Below, one piece after another: positions 1 through 33,642 of a DNA stretch of 33,642 nt. Source of the stretch: a virus; the IMG/VR virus record IMGVR_UViG_3300034375_001611, positions 1-33,642 of that record. One strand, given 5' to 3'. The position numbers and the translations under genes are program-made. Position 1 is the stretch's first letter; every line of letters begins with the position of its first letter. The notes below the pieces were generated by a model. It was not told where the DNA came from, ran no database searches, and saw nothing but the letters and a program-made list of their open reading frames with translations.

Positions 1-762
1 TATCAAAATCCTTTTAGAGAACAAGTAATAGATAACACACTTAATGATTTAGATAGAGCAAGACAAATACAATTACAAAGCGATCAAGATGCAGCAATAG
101 GCAGAGGTGCTTTTGGTGGTTCTCGTTCAGCTTTACTAGAAGCAGAAACAAATAGAAACTTTGCAGATAGAGCTGGTGATGCTGTATCAAGATTAAACCT
201 ACAAGGTTATGATAGAGCAACTAATTTAGCAGGTCAGGACATTGGCAGAGAAATGCAAAACAGACAGTTCCAATCTAACCTATTCGGCAATCAATTAGCA
301 GATCAATACCAAAACTTTGGTTTATTATCTGGTATTGGTAATCAACAACAATTACTTAACCAATCTGGACTTGATTTTGATTATGGACAATTCATGAGAC
401 AACAAGATGATCCATACAAAAGGTTTGGTGCGCTTACAAGCGGTGCTGGTTTTATTCCTAATAATACCAGCCAAACCGATCAATACAAACCTGGGACTGC
501 TGAAAAGATAGGAAGTGCAGCACAAACAATAGGTGCTATTATGGGATTATTTTCTGATGAAAGATTAAAAGATAACATTACTCACATTGGAAAGTCTAAA
601 GGATATAATCTTTACACCTGGACTTGGAATAAGATAGCAAAAGACTTAAATGTTGATAGTCCAACAGTAGGAGTTCTAGCACAAGAAGTAATGGAGAAAA
701 ATCCAGATGCAGTAACTAAACATGATAGTGGTTACTACATGGTCAACTACGGAGCTTTGTAA
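1..762 (+). CDS. Virion protein with C-terminal S74 chaperone-type domain (5'-truncated)
   Basis: The frame is open to the window edge, so the true start lies outside; 253 residues are visible. The first ~150 visible residues are rich in Gln, Asn and Gly (GRGAFGGSRSALLEAE, then repeated NQ-rich stretches). That pattern is familiar from marine podovirus virion proteins of unknown role. The last ~70 residues begin SDERLKDNI, the usual entry of the peptidase S74 intramolecular chaperone, with the catalytic Ser at visible residue 185 and Lys at 190 (Ser-x4-Lys spacing). The domain stops at YYMVNYGAL, before the long helices that normally close S74 domains. The stop codon shares one base with the start of the next gene (TAATG). 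The gene lies between the nozzle-like gene at the far end of the window (if the genome is circularly permuted) and the ejection-type protein, so a tail or internal virion role is inferred. The S74 call is solid; the role of the N-terminal part is not known. Confidence 0.75.
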   Translation, partial: YQNPFREQVIDNTLNDLDRARQIQLQSDQDAAIGRGAFGGSRSALLEAETNRNFADRAGDAVSRLNLQGYDRATNLAGQDIGREMQNRQFQSNLFGNQLADQYQNFGLLSGIGNQQQLLNQSGLDFDYGQFMRQQDDPYKRFGALTSGAGFIPNNTSQTDQYKPGTAEKIGSAAQTIGAIMGLFSDERLKDNITHIGKSKGYNLYTWTWNKIAKDLNVDSPTVGVLAQEVMEKNPDAVTKHDSGYYMVNYGAL

Positions 763-1751
763 TGGCAAATCAATATGACTTTTTAGATTTAATGAAGGCT
801 GGTGGCTACAATCCCTTGGATGGTGGTATCACAACAAATGAAATGCAAGATTTTAGATTACAGGGTTTAATTAATAATTTTAATCAAACAAACGAAAAGA
901 TTGACGCATTGAATTTACCACCAATACAAGAAAAAAAATCTTCAAATATATTTCAAAAAATCGGAAGTGCTTTTGGTCAATATGGTATGGATGATCGTAT
1001 GCCAGCAGATGAATTTTTAAATTTACCAAAAGATCAAAGAAGAAAAATGCAAATAAGAGGATTACAAGATTTTGCAAATCAAATGAATCTTGTAGGCGCA
1101 CAGCAATCTGGCAATGCTCAAAGAATTTCACAAGCACAAAATGTAATTTTACAAAGAAAAGCAGAAGATGAAGCTAGGCAGAAAGAAGCTCAAGCTCTAA
1201 TGCAAAAAGAGCAGTTTGAAAGGCAGCAAGAAGAATTTATAAAAAACAATCCTGAGTTGGCTCAAGCAATAGAATTGAATAGACTTTTTCCTGGAATGAC
1301 ATTACCAAAGCCTGCAAAAAGAGATTCTTATGTAGCTAAAGATGGTTATAGATATTTTGTAGATGATAATACAAGAGTGTTTCCTGGCGTAACAGTAACA
1401 GAAGAACAGTCACAAGCAGATATATATAAAGAAGAAGTTGCTAAAATTAAAAACATTGTGATGAATGATGGTATTGAAAGTACTCAATTAACTCAGCAAC
1501 AAAGAGATTTTTATAAGAATCATTTAAACAAACAAGGAGTTCTTTCTTTTGACCAAGCGCTAGCTAGTATGCTGATGGGTGATTCTGGCAATCAAAATCC
1601 AGAAAATAATAAAACATATAGAATAATCAACAATGCTTACGCGGGTACATCCGTTGATGCACTTATAAAACAATCACAGGATTTAAACCCAGGTTACACA
1701 AAAGAACAGGCTATTAATGAGTTGAAAAACAATGGCATAATTGCAGAGTAA
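762..1751 (+). CDS. Virion-module protein of unknown function
   Basis: This 329-residue protein matches no family I can name. It is polar and Gln-rich, with a probable coiled coil at about residues 115-170 (alternating Gln, Glu, Lys and Arg with regularly spaced Ala and Leu). A globular segment containing KDGYRYFVDDNTRVFPGV follows, and the C-terminus (NPGYTKEQAINELKNNGIIAE) looks like a small helical capping motif. There is no signal peptide or membrane segment. The start overlaps the previous stop by one base (TAATG), and the next gene begins 4 bp after its stop, so the three genes are translationally coupled. Its place between an S74 virion protein and a giant ejection-type protein suggests an internal-core or tail-tube component. 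That is position-based inference only. Confidence 0.75.
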   Translation: MANQYDFLDLMKAGGYNPLDGGITTNEMQDFRLQGLINNFNQTNEKIDALNLPPIQEKKSSNIFQKIGSAFGQYGMDDRMPADEFLNLPKDQRRKMQIRGLQDFANQMNLVGAQQSGNAQRISQAQNVILQRKAEDEARQKEAQALMQKEQFERQQEEFIKNNPELAQAIELNRLFPGMTLPKPAKRDSYVAKDGYRYFVDDNTRVFPGVTVTEEQSQADIYKEEVAKIKNIVMNDGIESTQLTQQQRDFYKNHLNKQGVLSFDQALASMLMGDSGNQNPENNKTYRIINNAYAGTSVDALIKQSQDLNPGYTKEQAINELKNNGIIAE

Positions 1752-1755
1752 TACC

Positions 1756-4700
1756 ATGGCAGAATTTAAAATACCGCCTCCGCCACAAGAGGAAGTAAAC
1801 GAATTTAAAATACCGCCTCCGCCAGAAGCCAATGATATTACACAACAAAATATTGCAGCTAATGGTTTTGTTCTACCTCCTGTCCCACAAAAAAATAAAA
1901 AACTATCTGAAGCAGAATTAAAAGAAAATCCAGAATTTATTAAAGCTGCTAAAAGTATTTATGAATGGAATGAAAGTAGAAATTTTTATTTTAAGTTAGA
2001 CGACAAGCCTAAAAAGCTAAACTCCGACAAGCAGTATGCAGACTATGCCCTAAGATATATGGGTTGGTTTAATTACAATATACCCAAGATGGCTAAAGAG
2101 GCATCTGATCTTAAGTTCAATGCAAACCAACAACAACGAGAAGACTTTGTTACTTTGATGGATATGTATGACAACAAGGAAGCTAGTCTTGCTGGTACTG
2201 GAAGATTAATAAAAGGACTTGCAACCGATCCATCTACTTATGTAGGCATAGGAACTTTAGGCGCTGGTTTACTTGCAAGAGAGGGCGTTAAACAAACAGC
2301 AAAGCAAGGTATAAAAGAACTTGTAAAAGAGGGTGCAAAGCAAGGAGCAAAGATAGGAGCTATAGAAGGTGCTGCTTACTCAACAGTTGATAATGCACTA
2401 AGACAATCAGCAAGGGTAATGTCTGGTCAGCAAGAAGGTTTTGAATTAGGACAATCAGCAAAGGCTGCTACACTTGGTGCTGGATTAGGTAGTGTATTAG
2501 GTGGCACTATAGGTGGTGGTGCTTCTTTTGTAAAAAATAAAAACAAAGTACCAGTACAAGCAGATGAAATGGTTGGCCCAATAGACATGGTTGGCCCAAG
2601 AGTAGAGACTCCTACACCTAAAGTAGAAACACCTGTTGCTCCAGAAGTTGTTACACCTAAAGTAGAAACTGCTAAATCTAAAAGCACAAAGATTCCAGAA
2701 ATACTAAAGATACCTAAGAAACCAAAAGTAAGAACTGCTAGAAGTTATATTGAAGGTGGAGCAATAAGCAGAGACTTTGCAAGAATGGGTGAGTTAAAAC
2801 AAATATTAGAAAGTGATAAAGGGTTTATTACTTCTAAATATTTAGCACCAAAAAACTCAAGAGGTTTTACAGACTTTGACCAAATACAAGAAAAAATGCA
2901 AGAAGATGGATTTCTTCCAGAGTTACAAACATTTGATGGTGGCGACACACCAGATTTTACAAACAGAATAATTGATGATTTGCAAATGGACAGGGTGCAT
3001 CAAGACGATCAATTACTATTAACTAGGTGGGAAGAACAAACAGAACAAGCAAGAACAATAAGACAAACCTTAGATGATTTCAATATTGACTATAGAGGAA
3101 TGTCTGATGATGATGTGCTGGTTACTTATAACAAAGTTATCAATAACGAAATACCTCCAGTTAGAGATGAAGTGCCTTTAGGGGTTTATGCTGATGATAT
3201 AGCAGCAGCAGAAGGAGGTAACATTAATAAAGTAAAAGCAGATGATGTTACTGATACTCCAGATGGTAAAGACTTTCAAACTGATACTACTACTGGTTTA
3301 AACCAAAAGGTAATTGATGTTGGTCAAGAAATTATAAAAGAACTTAACATACCAGTAAGTAAGAACGTAAGAATATCTGACCAATTAAAAGAAGCTGTGC
3401 TACTAGCAAACTCAAGTCCAAAATTCTTTAATCAGTTTGTAGATATTTTAAAAAGAAATGATCTTACTGTAGAAGAGTTGTCATCTGTATTTAAAGAAAG
3501 CATCTCTGACTCAGCTAGACGTATGCAACAGTTAAGCACAGCTAAACAATCCATGAAAAGAATGGGACAGGAGCTTGGCGAGATAGCACCAGACGAAGGC
3601 TGGTATGCAAACTTTGCAAAAGAATATACAGATATAGTAAGAGACTTAGACAACATAAGAAGAGGTTTATTAGTCAGCCAGATAGCAACAGCAATGCGTA
3701 ATAACACAGCTCAAATAGGAAGAGTTGGTATGCACACATTGATAGAGATTTTTGATGATGTTCTTGACATAACATTTAATCCATTAAGAAAAGCATTTGG
3801 TGCTAAACCTAAAAAGGTTGATGGTGCTGAATCATTCCGCTTGATGATGAACCTTACTAAAAACAAAAAACAATCAGCAGAGCTAACTGAGTTTTTAACA
3901 AAATATTTTGTTAATGAAAGCGACAGACTGTTTACTAAGTATGCTTCAGAAGTAGCTGATTCATCTAAAGCTAAAGTATTTAAAAGCGCACAGAAGATGG
4001 TTGATGGCCTCAACACTCTAAATAGAATACAAGAGTTTTGGTATAGAAGAGGCATGTTTGCAACGTCTATACAAGATACATTATCAAAGAAAGGTATTGA
4101 TATTAAAGATGTTGGTATAAATGACGATCTTTTAAAATACTTAAATGCGTCTGATATAGAAAAAGCAGTTGATGATGCTTTATATTTTACTTACGCAAAG
4201 ACTCCAGATAACAAACTATTAAAAGGATTTGTAGATTTTGCTAACTCTGTACCTTTTATTACAACAGGCGTATTTCCCTTTGCTAGATTTATGGCTAACG
4301 CTATTGATTTTCAATTTAGACATTCACCACTTGGATTCTTAAAATTATTAACGCCATCAGAACATAAAAAAATAGCTGCTGGAGATAGTAAAGCATTTAG
4401 TGAAGCTGTAGTGGGAACAACTATATTGCTTGCAACTATTGAAGCCAAAAGAAAAGGATCAGAAGATCACAAATGGTATGAAGTAGAAACATCATCTGGA
4501 AAGACTATAGATATGCGACCATACTTTCCATTAACTCCTTACCTATTTGTAGCAGATGTAGTTACCAGATTAGAAAGCGGGAGAAATTGGGGTGATCCAA
4601 AAGATATTTTACAAGCATTAACTGGCGCACAATTTAGAGCTGGTGCAAGTTCACAACTAGTGCAAAATATTTTAGATGGAATGGTTGGATTGGACACGGA

Positions 4701-5394
4701 AGAAAAACTAAATAAATATTTTTCTGATTATGTTTCTGATGTTATTGGTGGATTTTTAACTCCACTTAGAATGTTTAATGATTTTATAGATCAGGATCAA
4801 GAGTTTAGAGCGCCTGTACCAACAGGTGAATTTTTAACTGATACAACTAACAGATTAAAATCAAGCATACCTATAGTAAGAGAACAATTGCCAGAACTAG
4901 AATCACCAACAAGGGAAGCTACACCTGGAAGACCAGATACAGTACAAATACCTTTTACAAATATTAATGTTCCAGGCCCTCTTACAAGACAGCTTACTGG
5001 TGCTACTGTAAGAGAAGAAAAGAATGCAGCAGAAAGAGAGTTTGATAGATTAGGATTTAAAAGAAGAGATATATTACCTTACTCTGGTAACGCTATTGTA
5101 GATCAGACAAGAGCAAAATATATGGGTAAACCTGTAGAGATAATGGTTGGCACTTTAGTTGAATCTGATTTTTATAAATCTAAAACTAATGCAGAAAAAG
5201 AATTGTTAGTAAGAAAACTTTTACAATCAATAAGAGGTTCAGCTAACGATTACATTAAAGAGAATAAAATAAACGAAGAAGCGTTCCAGAAAGCATCATT
5301 TAATAGACAGCCTAAATACATGAAAAAGTTATTAGCTGAAAAAGGTATTACTTGGAAAACATTTAATGACACGAGCAACGGAGAGAATAGGTAG
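1756..5394 (+). CDS. Very large internal virion / DNA-ejection-type protein
   Basis: I use ATG 1756 (1212 aa) rather than the in-frame TTG at 1741, which lies inside the upstream gene. The N-terminus carries a duplicated EFKIPPPP motif encoded by an exact 24-bp direct repeat. Residues ~160-265 contain two Gly/Ala-rich hydrophobic stretches (YVGIGTLGAGLLAREG and ATLGAGLGSVLGGTIGGG), candidate membrane-insertion segments. A Pro/Val/Thr linker follows (repeated TPKVET), then a long helical body and a C-terminal region. No enzymatic motif was recognised. Size, glycine-rich membrane-active segments and position at the end of the structural module match the large internal or ejection proteins of podoviruses (the role of T7 gp16 or P22 gp16), which enter the host with the DNA. 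The function is inferred from architecture, not from a conserved domain. Confidence 0.7.
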   Translation: MAEFKIPPPPQEEVNEFKIPPPPEANDITQQNIAANGFVLPPVPQKNKKLSEAELKENPEFIKAAKSIYEWNESRNFYFKLDDKPKKLNSDKQYADYALRYMGWFNYNIPKMAKEASDLKFNANQQQREDFVTLMDMYDNKEASLAGTGRLIKGLATDPSTYVGIGTLGAGLLAREGVKQTAKQGIKELVKEGAKQGAKIGAIEGAAYSTVDNALRQSARVMSGQQEGFELGQSAKAATLGAGLGSVLGGTIGGGASFVKNKNKVPVQADEMVGPIDMVGPRVETPTPKVETPVAPEVVTPKVETAKSKSTKIPEILKIPKKPKVRTARSYIEGGAISRDFARMGELKQILESDKGFITSKYLAPKNSRGFTDFDQIQEKMQEDGFLPELQTFDGGDTPDFTNRIIDDLQMDRVHQDDQLLLTRWEEQTEQARTIRQTLDDFNIDYRGMSDDDVLVTYNKVINNEIPPVRDEVPLGVYADDIAAAEGGNINKVKADDVTDTPDGKDFQTDTTTGLNQKVIDVGQEIIKELNIPVSKNVRISDQLKEAVLLANSSPKFFNQFVDILKRNDLTVEELSSVFKESISDSARRMQQLSTAKQSMKRMGQELGEIAPDEGWYANFAKEYTDIVRDLDNIRRGLLVSQIATAMRNNTAQIGRVGMHTLIEIFDDVLDITFNPLRKAFGAKPKKVDGAESFRLMMNLTKNKKQSAELTEFLTKYFVNESDRLFTKYASEVADSSKAKVFKSAQKMVDGLNTLNRIQEFWYRRGMFATSIQDTLSKKGIDIKDVGINDDLLKYLNASDIEKAVDDALYFTYAKTPDNKLLKGFVDFANSVPFITTGVFPFARFMANAIDFQFRHSPLGFLKLLTPSEHKKIAAGDSKAFSEAVVGTTILLATIEAKRKGSEDHKWYEVETSSGKTIDMRPYFPLTPYLFVADVVTRLESGRNWGDPKDILQALTGAQFRAGASSQLVQNILDGMVGLDTEEKLNKYFSDYVSDVIGGFLTPLRMFNDFIDQDQEFRAPVPTGEFLTDTTNRLKSSIPIVREQLPELESPTREATPGRPDTVQIPFTNINVPGPLTRQLTGATVREEKNAAEREFDRLGFKRRDILPYSGNAIVDQTRAKYMGKPVEIMVGTLVESDFYKSKTNAEKELLVRKLLQSIRGSANDYIKENKINEEAFQKASFNRQPKYMKKLLAEKGITWKTFNDTSNGENR
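1762..1824 (+). repeat. Exact 24-bp direct repeat encoding EFKIPPPP
   Basis: Copies lie at 1762-1785 and 1801-1824, offset by 39 bp (13 codons), with no mismatch. They encode the duplicated EFKIPPPP motif at the N-terminus of the ejection-type protein. Exact nucleotide identity suggests a recent tandem duplication or conversion rather than old protein-level repetition. Confidence 0.85.
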
Positions 5395-5845
5395 GAGTGG
5401 CGAATACCTAACTTGCTCCGTGATAGCAAGGGAAACCGATACTGTAACGATTATGCCTCATGGTTCTCATGCAGACATTATCTTTGAATACGATAACCAA
5501 ATGTATCGCTGTCAAGTCAAGACAGTTACTCATATAGAGAAAGCTAGAAATAGTTGGCGGTTTGATCTACGTAAAGGATCACATAGTAAGTCAAGACAGT
5601 ACAAAGAAAATACCATTGATGTATTCGCCTTGGTTAATCTTAAATACCAGAATGTTTACTTCCTACCTTTTAACAATTGCAAACACCTACAATATTCTGT
5701 ACATGACAAACCCATGAAAGCTGTTAATTCAATAGAGAGTTTTAAAGAGGCTATGGATGCAATAATTAACTCGGATCATACTCGGATGGGTATATCAGTC
5801 CATGACATACCTTTTGAAAAAGCTCAGGAATTAGCGGTTATTTAA
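5366..5845 (+). CDS. PD-(D/E)XK-family nuclease next to attP
   Basis: This 159-residue protein has the layout of a small PD-(D/E)XK nuclease (the Holliday-junction resolvase / group I intron endonuclease-like branch). GRSGEYL carries a helix glutamate at residue 13, ADIIF supplies Asp37, and CQVKT supplies the Q-x-K pair at residues 50 and 52. Basic residues follow. The ATG lies inside the end of the ejection-protein gene (29-bp overlap), so it is the last gene of the virion transcript. Its final ~25 codons contain the left pair of attP arm-type repeats (5768-5792), and the tRNA-like core begins 6 bp after its stop. The nuclease gene and attP therefore form one conserved block. A role in DNA processing or in excluding host or rival DNA is possible; no substrate can be read. 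Confidence 0.7.
   Translation: MTRATERIGRSGEYLTCSVIARETDTVTIMPHGSHADIIFEYDNQMYRCQVKTVTHIEKARNSWRFDLRKGSHSKSRQYKENTIDVFALVNLKYQNVYFLPFNNCKHLQYSVHDKPMKAVNSIESFKEAMDAIINSDHTRMGISVHDIPFEKAQELAVI
5768..5792 (+). other. attP left arm: paired arm-type integrase sites (inferred)
   Basis: Two direct copies of CTCGGAT start at 5770 and 5781, exactly 11 bp apart, and the second is followed by GGGTA. The whole 25-bp block matches the block at 6007-6031 at 21 of 25 positions in the same orientation. Between them lies the tRNA-derived core. Paired helically phased direct repeats on both sides of a core are the usual form of arm-type sites for tyrosine integrases. The block is also coding sequence of the nuclease gene. 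Confidence 0.65.
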
Positions 5846-5850
5846 CTGTT

Positions 5851-5877
5851 CGGGGAGTAGCGCAGCCTGGTAGCGCA
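5851..5877 (+). other. attP: attP core: 5' part of a tRNA-Pro gene (acceptor 5' strand plus D arm)
   Basis: The 27 nt read as tRNA positions 1-26: CGGGGAG (acceptor 5' strand), TA, then a D arm with stem GCGC, loop AGCCTGGTA and stem GCGC, then A26. This is the form of bacterial tRNA-Pro. After that the match stops (GAATATTTTTTAC), with no anticodon arm, T arm or acceptor 3' strand, so it is not a working tRNA gene. A tRNA fragment 170 bp upstream of a tyrosine integrase gene, flanked by paired repeats, is best read as the identity segment shared with attB. It is unusual in carrying the 5' part of the tRNA, because tRNA-derived attP cores usually hold the 3' part. An IHF-like sequence with two mismatches lies at 5907-5919. 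Confidence 0.8.
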
Positions 5878-5934
5878 GAATATTTTTTACTCATCACGCG
5901 ATTTCACATCAATACTTTTTATTACTAAAAACCC

Positions 5935-5964
5935 TTGTTTTCTTTACAAGATTCAATTTATAAT
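5935..5964 (+). promoter_or_regulatory. Candidate integrase promoter
   Basis: TTGTTT (5935-5940) and a perfect TATAAT (5959-5964) are 18 bp apart. Transcription would start near 5971, giving a leader of about 75 nt before the integrase ATG. That leader contains the right arm-type sites, so integrase binding could repress its own gene. The -35 matches the consensus only in its first half. Confidence 0.4.
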
Positions 5965-6006
5965 CTACTCAATAGGTAACAAAGATACTCGTCATTCCGC
6001 AGTCAA

Positions 6007-6031
6007 AACACGGATAAAACACGGATGGGTA
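6007..6031 (+). other. attP right arm: paired arm-type integrase sites (inferred)
   Basis: Two direct copies of CACGGAT start at 6009 and 6020, again 11 bp apart and followed by GGGTA. The four differences from the left block (5768-5792) are T/A or C/A changes, and the spacing is identical. The first 11 bp also form a tandem duplication of AAAACACGGAT (6005-6026). The block ends 15 bp before the integrase ATG, partly next to its ribosome binding site (GAGGAG), which suggests autoregulation. Confidence 0.65.
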
Positions 6032-6046
6032 ATAGAGGAGCAAAGC

Positions 6047-7138
6047 ATGGCAAGATACCAGACTGATAAACAAGTGAGCGCGTTAAAGATACATAAGAAC
6101 GGATATTATCTACATTATAGGTTTGATAAAAAGACCAGGGAGATGAAGATAGCAAGTAAGGATGTATTGATTGGAGTAGCTAGAAACAAAGCACAAAAGA
6201 TACTAGGAGAAGTAGCGCAAGGTATTGATCCATTGCAAACAAAGAAGGTAGAGGCTGATGCTTATACCTTAAACCAAGCATTTGAGTTAAAGCTAGAAGA
6301 CTTATTAAACAATAATAAGAAGTGCGTAGAGATGAAGGATGGCAAGATAGATGGTGAGCCTAGGCGCATGTGGGATAAAGACGTTAAGAATACTTTAGGT
6401 AAGATGAAGCTAGAGAGCATTGAGACTGGTGATATTACTAAGCTACATATTGTAATAAGTAAGAGAGCTAAGTATCAAGCTAATAGGGTGGTTCAATTAA
6501 TCAGTTCAGTCTTTGAGAACAGCATTAGATTATCTTTGGTTAAATATAACCCTGCAAAGTACGTTAAAAAGAACCTAGAACTTGAACGTGATAGACCATT
6601 AACTGATGCAGAGTTTGCTGAGATAAATAAGCAGATCAATATTGCAGAAGCACAAGCACATGAGAGACACATAAATTCTATCAAGTATATAAGGCTATGT
6701 ATCTTAACTGGTGGCAGATGTGTTAGTGAGATAGGTAGTGCCAAATGGTCTGATCTTGATGGTAATAAACTGGTGCTAAAAGATCATAAAACAGATTATG
6801 GTGGTAAGCCTAGAGTTATACATTTAAACAATCAGGCTATGGCAATCATTAACTCTTGCGATAGAAAAAGCGAAACAATACTTGGTGTTAAATATCCTTT
6901 TCATACTTGGAACAAAATTAGAAAAGCTGCTGGATGTCCAGATGTGACGTTCCATGATCTAAGACATAACTTTGGTACTATGGCTGGTGAACAAATGAAA
7001 ATAGAAGATGTCAAGACTCTTATGGGACATAAAAGTTTGAAGGCTACTGAACGCTATCGTAAAACTAGAGAGCATATAGCTACCGAAGAGATGCAGAATG
7101 TCGGTAACTACATGCAGAAAATAGTTATGTCTAATTAA
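6047..7138 (+). CDS. int: Tyrosine-family site-specific integrase
   Basis: This 363-residue phage integrase catalyses integration and excision at attP/attB. Residues 1-~65 form an arm-binding-type N-terminal domain (with the ARNKAQKILGEVAQGIDP segment typical of P4/Bordetella-type integrases). Residues ~70-175 are the core-binding SAM-like domain, and residues ~185-345 the catalytic domain. All catalytic residues are visible: Arg224 (LTGGRCVSEI), Lys248 (KDHKTDY), His303 and Arg306 (FHDLRH), His328 (LMGHKS) and nucleophile Tyr337 (TERY). The ATG is preceded by GAGGAG at good spacing. The gene lies 170 bp from the tRNA-Pro-like core, and its end overlaps the end of the convergent DUF3310 gene by 4 bp. 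Intact length and catalytic set indicate a functional enzyme and a temperate phage. Confidence 0.96.
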   Translation: MARYQTDKQVSALKIHKNGYYLHYRFDKKTREMKIASKDVLIGVARNKAQKILGEVAQGIDPLQTKKVEADAYTLNQAFELKLEDLLNNNKKCVEMKDGKIDGEPRRMWDKDVKNTLGKMKLESIETGDITKLHIVISKRAKYQANRVVQLISSVFENSIRLSLVKYNPAKYVKKNLELERDRPLTDAEFAEINKQINIAEAQAHERHINSIKYIRLCILTGGRCVSEIGSAKWSDLDGNKLVLKDHKTDYGGKPRVIHLNNQAMAIINSCDRKSETILGVKYPFHTWNKIRKAAGCPDVTFHDLRHNFGTMAGEQMKIEDVKTLMGHKSLKATERYRKTREHIATEEMQNVGNYMQKIVMSN

Positions 7139-7416
7139 AGTTCTTCGTAGTGTTTAATTAAAGCATTCAGATACCATTGCGCTTTTTCTAAACATTCAAT
7201 GTTGCTGTCTTTATCTTTATGTCTAAATAAATATTTCCAGATGTTACCTTCAAGGTAAGCTGGAAAGTTATTAGAACCAACTCTATCTTTGATTAAGTCT
7301 ATACACTCTATCTTGCCTTGGTAGTGTGGTGGTTTGTTAACCATATCTACCTTGTTAGATTTTTTTACTTCTTCCAATCTATCCCACTCCTCTCTTGTTA
7401 CTTTATCTATACTCAT
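7135..7416 (-). CDS. DUF3310 family protein
   Basis: This 93-residue protein carries the DUF3310 signature: a VNKPPHYQGKIECIDLI segment, then YLEGNIWKYLFRHKDKDSNIECLEKAQWYLNAL. DUF3310 proteins are frequent in phages and are sometimes annotated as nucleotide kinase-like, but no activity is established for this protein and no P-loop is present. It is the only leftward gene in this part of the genome, has a strong ribosome binding site (AAGGAGG at good spacing to the ATG) and converges on the integrase gene with a 4-bp overlap. It and the HTH gene at 7578 diverge from the same 160-bp intergenic region. Confidence 0.85.
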   Translation of the reverse strand: MSIDKVTREEWDRLEEVKKSNKVDMVNKPPHYQGKIECIDLIKDRVGSNNFPAYLEGNIWKYLFRHKDKDSNIECLEKAQWYLNALIKHYEEL

Positions 7417-7518
7417 TTTTACCTCCTTATTAATGCGTAAATGTTATTGATAAATTTTCTGTAAATTTTTTCTGAAGATTTTATCTGAATAATATTTCTA
7501 TTATTTCTTGTCAGATAC

Positions 7519-7548
7519 TTGCTTTATTAAATTTACGTAGGTTAGAAT
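7519..7548 (+). promoter_or_regulatory. Weak candidate promoter for the early rightward operon
   Basis: TTGCTT (7519-7524) and TAGAAT (7543-7548) are 18 bp apart, in the only intergenic region ahead of the rightward early genes. Upstream, at about 7456-7490, the motif TCTG followed by A/T bases recurs three times at 14-17 bp intervals and might bind a regulator. The 12-mer AATAGGTAACAA directly before the HTH start codon (7565-7576) also occurs at 5971-5982, at the predicted integrase transcription start. Confidence 0.3.
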
Positions 7549-7577
7549 ATCACAATCACGAAGTAATAGGTAACAAC

Positions 7578-7763
7578 ATGGAAGAAAAAATATTTTTAGA
7601 TCAAAACGAATTAGCAAAAAGATGGATACGTTCTCCTAGAACATTAGAAAATTGGAGAGCAAAAGGAACTGGCCCGTCATACACAAAGATTGGTGGCAAA
7701 GTTCTTTATCGTCTTAGCGACATTGAAGAAATAGAAAATAAATCAGATACATCTGGAGAGTAG
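7578..7763 (+). CDS. AlpA/excisionase-like helix-turn-helix protein
   Basis: This 61-residue protein is a single MerR-type winged HTH domain of the HTH_17/AlpA kind. It shows ELAKRWIRSPRTLENWRAKG (helix-turn-helix), then GPSYTKIGGKVLYRLSDIEE (the wing and the diagnostic Y-R-x-x-D-I-E-x end). Proteins of this type act as excisionases or as activators of int/xis in temperate phages and integrative elements. It heads the rightward early operon and faces integrase across the DUF3310 gene, as expected for a lysogeny-control protein. It ends 1 bp before the TTG start of the next gene. The family call is firm; the excisionase role is inference. Confidence 0.8.
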   Translation: MEEKIFLDQNELAKRWIRSPRTLENWRAKGTGPSYTKIGGKVLYRLSDIEEIENKSDTSGE

Positions 7764-7764
7764 T

Positions 7765-8187
7765 TTGGTCAACGCTAGAAACAAAGGGCGTAGAGGTGAA
7801 CGCGAAGTCATAGATGAGATTAAAGAACTTTTAGGCATAGAGCTTGAAGTTAATTATGCTCAGACTTTTGGTGGCGGTCACGACTTACTAGGTATGCCAG
7901 GTTATGCAATTGAAGTCAAAAGACGTAAAGCAATTACCCAAGCAGATATTAAAAACTGGTGGGATCAGTCGGTAAGACAAGCAAACAAGGTAGATCTATT
8001 ACCATGTCTTTGGTTTAGACAAGATAGAGCAGATTGGAAGGTAGCGATACCATGTCCATATTCTAGCAAGAAAAATTTATTTCCAGTTGAAGATATAAAC
8101 ATTGCATCAATCATAAGTCCAGAACTGTGGGCTGCGATAGCAAGAGAGGAGTACAACATTGGCACACGCGATACTATCACCGAGTAG
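7765..8187 (+). CDS. Resolvase-like PD-(D/E)XK nuclease
   Basis: This 140-residue protein starts at TTG 7765, supported by GGAGAG at 7755-7760; no ATG is available upstream of the conserved region. The nuclease signature is complete: GRRGEREV (Glu12), GGGHDLLG (Asp40) and AIEVKRR (Glu50-x-Lys52), followed by a Trp/Gln-rich helix (NWWDQSVRQA). This is the pattern of phage Holliday-junction resolvase-like proteins. It sits directly upstream of a second PD-(D/E)XK protein and the recombinase, so branched-DNA processing during recombination or replication is the natural inference. Its last 29 bp overlap the next gene. Confidence 0.75.
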   Translation: MVNARNKGRRGEREVIDEIKELLGIELEVNYAQTFGGGHDLLGMPGYAIEVKRRKAITQADIKNWWDQSVRQANKVDLLPCLWFRQDRADWKVAIPCPYSSKKNLFPVEDINIASIISPELWAAIAREEYNIGTRDTITE

Positions 8188-8893
8188 CATCAATAGAATT
8201 ATAAGATGTCCAGCTTCAGCAAAGATTAATGCTGTTGCAGAACGAACAGGAAGTATAGCTGCGGCTAGAGGTACTGCGGTTCACGAAATGTGTGAAGCTC
8301 TACTCAAGAATAGATTAGATGGTATTACTCTATCTGATTATTATCTTGGTCGTAATGTAGATGTAGATGGTTTTAGTTTTGACATTACAAAAGATGACAT
8401 TGCTATAGCTGAAATCTATGTTGATTATATAAATCAACGCACAGAGGAACTTAACGGTAAATTATTAATTGAAGAGAAAGTAAATGCTCCAGAAATAAGT
8501 GATGATCTTTGGGGAACTGCTGATGCAGTCATACTAGGTGAAAGCAATAGAATGGTAGTAGCAGATTTAAAGTCTGGTGCTTATCCTGTTGATGTAGTGA
8601 TGAACGAGCAGTTAATGACTTACTCACTAGCCTGTCTATCAAGATGGGGAAACGAAGATACTGTCATTGAGATGACAATCATACAACCAAACAAAAGAGC
8701 CTGGCATAAAGACGGGCAGATAAGAACTTGGGATATTCAAGCTGTCGATCTTGTAGATTGGGGTTTGAATATTCTGAAACCAGCTTGTGATGAAGCAATG
8801 GGTGATGAGCCTAGCTTTAATGCTGGATCATGGTGCAGATTCTGTTCACACAAAGAAATCTGTGAAACTTATAACAATCCAAAGGAGGATTAA
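8159..8893 (+). CDS. DUF2800 Cas4/AddB-like nuclease with Fe-S cysteine set
   Basis: Translation starts at TTG 8159, set by AGGAG at 8147-8151 with 7-nt spacing. The 244-residue protein begins LSPSSINRIIRCPAS, typical of DUF2800, and has a RecB-family core: GTAD, VVADLKSG (the D-x-K pair) and QLMTYSLA (the QxxxY motif). Four cysteines, Cys17 near the N-terminus and Cys226, Cys229 and Cys235 at the end (CRFCSHKEIC), follow the C-(n)-C-x2-C-x5-C rule of the 4Fe-4S 'staple' in AddB, Dna2 and Cas4 nucleases. The protein is therefore likely a single-strand exonuclease that makes 3' ends for the Sak4-type recombinase two genes downstream. It overlaps the upstream resolvase-like gene by 29 bp, so the two are translationally coupled. 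Confidence 0.85.
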   Translation: MAHAILSPSSINRIIRCPASAKINAVAERTGSIAAARGTAVHEMCEALLKNRLDGITLSDYYLGRNVDVDGFSFDITKDDIAIAEIYVDYINQRTEELNGKLLIEEKVNAPEISDDLWGTADAVILGESNRMVVADLKSGAYPVDVVMNEQLMTYSLACLSRWGNEDTVIEMTIIQPNKRAWHKDGQIRTWDIQAVDLVDWGLNILKPACDEAMGDEPSFNAGSWCRFCSHKEICETYNNPKED

Positions 8894-8895
8894 TA

Positions 8896-9192
8896 ATGGT
8901 AGATAATAAGAAAGAGCAACCTCTTTTAAGTTTCCAAGATAAAGATGGAAACCCAAGAGAGATATTTGAAAAAGACTTAACTGATTTAAGCAGACCTTTA
9001 GTTCAGCAGATTAGTCAAGACTTAAGCGCACAACAACAACTTGAAGAGGCGTTTCAATTAGCAACTAAAACTGTTCATCACATGGAAAGTGTTAGAAGGA
9101 ATATTGCTAATACAATTGAAAAGCTAGAAGATGTTTTGCCACCTTACAAGAAACCAATTGTAATTGAAGGTGCTGATAAGGGTGGTAAATAA
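8896..9192 (+). CDS. Small helical protein of the recombination operon
   Basis: This 98-residue protein of unknown function starts 2 bp after the exonuclease gene and ends overlapping the next ATG by one base. A short N-terminal beta-type segment (LLSFQDKDGNPREIFEKDL) precedes a helical region of ~60 residues rich in Gln, Glu and Leu, probably a coiled coil (residues 30-80). A Pro/Lys-rich tail (LPPYKKPIVIEGADKGGK) closes it. No catalytic motif is present. Its tight position between a DUF2800 nuclease and a Sak4 recombinase suggests an accessory subunit of the same recombination complex. Confidence 0.75.
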   Translation: MVDNKKEQPLLSFQDKDGNPREIFEKDLTDLSRPLVQQISQDLSAQQQLEEAFQLATKTVHHMESVRRNIANTIEKLEDVLPPYKKPIVIEGADKGGK

Positions 9193-9974
9193 TGTCGTTA
9201 GATGCAATCTTAACAAAAGCAAAAGCTAAACCGTCAATAACAATTATCTATGGTCCTTCTGGTCTAGGTAAAACAACACTTGCTGTTGGTAGTAAAAATC
9301 CAATTGTTCTGCAAACTGAAGAGGGACTAGGTATTCTTACTGACAATAGAGAAATACCACATTTTAAATTAGCAAAGGATTACGATACTTTTATTGGTTA
9401 TCTAAAATTCTTAGTTGATTCTGATCTTGAGTACAACACATTAGTTATTGACTCATTGGATTGGTTAGAACCTTTAATACATACAAAAACTTGCGAAGTT
9501 CATAAGCAACCTTCAATTGAATCTTTTGGTTATGGTCGTGGGTATTCTGAATCGTTAAAGTATTGGCGAGAAGTCCTTGATCTAGTTAATAGATTAAGAA
9601 ACGAAAAGAAGATGCGGATTGTTATGATTGCTCACAACCAAATCAAAGCGTTTCACGATCCAAGCACAGAAGCATACGATAGGCATGAACTTAAGCTACA
9701 TAAAGCAGCTTCAGCCTTAGTATTAGAAGCTAGTGATATGTGTCTATTCTTAAACTACAAGAAGGGAACTGTAAAAGTACAAGGCAATAAAGGATTAACA
9801 AGTAAAACTGTTCAGTCTGGAAGAGTCTTAGTTACTACTGAGTCACCAGCATGTGTAGCCAAGAACAGATATGGTTTACCAGAAGAGATACAAGTCGTTG
9901 ATGAAGGTGATGACTTTATTGTTAGGGCCGAAAAGACTTGGGCGGAAATCGGAAAGCTAATCGCAAAGAAATGA
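9192..9974 (+). CDS. Sak4-type RecA-fold ATPase (AAA_24, single-strand annealing/recombinase)
   Basis: This 260-residue P-loop ATPase of the phage AAA_24 (Sak4) group shows Walker A GPSGLGKTT at residues 21-29 and Walker B TLVIDSLDW at 83-91. A basic central part and a sensor-like segment (MRIVMIAHNQIKAF) follow. Sak4 proteins are small RecA-like recombinases that anneal or pair single strands with help from a cognate SSB. Here the likely partners are adjacent: a Cas4/AddB-like exonuclease upstream (8159) and a DUF669 SSB-like protein downstream (10201). The start overlaps the previous stop by one base, and the end overlaps the next ATG (ATGA). Confidence 0.85.
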   Translation: MSLDAILTKAKAKPSITIIYGPSGLGKTTLAVGSKNPIVLQTEEGLGILTDNREIPHFKLAKDYDTFIGYLKFLVDSDLEYNTLVIDSLDWLEPLIHTKTCEVHKQPSIESFGYGRGYSESLKYWREVLDLVNRLRNEKKMRIVMIAHNQIKAFHDPSTEAYDRHELKLHKAASALVLEASDMCLFLNYKKGTVKVQGNKGLTSKTVQSGRVLVTTESPACVAKNRYGLPEEIQVVDEGDDFIVRAEKTWAEIGKLIAKK

Positions 9975-10165
9975 CAACTGAACACGACAAAGCAATTTAC
10001 TATTTAACTAAAGCTAGAATGTTGGTTGAAGGTGTCATTGAAACAAACGGAGATGACGATCATATTCTCCCGTTAGGTGCAAACAGAGTCTTAGTTGATG
10101 TTGTTGATGCCCTTAAAGAAGAGATTGAGAGAGCTAGTGACTACGAAGAGTATGATCCTGGTTAA
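9971..10165 (+). CDS. Small acidic protein between recombinase and SSB genes
   Basis: I chose ATG 9971, which overlaps the upstream stop as ATGA; the longer frame from 9938 would run 37 bp into the Sak4 gene. The 64-residue product is acidic and mostly helical (KAIYYLTKARMLVEGVIE; DVVDALKEEIERASDYEEY). No family was recognised. Its operon position suggests an accessory role in recombination or replication. Confidence 0.65.
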   Translation: MTTEHDKAIYYLTKARMLVEGVIETNGDDDHILPLGANRVLVDVVDALKEEIERASDYEEYDPG

Positions 10166-10200
10166 TATTAATAGTTAAATTTTTTTACGGAGGTAACATT

Positions 10201-10692
10201 ATGGATTTAACAGAATTTGGTATGGATAAATTTGAAGCTGGAGCAGAAAGTTCTGGTGGAGAAACAAGAGTAAAGCCTGGAAGGTACGACCTTAAGTATG
10301 CTGGATCAGATATGATCGAAGGTAGAAACGGTTGGAAGGCATTAAAGATAATGTTTGATGTGGTTGGTGAAATCATTTCAGTAAACCATGCTTTTACTAT
10401 GGCTCACAATAACGAGAAACCTGTTGAGATTGGAAGACAATCTTTATCGTTAATGCTTAATGCAATGGGTGTTGGTTCAATGAAAAATACTGATGAATTA
10501 GTTGGTAAAAGAGTTGAAGCTGAACTTGTGGTTGGTGAGAAAGGTTACTTAGAAATAAACGATAACTTTGGTAAGACTTGGATGGCTGCTGGTACAACTA
10601 CTGGAAGTGAAAATCTAAATCCAAAAGAAGAACTACCTAAAGATGAGATGTTTCCGAGTGATGTAGATGACGAAGACGATCTCCCATTTTAG
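10201..10692 (+). CDS. DUF669 single-strand DNA-binding-like protein
   Basis: This 163-residue protein matches the DUF669 pattern (VKPGRYDLKYAG, then LKIMFDVVGE, SLSLMLNAMG, and VEAELVVGEKGYLEIND). This OB-fold group serves as phage SSB partner to Sak4/Erf-type recombinases. The acidic C-terminal tail ends DDEDDLPF, closely resembling the DDDIPF tip of bacterial SSBs that docks partner proteins. The gene has a clear ribosome binding site (CGGAGGTAAC) after a 35-bp AT-rich gap, which may allow higher expression than its neighbours, as expected for an SSB. The next gene starts inside its acidic tail codons. Confidence 0.8.
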   Translation: MDLTEFGMDKFEAGAESSGGETRVKPGRYDLKYAGSDMIEGRNGWKALKIMFDVVGEIISVNHAFTMAHNNEKPVEIGRQSLSLMLNAMGVGSMKNTDELVGKRVEAELVVGEKGYLEINDNFGKTWMAAGTTTGSENLNPKEELPKDEMFPSDVDDEDDLPF

Positions 10693-11038
10693 GAATGATG
10701 ATCTTAAGTATCGGAGGCCAAGTTTATGTTCATACTGTCATGGCTTGGCTTCTCCCTTACTACATATTCGCAATGGCAAGATTAAAGGTGCTTGCTCTTA
10801 TGAACATCTACAACTTATCGGGGAAAACAAGAAAATGGAGCATATTAAAAACTTTGCACAGATTAACGAGGAGTTATTATCTGTTGCATTATCGGATAGC
10901 AAATCTAAATACTTAGAGGCTTCCAAAAAAAACAAATCTTACGTTCTGCATGAGTGGACTAAGGAAGATAGAATCAATTTTGTCAGAAGGCTAGTGTCTA
11001 GTTATTTAAATAATTCTAAGGCACAGGCTGATGACTGA
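10667..11038 (+). CDS. Small zinc-finger protein overlapping the SSB gene
   Basis: This 123-residue protein starts at an ATG 26 bp inside the SSB gene; no other start in this frame preserves the finger. Cys21-x2-Cys24 (LCSYCHG) and Cys43-x3-His47 (ACSYEH), 18 residues apart, form a likely CCCH zinc site. A helical, basic C-terminal half follows (KEDRINFVRRLVSSYLNN). Its stop overlaps the primase-helicase start by 8 bp, so translation of SSB, zinc protein and primase is probably coupled. A DNA-binding accessory role in replication initiation is plausible but unproven. The alternative 73-aa frame at 10695-10916 lacks such coupling. Confidence 0.7.
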   Translation: MTKTISHFRNDDLKYRRPSLCSYCHGLASPLLHIRNGKIKGACSYEHLQLIGENKKMEHIKNFAQINEELLSVALSDSKSKYLEASKKNKSYVLHEWTKEDRINFVRRLVSSYLNNSKAQADD

Positions 11039-12887
11039 TTTAACAAAATTTTATGGAGAGCAAGGTTTAGTAATAGATAAGAACTTTGCTTTTACAAGTA
11101 CCAGTAAATCTAACAGCGATCTTATTAGCGAGATGCGTTCTAATGGTTTGCTTGTAGATTTTTTAGATACTACAGGCAATTTGATTAGAGTTCCCGTTAG
11201 TGCTACTGCAAATACACGACCAGATAAAGCTAATGAACGATCTGGTTACTATGCCTACAATCAATTAGACAATAACTTTGTCTGCATTTATGGTAATTGG
11301 AGAACGTCCCAGGAGTGGAAGTTTACTTCTTATAATCCAAACGAAATGTCTGCTGAAGAAAAACGCTTAATGCAGACTAAGTTGGAGGAAAGTCAAAAAA
11401 GGCGAGAGGAAGCTAAGACTAAGAAGCAAGAGGAGGTTTCCATATATGCCAAAGAAAAGTTTGCTAGTGCGAATGAAGTTACGGATCATAATTATTTAAA
11501 TGATAAAAAGGTTAAAAGCTATGGTTTAAAAACGATCAATGGAAACCTATTGATACCCGTGCATTCTATCACCAAAAGTGATAACGGTATATTAGTAAAC
11601 GATATAAAGTCCCTCCAATATATCTTTCCAGATGGTAGTAAAAAGTTTGTCGGTGGTGGCGAGATCAAAGGCAATATATTTTTAATTGGTTGTGAAGCAA
11701 CTGAAATACCTTATCTTGATACATTAATATTATGTGAAGGCTACGCCACAGGAAGCTCTATATTTGAAGCTACAGGCTTACCCGTTGCGGTGGTCTTTTC
11801 TGCTAATTTCTGTTTAACAGCGAGTGTTAGATTGCGTGAGATAACAGGTGCTAAGTTTATTATTGCACTTGATAACGATACATCTGGTATTGGTGAGAAA
11901 AATGCTAACGAGGTAGTTAATGCAGTTAGTAATTGTGTATCAAGGCTACCAAGTATTACAGGTGATTTTAATGATCTGCATTTAGCAAAAGGATTAGATC
12001 AAGTTAAAACTGAATTAACTGAGTCTAAGTTCAACATAAGACAATATGCAATACGTAACTTAGTTGAAGAACCTAAACCAATAGAGTGGTTAGTAGATAG
12101 TTTTATACCTTTAGGTAAACCAGGAATAATCGCGGCAGTCGGTGGCGTTGGTAAGTCTTTATCAATGATTCAGTTAGCATTAAAAATTTCTACAGGCGGT
12201 CAATGGTGGGGTAAAAATGTAATGCAAAAAGGATCTTCAGTTATTTTTGCAGCTGAGGATGATTTATCAGAGGTACACCGAAGGATAGCATCACTTGATC
12301 CGTTAGGTTTACGCTTTCAATCTGAATATGATGTGTATGTCTTTCCTATTCCAGAACAAAAAGAACCAATGATCTTGTTAAAAGAAGAAGGAGTTACATC
12401 GCAAGCTACTGAGTTAGTAGAGGAATTAAAGACAATACCAAACTTACAGTTGGTCGTATTTGATCCGTTACAGGCATTTACAACGGGAAATATTAGTTCA
12501 AGTAATGAAGTAGGCCAATTATGGGGTTCATACTGTGCAAACATATCGGCCAGACTAGGTGTAACCACCTTAACAGTTCACCATTTAGCTAAATCGGCTC
12601 TTACTAATGATTCAGATGATGCGTTAAGCCATAGAGCTGAGATACGTGGTGCTTCATCAATTACTGATAGTGTTAGGTTCGCTATCGCTATGTGGTTAGC
12701 TGATAACGATACTTGCGAGAAGATATGTTTAGACCAGGGAATTGAATTTGACAGAATGGCAGTTGTTAAAGCCAGTCTGGTTAAAAGTAATTCTGGAAAT
12801 GTAGATTATAAAACCAAGACTTTAGTTAGAAATGGTGCAGTTTTAGAAATTTTAGATGAAAATAAAAAGTCCTTTGAGTGGGACTAA
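11031..12887 (+). CDS. Toprim primase fused to RepA-type helicase
   Basis: This 618-residue replication protein has two domains. The N-terminal ~340 residues hold a primase-like region and a Toprim fold (Glu236 in LCEGYATGSS; Asp281 and Asp283 in ALDND). A Lys/Glu-rich helix (residues 105-140) links a small N-terminal domain that lacks a recognisable zinc ribbon. The C-terminal ~270 residues are a RecA-fold AAA_25/RepA-type helicase: Walker A AVGGVGKSLS at ~369-378, Walker B LVVFDPLQA at ~474-482, and LTVHHLAK with the two histidines typical of RepA hexameric helicases. Such proteins unwind and prime phage or plasmid DNA. The missing zinc ribbon might be supplied by the separate CxxC proteins encoded directly upstream (10667) and downstream (12900). 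That link is inference. Confidence 0.9.
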   Translation: MTDLTKFYGEQGLVIDKNFAFTSTSKSNSDLISEMRSNGLLVDFLDTTGNLIRVPVSATANTRPDKANERSGYYAYNQLDNNFVCIYGNWRTSQEWKFTSYNPNEMSAEEKRLMQTKLEESQKRREEAKTKKQEEVSIYAKEKFASANEVTDHNYLNDKKVKSYGLKTINGNLLIPVHSITKSDNGILVNDIKSLQYIFPDGSKKFVGGGEIKGNIFLIGCEATEIPYLDTLILCEGYATGSSIFEATGLPVAVVFSANFCLTASVRLREITGAKFIIALDNDTSGIGEKNANEVVNAVSNCVSRLPSITGDFNDLHLAKGLDQVKTELTESKFNIRQYAIRNLVEEPKPIEWLVDSFIPLGKPGIIAAVGGVGKSLSMIQLALKISTGGQWWGKNVMQKGSSVIFAAEDDLSEVHRRIASLDPLGLRFQSEYDVYVFPIPEQKEPMILLKEEGVTSQATELVEELKTIPNLQLVVFDPLQAFTTGNISSSNEVGQLWGSYCANISARLGVTTLTVHHLAKSALTNDSDDALSHRAEIRGASSITDSVRFAIAMWLADNDTCEKICLDQGIEFDRMAVVKASLVKSNSGNVDYKTKTLVRNGAVLEILDENKKSFEWD

Positions 12888-12899
12888 GGAGAAAGGAAA

Positions 12900-13055
12900 T
12901 TGAAATGTTGGCAATGTAACGAACAATTAATATTGGGTGGCGATCATACAGGCGAAGATTATGATAGTGAAGATTATGAAATTGTAACTAATCTATCTTG
13001 CCCTAAATGTGATGCCCTAGTTATTGTATATCACCAAAAAAAGGAGAAAAAATAA
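12900..13055 (+). CDS. 51-aa zinc-ribbon protein with TTG start
   Basis: The gene starts at TTG 12900, preceded by AGGAG at 12887-12891 (8-nt spacing), itself overlapping the primase stop. The product begins MKCWQCNEQL and later has SCPKCDA, giving a two-CxxC zinc ribbon separated by an acidic stretch (GEDYDSEDYE). The stop overlaps the next ATG (TAATG). Position directly after the primase-helicase suggests a replication or transcription accessory. The intact cysteine pairs and strong ribosome binding site make it a real gene despite its size. Confidence 0.75.
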   Translation: MKCWQCNEQLILGGDHTGEDYDSEDYEIVTNLSCPKCDALVIVYHQKKEKK

Positions 13056-13198
13056 TGAGTGCAACAGGATATGGGAAAGGATCAGATCAAAGACCAATGA
13101 AGATTGATAAAAAAACTTTTGAAGATAATTGGGATAGGATATTCGGCAAAAGAAAGACCAAAAAAGATGCTAAAAAAGATAAACCAATTAAAAAGTAA
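13055..13198 (+). CDS. 47-aa basic conserved phage peptide (NWDRIFG motif)
   Basis: The ATG overlaps the previous stop (TAATG) and has AAGGAG upstream. The product has a Gly-rich start (SATGYGKGSDQRP), a central FEDNWDRIFGKRK and a Lys-rich tail. Short proteins with a GKGSD...NWDRIFG pattern recur in phages and prophages, but their role is unknown. It is the last gene of the rightward DNA-metabolism operon, 2 bp before the iteron array. Confidence 0.7.
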   Translation: MSATGYGKGSDQRPMKIDKKTFEDNWDRIFGKRKTKKDAKKDKPIKK

Positions 13199-13200
13199 TT

Positions 13201-13263
13201 GGGTATACGTATGGTCAATACAAGGGTACACGTATGGTCAATGATTGGGTATACGGGTGGTCA
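13201..13263 (+). repeat. Three 17-bp iterons at exact 23-bp period (candidate origin or operator array)
   Basis: Copies start at 13201, 13224 and 13247. The unit is GGGTAYACGTATGGTCA; copy 2 has TACAC for TATAC and copy 3 has GGGT for TATG in the centre. The 6-bp spacers differ, while the period is exactly 23 bp (about two helical turns), so proteins would bind one face of the DNA. The array lies in the only non-coding gap (217 bp) of the early region, between the primase-helicase operon and two HTH genes. That is where an iteron origin or regulator site would be expected. Confidence 0.75.
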
Positions 13264-13285
13264 TATATCCTAAACTAAACTAATA

Positions 13286-13314
13286 GAGAGAGTGAGCCTA
13301 AAGGCTCATCTCTC
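13286..13314 (+). terminator. Strong 12-bp hairpin after the iterons
   Basis: A 12-bp stem with one bulged G (13292) and a TAAA loop: TGAGCC (13293-13298) pairs with GGCTCA (13303-13308), and GAGAGA pairs with TCTCTC outside it. The following bases (CAGGGAAAAAATAT) have no T-run on either strand. It could end the rightward early transcript, act as an RNA processing site or be part of the origin. Termination is the default reading, not a certain one. Confidence 0.5.
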
Positions 13315-13415
13315 CAGGGAAAAAATATCAGTAATATTTACCCATAAAGTTGGGTTGTAATTGGCAGTTAATACATTAAAAGCTTTGCCAAAAAAAGTTT
13401 GGGGGTGACATACAA

Positions 13416-13781
13416 ATGAAACAATTAAGAGACAGAATGATTAATGTAAGAGATCAATTTTATAAGAGTAGAAGGCAAAAAGGTTTTATGTCGTTTTGGT
13501 GGTCAAGTCCTATCCATGTTGTTTTAGTCTTAGAAGTTGCTATTGCTAACGCGAGTAGCAAAAGCATTAACTTTGAGACAATAGTGAAACTATTGCCAAG
13601 CGGTCTGGGGAGTCGGTCAACAGTAGCAAGTGTATTAGATGATTTTGTAGCGAGAGGGTATATGTCTAAGGAAGCGGGGAAGGATAAGAGGAAGCGAGTC
13701 TATCGGGTTGGTAAGGCTCAAATGCAGTTATTAAATGAATGGTTTACTGAAAGGCAGATAAGCCTCAAGGCGGTTAGTTAG
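13416..13781 (+). CDS. Winged-helix DNA-binding protein
   Basis: This 121-residue basic protein has a MarR-like winged helix: SRSTVASVLDDFVARGY as recognition helix region (residues ~70-87), then a basic wing KEAGKDKRKRVYRVGKAQ. The N-terminus (VRDQFYKSRRQKGFMSFWWSSPIH) is unusual and strongly basic-aromatic. The ribosome binding site is GGGGGTGA, and the gene begins 152 bp downstream of the iteron array. It is therefore a candidate iteron-binding protein, as replication initiator, early/late switch or lysogeny regulator. The next gene starts directly at its stop, so the two form a pair. Confidence 0.7.
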   Translation: MKQLRDRMINVRDQFYKSRRQKGFMSFWWSSPIHVVLVLEVAIANASSKSINFETIVKLLPSGLGSRSTVASVLDDFVARGYMSKEAGKDKRKRVYRVGKAQMQLLNEWFTERQISLKAVS

Positions 13782-14216
13782 TTGAAAGAGCAAAAATGGT
13801 GGTTAGTATTAGAAGCAATTGATAGTCCAGATAAAAGCGGTTTGATTAAGTTTGGAGTAGCGATGAAGTATAAGAGCTATGCCAAGCTAAAACAGGTGGT
13901 TTGGAAGTGGTATAAAAAGCAGTTAGGCAGAACCGATCTAAAGAGTAGGGAGAAGGTGGTATTGTATGCTTTATGTGAGAGGTATTCGGCTCAAGACTAT
14001 TCAAGCCATGATGCGGTTAGCTACTTGGCGCTAATGGTTGGTATGAACAGGAAAACTGTGAGTAAAGGAATCCAGAACTTGATGGACCTAAATATTATTT
14101 GGTGTGCTATTGATGGAGAGAGGAAAGTATTAAGAAGTTTAAAACGTGGTGTTCAGCATAAACACTTTTTGTTTGTTGGTTTAGGTGTGATGTTAGAGGA
14201 AAGCCACGAAGGGTAA
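13782..14216 (+). CDS. HTH protein paired with the winged-helix protein
   Basis: Translation starts at TTG 13782, directly after the TAG of the previous gene (no gap, coupled translation); the upstream AAGGCGG is a modest ribosome binding site. The 144-residue product is basic in its first 55 residues. A helix-turn-helix region of the HTH_36 kind follows (LKSREKVVLYALCERYS; SYLALMVGMNRKTVSKGIQNLMDLNII, residues ~55-108), then a wing and a basic tail. HTH_36-type domains are common in replication initiators and phage regulators. Together with the neighbour and the iterons this may be an origin-recognition or switch module. It converges on the leftward operon, whose last stop lies 51 bp away. 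Confidence 0.7.
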   Translation: MKEQKWWLVLEAIDSPDKSGLIKFGVAMKYKSYAKLKQVVWKWYKKQLGRTDLKSREKVVLYALCERYSAQDYSSHDAVSYLALMVGMNRKTVSKGIQNLMDLNIIWCAIDGERKVLRSLKRGVQHKHFLFVGLGVMLEESHEG

Positions 14217-14267
14217 TTACTTTAGGGGGAGTTTGTATATTTATCACCCTCCGCAACTTTCTGATCG

Positions 14268-14519
14268 TTATAAGTTCTTGTTGTTTAGAAGTTTGTCTAT
14301 TGTATCATCCAATATTGGTTTTACAGAATCATAGCTTTTTTTATAGCCTTCATTACCTTTTTGATGTCCCCATGTAAGATGGTAATTTCCATGTAAAAAT
14401 ATTCTACTAAGTCTATCGCATAATTCTTTCTCAAGTTCTTTTCTAAGTTTTGTTTGTAACTCTGCATCTATATTAGTTAATACTTCTTCTGCTAGTTCTA
14501 CTAATTTCTTTTTATTCAT
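14268..14519 (-). CDS. Last gene of the leftward operon, helical charged protein
   Basis: This 83-residue product is unrecognised. It is largely helical and highly charged (ELAEEVLTNIDAELQTKLRKELEKELCDRLSRIF), with a middle segment HGNYHLTWGHQKGNEGY rich in His, Trp and Tyr. The ATG overlaps the upstream stop (ATGA), and AGAGGT serves as ribosome binding site. It is the 3'-most gene of the leftward set; no clear terminator is visible in the 51 bp before the convergent HTH gene. Confidence 0.65.
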   Translation of the reverse strand: MNKKKLVELAEEVLTNIDAELQTKLRKELEKELCDRLSRIFLHGNYHLTWGHQKGNEGYKKSYDSVKPILDDTIDKLLNNKNL

Positions 14520-14680
14520 TCTGTATTTACCTCTTTAGCAGTAATTATTAGTTCATAATCAAATTTATCGTTAATCAGTAATTCAAGGTATGCCTGTTTA
14601 ACTTCTTCTCTTGTCGGTTCTCCGCCTAAACTGAGATTAAATTCAATTGGTTTTAATTTAACTTTAATTGGCTGACTCAT
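14516..14680 (-). CDS. 54-aa leftward-operon protein
   Basis: The gene starts at ATG 14680 after AAAGGAA and overlaps both neighbours by ATGA junctions. The product begins MSQPIKVKLKPIEFNLSLGG, with a beta-type start, and is then helical (REEVKQAYLELLINDKF) with an acidic end. No family was recognised. The perfect gene-to-gene coupling is the main support. Confidence 0.6.
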   Translation of the reverse strand: MSQPIKVKLKPIEFNLSLGGEPTREEVKQAYLELLINDKFDYELIITAKEVNTE

Positions 14681-14835
14681 TGTTCCTTTAATAATTTTAA
14701 ATACAACGCATGATCTTTGCTTGTCATCATTATCTCAACTCTACGCATATTATCCTTTTTATTATTAATAAACTTAGCGGTTATCCTTGAGAGTTCTGGG
14801 TACTTTCTTTTTAAGTATTTCATATCTTGCTTCAT
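14677..14835 (-). CDS. 52-aa basic leftward-operon protein
   Basis: The gene starts at ATG 14835 with AAGGCGAG upstream and ends in an ATGA overlap. The product is basic (MKQDMKYLKRKYPELSRITA; KDNMRRVEIMM) and helical. No family was recognised. Confidence 0.55.
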   Translation of the reverse strand: MKQDMKYLKRKYPELSRITAKFINNKKDNMRRVEIMMTSKDHALYLKLLKEQ

Positions 14836-14927
14836 ATTCTCGCCTTGAATAGTTGGATTAATGCTATTAGCTTGTTATCTGATAAATGCCTTAAGTGTTT
14901 AGGTATTCGCCTTCTATCTATTTTCAT
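14832..14927 (-). CDS. 31-aa basic micro-protein
   Basis: The frame runs from ATG 14927 to a stop overlapping the next ATG (ATGA), with GAGG upstream. It lies inside the end of the 105-aa gene by 14 bp. The peptide is strongly basic (MKIDRRRIPKHLRHLSDNKL) with a hydrophobic helical end. Support is the coupled spacing only. Confidence 0.45.
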   Translation of the reverse strand: MKIDRRRIPKHLRHLSDNKLIALIQLFKARI

Positions 14928-15231
14928 GGTTAGTTGCCTCTTTTGTGTAAATGACAAAATAGTCATAACCTTTATCGCTTCCATCTTCGTTTATATATTC
15001 CCATTCAAGATTATAAAAGTTAGCAATATTTTCTATGTAGTGAGAATCAACATCGCTATATTCTCCATCTAAAAAGTCTTCCCATTTTTCTAAAGTGTTA
15101 TAACCTTCTTTAACAAAAAATTCTTTAAAGGTGTCATAACAAACCGAGTAAATGCTACATGGAGAATCGACCACATTTATAGATGTTGGTATATTGTGAG
15201 TTTCTTTTTCTGTTTTAAATTGTTTATTCAT
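14914..15231 (-). CDS. 105-aa acidic leftward-operon protein
   Basis: I choose the second ATG (15231). The GGAGG at 15242-15238 directly touches the first ATG (15237) but sits 6 nt from the second. The product (MNKQFKTEKETHNIPTSINV...) is acidic and aromatic-rich in its second half (EKWEDFLDGEYSDVDSHYIE; YFVIYTKEA). Acidic small phage proteins of this kind can be DNA mimics or inhibitors of host enzymes, but nothing specific identifies this one. Confidence 0.65.
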   Translation of the reverse strand: MNKQFKTEKETHNIPTSINVVDSPCSIYSVCYDTFKEFFVKEGYNTLEKWEDFLDGEYSDVDSHYIENIANFYNLEWEYINEDGSDKGYDYFVIYTKEATNHENR

Positions 15232-15322
15232 CTTCATCCTCCTTGGTTAGTAAAAGATATGTCCCGTGTAGGCAAAAAGCCATAAACGAGAATATTATTA
15301 TTATTCCTATTGTGTTGTTCAT
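15224..15322 (-). CDS. 32-aa single-span membrane micro-protein
   Basis: The frame runs from ATG 15322 (ATGA overlap with the gene before it; AGGAG 9 nt upstream) to a TAA inside the next gene's start. The peptide is MNNTIGIIIIFSFMAFCLHG, then TYLLLTKEDEDE: one hydrophobic span of ~22 residues and an acidic cytoplasmic-type tail. Its own tail codons encode the ribosome binding site of the next gene. Confidence 0.55.
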   Translation of the reverse strand: MNNTIGIIIIFSFMAFCLHGTYLLLTKEDEDE

Positions 15323-15453
15323 TGTGTTTGCTCCTGTGCTTCTTTATCTGTTTGGTAAATATTGCAATCATCACATTTCTGTACTTCTTGCACTTCTTTT
15401 TTTGTGTTGAATGTATCTATCCACCCAACACCATTACATAAATCGCATTTCAT
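15319..15453 (-). CDS. 44-aa zinc-ribbon micro-protein
   Basis: The gene starts at ATG 15453, overlapping the previous stop (ATGA), with AAGGAGGG upstream. Two CxxC pairs, KCDLCNG at the start and KCDDCN at residues ~26-31, form a compact zinc ribbon. The stop overlaps the next ATG. Intact cysteine pairs and full coupling support a real gene. Confidence 0.65.
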   Translation of the reverse strand: MKCDLCNGVGWIDTFNTKKEVQEVQKCDDCNIYQTDKEAQEQTQ

Positions 15454-15725
15454 CTATTAGCCCTCCTTAGTCGTGCTTTCTCGTTGTTGTGTTGCCTTGT
15501 CTCCTCGTTCAATGGTTTGTGTAGTTCCTCTAAGTAGTCAAGGGCGATCTTTTTTTGATCCTTGGTTAGTTCTATAAGGATTTTATAATCTGATCTTTTA
15601 TAAGTTGGGTATTGGTAAAAACATTTTTCTTTGTTTTTGTATTCCCATAAAACAGGTTTATCTATTCCTTTGATATGGTCTTGCCATGTAAAATGATCAT
15701 CATCAAATTTATCTGCAAATGTCAT
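15450..15725 (-). CDS. 91-aa leftward-operon protein
   Basis: The product is unrecognised. It has an aromatic, acidic first half (MTFADKFDDDHFTWQDHIKG; YKNKEKCFYQYPTYKRSDY) and a basic helical C-terminus (ETRQHNNEKARLRRANR). The ribosome binding site is AGGAGG at 8 nt, and it overlaps both neighbours by ATGA-type junctions. Confidence 0.65.
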   Translation of the reverse strand: MTFADKFDDDHFTWQDHIKGIDKPVLWEYKNKEKCFYQYPTYKRSDYKILIELTKDQKKIALDYLEELHKPLNEETRQHNNEKARLRRANR

Positions 15726-15880
15726 TGTGCGGCCTCCTGGTTGTTTTTATTAATCCACCATTTTGCAACGGTGTAGTGTTCAGCATTGCAATCATTACAA
15801 TAACAATCCATTTCATTGTTTTTATCTTTTATGATCTCTATGTTGCTAGAGGTACAGTTATCGCATAATAAATTGCTCAT
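15722..15880 (-). CDS. 52-aa zinc-ribbon micro-protein
   Basis: The gene starts at ATG 15880 after GGAGG, and its start shares a base with the previous stop (TAATG). Two pairs, LCDNCTS (residues ~6-9) and CYCNDC (~26-31), form a zinc ribbon, followed by EHYTVAKWW. It resembles the 44-aa protein two genes downstream in plan, suggesting duplicated zinc adaptors in one operon. Confidence 0.65.
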   Translation of the reverse strand: MSNLLCDNCTSSNIEIIKDKNNEMDCYCNDCNAEHYTVAKWWINKNNQEAAQ

Positions 15881-16209
15881 TATTGCACCTCCAATTGTTT
15901 AAGTGTGTTGTCATACTCTAGCTCTGTGATGTATGAATAAGATTTTAAAAATTGCTCTTTGGTTATAGTGTTAAAGTCAATCATCTTTTCCTCATCATCT
16001 ATGAAGTTAGATTCATTAATAACATTAATATCTTTTGTTATGTGTAGCCTGTATGTGTTATCGCCTACATCTAAAACAATCTCATTATTGTCATAATCCA
16101 GGTATGGATATATTTCCGGATTTTCTGCAAGGTTAAATTCTTTTTGATACTGATCGTTATTCATAACCGTATCGTAAATTTCCTCTAATATTCTTGTTTT
16201 GGTTTCCAT
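15880..16209 (-). CDS. 109-aa acidic leftward-operon protein
   Basis: This protein is acidic, with a low-complexity Asn/Asp/Tyr segment (YPYLDYDNNEIVLDVGDN), beta-strand-like repeats and a helical end (KEQFLKSYSYITELEYDNTL). The ribosome binding site is GGGGG at good spacing. No family was recognised. High acidity would fit a mimic or antagonist protein, but there is no direct evidence. Confidence 0.65.
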   Translation of the reverse strand: METKTRILEEIYDTVMNNDQYQKEFNLAENPEIYPYLDYDNNEIVLDVGDNTYRLHITKDINVINESNFIDDEEKMIDFNTITKEQFLKSYSYITELEYDNTLKQLEVQ

Positions 16210-16217
16210 AATTCCCC

Positions 16218-16316
16218 CTAGTTTTTTAAAAAATGATTAATAAGATAAGAACCGTGCCACGCTTTTTTATCACGTGGCTTTTCGGTTAGTTTGATTAGTA
16301 GTTGTTTAAATGTCAT
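16218..16316 (-). CDS. 32-aa basic micro-protein
   Basis: The gene starts at ATG 16316, 2 bp after the upstream stop, with GGAGTT as ribosome binding site, and ends just before the next gene's GGGGG. The peptide reads MTFKQLLIKLTEKPRDKKAW, then HGSYLINHFLKN: basic, helical and aromatic. It fills an otherwise unexplained gap. Confidence 0.5.
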   Translation of the reverse strand: MTFKQLLIKLTEKPRDKKAWHGSYLINHFLKN

Positions 16317-16318
16317 GG

Positions 16319-16531
16319 TTATAACTCCTCTTTGTTTCTTTCAACTGTAAACTTGCCAACTGTATTTCCGTTTATATCGTTGACCTTTCCAAAGTCGCTG
16401 ATCTCAATTCTTGGTAATATGTTTTTAAGTATTCTTTCAACTTCTGAATAATTAAAAGTTGGGTTTTCTGAATCCTCGCAATGATTCCAAAAAGCCGAGT
16501 TTAATGTTTCTATATCAATGGTTATTCTCAT
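16319..16531 (-). CDS. 70-aa leftward-operon protein
   Basis: This unrecognised protein has a beta-type start (MRITIDIETLNSAFWNHCED), a helical middle (SEVERILKNILPRIEI) and a beta-hairpin-like end. The ribosome binding site is GAGGTGG. It starts directly at the stop of the 150-aa gene. Confidence 0.65.
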   Translation of the reverse strand: MRITIDIETLNSAFWNHCEDSENPTFNYSEVERILKNILPRIEISDFGKVNDINGNTVGKFTVERNKEEL

Positions 16532-16984
16532 TTATGCCACCTCACAATCTAAAAACATCTGACATACATCCCAAGAGATAGAATCTTGCGGGACGTTTAT
16601 AGATGCTCCGTCATACCAATCCATGAAATGGTATTCGATGACATCAACGCTATGATCATTTTGTGCTGTGTATATTCTGAACTCGTCAGAAGGGCCACCC
16701 CATGAAAGCAAAAGCCTATAATAACCAGTCTTATTGTCAAAAGTTCCAGCTTCTATATAGTCCCAAGAGAGGGCATCATTATTGACATAATCAAATAAAT
16801 CCTCATATTCGTGGAAATAGTTACTCTTATGCTCATCAATAACTTTTAACGCTATTTGCTCGCCTTCTGTAGCGCCATCAAACTCCATGTAGTAATTTAG
16901 CGCTTCTCTATATGTTTGCTCAACGTGGTTGAACTGACCTTTTACTAAGTCTTTACAAGTTAATTGTTTTTCTTTGTTTGTCAT
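16532..16984 (-). CDS. 150-aa protein with LSWGGPSDEF motif
   Basis: This is the largest gene of the leftward operon. The C-terminal half carries YYRLLLSWGGPSDEFRIY, then IEYHFMDWYDGASINV. A 'y.lLLswGGPsdefr...dW.dga' pattern recurs in small phage and mobile-element proteins of unknown function. The N-terminal half is helical and acidic (REALNYYMEFDGATEGEQIA). The ribosome binding site is AGGAGG within a 14-bp leader (16991-17004) identical to the one before the 57-aa gene. It lies downstream of an intrinsic terminator, so its expression needs read-through or its own weak promoter. An antagonist of a host factor is a reasonable guess, nothing more. Confidence 0.7.
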   Translation of the reverse strand: MTNKEKQLTCKDLVKGQFNHVEQTYREALNYYMEFDGATEGEQIALKVIDEHKSNYFHEYEDLFDYVNNDALSWDYIEAGTFDNKTGYYRLLLSWGGPSDEFRIYTAQNDHSVDVIEYHFMDWYDGASINVPQDSISWDVCQMFLDCEVA

Positions 16985-16990
16985 TTTTTG

Positions 16991-17004
16991 TACCTCCTAA
17001 AGTA
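16991..17004 (-). repeat. Leader repeat copy 2 (TACTTTAGGAGGTA) before the 150-aa gene
   Basis: Read on the minus strand, these 14 bp are identical to 17262-17249, ahead of the 57-aa gene. Both contain the ribosome binding site AGGAGG. The repeated unit goes beyond the Shine-Dalgarno sequence and so may be a translational operator or a remnant of a duplicated leader. Confidence 0.6.
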
Positions 17005-17025
17005 TTAAATATTATGACTTTCACC

Positions 17026-17049
17026 CAAAAAGCCCACATAAGCGGGCTT
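17026..17049 (-). terminator. Intrinsic terminator inside the leftward operon
   Basis: On the minus strand AAGCCC, loop GCTTATGT, GGGCTT is followed by TTT, a standard Rho-independent terminator. It lies between the first gene (57 aa) and the other 13, so it can act as an attenuator or antitermination checkpoint. On the plus strand there is no T-run after the stem. Confidence 0.75.
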
Positions 17050-17068
17050 GATTGGGTTGGGGGTTGGT

Positions 17069-17242
17069 TTACATTGTGCGTTGTAGCCTGTCGCAAATAG
17101 AGTTAATTATTTCTAACTCTTGGTCATTTTCTATGCGTGTAATTGGATCAACATCTTTATATGTTTGGATTCTTGCCGCTTCAGCGTCTAGCATCCATAA
17201 TAAATGATCTTTTTCTGATTTAGTTAATGTTATCGTTTCCAT
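17069..17242 (-). CDS. 57-aa first gene of the leftward operon
   Basis: The gene starts at ATG 17242, after AGGAGG in the repeated leader; an earlier ATG (17246) gives only five codons. The product is helical and acidic (METITLTKSEKDHLLWMLDA; IENDQELEIINSICDRLQRT). It is promoter-proximal and followed by a terminator, as for an early regulator or an independently dosed product. No family was recognised. Confidence 0.65.
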   Translation of the reverse strand: METITLTKSEKDHLLWMLDAEAARIQTYKDVDPITRIENDQELEIINSICDRLQRTM

Positions 17243-17248
17243 GTCATT

Positions 17249-17262
17249 TACCTCCTAAAGTA
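17249..17262 (-). repeat. Leader repeat copy 1 (TACTTTAGGAGGTA) before the 57-aa gene
   Basis: Identical to 17004-16991 on the minus strand; see that entry. It lies ~20 nt after the predicted transcription start of the leftward promoter. Confidence 0.6.
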
Positions 17263-17269
17263 ATATTAA

Positions 17270-17291
17270 TAATACGTGACAATACGTATTA
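17270..17291. promoter_or_regulatory. Palindromic operator over the leftward promoter
   Basis: Perfect 8-bp inverted repeats TAATACGT (17270-17277) and ACGTATTA (17284-17291) are separated by GACAAT. The right arm overlaps the -10 and the left arm lies just past the expected start site, so a dimeric repressor bound here would block the leftward operon. AATACGT is also directly repeated at 10-bp spacing (17271 and 17281). Confidence 0.75.
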
Positions 17292-17317
17292 TATGCCTAA
17301 ATGTACTTATATAACAA
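17288..17317 (-). promoter_or_regulatory. Leftward early promoter
   Basis: On the minus strand, TTGTTA (17317-17312) and TATAAT (17293-17288) are 18 bp apart, with a perfect -10. Transcription would start near 17281, inside the operator, and lead directly into the 57-aa gene. This is the best sigma70-like promoter in the window. Confidence 0.7.
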
Positions 17318-17397
17318 CTACTTAGAGCAAAAATCTTAGGGTTTTTGTGAGAAATGCTGTAATATAGGGGTTTTAAGAGGGTAAAAAAAATATAGTT

Positions 17398-17892
17398 ATG
17401 GAGCAAAAAACACCAAAAAAAGAGCTAAAAACCACAAAAAAGGGCGGTAGAAAGCGCATTAATATTGATCTGGAACAAGTAGAGAATCTTGCTTCACGTG
17501 GTCTTGGTACTACTCAAATCGCCCGTGCTTTGGGCGTTTCATGGAATACGATAGACCGCAATAGGAAACGATCTGGTGATTTTGAAGAGGCTTATAAAAG
17601 GGGAAGGGCGAAAGGGTTGGCGCAAGTTACAAATTCTCTCTTTACCTCGGCAACAGATGGCAATGTAACCGCCCAGATATTCTACCTAAAGAACCAAGAT
17701 GCAAAGACCTGGAAGGATAGGCAAGAAGTAGTGACCGCAACTGTAAATCTTAATGATGTTTTAAGCGGTGCTAAACAAAGACTCGGACAGAACACGGATG
17801 AAAATAAACTAAAGGTTTTAAATCCTTTACCTACAACATCTAAAGATAAGAGCAGTCTGGTAAATAATCAGACTGATAAAAAAAAGCGGTAA
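17398..17892 (+). CDS. terS: Terminase small subunit
   Basis: This 164-residue protein has a Lys-rich N-terminus and then a helix-turn-helix (LASRGLGTTQIARALGVSWNTIDRNRKRSGDF, residues ~33-64) for pac/cos recognition. An oligomerisation helix region follows (SLFTSATDGNVTAQIFYLKNQDAKTWKDRQ), which is the signature of many phage small terminases. A disordered, basic C-tail closes it. It starts the late rightward module and is followed, after a 29-aa peptide, by TerL. The ribosome binding site is weak (AAGAGGG, 16 nt away). The late promoter is not clear; the 155-bp divergent region contains an AT-rich stem (CAAAAA/TTTTTG). Confidence 0.85.
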   Translation: MEQKTPKKELKTTKKGGRKRINIDLEQVENLASRGLGTTQIARALGVSWNTIDRNRKRSGDFEEAYKRGRAKGLAQVTNSLFTSATDGNVTAQIFYLKNQDAKTWKDRQEVVTATVNLNDVLSGAKQRLGQNTDENKLKVLNPLPTTSKDKSSLVNNQTDKKKR

Positions 17893-18070
17893 ATTTTGGC
17901 GGTTATGACTCCTCCTCATGGTCGTAGCGTTCAAGGGTTCGCCAACAAGTAACGAATTTATAAGATGCTCCTATAAATATAATGCTTGTACCCCCCCTTG
18001 ATTTTATTGCGCGGGGTATATTACGTGTAACTGTTGCGATAATTTTTTTTAATTTTTTTTGGAGCAAAAT

Positions 18071-18160
18071 ATGAAAGAGGTAATACGAGAAATCTTAGCA
18101 ATACTTAGCATTGGTGCTGTAGGCAACTTTGCAATATTTTTAATACTGGTGCATATATGA
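18071..18160 (+). CDS. 29-aa membrane peptide translationally coupled to TerL
   Basis: ATG 18071 with GGAG at 18061-18064 (6 nt) encodes MKEVIREILAILSIGAVGNF, then AIFLILVHI: one hydrophobic helix after a charged start. The stop overlaps the TerL ATG (ATGA), so its translation may feed TerL. The 178 bp before it (17893-18070) hold no gene. They contain a C7 run, a TACCCC/GGGGTA inverted repeat (17989-17994, 18013-18018) and a TATAAT without a -35 (17978-17983), possibly the packaging-site region. Confidence 0.55.
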   Translation: MKEVIREILAILSIGAVGNFAIFLILVHI

Positions 18161-19689
18161 AATACGGAGCAGAACAAGAGAAGCAATTAATGACCGAGAT
18201 ATGGTCGCCTTACATCAAAGACGATCCATATAACTTTGTAAAGTTTATCTTCCCTTGGGGAGAGAAGGACACCCCCCTTGAAGAGTTTGACGGCCCAAGA
18301 AAGTGGCAAGAAAAAATTTTAAAAAAAATGACAACACATATTCAACGTAACCAAGGTCGCGTTGATCCTGAAATGTTTAGATTAGCTGTAGCATCTGGAC
18401 GTGGTATTGGAAAGTCAGCACTTGTCTCCTGGCTAATCCTATGGATGCTATCAACACGCCTTGGCTCAACCATTATCGTAACTGCTAACACTGAACAACA
18501 GCTTAGATCAAGAACATGGGCAGAGCTAGGTAAGTGGCTAACCCTGGCAATTAACAATCATTGGTACACAAAAACAGCCACAACCATAAAACCTGAATCA
18601 TGGTTTGAAGAAGCACTTAAAAGAGATCTAAAAATAGATACAGGTTACTACTACGCCCAAGCACAATTATGGAGTGAAGAAAACCCAGATGCGTTTGCAG
18701 GAATCCACTCATCATACGGAGTATGTTTGATTATGGATGAAGCATCGGGTATTCCAGCTCCTATCTATTCTGTATCAGAAGGATTCTTTTCCGAGCCTAC
18801 TGAAAATCGTTTTTGGTTTACTTTCTCCAACCCTAGAAGAAACACAGGCCCGTTCTACGAGAGTTTTACATCCAAGCGTAAGTTCTGGAACTTAGAACAA
18901 ATAGACTCACGTACAGTAGAAGGTACTGACCAAAAACTATTCCAAACTATGCTAGAGCAATACGGTGAAGATTCTACCGTAGCTAGAGTAGAGGTACTTG
19001 GAGAGTTTCCAAACTCAGATGATGACTCTGTCATACCTATGGAGCTTGCACGTAACGCCATCAATAGAGATGTTTCGCTAACCGCAAAAGCACCTATCGT
19101 TTGGGGATTAGACGTAGCACGTTTTGGTGGCGATAATTCTGCACTATGTATAAGACAAGGTAATACTGTTTTTGAAATTAAGACTTTCAAATCAATGGAT
19201 TTAATGCAATTATGCGGTGCAGTTAAAAATTTGTTTGACGACTGCACAGTAATTGAAAGACCAGAAGAAATATTAATTGATGTTATTGGTCTTGGTAGTG
19301 GCGTAGTAGATAGACTCGCTGAACAAGGTTTACCCGTTAGAGGAGTTAACGTAGCCGAAGCACCAGCTACAAAAAAGAATTATTTAAACTTAAGAGCCGA
19401 GTTATGGTTCGCGATAAAAGATTGGCTGGCGCTGCGTAATTGCCGACTTCCTAGTGATGATGAGCTTGTATCAGAATTGGCAGCGCCCACCTACAAATAT
19501 ACATCAACAGGAAAAATAAAAATAGAGTCTAAAGACGAAATGAAAAAAAGAGGAATCAAATCACCTGACAAAGCAGATGCACTTGCATTAACCATGGCAA
19601 GTTCGGCTGCAAGTTTTAGTGGAGGAGAGAACTTTTTAGGGTATAATTTCAAAAAGCCATTGACAAGTAGAATAATACGAGTGGGATAA
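18157..19689 (+). CDS. terL: Terminase large subunit
   Basis: This 510-residue packaging motor has an N-terminal ATPase with Walker A ASGRGIGKSA (residues 79-88), Walker B VCLIMDEA (189-196, catalytic Glu195) and a coupling motif near FTFSNP (221-226). The RNase H-like nuclease follows, with acidic residues in WGLDVARFGG (Asp319), ILIDVIGLG (Asp375) and SPDKADALAL (Asp471/Asp474). Length and motif order are complete. It translocates DNA into proheads through the portal encoded next and cuts the concatemer. Translation is coupled to the upstream 29-aa peptide. Confidence 0.95.
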   Translation: MKYGAEQEKQLMTEIWSPYIKDDPYNFVKFIFPWGEKDTPLEEFDGPRKWQEKILKKMTTHIQRNQGRVDPEMFRLAVASGRGIGKSALVSWLILWMLSTRLGSTIIVTANTEQQLRSRTWAELGKWLTLAINNHWYTKTATTIKPESWFEEALKRDLKIDTGYYYAQAQLWSEENPDAFAGIHSSYGVCLIMDEASGIPAPIYSVSEGFFSEPTENRFWFTFSNPRRNTGPFYESFTSKRKFWNLEQIDSRTVEGTDQKLFQTMLEQYGEDSTVARVEVLGEFPNSDDDSVIPMELARNAINRDVSLTAKAPIVWGLDVARFGGDNSALCIRQGNTVFEIKTFKSMDLMQLCGAVKNLFDDCTVIERPEEILIDVIGLGSGVVDRLAEQGLPVRGVNVAEAPATKKNYLNLRAELWFAIKDWLALRNCRLPSDDELVSELAAPTYKYTSTGKIKIESKDEMKKRGIKSPDKADALALTMASSAASFSGGENFLGYNFKKPLTSRIIRVG

Positions 19690-19695
19690 AAATTT

Positions 19696-21837
19696 ATGGA
19701 ATATGATAAAGATATAGTTGAAGCATCAGAAGAACAACAAGAGTCTTATGATGTAGAAAAGCTACAAGGCTGTCTCAAGAGTGAGATGGATGACGCTAAA
19801 GACTTCATTGACCAAATTGGTGAACAAAGAGCAGACGCAACAGACTACTATCTAGGACAAGAACCTGGATCAACCTCATCACTACAATCAGAATTTGTAT
19901 CAACAGATGTTAGGGATAGCGTACTATTTATGCTTCCTTCCATCATGCGTACTTTTTTTGGTACTAGCAAGATAGTAGAGTTCATACCAAATGGCCCTGA
20001 AGACATACAACTTGCAACACAACAAACCGATTACATTAATTATGTCATACAACAAAAAAACCCTGGGTTTAAAGTTTTGTATGACGCTTTTAAAGATGCG
20101 CTGATTAGAAAAACTGGTTTTGTCAAAGCCTATTGGGATGACAGCATTACTGCATCAACACACGAATACACAAACATTTCACCTGAAGCATACCAAGCAC
20201 TCATACTTGATCCTAACGTAGAGGTAATTAAAGAGTCAGTTGAAATGCAAAGCATAACAATTATGAATCCTGAGACTGGTGAAGAGATGACGCAAGAAAC
20301 ACCAGCCAGTTACGACATTAAAATTAGAAGAATTAAACCTAAAGACCAAGTGGTTATCGAAGCAGTACCACCTGAAGAAGTTTTAATATCAAGAAACGCT
20401 AGAGACTTAGAATCATCACCCTACGTTGCACACCGCATGGTAAAAACTGTCAGCGACTTAGTTGCTATGGGTTATGACAAAGAAGAAATGGAACAATATG
20501 CTGGTTCTGGAAACTACATAGACGCTGAAAGCTATGACGAAGAACAAGCAAGAAATCCTTACGCTGATTATTCAGGCGTAGATAGAACTGATAAAAATAA
20601 TGTTCTCTATGTAGAGCATTATATTTTTTATGATTTAGATGGTGATGGTATAGATGAAAGGATTAGGGTATGCACCGTAGGCAATGGAATAAACATTGTT
20701 AACGCAACACCTTGGGATGATCTACCTATTACACTCTTCTGTCCCGATCCTGAACCACACACCTCCATTGGTTCATGTCCTGCGGACTACTTGATGCCTA
20801 TTCAAGCTGCTAAATCTCAAATTATGAGAGATACACTTGATAGTCTAGGCCACGCCATCTTCCCACGAATGGGTATTGTTGAAGGACAAGTTAATATTGA
20901 TGATGTTCTCAACACCGATATAGGACAACCAATTAGAATGCGTGCGCCAGGAATGGTTCAGCCTTTCGCTGTGCCTTTTGTTGGTAAAGAAGCATTCCCT
21001 GTACTCTCTTATCTTGACGAAGCCAAGGAGAACCGCACAGGCGTTTCTAAGGCATCCGCAGGATTAAACGCAGATGCACTACAATCTTCTACCGCACAAG
21101 CAGTATCAGCAACTATGTCTGGAGCGCAAGGCAGAGTAGAACTTATTTGCAGACACTTTGCAGACGGCATGAAAGATTTATTCAAACTGGTTAACTCACT
21201 TGTTATCAAGCACCAAGAAGGTCAAGATATGATGAGACTAAACAACGAGTTTGTCCCTATTGATCCAAGATATTGGGATGCTGATAAAGACTTAGTCATT
21301 AATGTTGGTATATCTAAATCTTCTGACGAAGAGAAGTTCCAAGTCTTAACAGCTTTATCACAAAAACAAGAACAAATTTTACAAACACTAGGCCCTGACA
21401 ATCCATTACTCAATTTACAGCAATACGCTAACACATTAACAAAAATGATTGAGATGGCTGGATTTAAAGATGCAAATTCATTTATAAACACAACAGTTCA
21501 ACCTATGCCACCACAGCAACCGCAAGACCAGAAACCTTCACCTGAAGAAATGTTGGCTCAAGCAGAAGCTATGAAAGCACAAAACTTAGCACAAAAAGCA
21601 ATCATTGATGCAGAAACAGACAGAATGAAAATTATCATGGATGACGATAGAAACCGTGATGAACATGAAGCTGATCTCAAACTGAAGACTGCTGAACTTA
21701 TAGCTAAGTATGGCGCACAGGTAGATGTAGCAGAGATTAACGCTATCATGGAAAGAGACAGAGAAGCCATGAGACAAGCAGCAAAGAATCAATCTCAAGG
21801 AATGTTTACAAATGGAAACAACCAACCAATCGGATAA
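19696..21837 (+). CDS. Portal protein (P22-like)
   Basis: The 713-residue length and pattern of P22/SU10-type portals are visible. There is an acidic N-terminus, the segment VSTDVRDSVLFMLPSIMRTF (residues ~68-87), and beta-rich wing and stem (PEEVLISRNARDL; VEHYIFYDLDGDGIDERIRV). The crown-side helices follow (FPVLSYLDEAKENRTGVSKA, typical of this family). The C-terminal ~130 residues form a long charged coiled coil (AQAEAMKAQNLAQKAIIDAE onward), matching the barrel of P22 portals. It forms the dodecameric ring that TerL docks to and the adaptor binds. It starts 6 bp after terL. Confidence 0.92.
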   Translation: MEYDKDIVEASEEQQESYDVEKLQGCLKSEMDDAKDFIDQIGEQRADATDYYLGQEPGSTSSLQSEFVSTDVRDSVLFMLPSIMRTFFGTSKIVEFIPNGPEDIQLATQQTDYINYVIQQKNPGFKVLYDAFKDALIRKTGFVKAYWDDSITASTHEYTNISPEAYQALILDPNVEVIKESVEMQSITIMNPETGEEMTQETPASYDIKIRRIKPKDQVVIEAVPPEEVLISRNARDLESSPYVAHRMVKTVSDLVAMGYDKEEMEQYAGSGNYIDAESYDEEQARNPYADYSGVDRTDKNNVLYVEHYIFYDLDGDGIDERIRVCTVGNGINIVNATPWDDLPITLFCPDPEPHTSIGSCPADYLMPIQAAKSQIMRDTLDSLGHAIFPRMGIVEGQVNIDDVLNTDIGQPIRMRAPGMVQPFAVPFVGKEAFPVLSYLDEAKENRTGVSKASAGLNADALQSSTAQAVSATMSGAQGRVELICRHFADGMKDLFKLVNSLVIKHQEGQDMMRLNNEFVPIDPRYWDADKDLVINVGISKSSDEEKFQVLTALSQKQEQILQTLGPDNPLLNLQQYANTLTKMIEMAGFKDANSFINTTVQPMPPQQPQDQKPSPEEMLAQAEAMKAQNLAQKAIIDAETDRMKIIMDDDRNRDEHEADLKLKTAELIAKYGAQVDVAEINAIMERDREAMRQAAKNQSQGMFTNGNNQPIG

Positions 21838-21994
21838 GATATACGATTTAGAATTTCTTGACGGAGATTTTATTTATGTTGGTTCGGACATTAAGGCTAA
21901 AAATTTAGAAGAAGCAAAAAGAGTCGCAATGGTCTTTTTACAAATACCACCAGGCTCAGAGCTAATATCTTGTAAGGAGACATTAATACACTAA
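21812..21994 (+). CDS. 60-aa small protein after the portal
   Basis: The ATG lies 26 bp inside the portal gene with AAGGAA upstream, and the stop overlaps the next ATG by one base. The product has a beta-type half (YDLEFLDGDFIYVGSDIKA) and a helical half (LEEAKRVAMVFLQI). It belongs to no family I recognise; tight coupling supports it. Confidence 0.65.
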   Translation: METTNQSDKIYDLEFLDGDFIYVGSDIKAKNLEEAKRVAMVFLQIPPGSELISCKETLIH

Positions 21995-22266
21995 TGGCAG
22001 TAACATATAGAGGCGAAAAGTTCGCTGGTTATAACAAACCTAAACGTACACCAAACCACAAAACAAAGTCACATGCTGTCTTAGCAAAAGTCGGTGACGT
22101 AATAAAATTAATTCGCTTTGGTCAACAAGGAGTTAGTGGTGCAGGTAAAAACCCAAAGTCTGCTAAAGATAAAGCTAGAAAAAAATCATTTAAAAAAAGA
22201 CACGCTAAGAATATCGCAAGAGGTAAGTTGTCACCAGCTTACTGGGCGAACAAAGTAAAATGGTAA
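21994..22266 (+). CDS. 90-aa basic conserved phage protein (DUF6321-like)
   Basis: This is a strongly basic protein with the pattern FAGYNKPKRTPNHKTKSHAV, LIRFGQQGVSGAG, KSFKKRHAKNI and LSPAYWANKVKW. I recall this set from a phage family (DUF6321-like) usually found near head genes; the function is unknown. High Lys/Arg content suggests DNA or RNA contact, perhaps as a minor packaged protein. It is coupled to its neighbour upstream, and the next gene has GGAG 6 nt before its ATG. Confidence 0.75.
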   Translation: MAVTYRGEKFAGYNKPKRTPNHKTKSHAVLAKVGDVIKLIRFGQQGVSGAGKNPKSAKDKARKKSFKKRHAKNIARGKLSPAYWANKVKW

Positions 22267-22276
22267 GGAGATAATT

Positions 22277-22414
22277 ATGCCAAAAGGACTATACGCAAAT
22301 ATAAACGCAAGAAAGAAAAAAGGAACAAGCAGATCAAAAAAGAAATCTACTATTTCTAAAAAAGCCTACGCCAACATGAAGGCTGGTTTTCCTAAAAAGA
22401 AAAAGAAAAAGTAA
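22277..22414 (+). CDS. 45-aa Lys-rich phage peptide (MPKGLYANINA type)
   Basis: ATG 22277 follows AAGGAG. The product starts MPKGLYANINARKKKGTSRS and ends in a run of lysines. Tiny proteins beginning MP(K/R)GLYANI occur widely in podovirus genomes next to head genes. About 40% of residues are Lys or Arg, so nucleic-acid binding is expected. Confidence 0.75.
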   Translation: MPKGLYANINARKKKGTSRSKKKSTISKKAYANMKAGFPKKKKKK

Positions 22415-22534
22415 TTGTTTGGTTGGCTTGATAAGTTTTTAGAGTGGTCGTTCCAACGACACGCAAACAAGCTACATAAAAAATATACACATGATAGACA
22501 AATTAATAAAACCTGTAAGCGAACTATTAGATAA
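22415..22534 (+). CDS. Possible 39-aa peptide overlapping the holin start
   Basis: A TTG-initiated frame directly after the previous stop reads MFGWLDKFLEWSFQRHANKL, then HKKYTHDRQINKTCKRTIR: amphipathic, aromatic and basic. There is no Shine-Dalgarno sequence. It fills a 76-bp gap and spans the holin start, which also lacks a Shine-Dalgarno sequence, so coupled translation is conceivable. Weak support. Confidence 0.3.
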   Translation: MFGWLDKFLEWSFQRHANKLHKKYTHDRQINKTCKRTIR

Positions 22535-22862
22535 GTTCATTCCAGATGCAGACACAAAGCAAAAGATAGCGCATGAAATCGCAACCATGTCGCAAAAGCA
22601 TATTCACGAAATTGCTAAAGCACAAATAGAAGTAAACAAAGAAGAAGCTAAAGGGAATTGGTTTCAATCTTCTTGGCGACCAGCTACAGCTTGGGTATGT
22701 GTATTTGGCTTTGCTATTAATTTTCTAATTAGTCCTCTCGCAGCTCCTTTTGGTATTGATATACCTCAAGCAGATACTTCAACAATGCTACCTGTACTTA
22801 TGGGTATGCTCGGTCTTGGAGGTTTACGATCATTTGAACGAGTAAAAGGCGTTGGAAAGTAA
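22491..22862 (+). CDS. Holin, 3TM (gene-transfer-agent) family
   Basis: This 123-residue protein has a helical charged N-terminus (residues 1-55). The conserved segment GNWFQSSWRPATAWVCVFGFAIN follows with a first membrane span (residues ~66-84), then a hydrophobic loop/second span (PLAAPFGIDIPQ) and a third (STMLPVLMGMLGLGGLRSFER). WRPATAW and the final GLGGLRSFER are diagnostic of the GTA_holin_3TM family. It makes the inner-membrane holes that start lysis. The next membrane protein overlaps its stop by one base. Confidence 0.85.
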   Translation: MIDKLIKPVSELLDKFIPDADTKQKIAHEIATMSQKHIHEIAKAQIEVNKEEAKGNWFQSSWRPATAWVCVFGFAINFLISPLAAPFGIDIPQADTSTMLPVLMGMLGLGGLRSFERVKGVGK

Positions 22863-23149
22863 TGAACCAAATAGCCAAAGTAGATGATAAATCTTCTTTA
22901 AGTATATCGCTTCCTTACCTTGCACAAATAGTAGTTGCTATATCTGTAGGAGTTTGGGGTTATGCCAACATTACCGAAAAGATAGATTCAAATGCACAAG
23001 AAACTAGAAACCTCAGAGGAAATCAAAACAATTATATTTTCCCAGACATTAGAACACTTGAGCAACAAGTAGTAGAATTAGAAAAGGAAGTGTTAATTTT
23101 AAAAACAGAAATAGAATTTTATAAAAAAGAAATAGAAAAAAAAGATTAA
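22862..23149 (+). CDS. Membrane-anchored coiled-coil lysis-cassette protein
   Basis: One span near the N-terminus (YLAQIVVAISVGVWGYANIT, residues ~19-38) is followed by a linker and a coiled coil of ~40 residues (EQQVVELEKEVLILKTEIEF). Membrane anchor plus periplasmic coiled coil is the plan of i-spanins (Rz) and some lysis regulators. Its place between holin and endolysin supports a lysis role, but the sequence alone does not show spanin function. Confidence 0.65.
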   Translation: MNQIAKVDDKSSLSISLPYLAQIVVAISVGVWGYANITEKIDSNAQETRNLRGNQNNYIFPDIRTLEQQVVELEKEVLILKTEIEFYKKEIEKKD

Positions 23150-23173
23150 GTTAATAGTAGGCGGTAATACAAG

Positions 23174-23545
23174 ATGAGTTGGAAAAATTTCAAAGAAGAA
23201 GAGTTTGCTTGCAAACATTGTGGTAAAAATGGTATTTCACACGAACTAATAAATAAGTTACAATCACTTAGAACAGAGCTGGGTTTTCCGTTTATTATTA
23301 CATCTGGTTACAGATGCGAAGAACATCCAATAGAAGCGCGAAAGAAAACTCCAGGAACTCATGCTGAAGGATTGGCTGCTGATGTATATGTAAGAGGAAG
23401 CAAAGCACTCGACATAGTATCAAAAGCTAAAGATTATGGATTTACTGGCGTTGGCGTAAATCAAAAAGGAGATGCTCGTTTTATACACTTAGACATCTCA
23501 GAAGAAAAAGAAAGCAGACCAAGGCCACACATTTGGAGTTATTGA
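23174..23545 (+). CDS. Endolysin, peptidase M15-type endopeptidase
   Basis: This 123-residue zinc peptidase of the M15_3 type has HAEGLAADV (His63, Asp70) and FIHLDI (His105) as zinc ligands, with ITSGYRCEEHP ahead of them. The N-terminal CKHCGK is common in this family. It lacks a signal peptide, so it needs the holin for export, and it cleaves peptidoglycan peptides (D-Ala or L-Ala-D-Glu type). The ribosome binding site is AGGCGGT. The stop overlaps the next ATG by one base. Confidence 0.9.
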   Translation: MSWKNFKEEEFACKHCGKNGISHELINKLQSLRTELGFPFIITSGYRCEEHPIEARKKTPGTHAEGLAADVYVRGSKALDIVSKAKDYGFTGVGVNQKGDARFIHLDISEEKESRPRPHIWSY

Positions 23546-23781
23546 TGGACAACCCTATATTATTTTGGAACGCGATTATCACACTCGTTTATGTTCCTAT
23601 GATCTATAGCATTCGCACCAATGCAGCAGATGTAAAAAGAGTTGAGATATTACTAAACAAAACAAGAGAAGAAATACCATCACGCTATGCAACCAAACAA
23701 GACTTGCATTTGGATATGAAAAGAATTTTTGATAGATTAGATAAATTAGACGAAAAAATTGACAAGCTAATAGCTAACTAA
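23545..23781 (+). CDS. Second membrane/coiled-coil protein of the lysis cassette
   Basis: ATG 23545 (78 aa) is preferred to the TTG at 23533, because GGAG lies 7 nt before it and the start overlaps the endolysin stop. There is one N-terminal span (NPILFWNAIITLVYVPMIYS) and then a coiled coil (KRIFDRLDKLDEKIDKLIAN). It may be a spanin-like partner, an antiholin or a second holin. Confidence 0.65.
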   Translation: MDNPILFWNAIITLVYVPMIYSIRTNAADVKRVEILLNKTREEIPSRYATKQDLHLDMKRIFDRLDKLDEKIDKLIAN

Positions 23782-23788
23782 AAAATAT

Positions 23789-24049
23789 ATGCCATCACAA
23801 GAAGATATACTAAACTCAAACGAAGCAGAGTTAATTCTTAACTCAGAAACATTCACACAAGCTGTAAACAATCTTAAAGAAGACTATATAAATTTATGGT
23901 TATTAACCAAAGATAGTGATATAGATAAAAGAGAAAATTTACACAAAGCAATAAAACTTTTACCCGAAATAGAAAAACATCTCAGAATAATAGTAGAGAA
24001 GGGTAAGATCACAAAGTCACAATTAGGAAGATTGCATAAAGTTGTGTAA
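23789..24049 (+). CDS. 86-aa helical protein before the scaffold gene
   Basis: This unrecognised, fully helical charged protein (SETFTQAVNNLKEDYINLWL; HKAIKLLPEIEKHLRIIVEK) sits 7 bp after the lysis cassette and before the scaffold gene. Between its stop and the scaffold lies an AT-rich 7-bp stem (24059-24077) followed by T-rich DNA, perhaps a weak terminator or processing site. Confidence 0.65.
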   Translation: MPSQEDILNSNEAELILNSETFTQAVNNLKEDYINLWLLTKDSDIDKRENLHKAIKLLPEIEKHLRIIVEKGKITKSQLGRLHKVV

Positions 24050-24100
24050 AATTTAATTTAGTATTGTTAAAATACTACTTTACATTTTTAAGGAATGAAT

Positions 24101-25102
24101 ATGACCAACAACGCAAAGCCGATTGGTTTACAAACAAATTTAGAACAGACAGAACAATCTTTCGAAAGTTTTTTGACTCCAGCGGAACAACCAGAAAACG
24201 AACTAGAAGAAACATCAGAAGAGCTAGTCAACCAAGACGAAGTCATTGAAGATGATGAAATCATTGAAGAAGACGTTGAATTAGAAGACGAACTTGAAGA
24301 AGATGAAGACGAACCTCAAGAAGATCAAGTAGAAGCAGAGGAGTCCGAGCAACCACAACTATATACTATTAAAGTAGATGGTGAAGATACCCAGGTCACG
24401 CTTGAAGAACTCCAAAACGGATACAGTCGCCAAAGAGATTATACGAGAAAAACTCAAGAGTTAGCTGAACAGCGTAAAGCTATTGAAGCTCAACAAAAAG
24501 AAATTTCTCAAAAAGATGCAATTTACTCACAGTTGTTACCAAAATTGGAAGCGACTTTGAAAGGCGAGTTAGAAAACGAGCCAGATTGGAATGCACTTTA
24601 TGACGCTGATCCTATTGCCTATGTCCGTGAAAAAGACTTATGGAATGAGAAGAAGCAAAGGTTACAAGCCGCACAAGACGAAGCTAACAGACTTCAACGA
24701 GAACAAGCTGAAAAGCAAAAGAAGGAGTTAGAAGAATTTGTCAAGTACGGTAACGAACAATTGCTAACACAAATTCCAGAATGGCAAGACAACGAAATAG
24801 CAGTTAAAGAAAAAAATGCTATTCGGGATTATGGTATAAATGTTTTAGGCTATTCATCTCAAGAGATGGACAGCGTTTACGACTACCGAGTTTTACTTGG
24901 TTTAAGAAACGCATGGCTACAACACAAAACCGTACAAGCTACTAAAGTCAAACCAACTGAAAAGAAAGCAGTTGCTCGTACTGCAAGACCTGGCACTTCA
25001 AACGTACCAAAAACAAAAACTCCTGTGAAGAGAGCGCGTCAAAAATTAGCTAAAACTGGAAAAGTCCAGGATGCGGCTAAACTATTTGAACAAATAATAT
25101 AA
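24101..25102 (+). CDS. Scaffolding protein
   Basis: I prefer ATG 24101 (333 aa): the AAGGA at 24090-24094 touches the first ATG (24095) but is 6 nt from this one. The N-terminal ~85 residues are extremely acidic (runs of Glu and Asp). The conserved segment LYTIKVDGEDTQVTLEELQNGYSRQRDYT follows, then a long coiled coil (residues ~120-215) and a basic C-terminus (KTPVKRARQKLAKTGKVQDA). Acidic N-terminus, coiled coil and basic capsid-binding C-terminus directly before the capsid gene define a scaffold. Confidence 0.85.
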   Translation: MTNNAKPIGLQTNLEQTEQSFESFLTPAEQPENELEETSEELVNQDEVIEDDEIIEEDVELEDELEEDEDEPQEDQVEAEESEQPQLYTIKVDGEDTQVTLEELQNGYSRQRDYTRKTQELAEQRKAIEAQQKEISQKDAIYSQLLPKLEATLKGELENEPDWNALYDADPIAYVREKDLWNEKKQRLQAAQDEANRLQREQAEKQKKELEEFVKYGNEQLLTQIPEWQDNEIAVKEKNAIRDYGINVLGYSSQEMDSVYDYRVLLGLRNAWLQHKTVQATKVKPTEKKAVARTARPGTSNVPKTKTPVKRARQKLAKTGKVQDAAKLFEQII

Positions 25103-25125
25103 ACTTTTAAACATAGGAAAATATC

Positions 25126-26061
25126 ATGGCTAAAGTAACAAACGCATTTGATACATACAGCGCGACTGCTGATAGAGAGCAACTAAGTGACGTTATTTAT
25201 AACATCTCTCCTCAAGCAACTCCGTTTATGTCTGCAATTGGAAAAAACTCAATTAAGAACGTAGTTTTTGATTGGCAAACAGAAAACTTACCTACTGCTT
25301 CAGGCGCAGGTCAACTAGAAGGTTTTGAACTTTCAAGATCAGCTTCTACAGCTACATCAAGAGTGAGTAACGTGGCTCAAATCTCATCAAGAGACGCAAC
25401 TGTGACTGGTTCACAACAAGCATCTGATCCTGCTGGCAAGAAGTCAGAAATGGCTCATCAGTTAGCTATCATGGCGAAGGCTCTGAAGAGAGATATGGAA
25501 GTGGCTCTTTGTCAAAAGAACCCAAAACAAACTGGTAATGCTACAACAGCAAGAACTACTGGTGGTTTTGAATCTTGGATTACTTCAAACGTATCAAGAG
25601 GAACTAACGGTGCTGGTAACGGTGGCGGTGCTGCTCCAACTGACGGAACACAAAGAGCTTTAACAGAAGCATTATTAAAGTCTGTATTACAGTCTTGCTT
25701 CTCTAATGGTGGCGAGCCTTCATTAGCAATCTGTGGCCCAGTTAATAAGCAAAAAATATCTGGCTTTACAGGTAGAGCTTCAGCTAGACAAATGATTGAT
25801 GCAAACACAGTAGAGGCTTCTGTTTCTATTTACGCATCAGACTTTGGTGAGTTGAAAATCGTTCCATCTAACTTCAGTAGAGAAAGATCACTTTTATTAG
25901 TTGATCCTGACTACGCTAAAGTATCATACCTAAGAGACTTCAAAACAGTTGATATCTCAACAATAGGTGATGCAGAAACTAAGATGATTGTAGCTGAGTA
26001 TGGATTAGAAATGAGCAACGAAGCTGCTCACGGTATAGTCGCAGACTTAACAACTTCATAA
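25126..26061 (+). CDS. Major capsid protein (SU10/DUF5309 family, HK97-like fold)
   Basis: This 311-residue protein matches the DUF5309 pattern: DREQLSDVIYNISPQATPFM, VFDWQTENLPTA, MAHQLAIMAKALKRDMEVAL, and LKIVPSNFSRERSLLLVDPD before the C-terminus. These are the N-arm, spine helix and A-domain regions of this HK97-fold subgroup. It follows the scaffold and precedes a strong UUCG hairpin, consistent with high late expression. Confidence 0.92.
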   Translation: MAKVTNAFDTYSATADREQLSDVIYNISPQATPFMSAIGKNSIKNVVFDWQTENLPTASGAGQLEGFELSRSASTATSRVSNVAQISSRDATVTGSQQASDPAGKKSEMAHQLAIMAKALKRDMEVALCQKNPKQTGNATTARTTGGFESWITSNVSRGTNGAGNGGGAAPTDGTQRALTEALLKSVLQSCFSNGGEPSLAICGPVNKQKISGFTGRASARQMIDANTVEASVSIYASDFGELKIVPSNFSRERSLLLVDPDYAKVSYLRDFKTVDISTIGDAETKMIVAEYGLEMSNEAAHGIVADLTTS

Positions 26062-26076
26062 GTTAGTTAGACTTTA

Positions 26077-26096
26077 GGGAAGGCTTCGGCCTTCCC
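26077..26096 (+). terminator. UUCG hairpin after the major capsid gene
   Basis: A perfect 8-bp stem GGGAAGGC/GCCTTCCC closes on a TTCG tetraloop. A weak T-rich run (ACCCTTTATT) follows. It may give partial termination or 3'-end protection, lowering expression of downstream tail genes relative to capsid. Confidence 0.8.
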
Positions 26097-26110
26097 ACCC
26101 TTTATTAAAC

Positions 26111-26410
26111 ATGTCACAAAAACGCACAATTACTGATTATAAAACTGGTTACAAATCAGAGTTCATAACCGAAGACGACAAAGTTGTTTATCATACAACG
26201 CAAGATGTTGCTCCTGTCATTGACCACGTCAAGAAACTAAGAGACAATACTATTAAGCCTGGAAAAGATATGCGCCACATAGCCGAAGTACCCATGGTAA
26301 TTTGGAATAAAGCATTAAGAGAAGGTTGGTCGCAAGACTCCGCAAAGTGGAAAGAGTGGCTCAATAATCCAGATAATAAAGTGTTTAGAACTTGGCAAGG
26401 TAAAGTATGA
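26111..26410 (+). CDS. 99-aa head-tail module protein
   Basis: This unrecognised protein contains KSEFITEDDKVVYHTTQDVA, HVKKLRDNTIKPGKDMRHIA and KWKEWLNNPDNKVFRTWQGKV. A similar C-terminal 'W.kwLNdpdNk.FRtw' pattern is seen in small proteins between capsid and adaptor genes of related phages. The stop overlaps the adaptor start (ATGA), suggesting a head-to-tail joining or decoration role. Confidence 0.7.
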   Translation: MSQKRTITDYKTGYKSEFITEDDKVVYHTTQDVAPVIDHVKKLRDNTIKPGKDMRHIAEVPMVIWNKALREGWSQDSAKWKEWLNNPDNKVFRTWQGKV

Positions 26411-27054
26411 CGTATGCAGAATTAAAAACAGCTATAGCTGGTTATCTTAATAGATCAGATTTAACATCTACTATAGATACATTTATTGATAACGTAGAAG
26501 CTGAACTCAACAGAAACCTAAGAACAAAAGACATGATTAAAAGAGCTACTGCAACAGCAGATGCTCAATACTTATCAGTACCAAGTGATTGGCTAGAAGC
26601 CATCAATGTAGAAATCACATCAAACGATTTCAGTCCGTTGTTTCAACAATCTATAGAATCTTTAGATGTTTATAGAAAAGCAAACAACAACGCTACAGGT
26701 CAACCAGCTTACTTTGCAATGGTTGATGACACTTTAGAATTAGCACCAACTCCTGACGTAGCTTACACCCTACAGCTAACTTATTATGGTAAAATAGATG
26801 CGTTAAGTGATAGCAATACAACTAACTTTGTATCAGTATCGCACCCAGACGTTTATTTATATGGTGCATTAAAACACGCTTCTATTTACTTAATGGAAGA
26901 CGACAGAATAGCAATGTTTAGTCAACAGTTCGACAAAGCATTAGAACAAATGAGAATGTCTCAAGAGAAGTCAGCATTCGGTAAAGGATCACTTTTACAA
27001 AGAAGCAGAACTTACGGAAAGAAACAAAAAAGAAATTACTACTACGGTAATTAA
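26407..27054 (+). CDS. Head-tail adaptor (SU10/P22 gp4-like)
   Basis: This 215-residue protein starts TYAELKTAIAGYLNRSDLTS, then IDNVEAELNRNLRTKDM, YLSVPSDWLEAINVEI and HPDVYLYGALKHASIYLMED. This is the helix-bundle signature of podovirus adaptors that bind the portal and receive the nozzle. The C-terminus is basic (SRTYGKKQKRNYYYGN), as expected for the arm that inserts into the portal groove. Confidence 0.85.
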   Translation: MTYAELKTAIAGYLNRSDLTSTIDTFIDNVEAELNRNLRTKDMIKRATATADAQYLSVPSDWLEAINVEITSNDFSPLFQQSIESLDVYRKANNNATGQPAYFAMVDDTLELAPTPDVAYTLQLTYYGKIDALSDSNTTNFVSVSHPDVYLYGALKHASIYLMEDDRIAMFSQQFDKALEQMRMSQEKSAFGKGSLLQRSRTYGKKQKRNYYYGN

Positions 27055-27065
27055 AGGAGAACACA

Positions 27066-27458
27066 ATGGCAGGATTTAGTGATTATTTAGAAGACAAAGT
27101 TTTAGAGCATGTCTTTGGTGGCAATGCTTACTCAGCACCATCAACATTATATGTTGCTTTATACACAGTAGCACCTACCGATACAGGCGGTGGAACTGAA
27201 GTATCAGGCGGTGGTTATGTAAGAAAGACATCAACCTTTAACGTATCTGGTACTAACCCAACAACAGCATCTAACTCAGCTGCTGTAGAATATCCAACAG
27301 CTACAGCAGACTACGGAACAGTAGTTGCAGTTGGTATTTTTGATGCTTCATCATCAGGCAACTTACTAGCATACGCAAACTTAACTACATCAAAAGTTGT
27401 TAGCACAGGGGATGTTTTCAGATTCAATACTGGTGATTTAGACGTAACACTAGCTTAA
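27066..27458 (+). CDS. Small tail protein (gp80-like beta domain)
   Basis: This 130-residue beta-rich protein contains YLEDKVLEHVFGGNAYSAP, TLYVALYTVAPTDTGGGTEV, SGGGYVRKT and VVAVGIFDASSSGNLLAYA. The pattern 'lyvALyt.aPtdtg.GtEvsgggYvR' occurs in small tail-associated phage proteins resembling mycobacteriophage gp80. It likely forms part of the tail or fibre base. GGAG 8 nt before the ATG supports the start. Confidence 0.75.
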   Translation: MAGFSDYLEDKVLEHVFGGNAYSAPSTLYVALYTVAPTDTGGGTEVSGGGYVRKTSTFNVSGTNPTTASNSAAVEYPTATADYGTVVAVGIFDASSSGNLLAYANLTTSKVVSTGDVFRFNTGDLDVTLA

Positions 27459-27462
27459 CATC

Positions 27463-28005
27463 ATGGCCAGTATAGGCTATAACAAAGGCTATTACTCAAG
27501 ATCAAAGTATAACGATCTTGCTATACAAGCCGAAGCAACCATATCTGCGACTAGCGGATTTACCGCAGTTGGAACACAAATAGATGTACCTACAGCAGTC
27601 ATACAGGCTGTTTCAGGCTTTACTGCAACTGGTACACAAATTGATAAAGCAGCAACAATTATTAATGCTGTATCAGGTGCTAGTGCGGTAGGAAGAAAAA
27701 CTCACGGTGCTAATGCAACCATTGCAGCAGTATCAGACTTTGACTCGCAAGCATTTATTACCGCAGCTGGTTTCTCAACCATTGCACAAACATCAGGCTT
27801 TGATGCAACAGGTAGAGCAACATTTGCAGCCGCATCAACGATCAATCAAACCAGTAGCCTTGTCGCTGTTGGTGGTCTAAAATGGGAAGATATAATTGTT
27901 CCAGACGATACATGGACAGATCAGATAGTTGCAAGTGCAACATGGACAGATCAAAGTAACCCATCAACAAATTGGACTGAATTAGACAAACAAGAGGCAG
28001 CTTAA
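27463..28005 (+). CDS. Virion protein built of 20-residue repeats with WTD tail
   Basis: This 180-residue protein has at least five copies of a unit with exact 20-residue period. The conserved turn SG(F/A)-x-A-x-G lies at residues 31, 51, 71, 91, 111 and 131, with A-x-I-x-A-V before it. This suggests a beta-helix or stacked-strand rod. The end has three TW or NW motifs (residues 150-172: DTWTDQ, ATWTDQ, TNWTEL) spaced about 10 residues apart. It lies directly before the fibre gene (stop and ATG adjacent), so it may be a fibre collar or decoration. No enzymatic features. Confidence 0.75.
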   Translation: MASIGYNKGYYSRSKYNDLAIQAEATISATSGFTAVGTQIDVPTAVIQAVSGFTATGTQIDKAATIINAVSGASAVGRKTHGANATIAAVSDFDSQAFITAAGFSTIAQTSGFDATGRATFAAASTINQTSSLVAVGGLKWEDIIVPDDTWTDQIVASATWTDQSNPSTNWTELDKQEAA

Positions 28006-31000
28006 ATGGCAGATACATATACAACTAATCTAAACTTAACAAAACCAGAGCCAGGTGCAGCAGAAGATACCTGGGGTATTTCGCTTAACGCTGACTTAGA
28101 TGCACTTGATGCAATCTTTAGTAGTTCTGGTACACAGATTAATTTAAACCCAAACCAAATTAATTTCGCAGACAACAAAAAAGCCATATTCGGTACAGGC
28201 TCAGATTTAGAAATCTACCATGATGGTAGTAACTCAAACATTGTTGATACAGGAACAGGCTACTTATCCTTGAGAGGTACTGATTTAAGGCTACAAGATT
28301 CTACTGGTTGGAACTTTGTTATATGTACAGATTTAGGGCAAGGTGGTGAAGTAGCTTTATTACATTCAAATATTCAAAAGCTGAAAACAACCTCAACAGG
28401 CATAGACGTAACAGGAACAGTTAAAGGTGATGGGTTGACTGTATCAACAGCAGGTAATTTAACTGCTTTATTAGATAGCACAAGTGGAACTCCAAAATTA
28501 CAATTTCGTTCAGGCTCAGGAACATTATCTAGCTTTATACAAGGCGGAGTAGGTGGAACGGCAAATCTTAGTTTTCAAACAAATGGCACAACAGAACGTA
28601 TGGCTATTGAAGCCAACGGAGACATATCCTTCTATGATGACACAGGCACAACGCAAGGTTTATTTTGGGATGCTAGTGCTGAGTCTTTGGGCATAGGAAC
28701 AACTTCGCCAAGTGCTAAGTTAGATGTAAGTTCAGCTACAGGTTCATCTTCTATTACACCAACAGAACTGCTAATAAGTAGCTCAACTCAGGCAAGTGAT
28801 TGGAGTCTTACAGAGCCATGGGGTATTCTTGGTTTTTACTCAGCAGACACTAGTGGTGGTGGTGCAGGAAGTCTAGCAGAAATTTCTGCAAACATGGAGA
28901 ATACTGTAGGTGGTTTTGCTAGTTTAGATTTTAAACTGCAAAATTCTGCTCAGTCATATGCTAAAACCAGTTGGCTAACACTAAAAAATTCAAGCTCACT
29001 TGCAACTCGTCAAGTTCTTATAGAAGCTGACGGAGGTCTGTATGTAGAAAACAACGTTGGAATTGGCACAAGTTCGCCAGCAACAGCAATTCATGCTCAA
29101 TCTTCTACAGCAGAAGCAAGTAGAAGTTTAAGACTAGCTTATGATGGCACATATTATTTTGATTTAAAACAAAAAGGTGCAGGCGGTATTGTTTACAACG
29201 CAGTAAACGCAAATGCAGGTGGACATAGATGGGAACTTGATGGTTCTGAAAAAGCTAGGATAGATAGTAGCGGTAATTTCTTAGTAGGGACTACATCAAC
29301 AGTTGTTGGTAGTGCAACTTCAGGCAAAGGATTTAGAGTTGATGGTGCTAATGGTATTGTTCAAGCAGCAGCTAGTGGTGTTGTTTCTGCAATATTTAAT
29401 AGAACGTCAAGTGATGGCGATATAGTTTCTTTGAGGAAAAATGGCTCAACAGTTGGAAGTATTGGTGTTGCAGCTGGAGAGCTATATATAGGCTCTGAAA
29501 CAGGTGAAGACGCGTTTGTTAAATTTGGTTACGGGTATATGGCACCAGCTACAAAAGCTGGAGCTAACTCAGACAACTTTATAAATTTAGGTAAAAATAC
29601 CTCAAGATTCAAAGACTTATATCTAAGTGGTGGTCACATGAATGGTGCTGCTAATTCTTTTACTTTTGTTTCAGGTGGTAATGCTTCTAATGCTGGTGCA
29701 AACATTCTTTTATACGGACAATCTCATAGTGGAAGTGCTAACACAACTGTATTTAGGGCAAGTGGAACTGAGTCTGCTAGGTTTGATAGTAGTGGGAATT
29801 TATTAGTTGGGACTACCTCTACAAATCCACAATCATCATCAAGTGTAGAAGGTGTGCAGATAGCACCTGACCATATTGGTGTTGGTAGAAGTGGTAATGT
29901 TGCTCTTTATTTAAATAGACAAAGTAGTGATGGAGAAATTACACAATTTAGAAAAGATGGCTCAACAGTTGGAAATATTGGTGTTTTAAGTAGCAGACCT
30001 TATTTTGTTTCTAATAATTGTGGAATAAGATTGGGTGCAGCAGAAATTGTACCAACAACATCATCAGGTGCTAATTCAAATGGTGCTATGGATATTGGTC
30101 ATTCAGGAGTTAAATTCAAAGACCTCTACCTTTCAGGAACAGTTAATGCAAGTTTAGGTTATTTTTCAAAATCAGGTGGAAATAATATAACCATTAATTC
30201 TACAACAGCAAATGCTACATTTTTAAAATTACAAAATAGTGTAAGGGCATATTCTGTAACTACCACTTATGATGGTGCTTTAAGTTTTTATGATAATACT
30301 GGAACATCTGAAAGAGCTAGAATAGATACTAGCGGTAATTTCATGGTCGGAAAGACTGCTGCTAATAGTGCAACGCAAGGTGTTGAAGCTAGAGTCTCAG
30401 GACAGTTATTTGCAACATCAAATAGTGCAAAAGCAATCTTTCTTAATCGTTTAAACAGTGATGGTGAGATAATAGATTTTAGAAGAGATGGAGTTACTAA
30501 AGCCCAAATTGGTATTTTAAGTGCTTCTTCTGGTAATGATGCTTATTTTTCTTCAGGTTCTAGTAGCACTACTGGTGTTGGTTTAAGGTTTATAGATGTA
30601 ACAACAACCAATGCTATACTTCCATGTAGAGGTGACGGTACTACTTCTGATAATTTAATTGATTTAGGCAGTACTGCTAATAGATTCGATGACATCTACG
30701 CTACCAACGGAACTATACAAACTTCTGACAGAAACGAAAAACAAGATATACAAGAATTATCAGATGCAGAGCAAAGAGTAGCTACAGCATGTAAAGGATT
30801 AATAAGAAGATATAAGTTTAATAGTGCAGTAGAAGAAAAAGGCGATGATGCTAGATACCACTTTGGTGTTATAGCTCAAGACTTACAAGATGCCTTTACA
30901 GCAGAAGGCCTTGATGCAGGTAATTATGGTATGTTTATATCTAGCACCTGGACTGATGATGATGGAAACGATCAAACTAGGCTTGGAGTAAGGTATAATG

Positions 31001-31032
31001 AACTCCTAGCTTTCATAATTACAACTTTATAG
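28006..31032 (+). CDS. Tail fibre/spike with C-terminal S74 chaperone
   Basis: This 1008-residue protein has a virion-anchoring N-terminus ([20 protein letters not shown], then TWGISLNADLDALDAIF) shared with the second fibre. Long beta-repeats follow, including GIGTSSP and IDSSGNFLVGTT units. Residues ~415-905 contain three related modules of ~140-180 residues, each running from R-I/F-D-(S/T)-SGN to NR..SDG(E/D)I..FR..G and SRFKDLYLSG. The last ~100 residues are the S74 autoproteolytic chaperone, with Ser907 and Lys912 (SDRNEK), which trimerises and then releases the fibre. It binds the host receptor. It is a Ser/Gly/Asn-rich adhesin with no glycosidase motif seen. Confidence 0.88.
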   Translation: MADTYTTNLNLTKPEPGAAEDTWGISLNADLDALDAIFSSSGTQINLNPNQINFADNKKAIFGTGSDLEIYHDGSNSNIVDTGTGYLSLRGTDLRLQDSTGWNFVICTDLGQGGEVALLHSNIQKLKTTSTGIDVTGTVKGDGLTVSTAGNLTALLDSTSGTPKLQFRSGSGTLSSFIQGGVGGTANLSFQTNGTTERMAIEANGDISFYDDTGTTQGLFWDASAESLGIGTTSPSAKLDVSSATGSSSITPTELLISSSTQASDWSLTEPWGILGFYSADTSGGGAGSLAEISANMENTVGGFASLDFKLQNSAQSYAKTSWLTLKNSSSLATRQVLIEADGGLYVENNVGIGTSSPATAIHAQSSTAEASRSLRLAYDGTYYFDLKQKGAGGIVYNAVNANAGGHRWELDGSEKARIDSSGNFLVGTTSTVVGSATSGKGFRVDGANGIVQAAASGVVSAIFNRTSSDGDIVSLRKNGSTVGSIGVAAGELYIGSETGEDAFVKFGYGYMAPATKAGANSDNFINLGKNTSRFKDLYLSGGHMNGAANSFTFVSGGNASNAGANILLYGQSHSGSANTTVFRASGTESARFDSSGNLLVGTTSTNPQSSSSVEGVQIAPDHIGVGRSGNVALYLNRQSSDGEITQFRKDGSTVGNIGVLSSRPYFVSNNCGIRLGAAEIVPTTSSGANSNGAMDIGHSGVKFKDLYLSGTVNASLGYFSKSGGNNITINSTTANATFLKLQNSVRAYSVTTTYDGALSFYDNTGTSERARIDTSGNFMVGKTAANSATQGVEARVSGQLFATSNSAKAIFLNRLNSDGEIIDFRRDGVTKAQIGILSASSGNDAYFSSGSSSTTGVGLRFIDVTTTNAILPCRGDGTTSDNLIDLGSTANRFDDIYATNGTIQTSDRNEKQDIQELSDAEQRVATACKGLIRRYKFNSAVEEKGDDARYHFGVIAQDLQDAFTAEGLDAGNYGMFISSTWTDDDGNDQTRLGVRYNELLAFIITTL

Positions 31033-31041
31033 GAGAACAAG

Positions 31042-31398
31042 ATGGCAAATACATACGAATGGGACTGTAAAACAGTTGACGTGTATCCAGAATACGAGGA
31101 TCACACAGACACAGTTTACAATGTTCATTGGAGATTAAACGCTGAAAGCAGTGAAACACACGAAGTAGATGGAGAGGAAGTACCATACACAGCTAGTGTT
31201 TACGGCACTCAATCATTATCATTAGAAGATATTGGTTCTGACTTTATACCTTTTGCAGACTTAACGAATACAATAGTCTCAGGATGGGTTGAAGGTCTAA
31301 TGGGTGAAGAGGAAGTAGCAAACTTAAAATCTGCTTTAGACTCTAAAATAGCTGAAGAGATTAACCCAACTACTGAAACAAAAACAATAGGCGAGTAG
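31042..31398 (+). CDS. 118-aa protein between the two fibre genes
   Basis: This acidic beta-rich protein (YEWDCKTVDVYPEYEDHTDT; VYNVHWRLNAESSETHEVDG; LVEGL/MGEEEVANLKSALDS) has GGAG upstream. Similar proteins ('...tveVyP...d.VynVHWrl.a') are found next to fibre genes of marine myo- and podoviruses. Function is unknown; a fibre-associated or base protein is likely. Confidence 0.75.
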   Translation: MANTYEWDCKTVDVYPEYEDHTDTVYNVHWRLNAESSETHEVDGEEVPYTASVYGTQSLSLEDIGSDFIPFADLTNTIVSGWVEGLMGEEEVANLKSALDSKIAEEINPTTETKTIGE

Positions 31399-31506
31399 AT
31401 GGAAACGCTGATTGAGATAATTATCCTTACAGGGGTAATATTGTTTATAATAAATAAAAAGAAACCAGAATGGATTGACTGGATAAAATCCCAAATAAAG
31501 AAGTGA
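31399..31506 (+). CDS. 35-aa single-span membrane peptide
   Basis: ATG 31399 directly follows the previous stop. The peptide starts METLIEIIILTGVILFIINK and ends in a basic, Trp-containing tail (KKPEWIDWIKSQIKK). The span-plus-basic-tail plan resembles a small membrane peptide, perhaps a lysis helper. It is too short for family assignment. Confidence 0.6.
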   Translation: METLIEIIILTGVILFIINKKKPEWIDWIKSQIKK

Positions 31507-31512
31507 TAAATT

Positions 31513-32775
31513 ATGGCTGATACTTATACAACTAACTTACAACTCAGAAAACCAGAGGTAGGAAGTTCTACTAATACCTGGGGAACTAAACTTAACGCGG
31601 ACTTAGACTTGCTAGACGCAGTCTTTTCTGCAAATGGAGCAGGTACGAGTGTTGGTCTACACATAGGAACTGGTAAAAATTTAAAAGTAAATGGCACATT
31701 AACAGCAAGTAGTGATGTGTTTTTAAATGGAAATGGCTTACAAAACGCATTAAAGTTTATTGATGCCAATGGTTACTCAGTTGGACTAAAAGCACCAGCA
31801 GACTTAAACGATACAAACATAACATTTATATTACCTGACTCTACAAACACATCTGGTGGTACATCTTTAGTTGCTACAAACGTAACCAATAATGTTGTAA
31901 CTCTAGGATTTGGATCAACTCCAGCAGCAGCAGATAACTACTTTGCAACATCTGGATTATCAAACAAAGACCTAGGAGTTGGCTTACATATTAAGACAGG
32001 CGATAGCGGTACTTCATCTGTTTTAAATAGTGCAGATGAATTAGTTATAGAGGGTAGTGCCAATTCAGGAATGACAATATTATCTGGTGCATCTAATACT
32101 GGAATGATTAGATTTGGTGACTCAGGTAACTCTAACATTGGTGGTATTACTTATAACCATTCTGCTAATGAAATGGGGTTTATTACTAATGGTACTGGCA
32201 GGACGGTTATTGCTAGTGACGGCACTCATTATATAAATACTACTGCTGGAAATTTAAAATCGGCAAATAGTTCTGGATTTGTAACTAAAGGTGGCTCTAC
32301 TCTTGGTGAAACACAAATTGCTTCTAACACAGGAAATCCTCTAACAATCAATCGTTCAAATGATGACAGTGCAGATAGAATTTTAATTAATTTTTACAGA
32401 GCTTCAAATAATATAGGACTTATTGGAGCAACCAATAGCTCTACACATTACAATACAAATAGTGACTATAGATTAAAGGAAAACCAAGTATCCATATCAA
32501 ATGGTATAGAAAGATTAAAACAATTACAGCCATATAGATTTAATTTTAAAATTGATCCAGATATAACAGTTGATGGCTTCTTTGCACATGAAGTACAAGA
32601 CATAGTTCCAGAAGCAATTACTGGTGAAAAAGACGCAACAGAAACTTACACAGATGAAAATGGCGATGAACAAACAAGAATTAAACCTCAGTCAATAGAC
32701 CAAAGCAAACTTGTCCCTCTTTTAGTCGCAGCAGTTCAAGAACTAACAACCAGATTAGAAGCATTGGAGAATTAA
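31513..32775 (+). CDS. Second tail fibre, shorter paralogue with S74 chaperone
   Basis: The first ~45 residues ([38 protein letters not shown]) are clearly homologous to those of the 1008-aa fibre, so both attach at the same virion site or compete for it. The middle is a different beta-rich shaft ([31 protein letters not shown]). The C-terminal ~100 residues are a complete S74 chaperone: Ser317 and Lys322 (SDYRLK), then [20 protein letters not shown] and the closing helices [19 protein letters not shown]. The 420-residue length is about half that of the paralogue. Confidence 0.88.
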
Positions 32776-33642
32776 ATGCCATTAATACAAGTGACTCCTC
32801 CGCCTGGCATTGTCACTAACGGTACTGATTATGCCAACAAAGGAAGATGGACAGACGGTGACTTAGTACGTTTTGAAAACGGATACCTAAGACCAATCGG
32901 AGGATGGACAAAACTCAACACATCAGCTCTTACTGGTACTCCTACTGGTATGTTCTCCTACATAACCAATGGCGGTAAAAAAGTATTAGTAGTTGGAACA
33001 AGAGAAACCATTAATGTTTTAATGGATGATGCTTGGTATAACATTACTCCATCAAATTTTGTAACAGACGCATCTTTTGATCCTTTAGGATATGGTGCAT
33101 ATCACTATGACGTTGAAGACTATGGTGATGCACGTTCACAATCTGGTTTATTATTTAACACTAACTCTTTTTCTTTTGATAACTTTGGTGAAATATTACT
33201 TTTTTGTTGTCCATCAGACGGAAGAATATTTCAATGGAATCCAAACACAGCTAACGTAATAGCACAACCCGTTTCAGGTGCGCCAACTAACTGTGCTGGA
33301 GTAATGGTTACAAACGAAAGACATGTTGTAGCTTTAGGCGCAGGCGGTGATCCAAGAAAGATACAATGGTCATCAAGAGAAACATTAACAACATGGACTG
33401 CGGCATCAACTAATACTGCTGGTGATTTACAAATACCTACAGGTGGTAGAGTTCTAAGTGCAGTTAAATGGCAAACAGATATTATTATTTTTACTGATAC
33501 TGGCGTAGCTAGAATGTATTACACAGGTTCTCCTTTTATCTATGGCATACAAGACGCTGGTACTAACTGTAAAGCAATCAGTCCAAGAACAGTTGTAGCT
33601 GCTGATTCATTCTTATGTTGGATGGGTGAAAACTCATTCTTT
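32776..33642 (+). CDS. Tail nozzle/hub-like protein (3'-truncated)
   Basis: The frame opens at ATG 32776 (GGAG at 8 nt) and is still open at the window end; 289 codons are visible. The N-terminus PPGIVTNGTDYANKGRWTDGDLVRFENG, followed by LRPIGGWTKL, is typical of large beta-propeller-like tail proteins in podoviruses. These have the role of P22 gp10 or the SU10 nozzle. Repeated units are visible (VVGTRETINVLMDDAWYNIT; HVVALGAGGDPRKIQWSSRE). It would bind the adaptor ring and close the DNA channel. Its continuation outside the window probably leads towards the genes at 1-5845. Confidence 0.75.
   Translation, partial: MPLIQVTPPPGIVTNGTDYANKGRWTDGDLVRFENGYLRPIGGWTKLNTSALTGTPTGMFSYITNGGKKVLVVGTRETINVLMDDAWYNITPSNFVTDASFDPLGYGAYHYDVEDYGDARSQSGLLFNTNSFSFDNFGEILLFCCPSDGRIFQWNPNTANVIAQPVSGAPTNCAGVMVTNERHVVALGAGGDPRKIQWSSRETLTTWTAASTNTAGDLQIPTGGRVLSAVKWQTDIIIFTDTGVARMYYTGSPFIYGIQDAGTNCKAISPRTVVAADSFLCWMGENSFF

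Follow-up and report, generated by a model that had tools for sequence, protein, structure and literature searches.

The integrase locus

The window, i.e. the whole stretch of DNA that we analysed, is a 33.6-kb virus record encoding an SU10-type portal, TerL, TerS, a set of recombination genes and a tyrosine integrase (table 1). On the basis of profile searches and an AF2 model, this integrase is a lambda-type protein with predicted domains for arm binding, core binding and catalysis, residues 1–57 being the arm-binding domain (beta-beta-beta-alpha). The catalytic domain matches PF00589 (E 1e-13), and residues R224, K248, R306, H328 and Y337 are invariant across an alignment of 21 integrase sequences. 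In the model, the N-terminal beta-beta-beta-alpha domain has strands at 13–16, 19–26 and 29–37 and a helix at 42–57 (pLDDT about 81–92). The Arm-DNA-bind_3 profile scores 26.7 bits, slightly below its cut-off of 27. A Foldseek search with the model gave lambda Int (1z1b) as the top match, and retrieved the arm-type domain 3jtz with a probability of 0.97 but E 1.1. We graded the candidate int promoter as weak, because a consensus scan did not report it. Elsewhere in the window, the minus strand of positions 14268–16984 carries variable ORFs that are almost without counterpart in the relatives and include no recognisable repressor.

Table 1. Features of the window discussed in the text.
Feature	Position	Strand	Evidence or remark
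PD-(D/E)XK nuclease-like ORF	5366..5845	+	PF11645; overlaps P arm
P-arm pair of putative arm-type sites	5768..5792	+	units 5770-5776 and 5781-5787
Putative attP core, from the tRNA-Pro 5' half (D-arm and 5' strand of the acceptor)	5850..5877	+	BLAST to annotated tRNA-Pro genes
Candidate int promoter, TTGTTT-18-TATAAT	5935..5964	+	between core and P' arm; kept in relatives by eye
P'-arm pair of putative arm-type sites	6007..6031	+	units 6009-6015 and 6020-6026
Tyrosine integrase (int), 363 aa	6047..7138	+	Pfam Phage_integrase, Phage_int_M, Arm-DNA-bind_3; AF2; Foldseek
Excisionase-like HTH protein (candidate Xis)	7578..7763	+	phrog_66 E 1e-7; HTH_17
Terminase small subunit (terS)	17398..17892	+	phrog_309 E 1e-28
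Third, remote pair, CTCGGAC-AGAA-CACGGAT, in terS	17782..17799	+	overlaps end of AKQRL codons; one mismatch

Repeat blocks around a tRNA-like core

Two 25-bp blocks, AACTCGGATCATACTCGGATGGGTA on the P side and AACACGGATAAAACACGGATGGGTA on the P' side, are the sole direct repeat detected between positions 5600 and 6200. The sequence-only reading had reported that they match at 21 of 25 positions, which is accurate to the base and well above the expectation from shuffled sequences: a 25-mer repeat with at least 21/25 identities was found in 0/1000 dinucleotide shuffles of this 601-bp region, and two perfect pairs, at 11-bp spacing and built on almost the same unit, in 0/2000. We also recovered the reported internal structure, i.e. 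two CWCGGAT units per block in the same orientation, spaced by exactly 11 bp (starting at 5770/5781 and 6009/6020) and followed by GGGTA. The P pair falls within the 3'-terminal part of the PD-(D/E)XK ORF, and the P' pair is located 15 bp upstream of the int ATG, in the leader.

The blocks were also said to bracket a tRNA-like core. A core indeed lies between them, at 57 bp on the P side and 129 bp on the P' side, and it matches the 5' half of a tRNA-Pro. Among relatives with this core, sequences diverge immediately 3' of GCGCA, as expected for a phage copy of the first 27–28 nt of the tRNA gene. With this match, attP carries a tRNA fragment that would rebuild the gene on integration, and, as read from the phage repeats and the core alone, repeated arm-type sites flank a core common to the phage and its predicted host target. 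Neither ARAGORN nor Rfam called the truncated tRNA in the window. We infer that the phage would integrate into the 5' half of tRNA-Pro. Such 5' fragments are rare but known (159 islands in Islander versus 3760, PMC4383910). An alignment scan of genome contigs retrieved no prophage relative, and attB, attL and attR were therefore not sighted. A search with a 40-mer of tRNA-Glu gave 0 matches, and a scan of viral contigs for a tRNA-Pro pattern, made to find integrated copies, gave 6 records. Other cores in the relatives were assigned by eye to Glu, Lys and Val.

Conservation of the layout in relatives

Two scans of viral contigs yielded about 70 relatives (36–100% identity), which are metagenomic contigs and may include chimeras. 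In nearly all of those that retain a core, pairs of 7-bp units spaced by 11 bp flank it, and the core TGGT and the first P' unit are 141 bp apart. The first P unit lies at -98/-99 from this TGGT in clades A, B and C, at -87 in D and at -110 in E and in the relative L140, i.e. in steps of approximately one helical turn. In clade D2 (L033–L036, L115), the P pair escaped the strict pattern, and a best-match routine placed it at -110. The units differ between clades: CWCGGAT or VACGGAT in A, GGCAAAT in B, GACAGAT in C, CGCGACW in D, mostly TGCGACW or TGCCACT in D2, GKCGACW in E and GACGGAT in F. When the unit changes from one clade to another, it changes on both arms together. The exception is L005, whose P arm is B-type and whose P' arm and integrase are A-type. 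Another exceptional relative is L045, in which a tRNA-Pro core accompanies an E-type catalytic domain. Both are apparent recombinants, which may reflect real recombination or assembly chimerism. Two further relatives, L054 and L059, keep an E-type integrase N-terminus while the core and the P arm are lost and P' is decayed; the integrase is intact in L054 and frameshifted in L059, whose record retains the terS pair described below. The PD-(D/E)XK ORF does not look required for this layout, because the P arm of L032 (clade D) lies outside such sequence. We found no counterpart of this ORF in the D-clade record G013.

Arm motifs covary with the integrase N-terminus

The sequence-only reading had predicted covariation between arm motif and integrase N-terminus across relatives. 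This was borne out: among 14 representatives, arm-motif distance was correlated with distance in integrase residues 1–42 (Mantel r=0.79, p=5e-5, where the permutation removes relatedness only in part), with L005, L054 and L059 as exceptions. In contrast, the correlations with the catalytic domain (r=-0.07) and with the core-binding domain (r=-0.03) were close to zero, and the partial correlation with residues 1–42 given the catalytic domain was 0.82.

The comparison of A2 and B relatives localizes the change. The integrases of L006 (A2) and L016 (B) share 55% identity in residues 1–42 and 99–100% from residue 43. At the DNA level (L013 versus L018 or L021, in 30-bp steps), the two groups are mostly 90–100% identical around int, with islands of low identity at the P arm (-300 to -240) and from -90 to +120 of int, which covers P' and codons 1–40. 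Further dips occur near +180 (80–83%, one step) and at the far edge, -420 (70–72%). This alignment shows a natural swap of the integrase N-domain together with the arms. Arm and core types assort independently, since L140 (record G012) combines A-like arms with a tRNA-Glu core, and L122 (G010) combines E arms with a tRNA-Pro core. We tabulated 40 genes of the window. Of those that occur in each of the five A and B relatives, the integrase N-domain alone split class A from class B. TerS and the candidate Xis did not separate the classes, and the latter showed no agreement with motif class. Recognition of the arm sites by the integrase N-terminal domain is thus strongly supported by this covariation and by the natural swap, and the comparative data strongly support the blocks at 5768–5792 and 6007–6031 being arm-type sites of the phage integrase.

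A third pair in terS

A scan of the window allowing one mismatch located a third pair within terS, 11.8 kb from attP. Such a pair arose in 11/2000 simulated genomes (expected 0.0055 per genome). We then scanned 11 genomes whole, i.e. the window and ten relatives, and in each of them found that the genome's own motif forms pairs at three places, namely P, P' and terS. The terS pair carries one mismatch in the window, G001 and G010. There were extra pairs in G004, in a second terS copy at the contig ends, and in G006, G007 and G009, where the palindrome GTCGAC produces overlapping one-mismatch matches on the opposite strand. The motifs of other clades were absent from the 11 genomes (three motifs scanned: A, B and E), and the concordance of P and terS pairs within genomes exceeded that of permuted genomes (p=4e-5). 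The D-clade record G013 and that of L140 also have their own motif in terS, the site of L140 being GGCGGAC-AGAT-GACGGAT. Hence, the interpretation of the blocks as attP arm sites, as proposed from the sequence, is supported by the relatives but was incomplete: it missed the terS pair, and because the same site also occurs there, acting as an arm site of attP is probably not the whole role of the motif.

A separate TerS scan provided 49 distinct terS loci that share an AKxRL anchor. Their self-identity peaks at 0.88 for a spacing of 11 bp, at the one AKxRL position, whereas spacings of 9, 10, 12 and 13 bp reach at most 0.57 at any position. The pair thus occurs at the same position across the 49 loci, with clade-specific units, and the terS pairs of relatives L155, L158, L160, L164, L187 and L188 and of L189–L267 followed the clade motif. 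The peptide encoded by the pair varies by clade (GQNTD, HGYNTD, GKYTAN, GDSMAT), whereas the rest of TerS, HTH region included, is nearly the same across the A, B and E genomes read. We take this contrast as a sign that selection acts on the DNA of the terS pair rather than on the protein. Since the terS copy tracks the clade motif while TerS hardly changes, the integrase N-domain probably binds terS too.

In records retrieved through TerS alone, the terS pair predicted the arms. The prediction was clean in G026 (L233), where the terS units are GGCGGAC/GACGGAT and each arm has a GACGGAT pair; by eye, the core between them corresponds to the 5' half of tRNA-Lys. The prediction was looser in G027 and G028, where terS units GGCGGTT/GACAAAT led to pairs 240 bp apart that share GACAAAT, with a core between them read by eye as the 5' half of tRNA-Val. 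A pattern scan with GGCAACT, a motif known from terS only (L227), gave no convincing attP among the matches listed. Perfect pairs were absent from the distant terS tested (among L250–L256 and L262), except L253. In a control on lambda, an arm motif matched at one place only, and the control was dropped.

Two more distant phages, G029 (L262) and G035 (L253), have pairs at attP and terS that are suggestive, but these pairs are weak or have another spacing. The two may have a three-site layout with units ACAACCA and GCACCA; the units of G035 are spaced by 10 bp at one place, and the core of G029 resembles the 3' end of a tRNA.

The gap between terS and terL holds a conserved non-coding block (17990–18075; CCCCCCCTT...GGGGTATATTACGTGTAACTGTTGCG...TTTTTTTT), common to nearly all aligned relatives, which could be a late promoter, a terminator or a packaging element.

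A possible role for the integrase beyond attP

The likely joint explanation of these patterns is that P and P' are attP arm sites of a lambda-type integrase whose N-domain would also act at terS, where it would signal the integration state. Each pair would seat two integrase N-terminal domains one helical turn apart. Integrase bound at P and P' would bridge the arms to the core copied from the 5' half of the host tRNA-Pro, phage and chromosome would recombine at this core, and the tRNA would be rebuilt at one junction. This part corresponds to the established scheme of lambda and L5. The same N-domain would recognise the third pair, 11.8 kb away. Integrase at terS would most likely report that the genome is in the integration state, and could either block terS/terL transcription or stop terminase from starting packaging on DNA held by the integrase. 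The terS site may function as a brake on packaging, as a guide for terminase or as a block of late transcription, an explanation that draws on position and analogy only. We favour a brake, either on terS/terL transcription or on the initiation of packaging, because the minus-strand region has no conserved repressor gene and recombinase-fold repressors are known. In broader terms, it is nearly as likely as not, and we propose it tentatively, that in this marine phage group the integrase also regulates packaging or late expression through a dedicated, co-evolving site in terS, by restraining or positioning terminase.

Alternative explanations

Chance has a negligible probability. Short two-copy repeats are common, and the blocks could be such repeats in AT-rich DNA, but this is refuted by the shuffles (0/1000 and 0/2000) and by the conservation and covariation across clades. 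It is quite improbable that the pairs are operators of a separate phage repressor or regulator and stand around the tRNA core incidentally. From its place in the int leader, the P' pair could be an operator of int, and the third pair, located in terS, one of late genes; the repressor SroF is among the Foldseek matches to the integrase model, and recombinase-fold repressors that bind prophage-wide repeats exist, such as MrpR of SPbeta (PMC10516654). However, of the window genes shared by all five A and B relatives, only the integrase N-domain separates classes A and B, and the minus-strand ORFs at 14.2–17.0 kb include no conserved candidate repressor. The arm-to-core distances are conserved, and so are the catalytic residues of the integrase, unlike those of MrpR.

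Two other explanations concern the terS pair. Headful phages often have their pac sites within or near terS, which is relevant for both. In one, the integrase binds attP only, and the terS pair is retained for self-recognition by TerS or as a pac site. TerS proteins bind pac DNA with HTH motifs arranged in a ring (PMC4737164), but here the HTH region of TerS is near-identical in clades with wholly different terS pairs, and these pairs agree with the attP arms of their own genome, which makes the explanation improbable. In the other, integrase at the terS pair would promote packaging as a guide that brings terminase to its start site, by analogy with Tn916 Int and Orf20 at oriT. In that system Int has been reported to direct the cleavage of oriT by Orf20 (Rocco and Churchward 2006, as cited in PMC6540685). 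The explanation would need integrase in the late stage of lytic growth, and we regard it as rather unlikely. We thus retain the joint explanation, with integrase at attP and, as a signal of integration state, at terS.

Arm-site recognition by integrases has mostly been solved phage by phage. In these relatives, integrase N-domains and the DNA sites that match them occur as a natural series, clean swap included, from which a residue-to-base code could be derived. If the terS site is bound, integration would be linked to packaging or late expression, and the phage would have a simple means against packaging an integrated genome with adjoining host DNA.

Comparison with known systems

The attP layout is of a known kind, and we found no report of a remote arm-type site in terS in the open-access literature, which was searched only partly on this point. 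The closest likeness is with CrimD and other Cluster K1 mycobacteriophages, in the available part of their description (PMC3203893): an arm-type pair lies on each side of a core taken from an RNA gene, the core is on the 5' side of int, and among close relatives differences in the arm bases accompany differences at N-terminal residues of the integrase. The differences are that P3/P4 are inverted and the core lies in tmRNA, whereas the pairs of the window are direct and its core is a tRNA-Pro; that variation there concerns mainly one base position and two residues, whereas here it involves the whole motif and a swap of 40 codons; and that a terS site, present in the window, is not among the features reported in that part. 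The arm-type pairs of L5 and Giles attP (cited in the same part of PMC3203893) are direct, as in the window. Unlike the window, L5 has several more arm sites, and this citation of it does not mention a remote terS site. In Cluster J mycobacteriophages (PMC3706429), pairs also flank the core, and arm-like sites occur at the start of int too, where a regulatory role for Int was suggested. There, no systematic match of arm sites with N-terminal type was seen, and the extra sites are at int, whereas here they are in terS.

Other systems resemble the proposed regulatory role. The arm sites of KplE1 IntS overlap the int regulatory region, as here, so that Int can repress its own gene (PMC2951348). 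Unlike in KplE1, the P' pair of the window lies downstream of the promoter-like sequence, and autoregulation is putative. The likeness with Tn916 (PMC6540685) is that an integrase acts at a DNA-processing site apart from the recombination site. However, Tn916 is a conjugative transposon with a relaxase and an oriT, whereas the window encodes a phage terminase and integrase binding at terS is predicted. Finally, MrpR of SPbeta is an integrase-fold protein that acts on prophage-wide repeats but lacks catalysis (PMC10516654), whereas the integrase of the window keeps both its catalytic residues and a predicted arm-binding domain.

Follow-up and report, generated by a model that had tools for sequence, protein, structure and literature searches.

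The window analyzed here is a 33,642-nt stretch of viral DNA, positions 1 to 33,642 of IMG/VR record IMGVR_UViG_3300034375_001611. We consider it likely that the phage is temperate, that positions 5851-5877 of the window form its attP core, and that it integrates into what looks like the only tRNA-Pro(TGG) gene of its SAR11-like alphaproteobacterial host, with CCTGG half-sites and TAGCGCA as the overlap, and that the tRNA is restored behind phage DNA. We are also inclined, with more reserve, to a wider reading. One integrase family would shift among tRNA genes, and between two sites of one tRNA that are 12 nt apart, by a CCTGG-N7 register kept in most members. It would be able to restore the tRNA starting from either side of the overlap, as with tRNA-Val, of which both the 5' half and the 3' half are used. 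The overlap of the window lineage would then be in the D arm, a fourth sublocation, and this lineage would take over transcription of what appears to be the sole tRNA-Pro of the host.

A conserved tRNA-Pro fragment beside the integrase gene

The sequence CGGGGAGTAGCGCAGCCTGGTAGCGCA occurs once in the window, on the plus strand, and 100 dinucleotide shuffles of the window gave no match to it even when 3 mismatches were allowed. It is identical at 27/27 positions to nt 1-27 of tRNA-Pro(TGG), which is present as a complete gene in SAR11-like genomes. The block contains the acceptor 5' strand, nt 8-9, the whole D arm and nt 26, and ends where the anticodon stem starts. It is an exact part of a host tRNA gene that includes one gene end, the 5' end, and a tyrosine integrase gene is adjacent. 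As shown in Table 1, the block lies in the space between a PDDEXK gene and the integrase gene, 6 nt past the stop codon of the former and 169 nt ahead of the start of the latter. ARAGORN found no complete tRNA in the window, and a DNA search of the att-integrase region against isolated phages gave no match.

Table 1. Features of the attachment and integrase region of the window
Feature	Position	Strand	Evidence
PDDEXK_5 endonuclease-like gene, always across att from the integrase gene	5366..5845	+	Pfam PF11645; homologues upstream of the integrase gene in all sub-clades tested
Weak promoter-like TTGAAA-N18-TTATTT before the core	5814..5843	+	Shuffle p 0.38; partly conserved
Likely attP core, first 27 nt of host tRNA-Pro(TGG)	5851..5877	+	Exact host-gene match; kept in 46 contigs
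CCTGG, presumed left integrase half-site (D-loop)	5866..5870	+	Register common with the tRNA-Glu core of L042; predicted function
TAGCGCA, presumed 7-bp strand-exchange overlap	5871..5877	+	Last 7 nt of the block, compare the loop in the Glu, Val and longer Pro blocks; predicted function
Promoter-like TTGTTT-N18-TATAAT before the integrase gene	5935..5964	+	Sequence; conserved in aligned relatives
Tyrosine integrase, 363 aa	6047..7138	+	Pfam PF00589, E 1.1e-13; invariant R, HxxR, H and Y aligned; tree

The core was present exactly once per contig in 46 contigs, the window counted among them. In these contigs the mean column conservation was 0.991 in the core, compared with 0.71 and 0.75 in the two 54-bp flanks. 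The base 3' of the core was A, C or G among the contigs and C in the host, which makes the edge of the core sharp. Within the core, the D-loop varied in some members (CCTGG, TCTGG or CTTGG). A conserved core with diverging flanks beside an integrase gene is typical of an attachment core constrained to match a host gene. The exact host match and the 46-contig conservation bear out the original prediction that the 27-nt block is an attP-type core and that it is the 5' part of tRNA-Pro. Neither a crossover elsewhere nor a complete tRNA-Pro on a contiguous phage copy was encountered in this phage group.

Host gene and host assignment

The search of bacterial genomes that was suggested with the original prediction found the 27-mer continuing into a complete tRNA-Pro. 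The gene reads CGGGGAGTAGCGCAGCCTGGTAGCGCA-CCTGGTTTGGGACCAGG... and is a complete tRNA-Pro(TGG) of SAR11-like Alphaproteobacteria. The 38-nt tRNA-Glu block of a sister clade of phages had an exact match in only three GTDB genomes, one of which is labelled Pelagibacteraceae (NCBI order Candidatus Pelagibacterales), and the exact 27-mer was also found within a complete tRNA-Pro in 2 of these 3 genomes. In the order of that Pelagibacteraceae genome, 81 of 162 genomes carried the 27-mer in either D-loop variant, one copy each. Host genome G038 had a single tRNA-Pro among 30 of its 32 predicted tRNA genes that were read, with one more being a tRNA-Leu, and it had exact or near-exact sources for both the Pro and the Val blocks of these phages. 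The host tRNA-Pro(TGG) therefore looks single-copy, and for that reason it is probably essential. The G+C content, 36% in the phage versus 27-29% in the host loci, was counted against the host assignment. SAR11-like marine bacteria are probably the phage host. Should the group lysogenize, phage transcription would take charge of a proline tRNA that seems to be single-copy in these abundant marine bacteria.

Related phages carry parts of other tRNA genes

A related-integrase search of IMG/VR yielded 67 loci, and a second search gave further loci. Phages whose integrases were 72-100% identical to that of the window had a Pro block that stops at nt 26. In a clade with 50-54% integrase identity (L042, L108 and others) the block was nt 1-38 of a tRNA-Glu, and L084/L085, with about 45% identity, carried a tRNA-Pro block running through the anticodon loop. 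In L159, L161, L172, L195 and others the block was nt 1-38 of a tRNA-Val. L157/L158 instead had the 3' half of this tRNA-Val, GTTTACACCGAGAGG...CCACCA. The Glu, Val and Pro blocks were all in one orientation, between the PDDEXK gene and the integrase gene.

In the integrase tree, the 3'-type phages grouped with the 5'-type L084/L085 with full support. Because the 3'-type clade is placed beside a 5'-type one, polarity changed at least once, in a direction that depends on the root. The integrase family is characterized by 5' polarity, with one sister clade having the 3' half instead. With the crossover point fixed, the choice of the tRNA half that a phage rebuilds seems able to evolve. A 3'-half clade among 5'-half clades at the same tRNA-Val separates what the integrase needs, the overlap and half-sites, from what is added by selection acting on the tRNA, namely the half that is copied. 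The original prediction, which dealt with the 5' part of tRNA-Pro only, missed that the family also uses tRNA-Glu and tRNA-Val and that polarity can switch. The integrases of L045 and L042 agreed at 356 of 359 residues, and the core of L045 was the window-type Pro block, whereas that of L042 was tRNA-Glu. This pair is a natural experiment on how a phage changes its target gene.

Position of the crossover

The 5' and 3' blocks of tRNA-Val intersected only at (G)TTTACAC(C), the 7-nt anticodon loop with at most 1 base on each side, which places the crossover there. The Glu and the longer Pro blocks also ended with the anticodon loop (TTTTCAT and TTTGGGA, respectively), and each 5' block ended at the presumed 7-bp overlap. 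In a gapless alignment of L045 and L042, with nearly identical outer flanks, CCTGGT fell on CCTGGT and the blocks ended in one column. From the family rule and this common register, the crossover of the window phage is probably in the D arm, within the final 7 nt of the core; the anticodon-loop site of L084/L085 is 12 nt away. The original prediction was correct that the core stops at the anticodon stem, and it missed this placement of the crossover.

The host gene has the order CCTGG-TAGCGCA-CCTGG-TTTGGGA-CCAGG, with two sites 12 nt apart, and among the 30 tRNAs of G038 CCTGG was found only in tRNA-Pro, at nt 16 and 28. Judging from sequence, L084/L085 probably use the second CCTGG site and the window lineage the first. 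The CCTGG rule fails for tRNA-Val. An overlap on CCTGGT itself was also considered and was rejected because the intersection of the tRNA-Val 5' and 3' blocks puts the overlap on the next 7 nt.

The attP and its polarity could be the same with the overlap elsewhere in the core, that is, in the D-loop with the symmetric D stem (GCGC...GCGC) as half-sites. The D arm of the core does form a perfect inverted repeat, and the arms of tRNAs are preferred as sites (PMC8371274). However, the blocks of the relatives all end with the overlap, the register common to L045 and L042 is CCTGG-N7 and not the D arm, and the D-loop is the very part of the core that varies in some members, so we regard this placement as unlikely. 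Far less probable is a crossover in the anticodon loop with a window-lineage core that has decayed past nt 26. L084/L085 do use the anticodon loop of the same tRNA, but the overlaps of attP and attB must match, and nt 27-38 have no match and vary from one sub-clade to another, while every sub-clade keeps the sharp edge at nt 26. That the 27-mer is a captured piece of tRNA that serves another role, or a relic left by chance, would agree with an integration event not being observed for the window's group in the genomes searched, but it is hardly credible for a block kept beside the integrase gene in so many contigs, when sister phages have parts of other tRNAs at the same place, including the 3'-half form.

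Integration model and observed junctions

With TAGCGCA as the overlap, the integrase would probably bind CCTGG-type half-sites, and strands would be exchanged over these 7 bp between the D-loop CCTGG and the anticodon-stem CCTGG of the host gene. The phage would carry tRNA-Pro from its 5' end through the overlap. Integration would then give a complete tRNA-Pro behind phage DNA, on the PDDEXK side, and the host promoter would be left with a 27-nt fragment that reads towards the integrase gene. The restored tRNA-Pro may be transcribed from a phage promoter or by read-through of upstream genes. The PDDEXK_5 nuclease-like gene may work with the integration module.

Both junctions of a provirus were found in a distant GC-rich group of tRNA-Pro phages (L070-L093), on contig IMGVR_UViG_3300034072_001363. 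At attL (L083), the 5' fragment lay behind host DNA that included the end of another tRNA. At attR (L073), at the other end of the contig, a complete tRNA-Pro lay behind phage DNA, and L082 was the matching attP. Like the window, this group has a 5' core beside a tyrosine integrase gene; unlike the window, its integrase is only about 28% identical, its core runs through the anticodon loop, and the integrase gene is reversed in L083. These junctions show, in a distant provirus, that the topology of the original prediction, a restored tRNA-Pro behind phage DNA, is sound; for the window phage the same topology would be expected from its attP.

The phage-supplied promoter that the prediction also called for was not recovered at the core. 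In the 120 bp ahead of the core, the promoter score was no better than in shuffles (p 0.38, a weak test in A+T-rich DNA), a consensus scan showed no sigma-70 site adjoining the core, and a scan for terminator-like sites found none. Among the tRNA-Val relatives, most cases had TTGNNN-N17-TAAAAC-N8, which is near the host TTGTTT-N16/17-TATAAC-N9, with individual shuffle p values of 0.015 to 0.385 in this test, which is weak in A+T-rich DNA. In the GC-rich L070-L093, a conserved CCTAAGG-like element lay 12 nt before the tRNA, with TTGC about 17 nt further up. These elements could be a promoter or an integrase arm site. They were dropped as proof of a promoter before GC-rich 5' cores, because they are palindrome-like and could be such an arm site.

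No lysogen of the window's family was found in the host-order genomes (one 27-mer copy per genome), an absence that carries little weight, and the best integrase in that order was 26% identical to that of the window. Integrase matches at the class level were generic and profile-found, and were rejected as close kin. In GTDB contigs, a scan with two peptide patterns only gave no integrase relatives. Scans of viral contigs for junctions with a complete tRNA-Val or tRNA-Glu gave 0 matches, plus one complete tRNA-Glu, which was rejected as a junction of these phages since it starts with GTTCCC versus GACCCC in the phage core. Complete tRNA-Pro genes in viral contigs with a 5' flank matching no 5'-half core (e.g., L069, L077, L079, L086 and L091) were not counted as junctions.

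Comparison with known systems

The usual account of 3' cores is that the tRNA stays under its own promoter. Cores of 5' type are already known but rare. In Islander, 159 of 3,919 islands have a 5' tDNA fragment and 3760 a 3' fragment (PMC4383910), in agreement with the view from the outset that the 5' polarity is unusual. As in the window, the element in these 5'-fragment islands carries the 5' end of the tRNA; the restored gene lies behind element DNA (PMC4383910), as it would for the window phage. The Islander crossover classes are the anticodon loop, the T loop and the T/acceptor junction (PMC4383910); the window core, ending at nt 26 with the next bases mismatching the host, reaches none of the three.

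The att of pTN3-like archaeal integrases also matches the 5' half of a tRNA gene; a review describes expression of the recombinant tRNA from the promoter of the integrase and calls the 5'-half situation rarely encountered in bacteria (PMC8371274). In those elements att is part of the integrase gene, and integration splits that gene (PMC8371274), whereas the window core is upstream of an intact integrase gene that would be on the opposite side of att from the restored tRNA. In mycobacteriophage tRNA-dependent lysogeny, as would be the case here, the lysogen needs phage DNA for a working essential tRNA; however, the host tRNA is not rebuilt there and the phage brings a whole tRNA gene (PMC10865867), while the window phage has no complete tRNA gene and would rebuild the tRNA at the junction. 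The tRNA-Leu pelagiphages and cyanopodoviruses are likewise marine, with an integrase and a tRNA-matching att, and the former have SAR11 hosts, but their target is tRNA-Leu, and the available sections of these papers describe no 5' core of this kind (PMC6811365, PMC8776855). The nearest portal matches of the window phage are to phages other than these. Within the open-licence literature, we found no description of a D-arm overlap, of sliding between two CCTGG sites of one tRNA, of a target change at a near-constant integrase, or of the use of both halves of a single tRNA by one family.

Genes of the window and its relatives

At 18157-26061 the window, a genome of 33.6 kb, encodes an SU10-type portal and capsid proteins. 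The nearest portal matches were spring metagenome phages and Sinorhizobium phage phiM5, at up to 45% identity. A PDDEXK_5 gene was also present upstream of the integrase gene in L157, L159, L161, L195, L084, L108, L042, L213 and L229, and was kept both in the 3'-half type and in relatives without a detected tRNA fragment. L213, L229 and L231 had the integrase and the PDDEXK gene, with no tRNA fragment found in the part examined. L054 and L059, near relatives of the tRNA-Glu clade, have apparently lost the att region that separates the two genes. The tRNA-Val types L161, L172 and L195 had an extra small cysteine-containing ORF between att and the integrase gene, which was DUF1289-like by eye.
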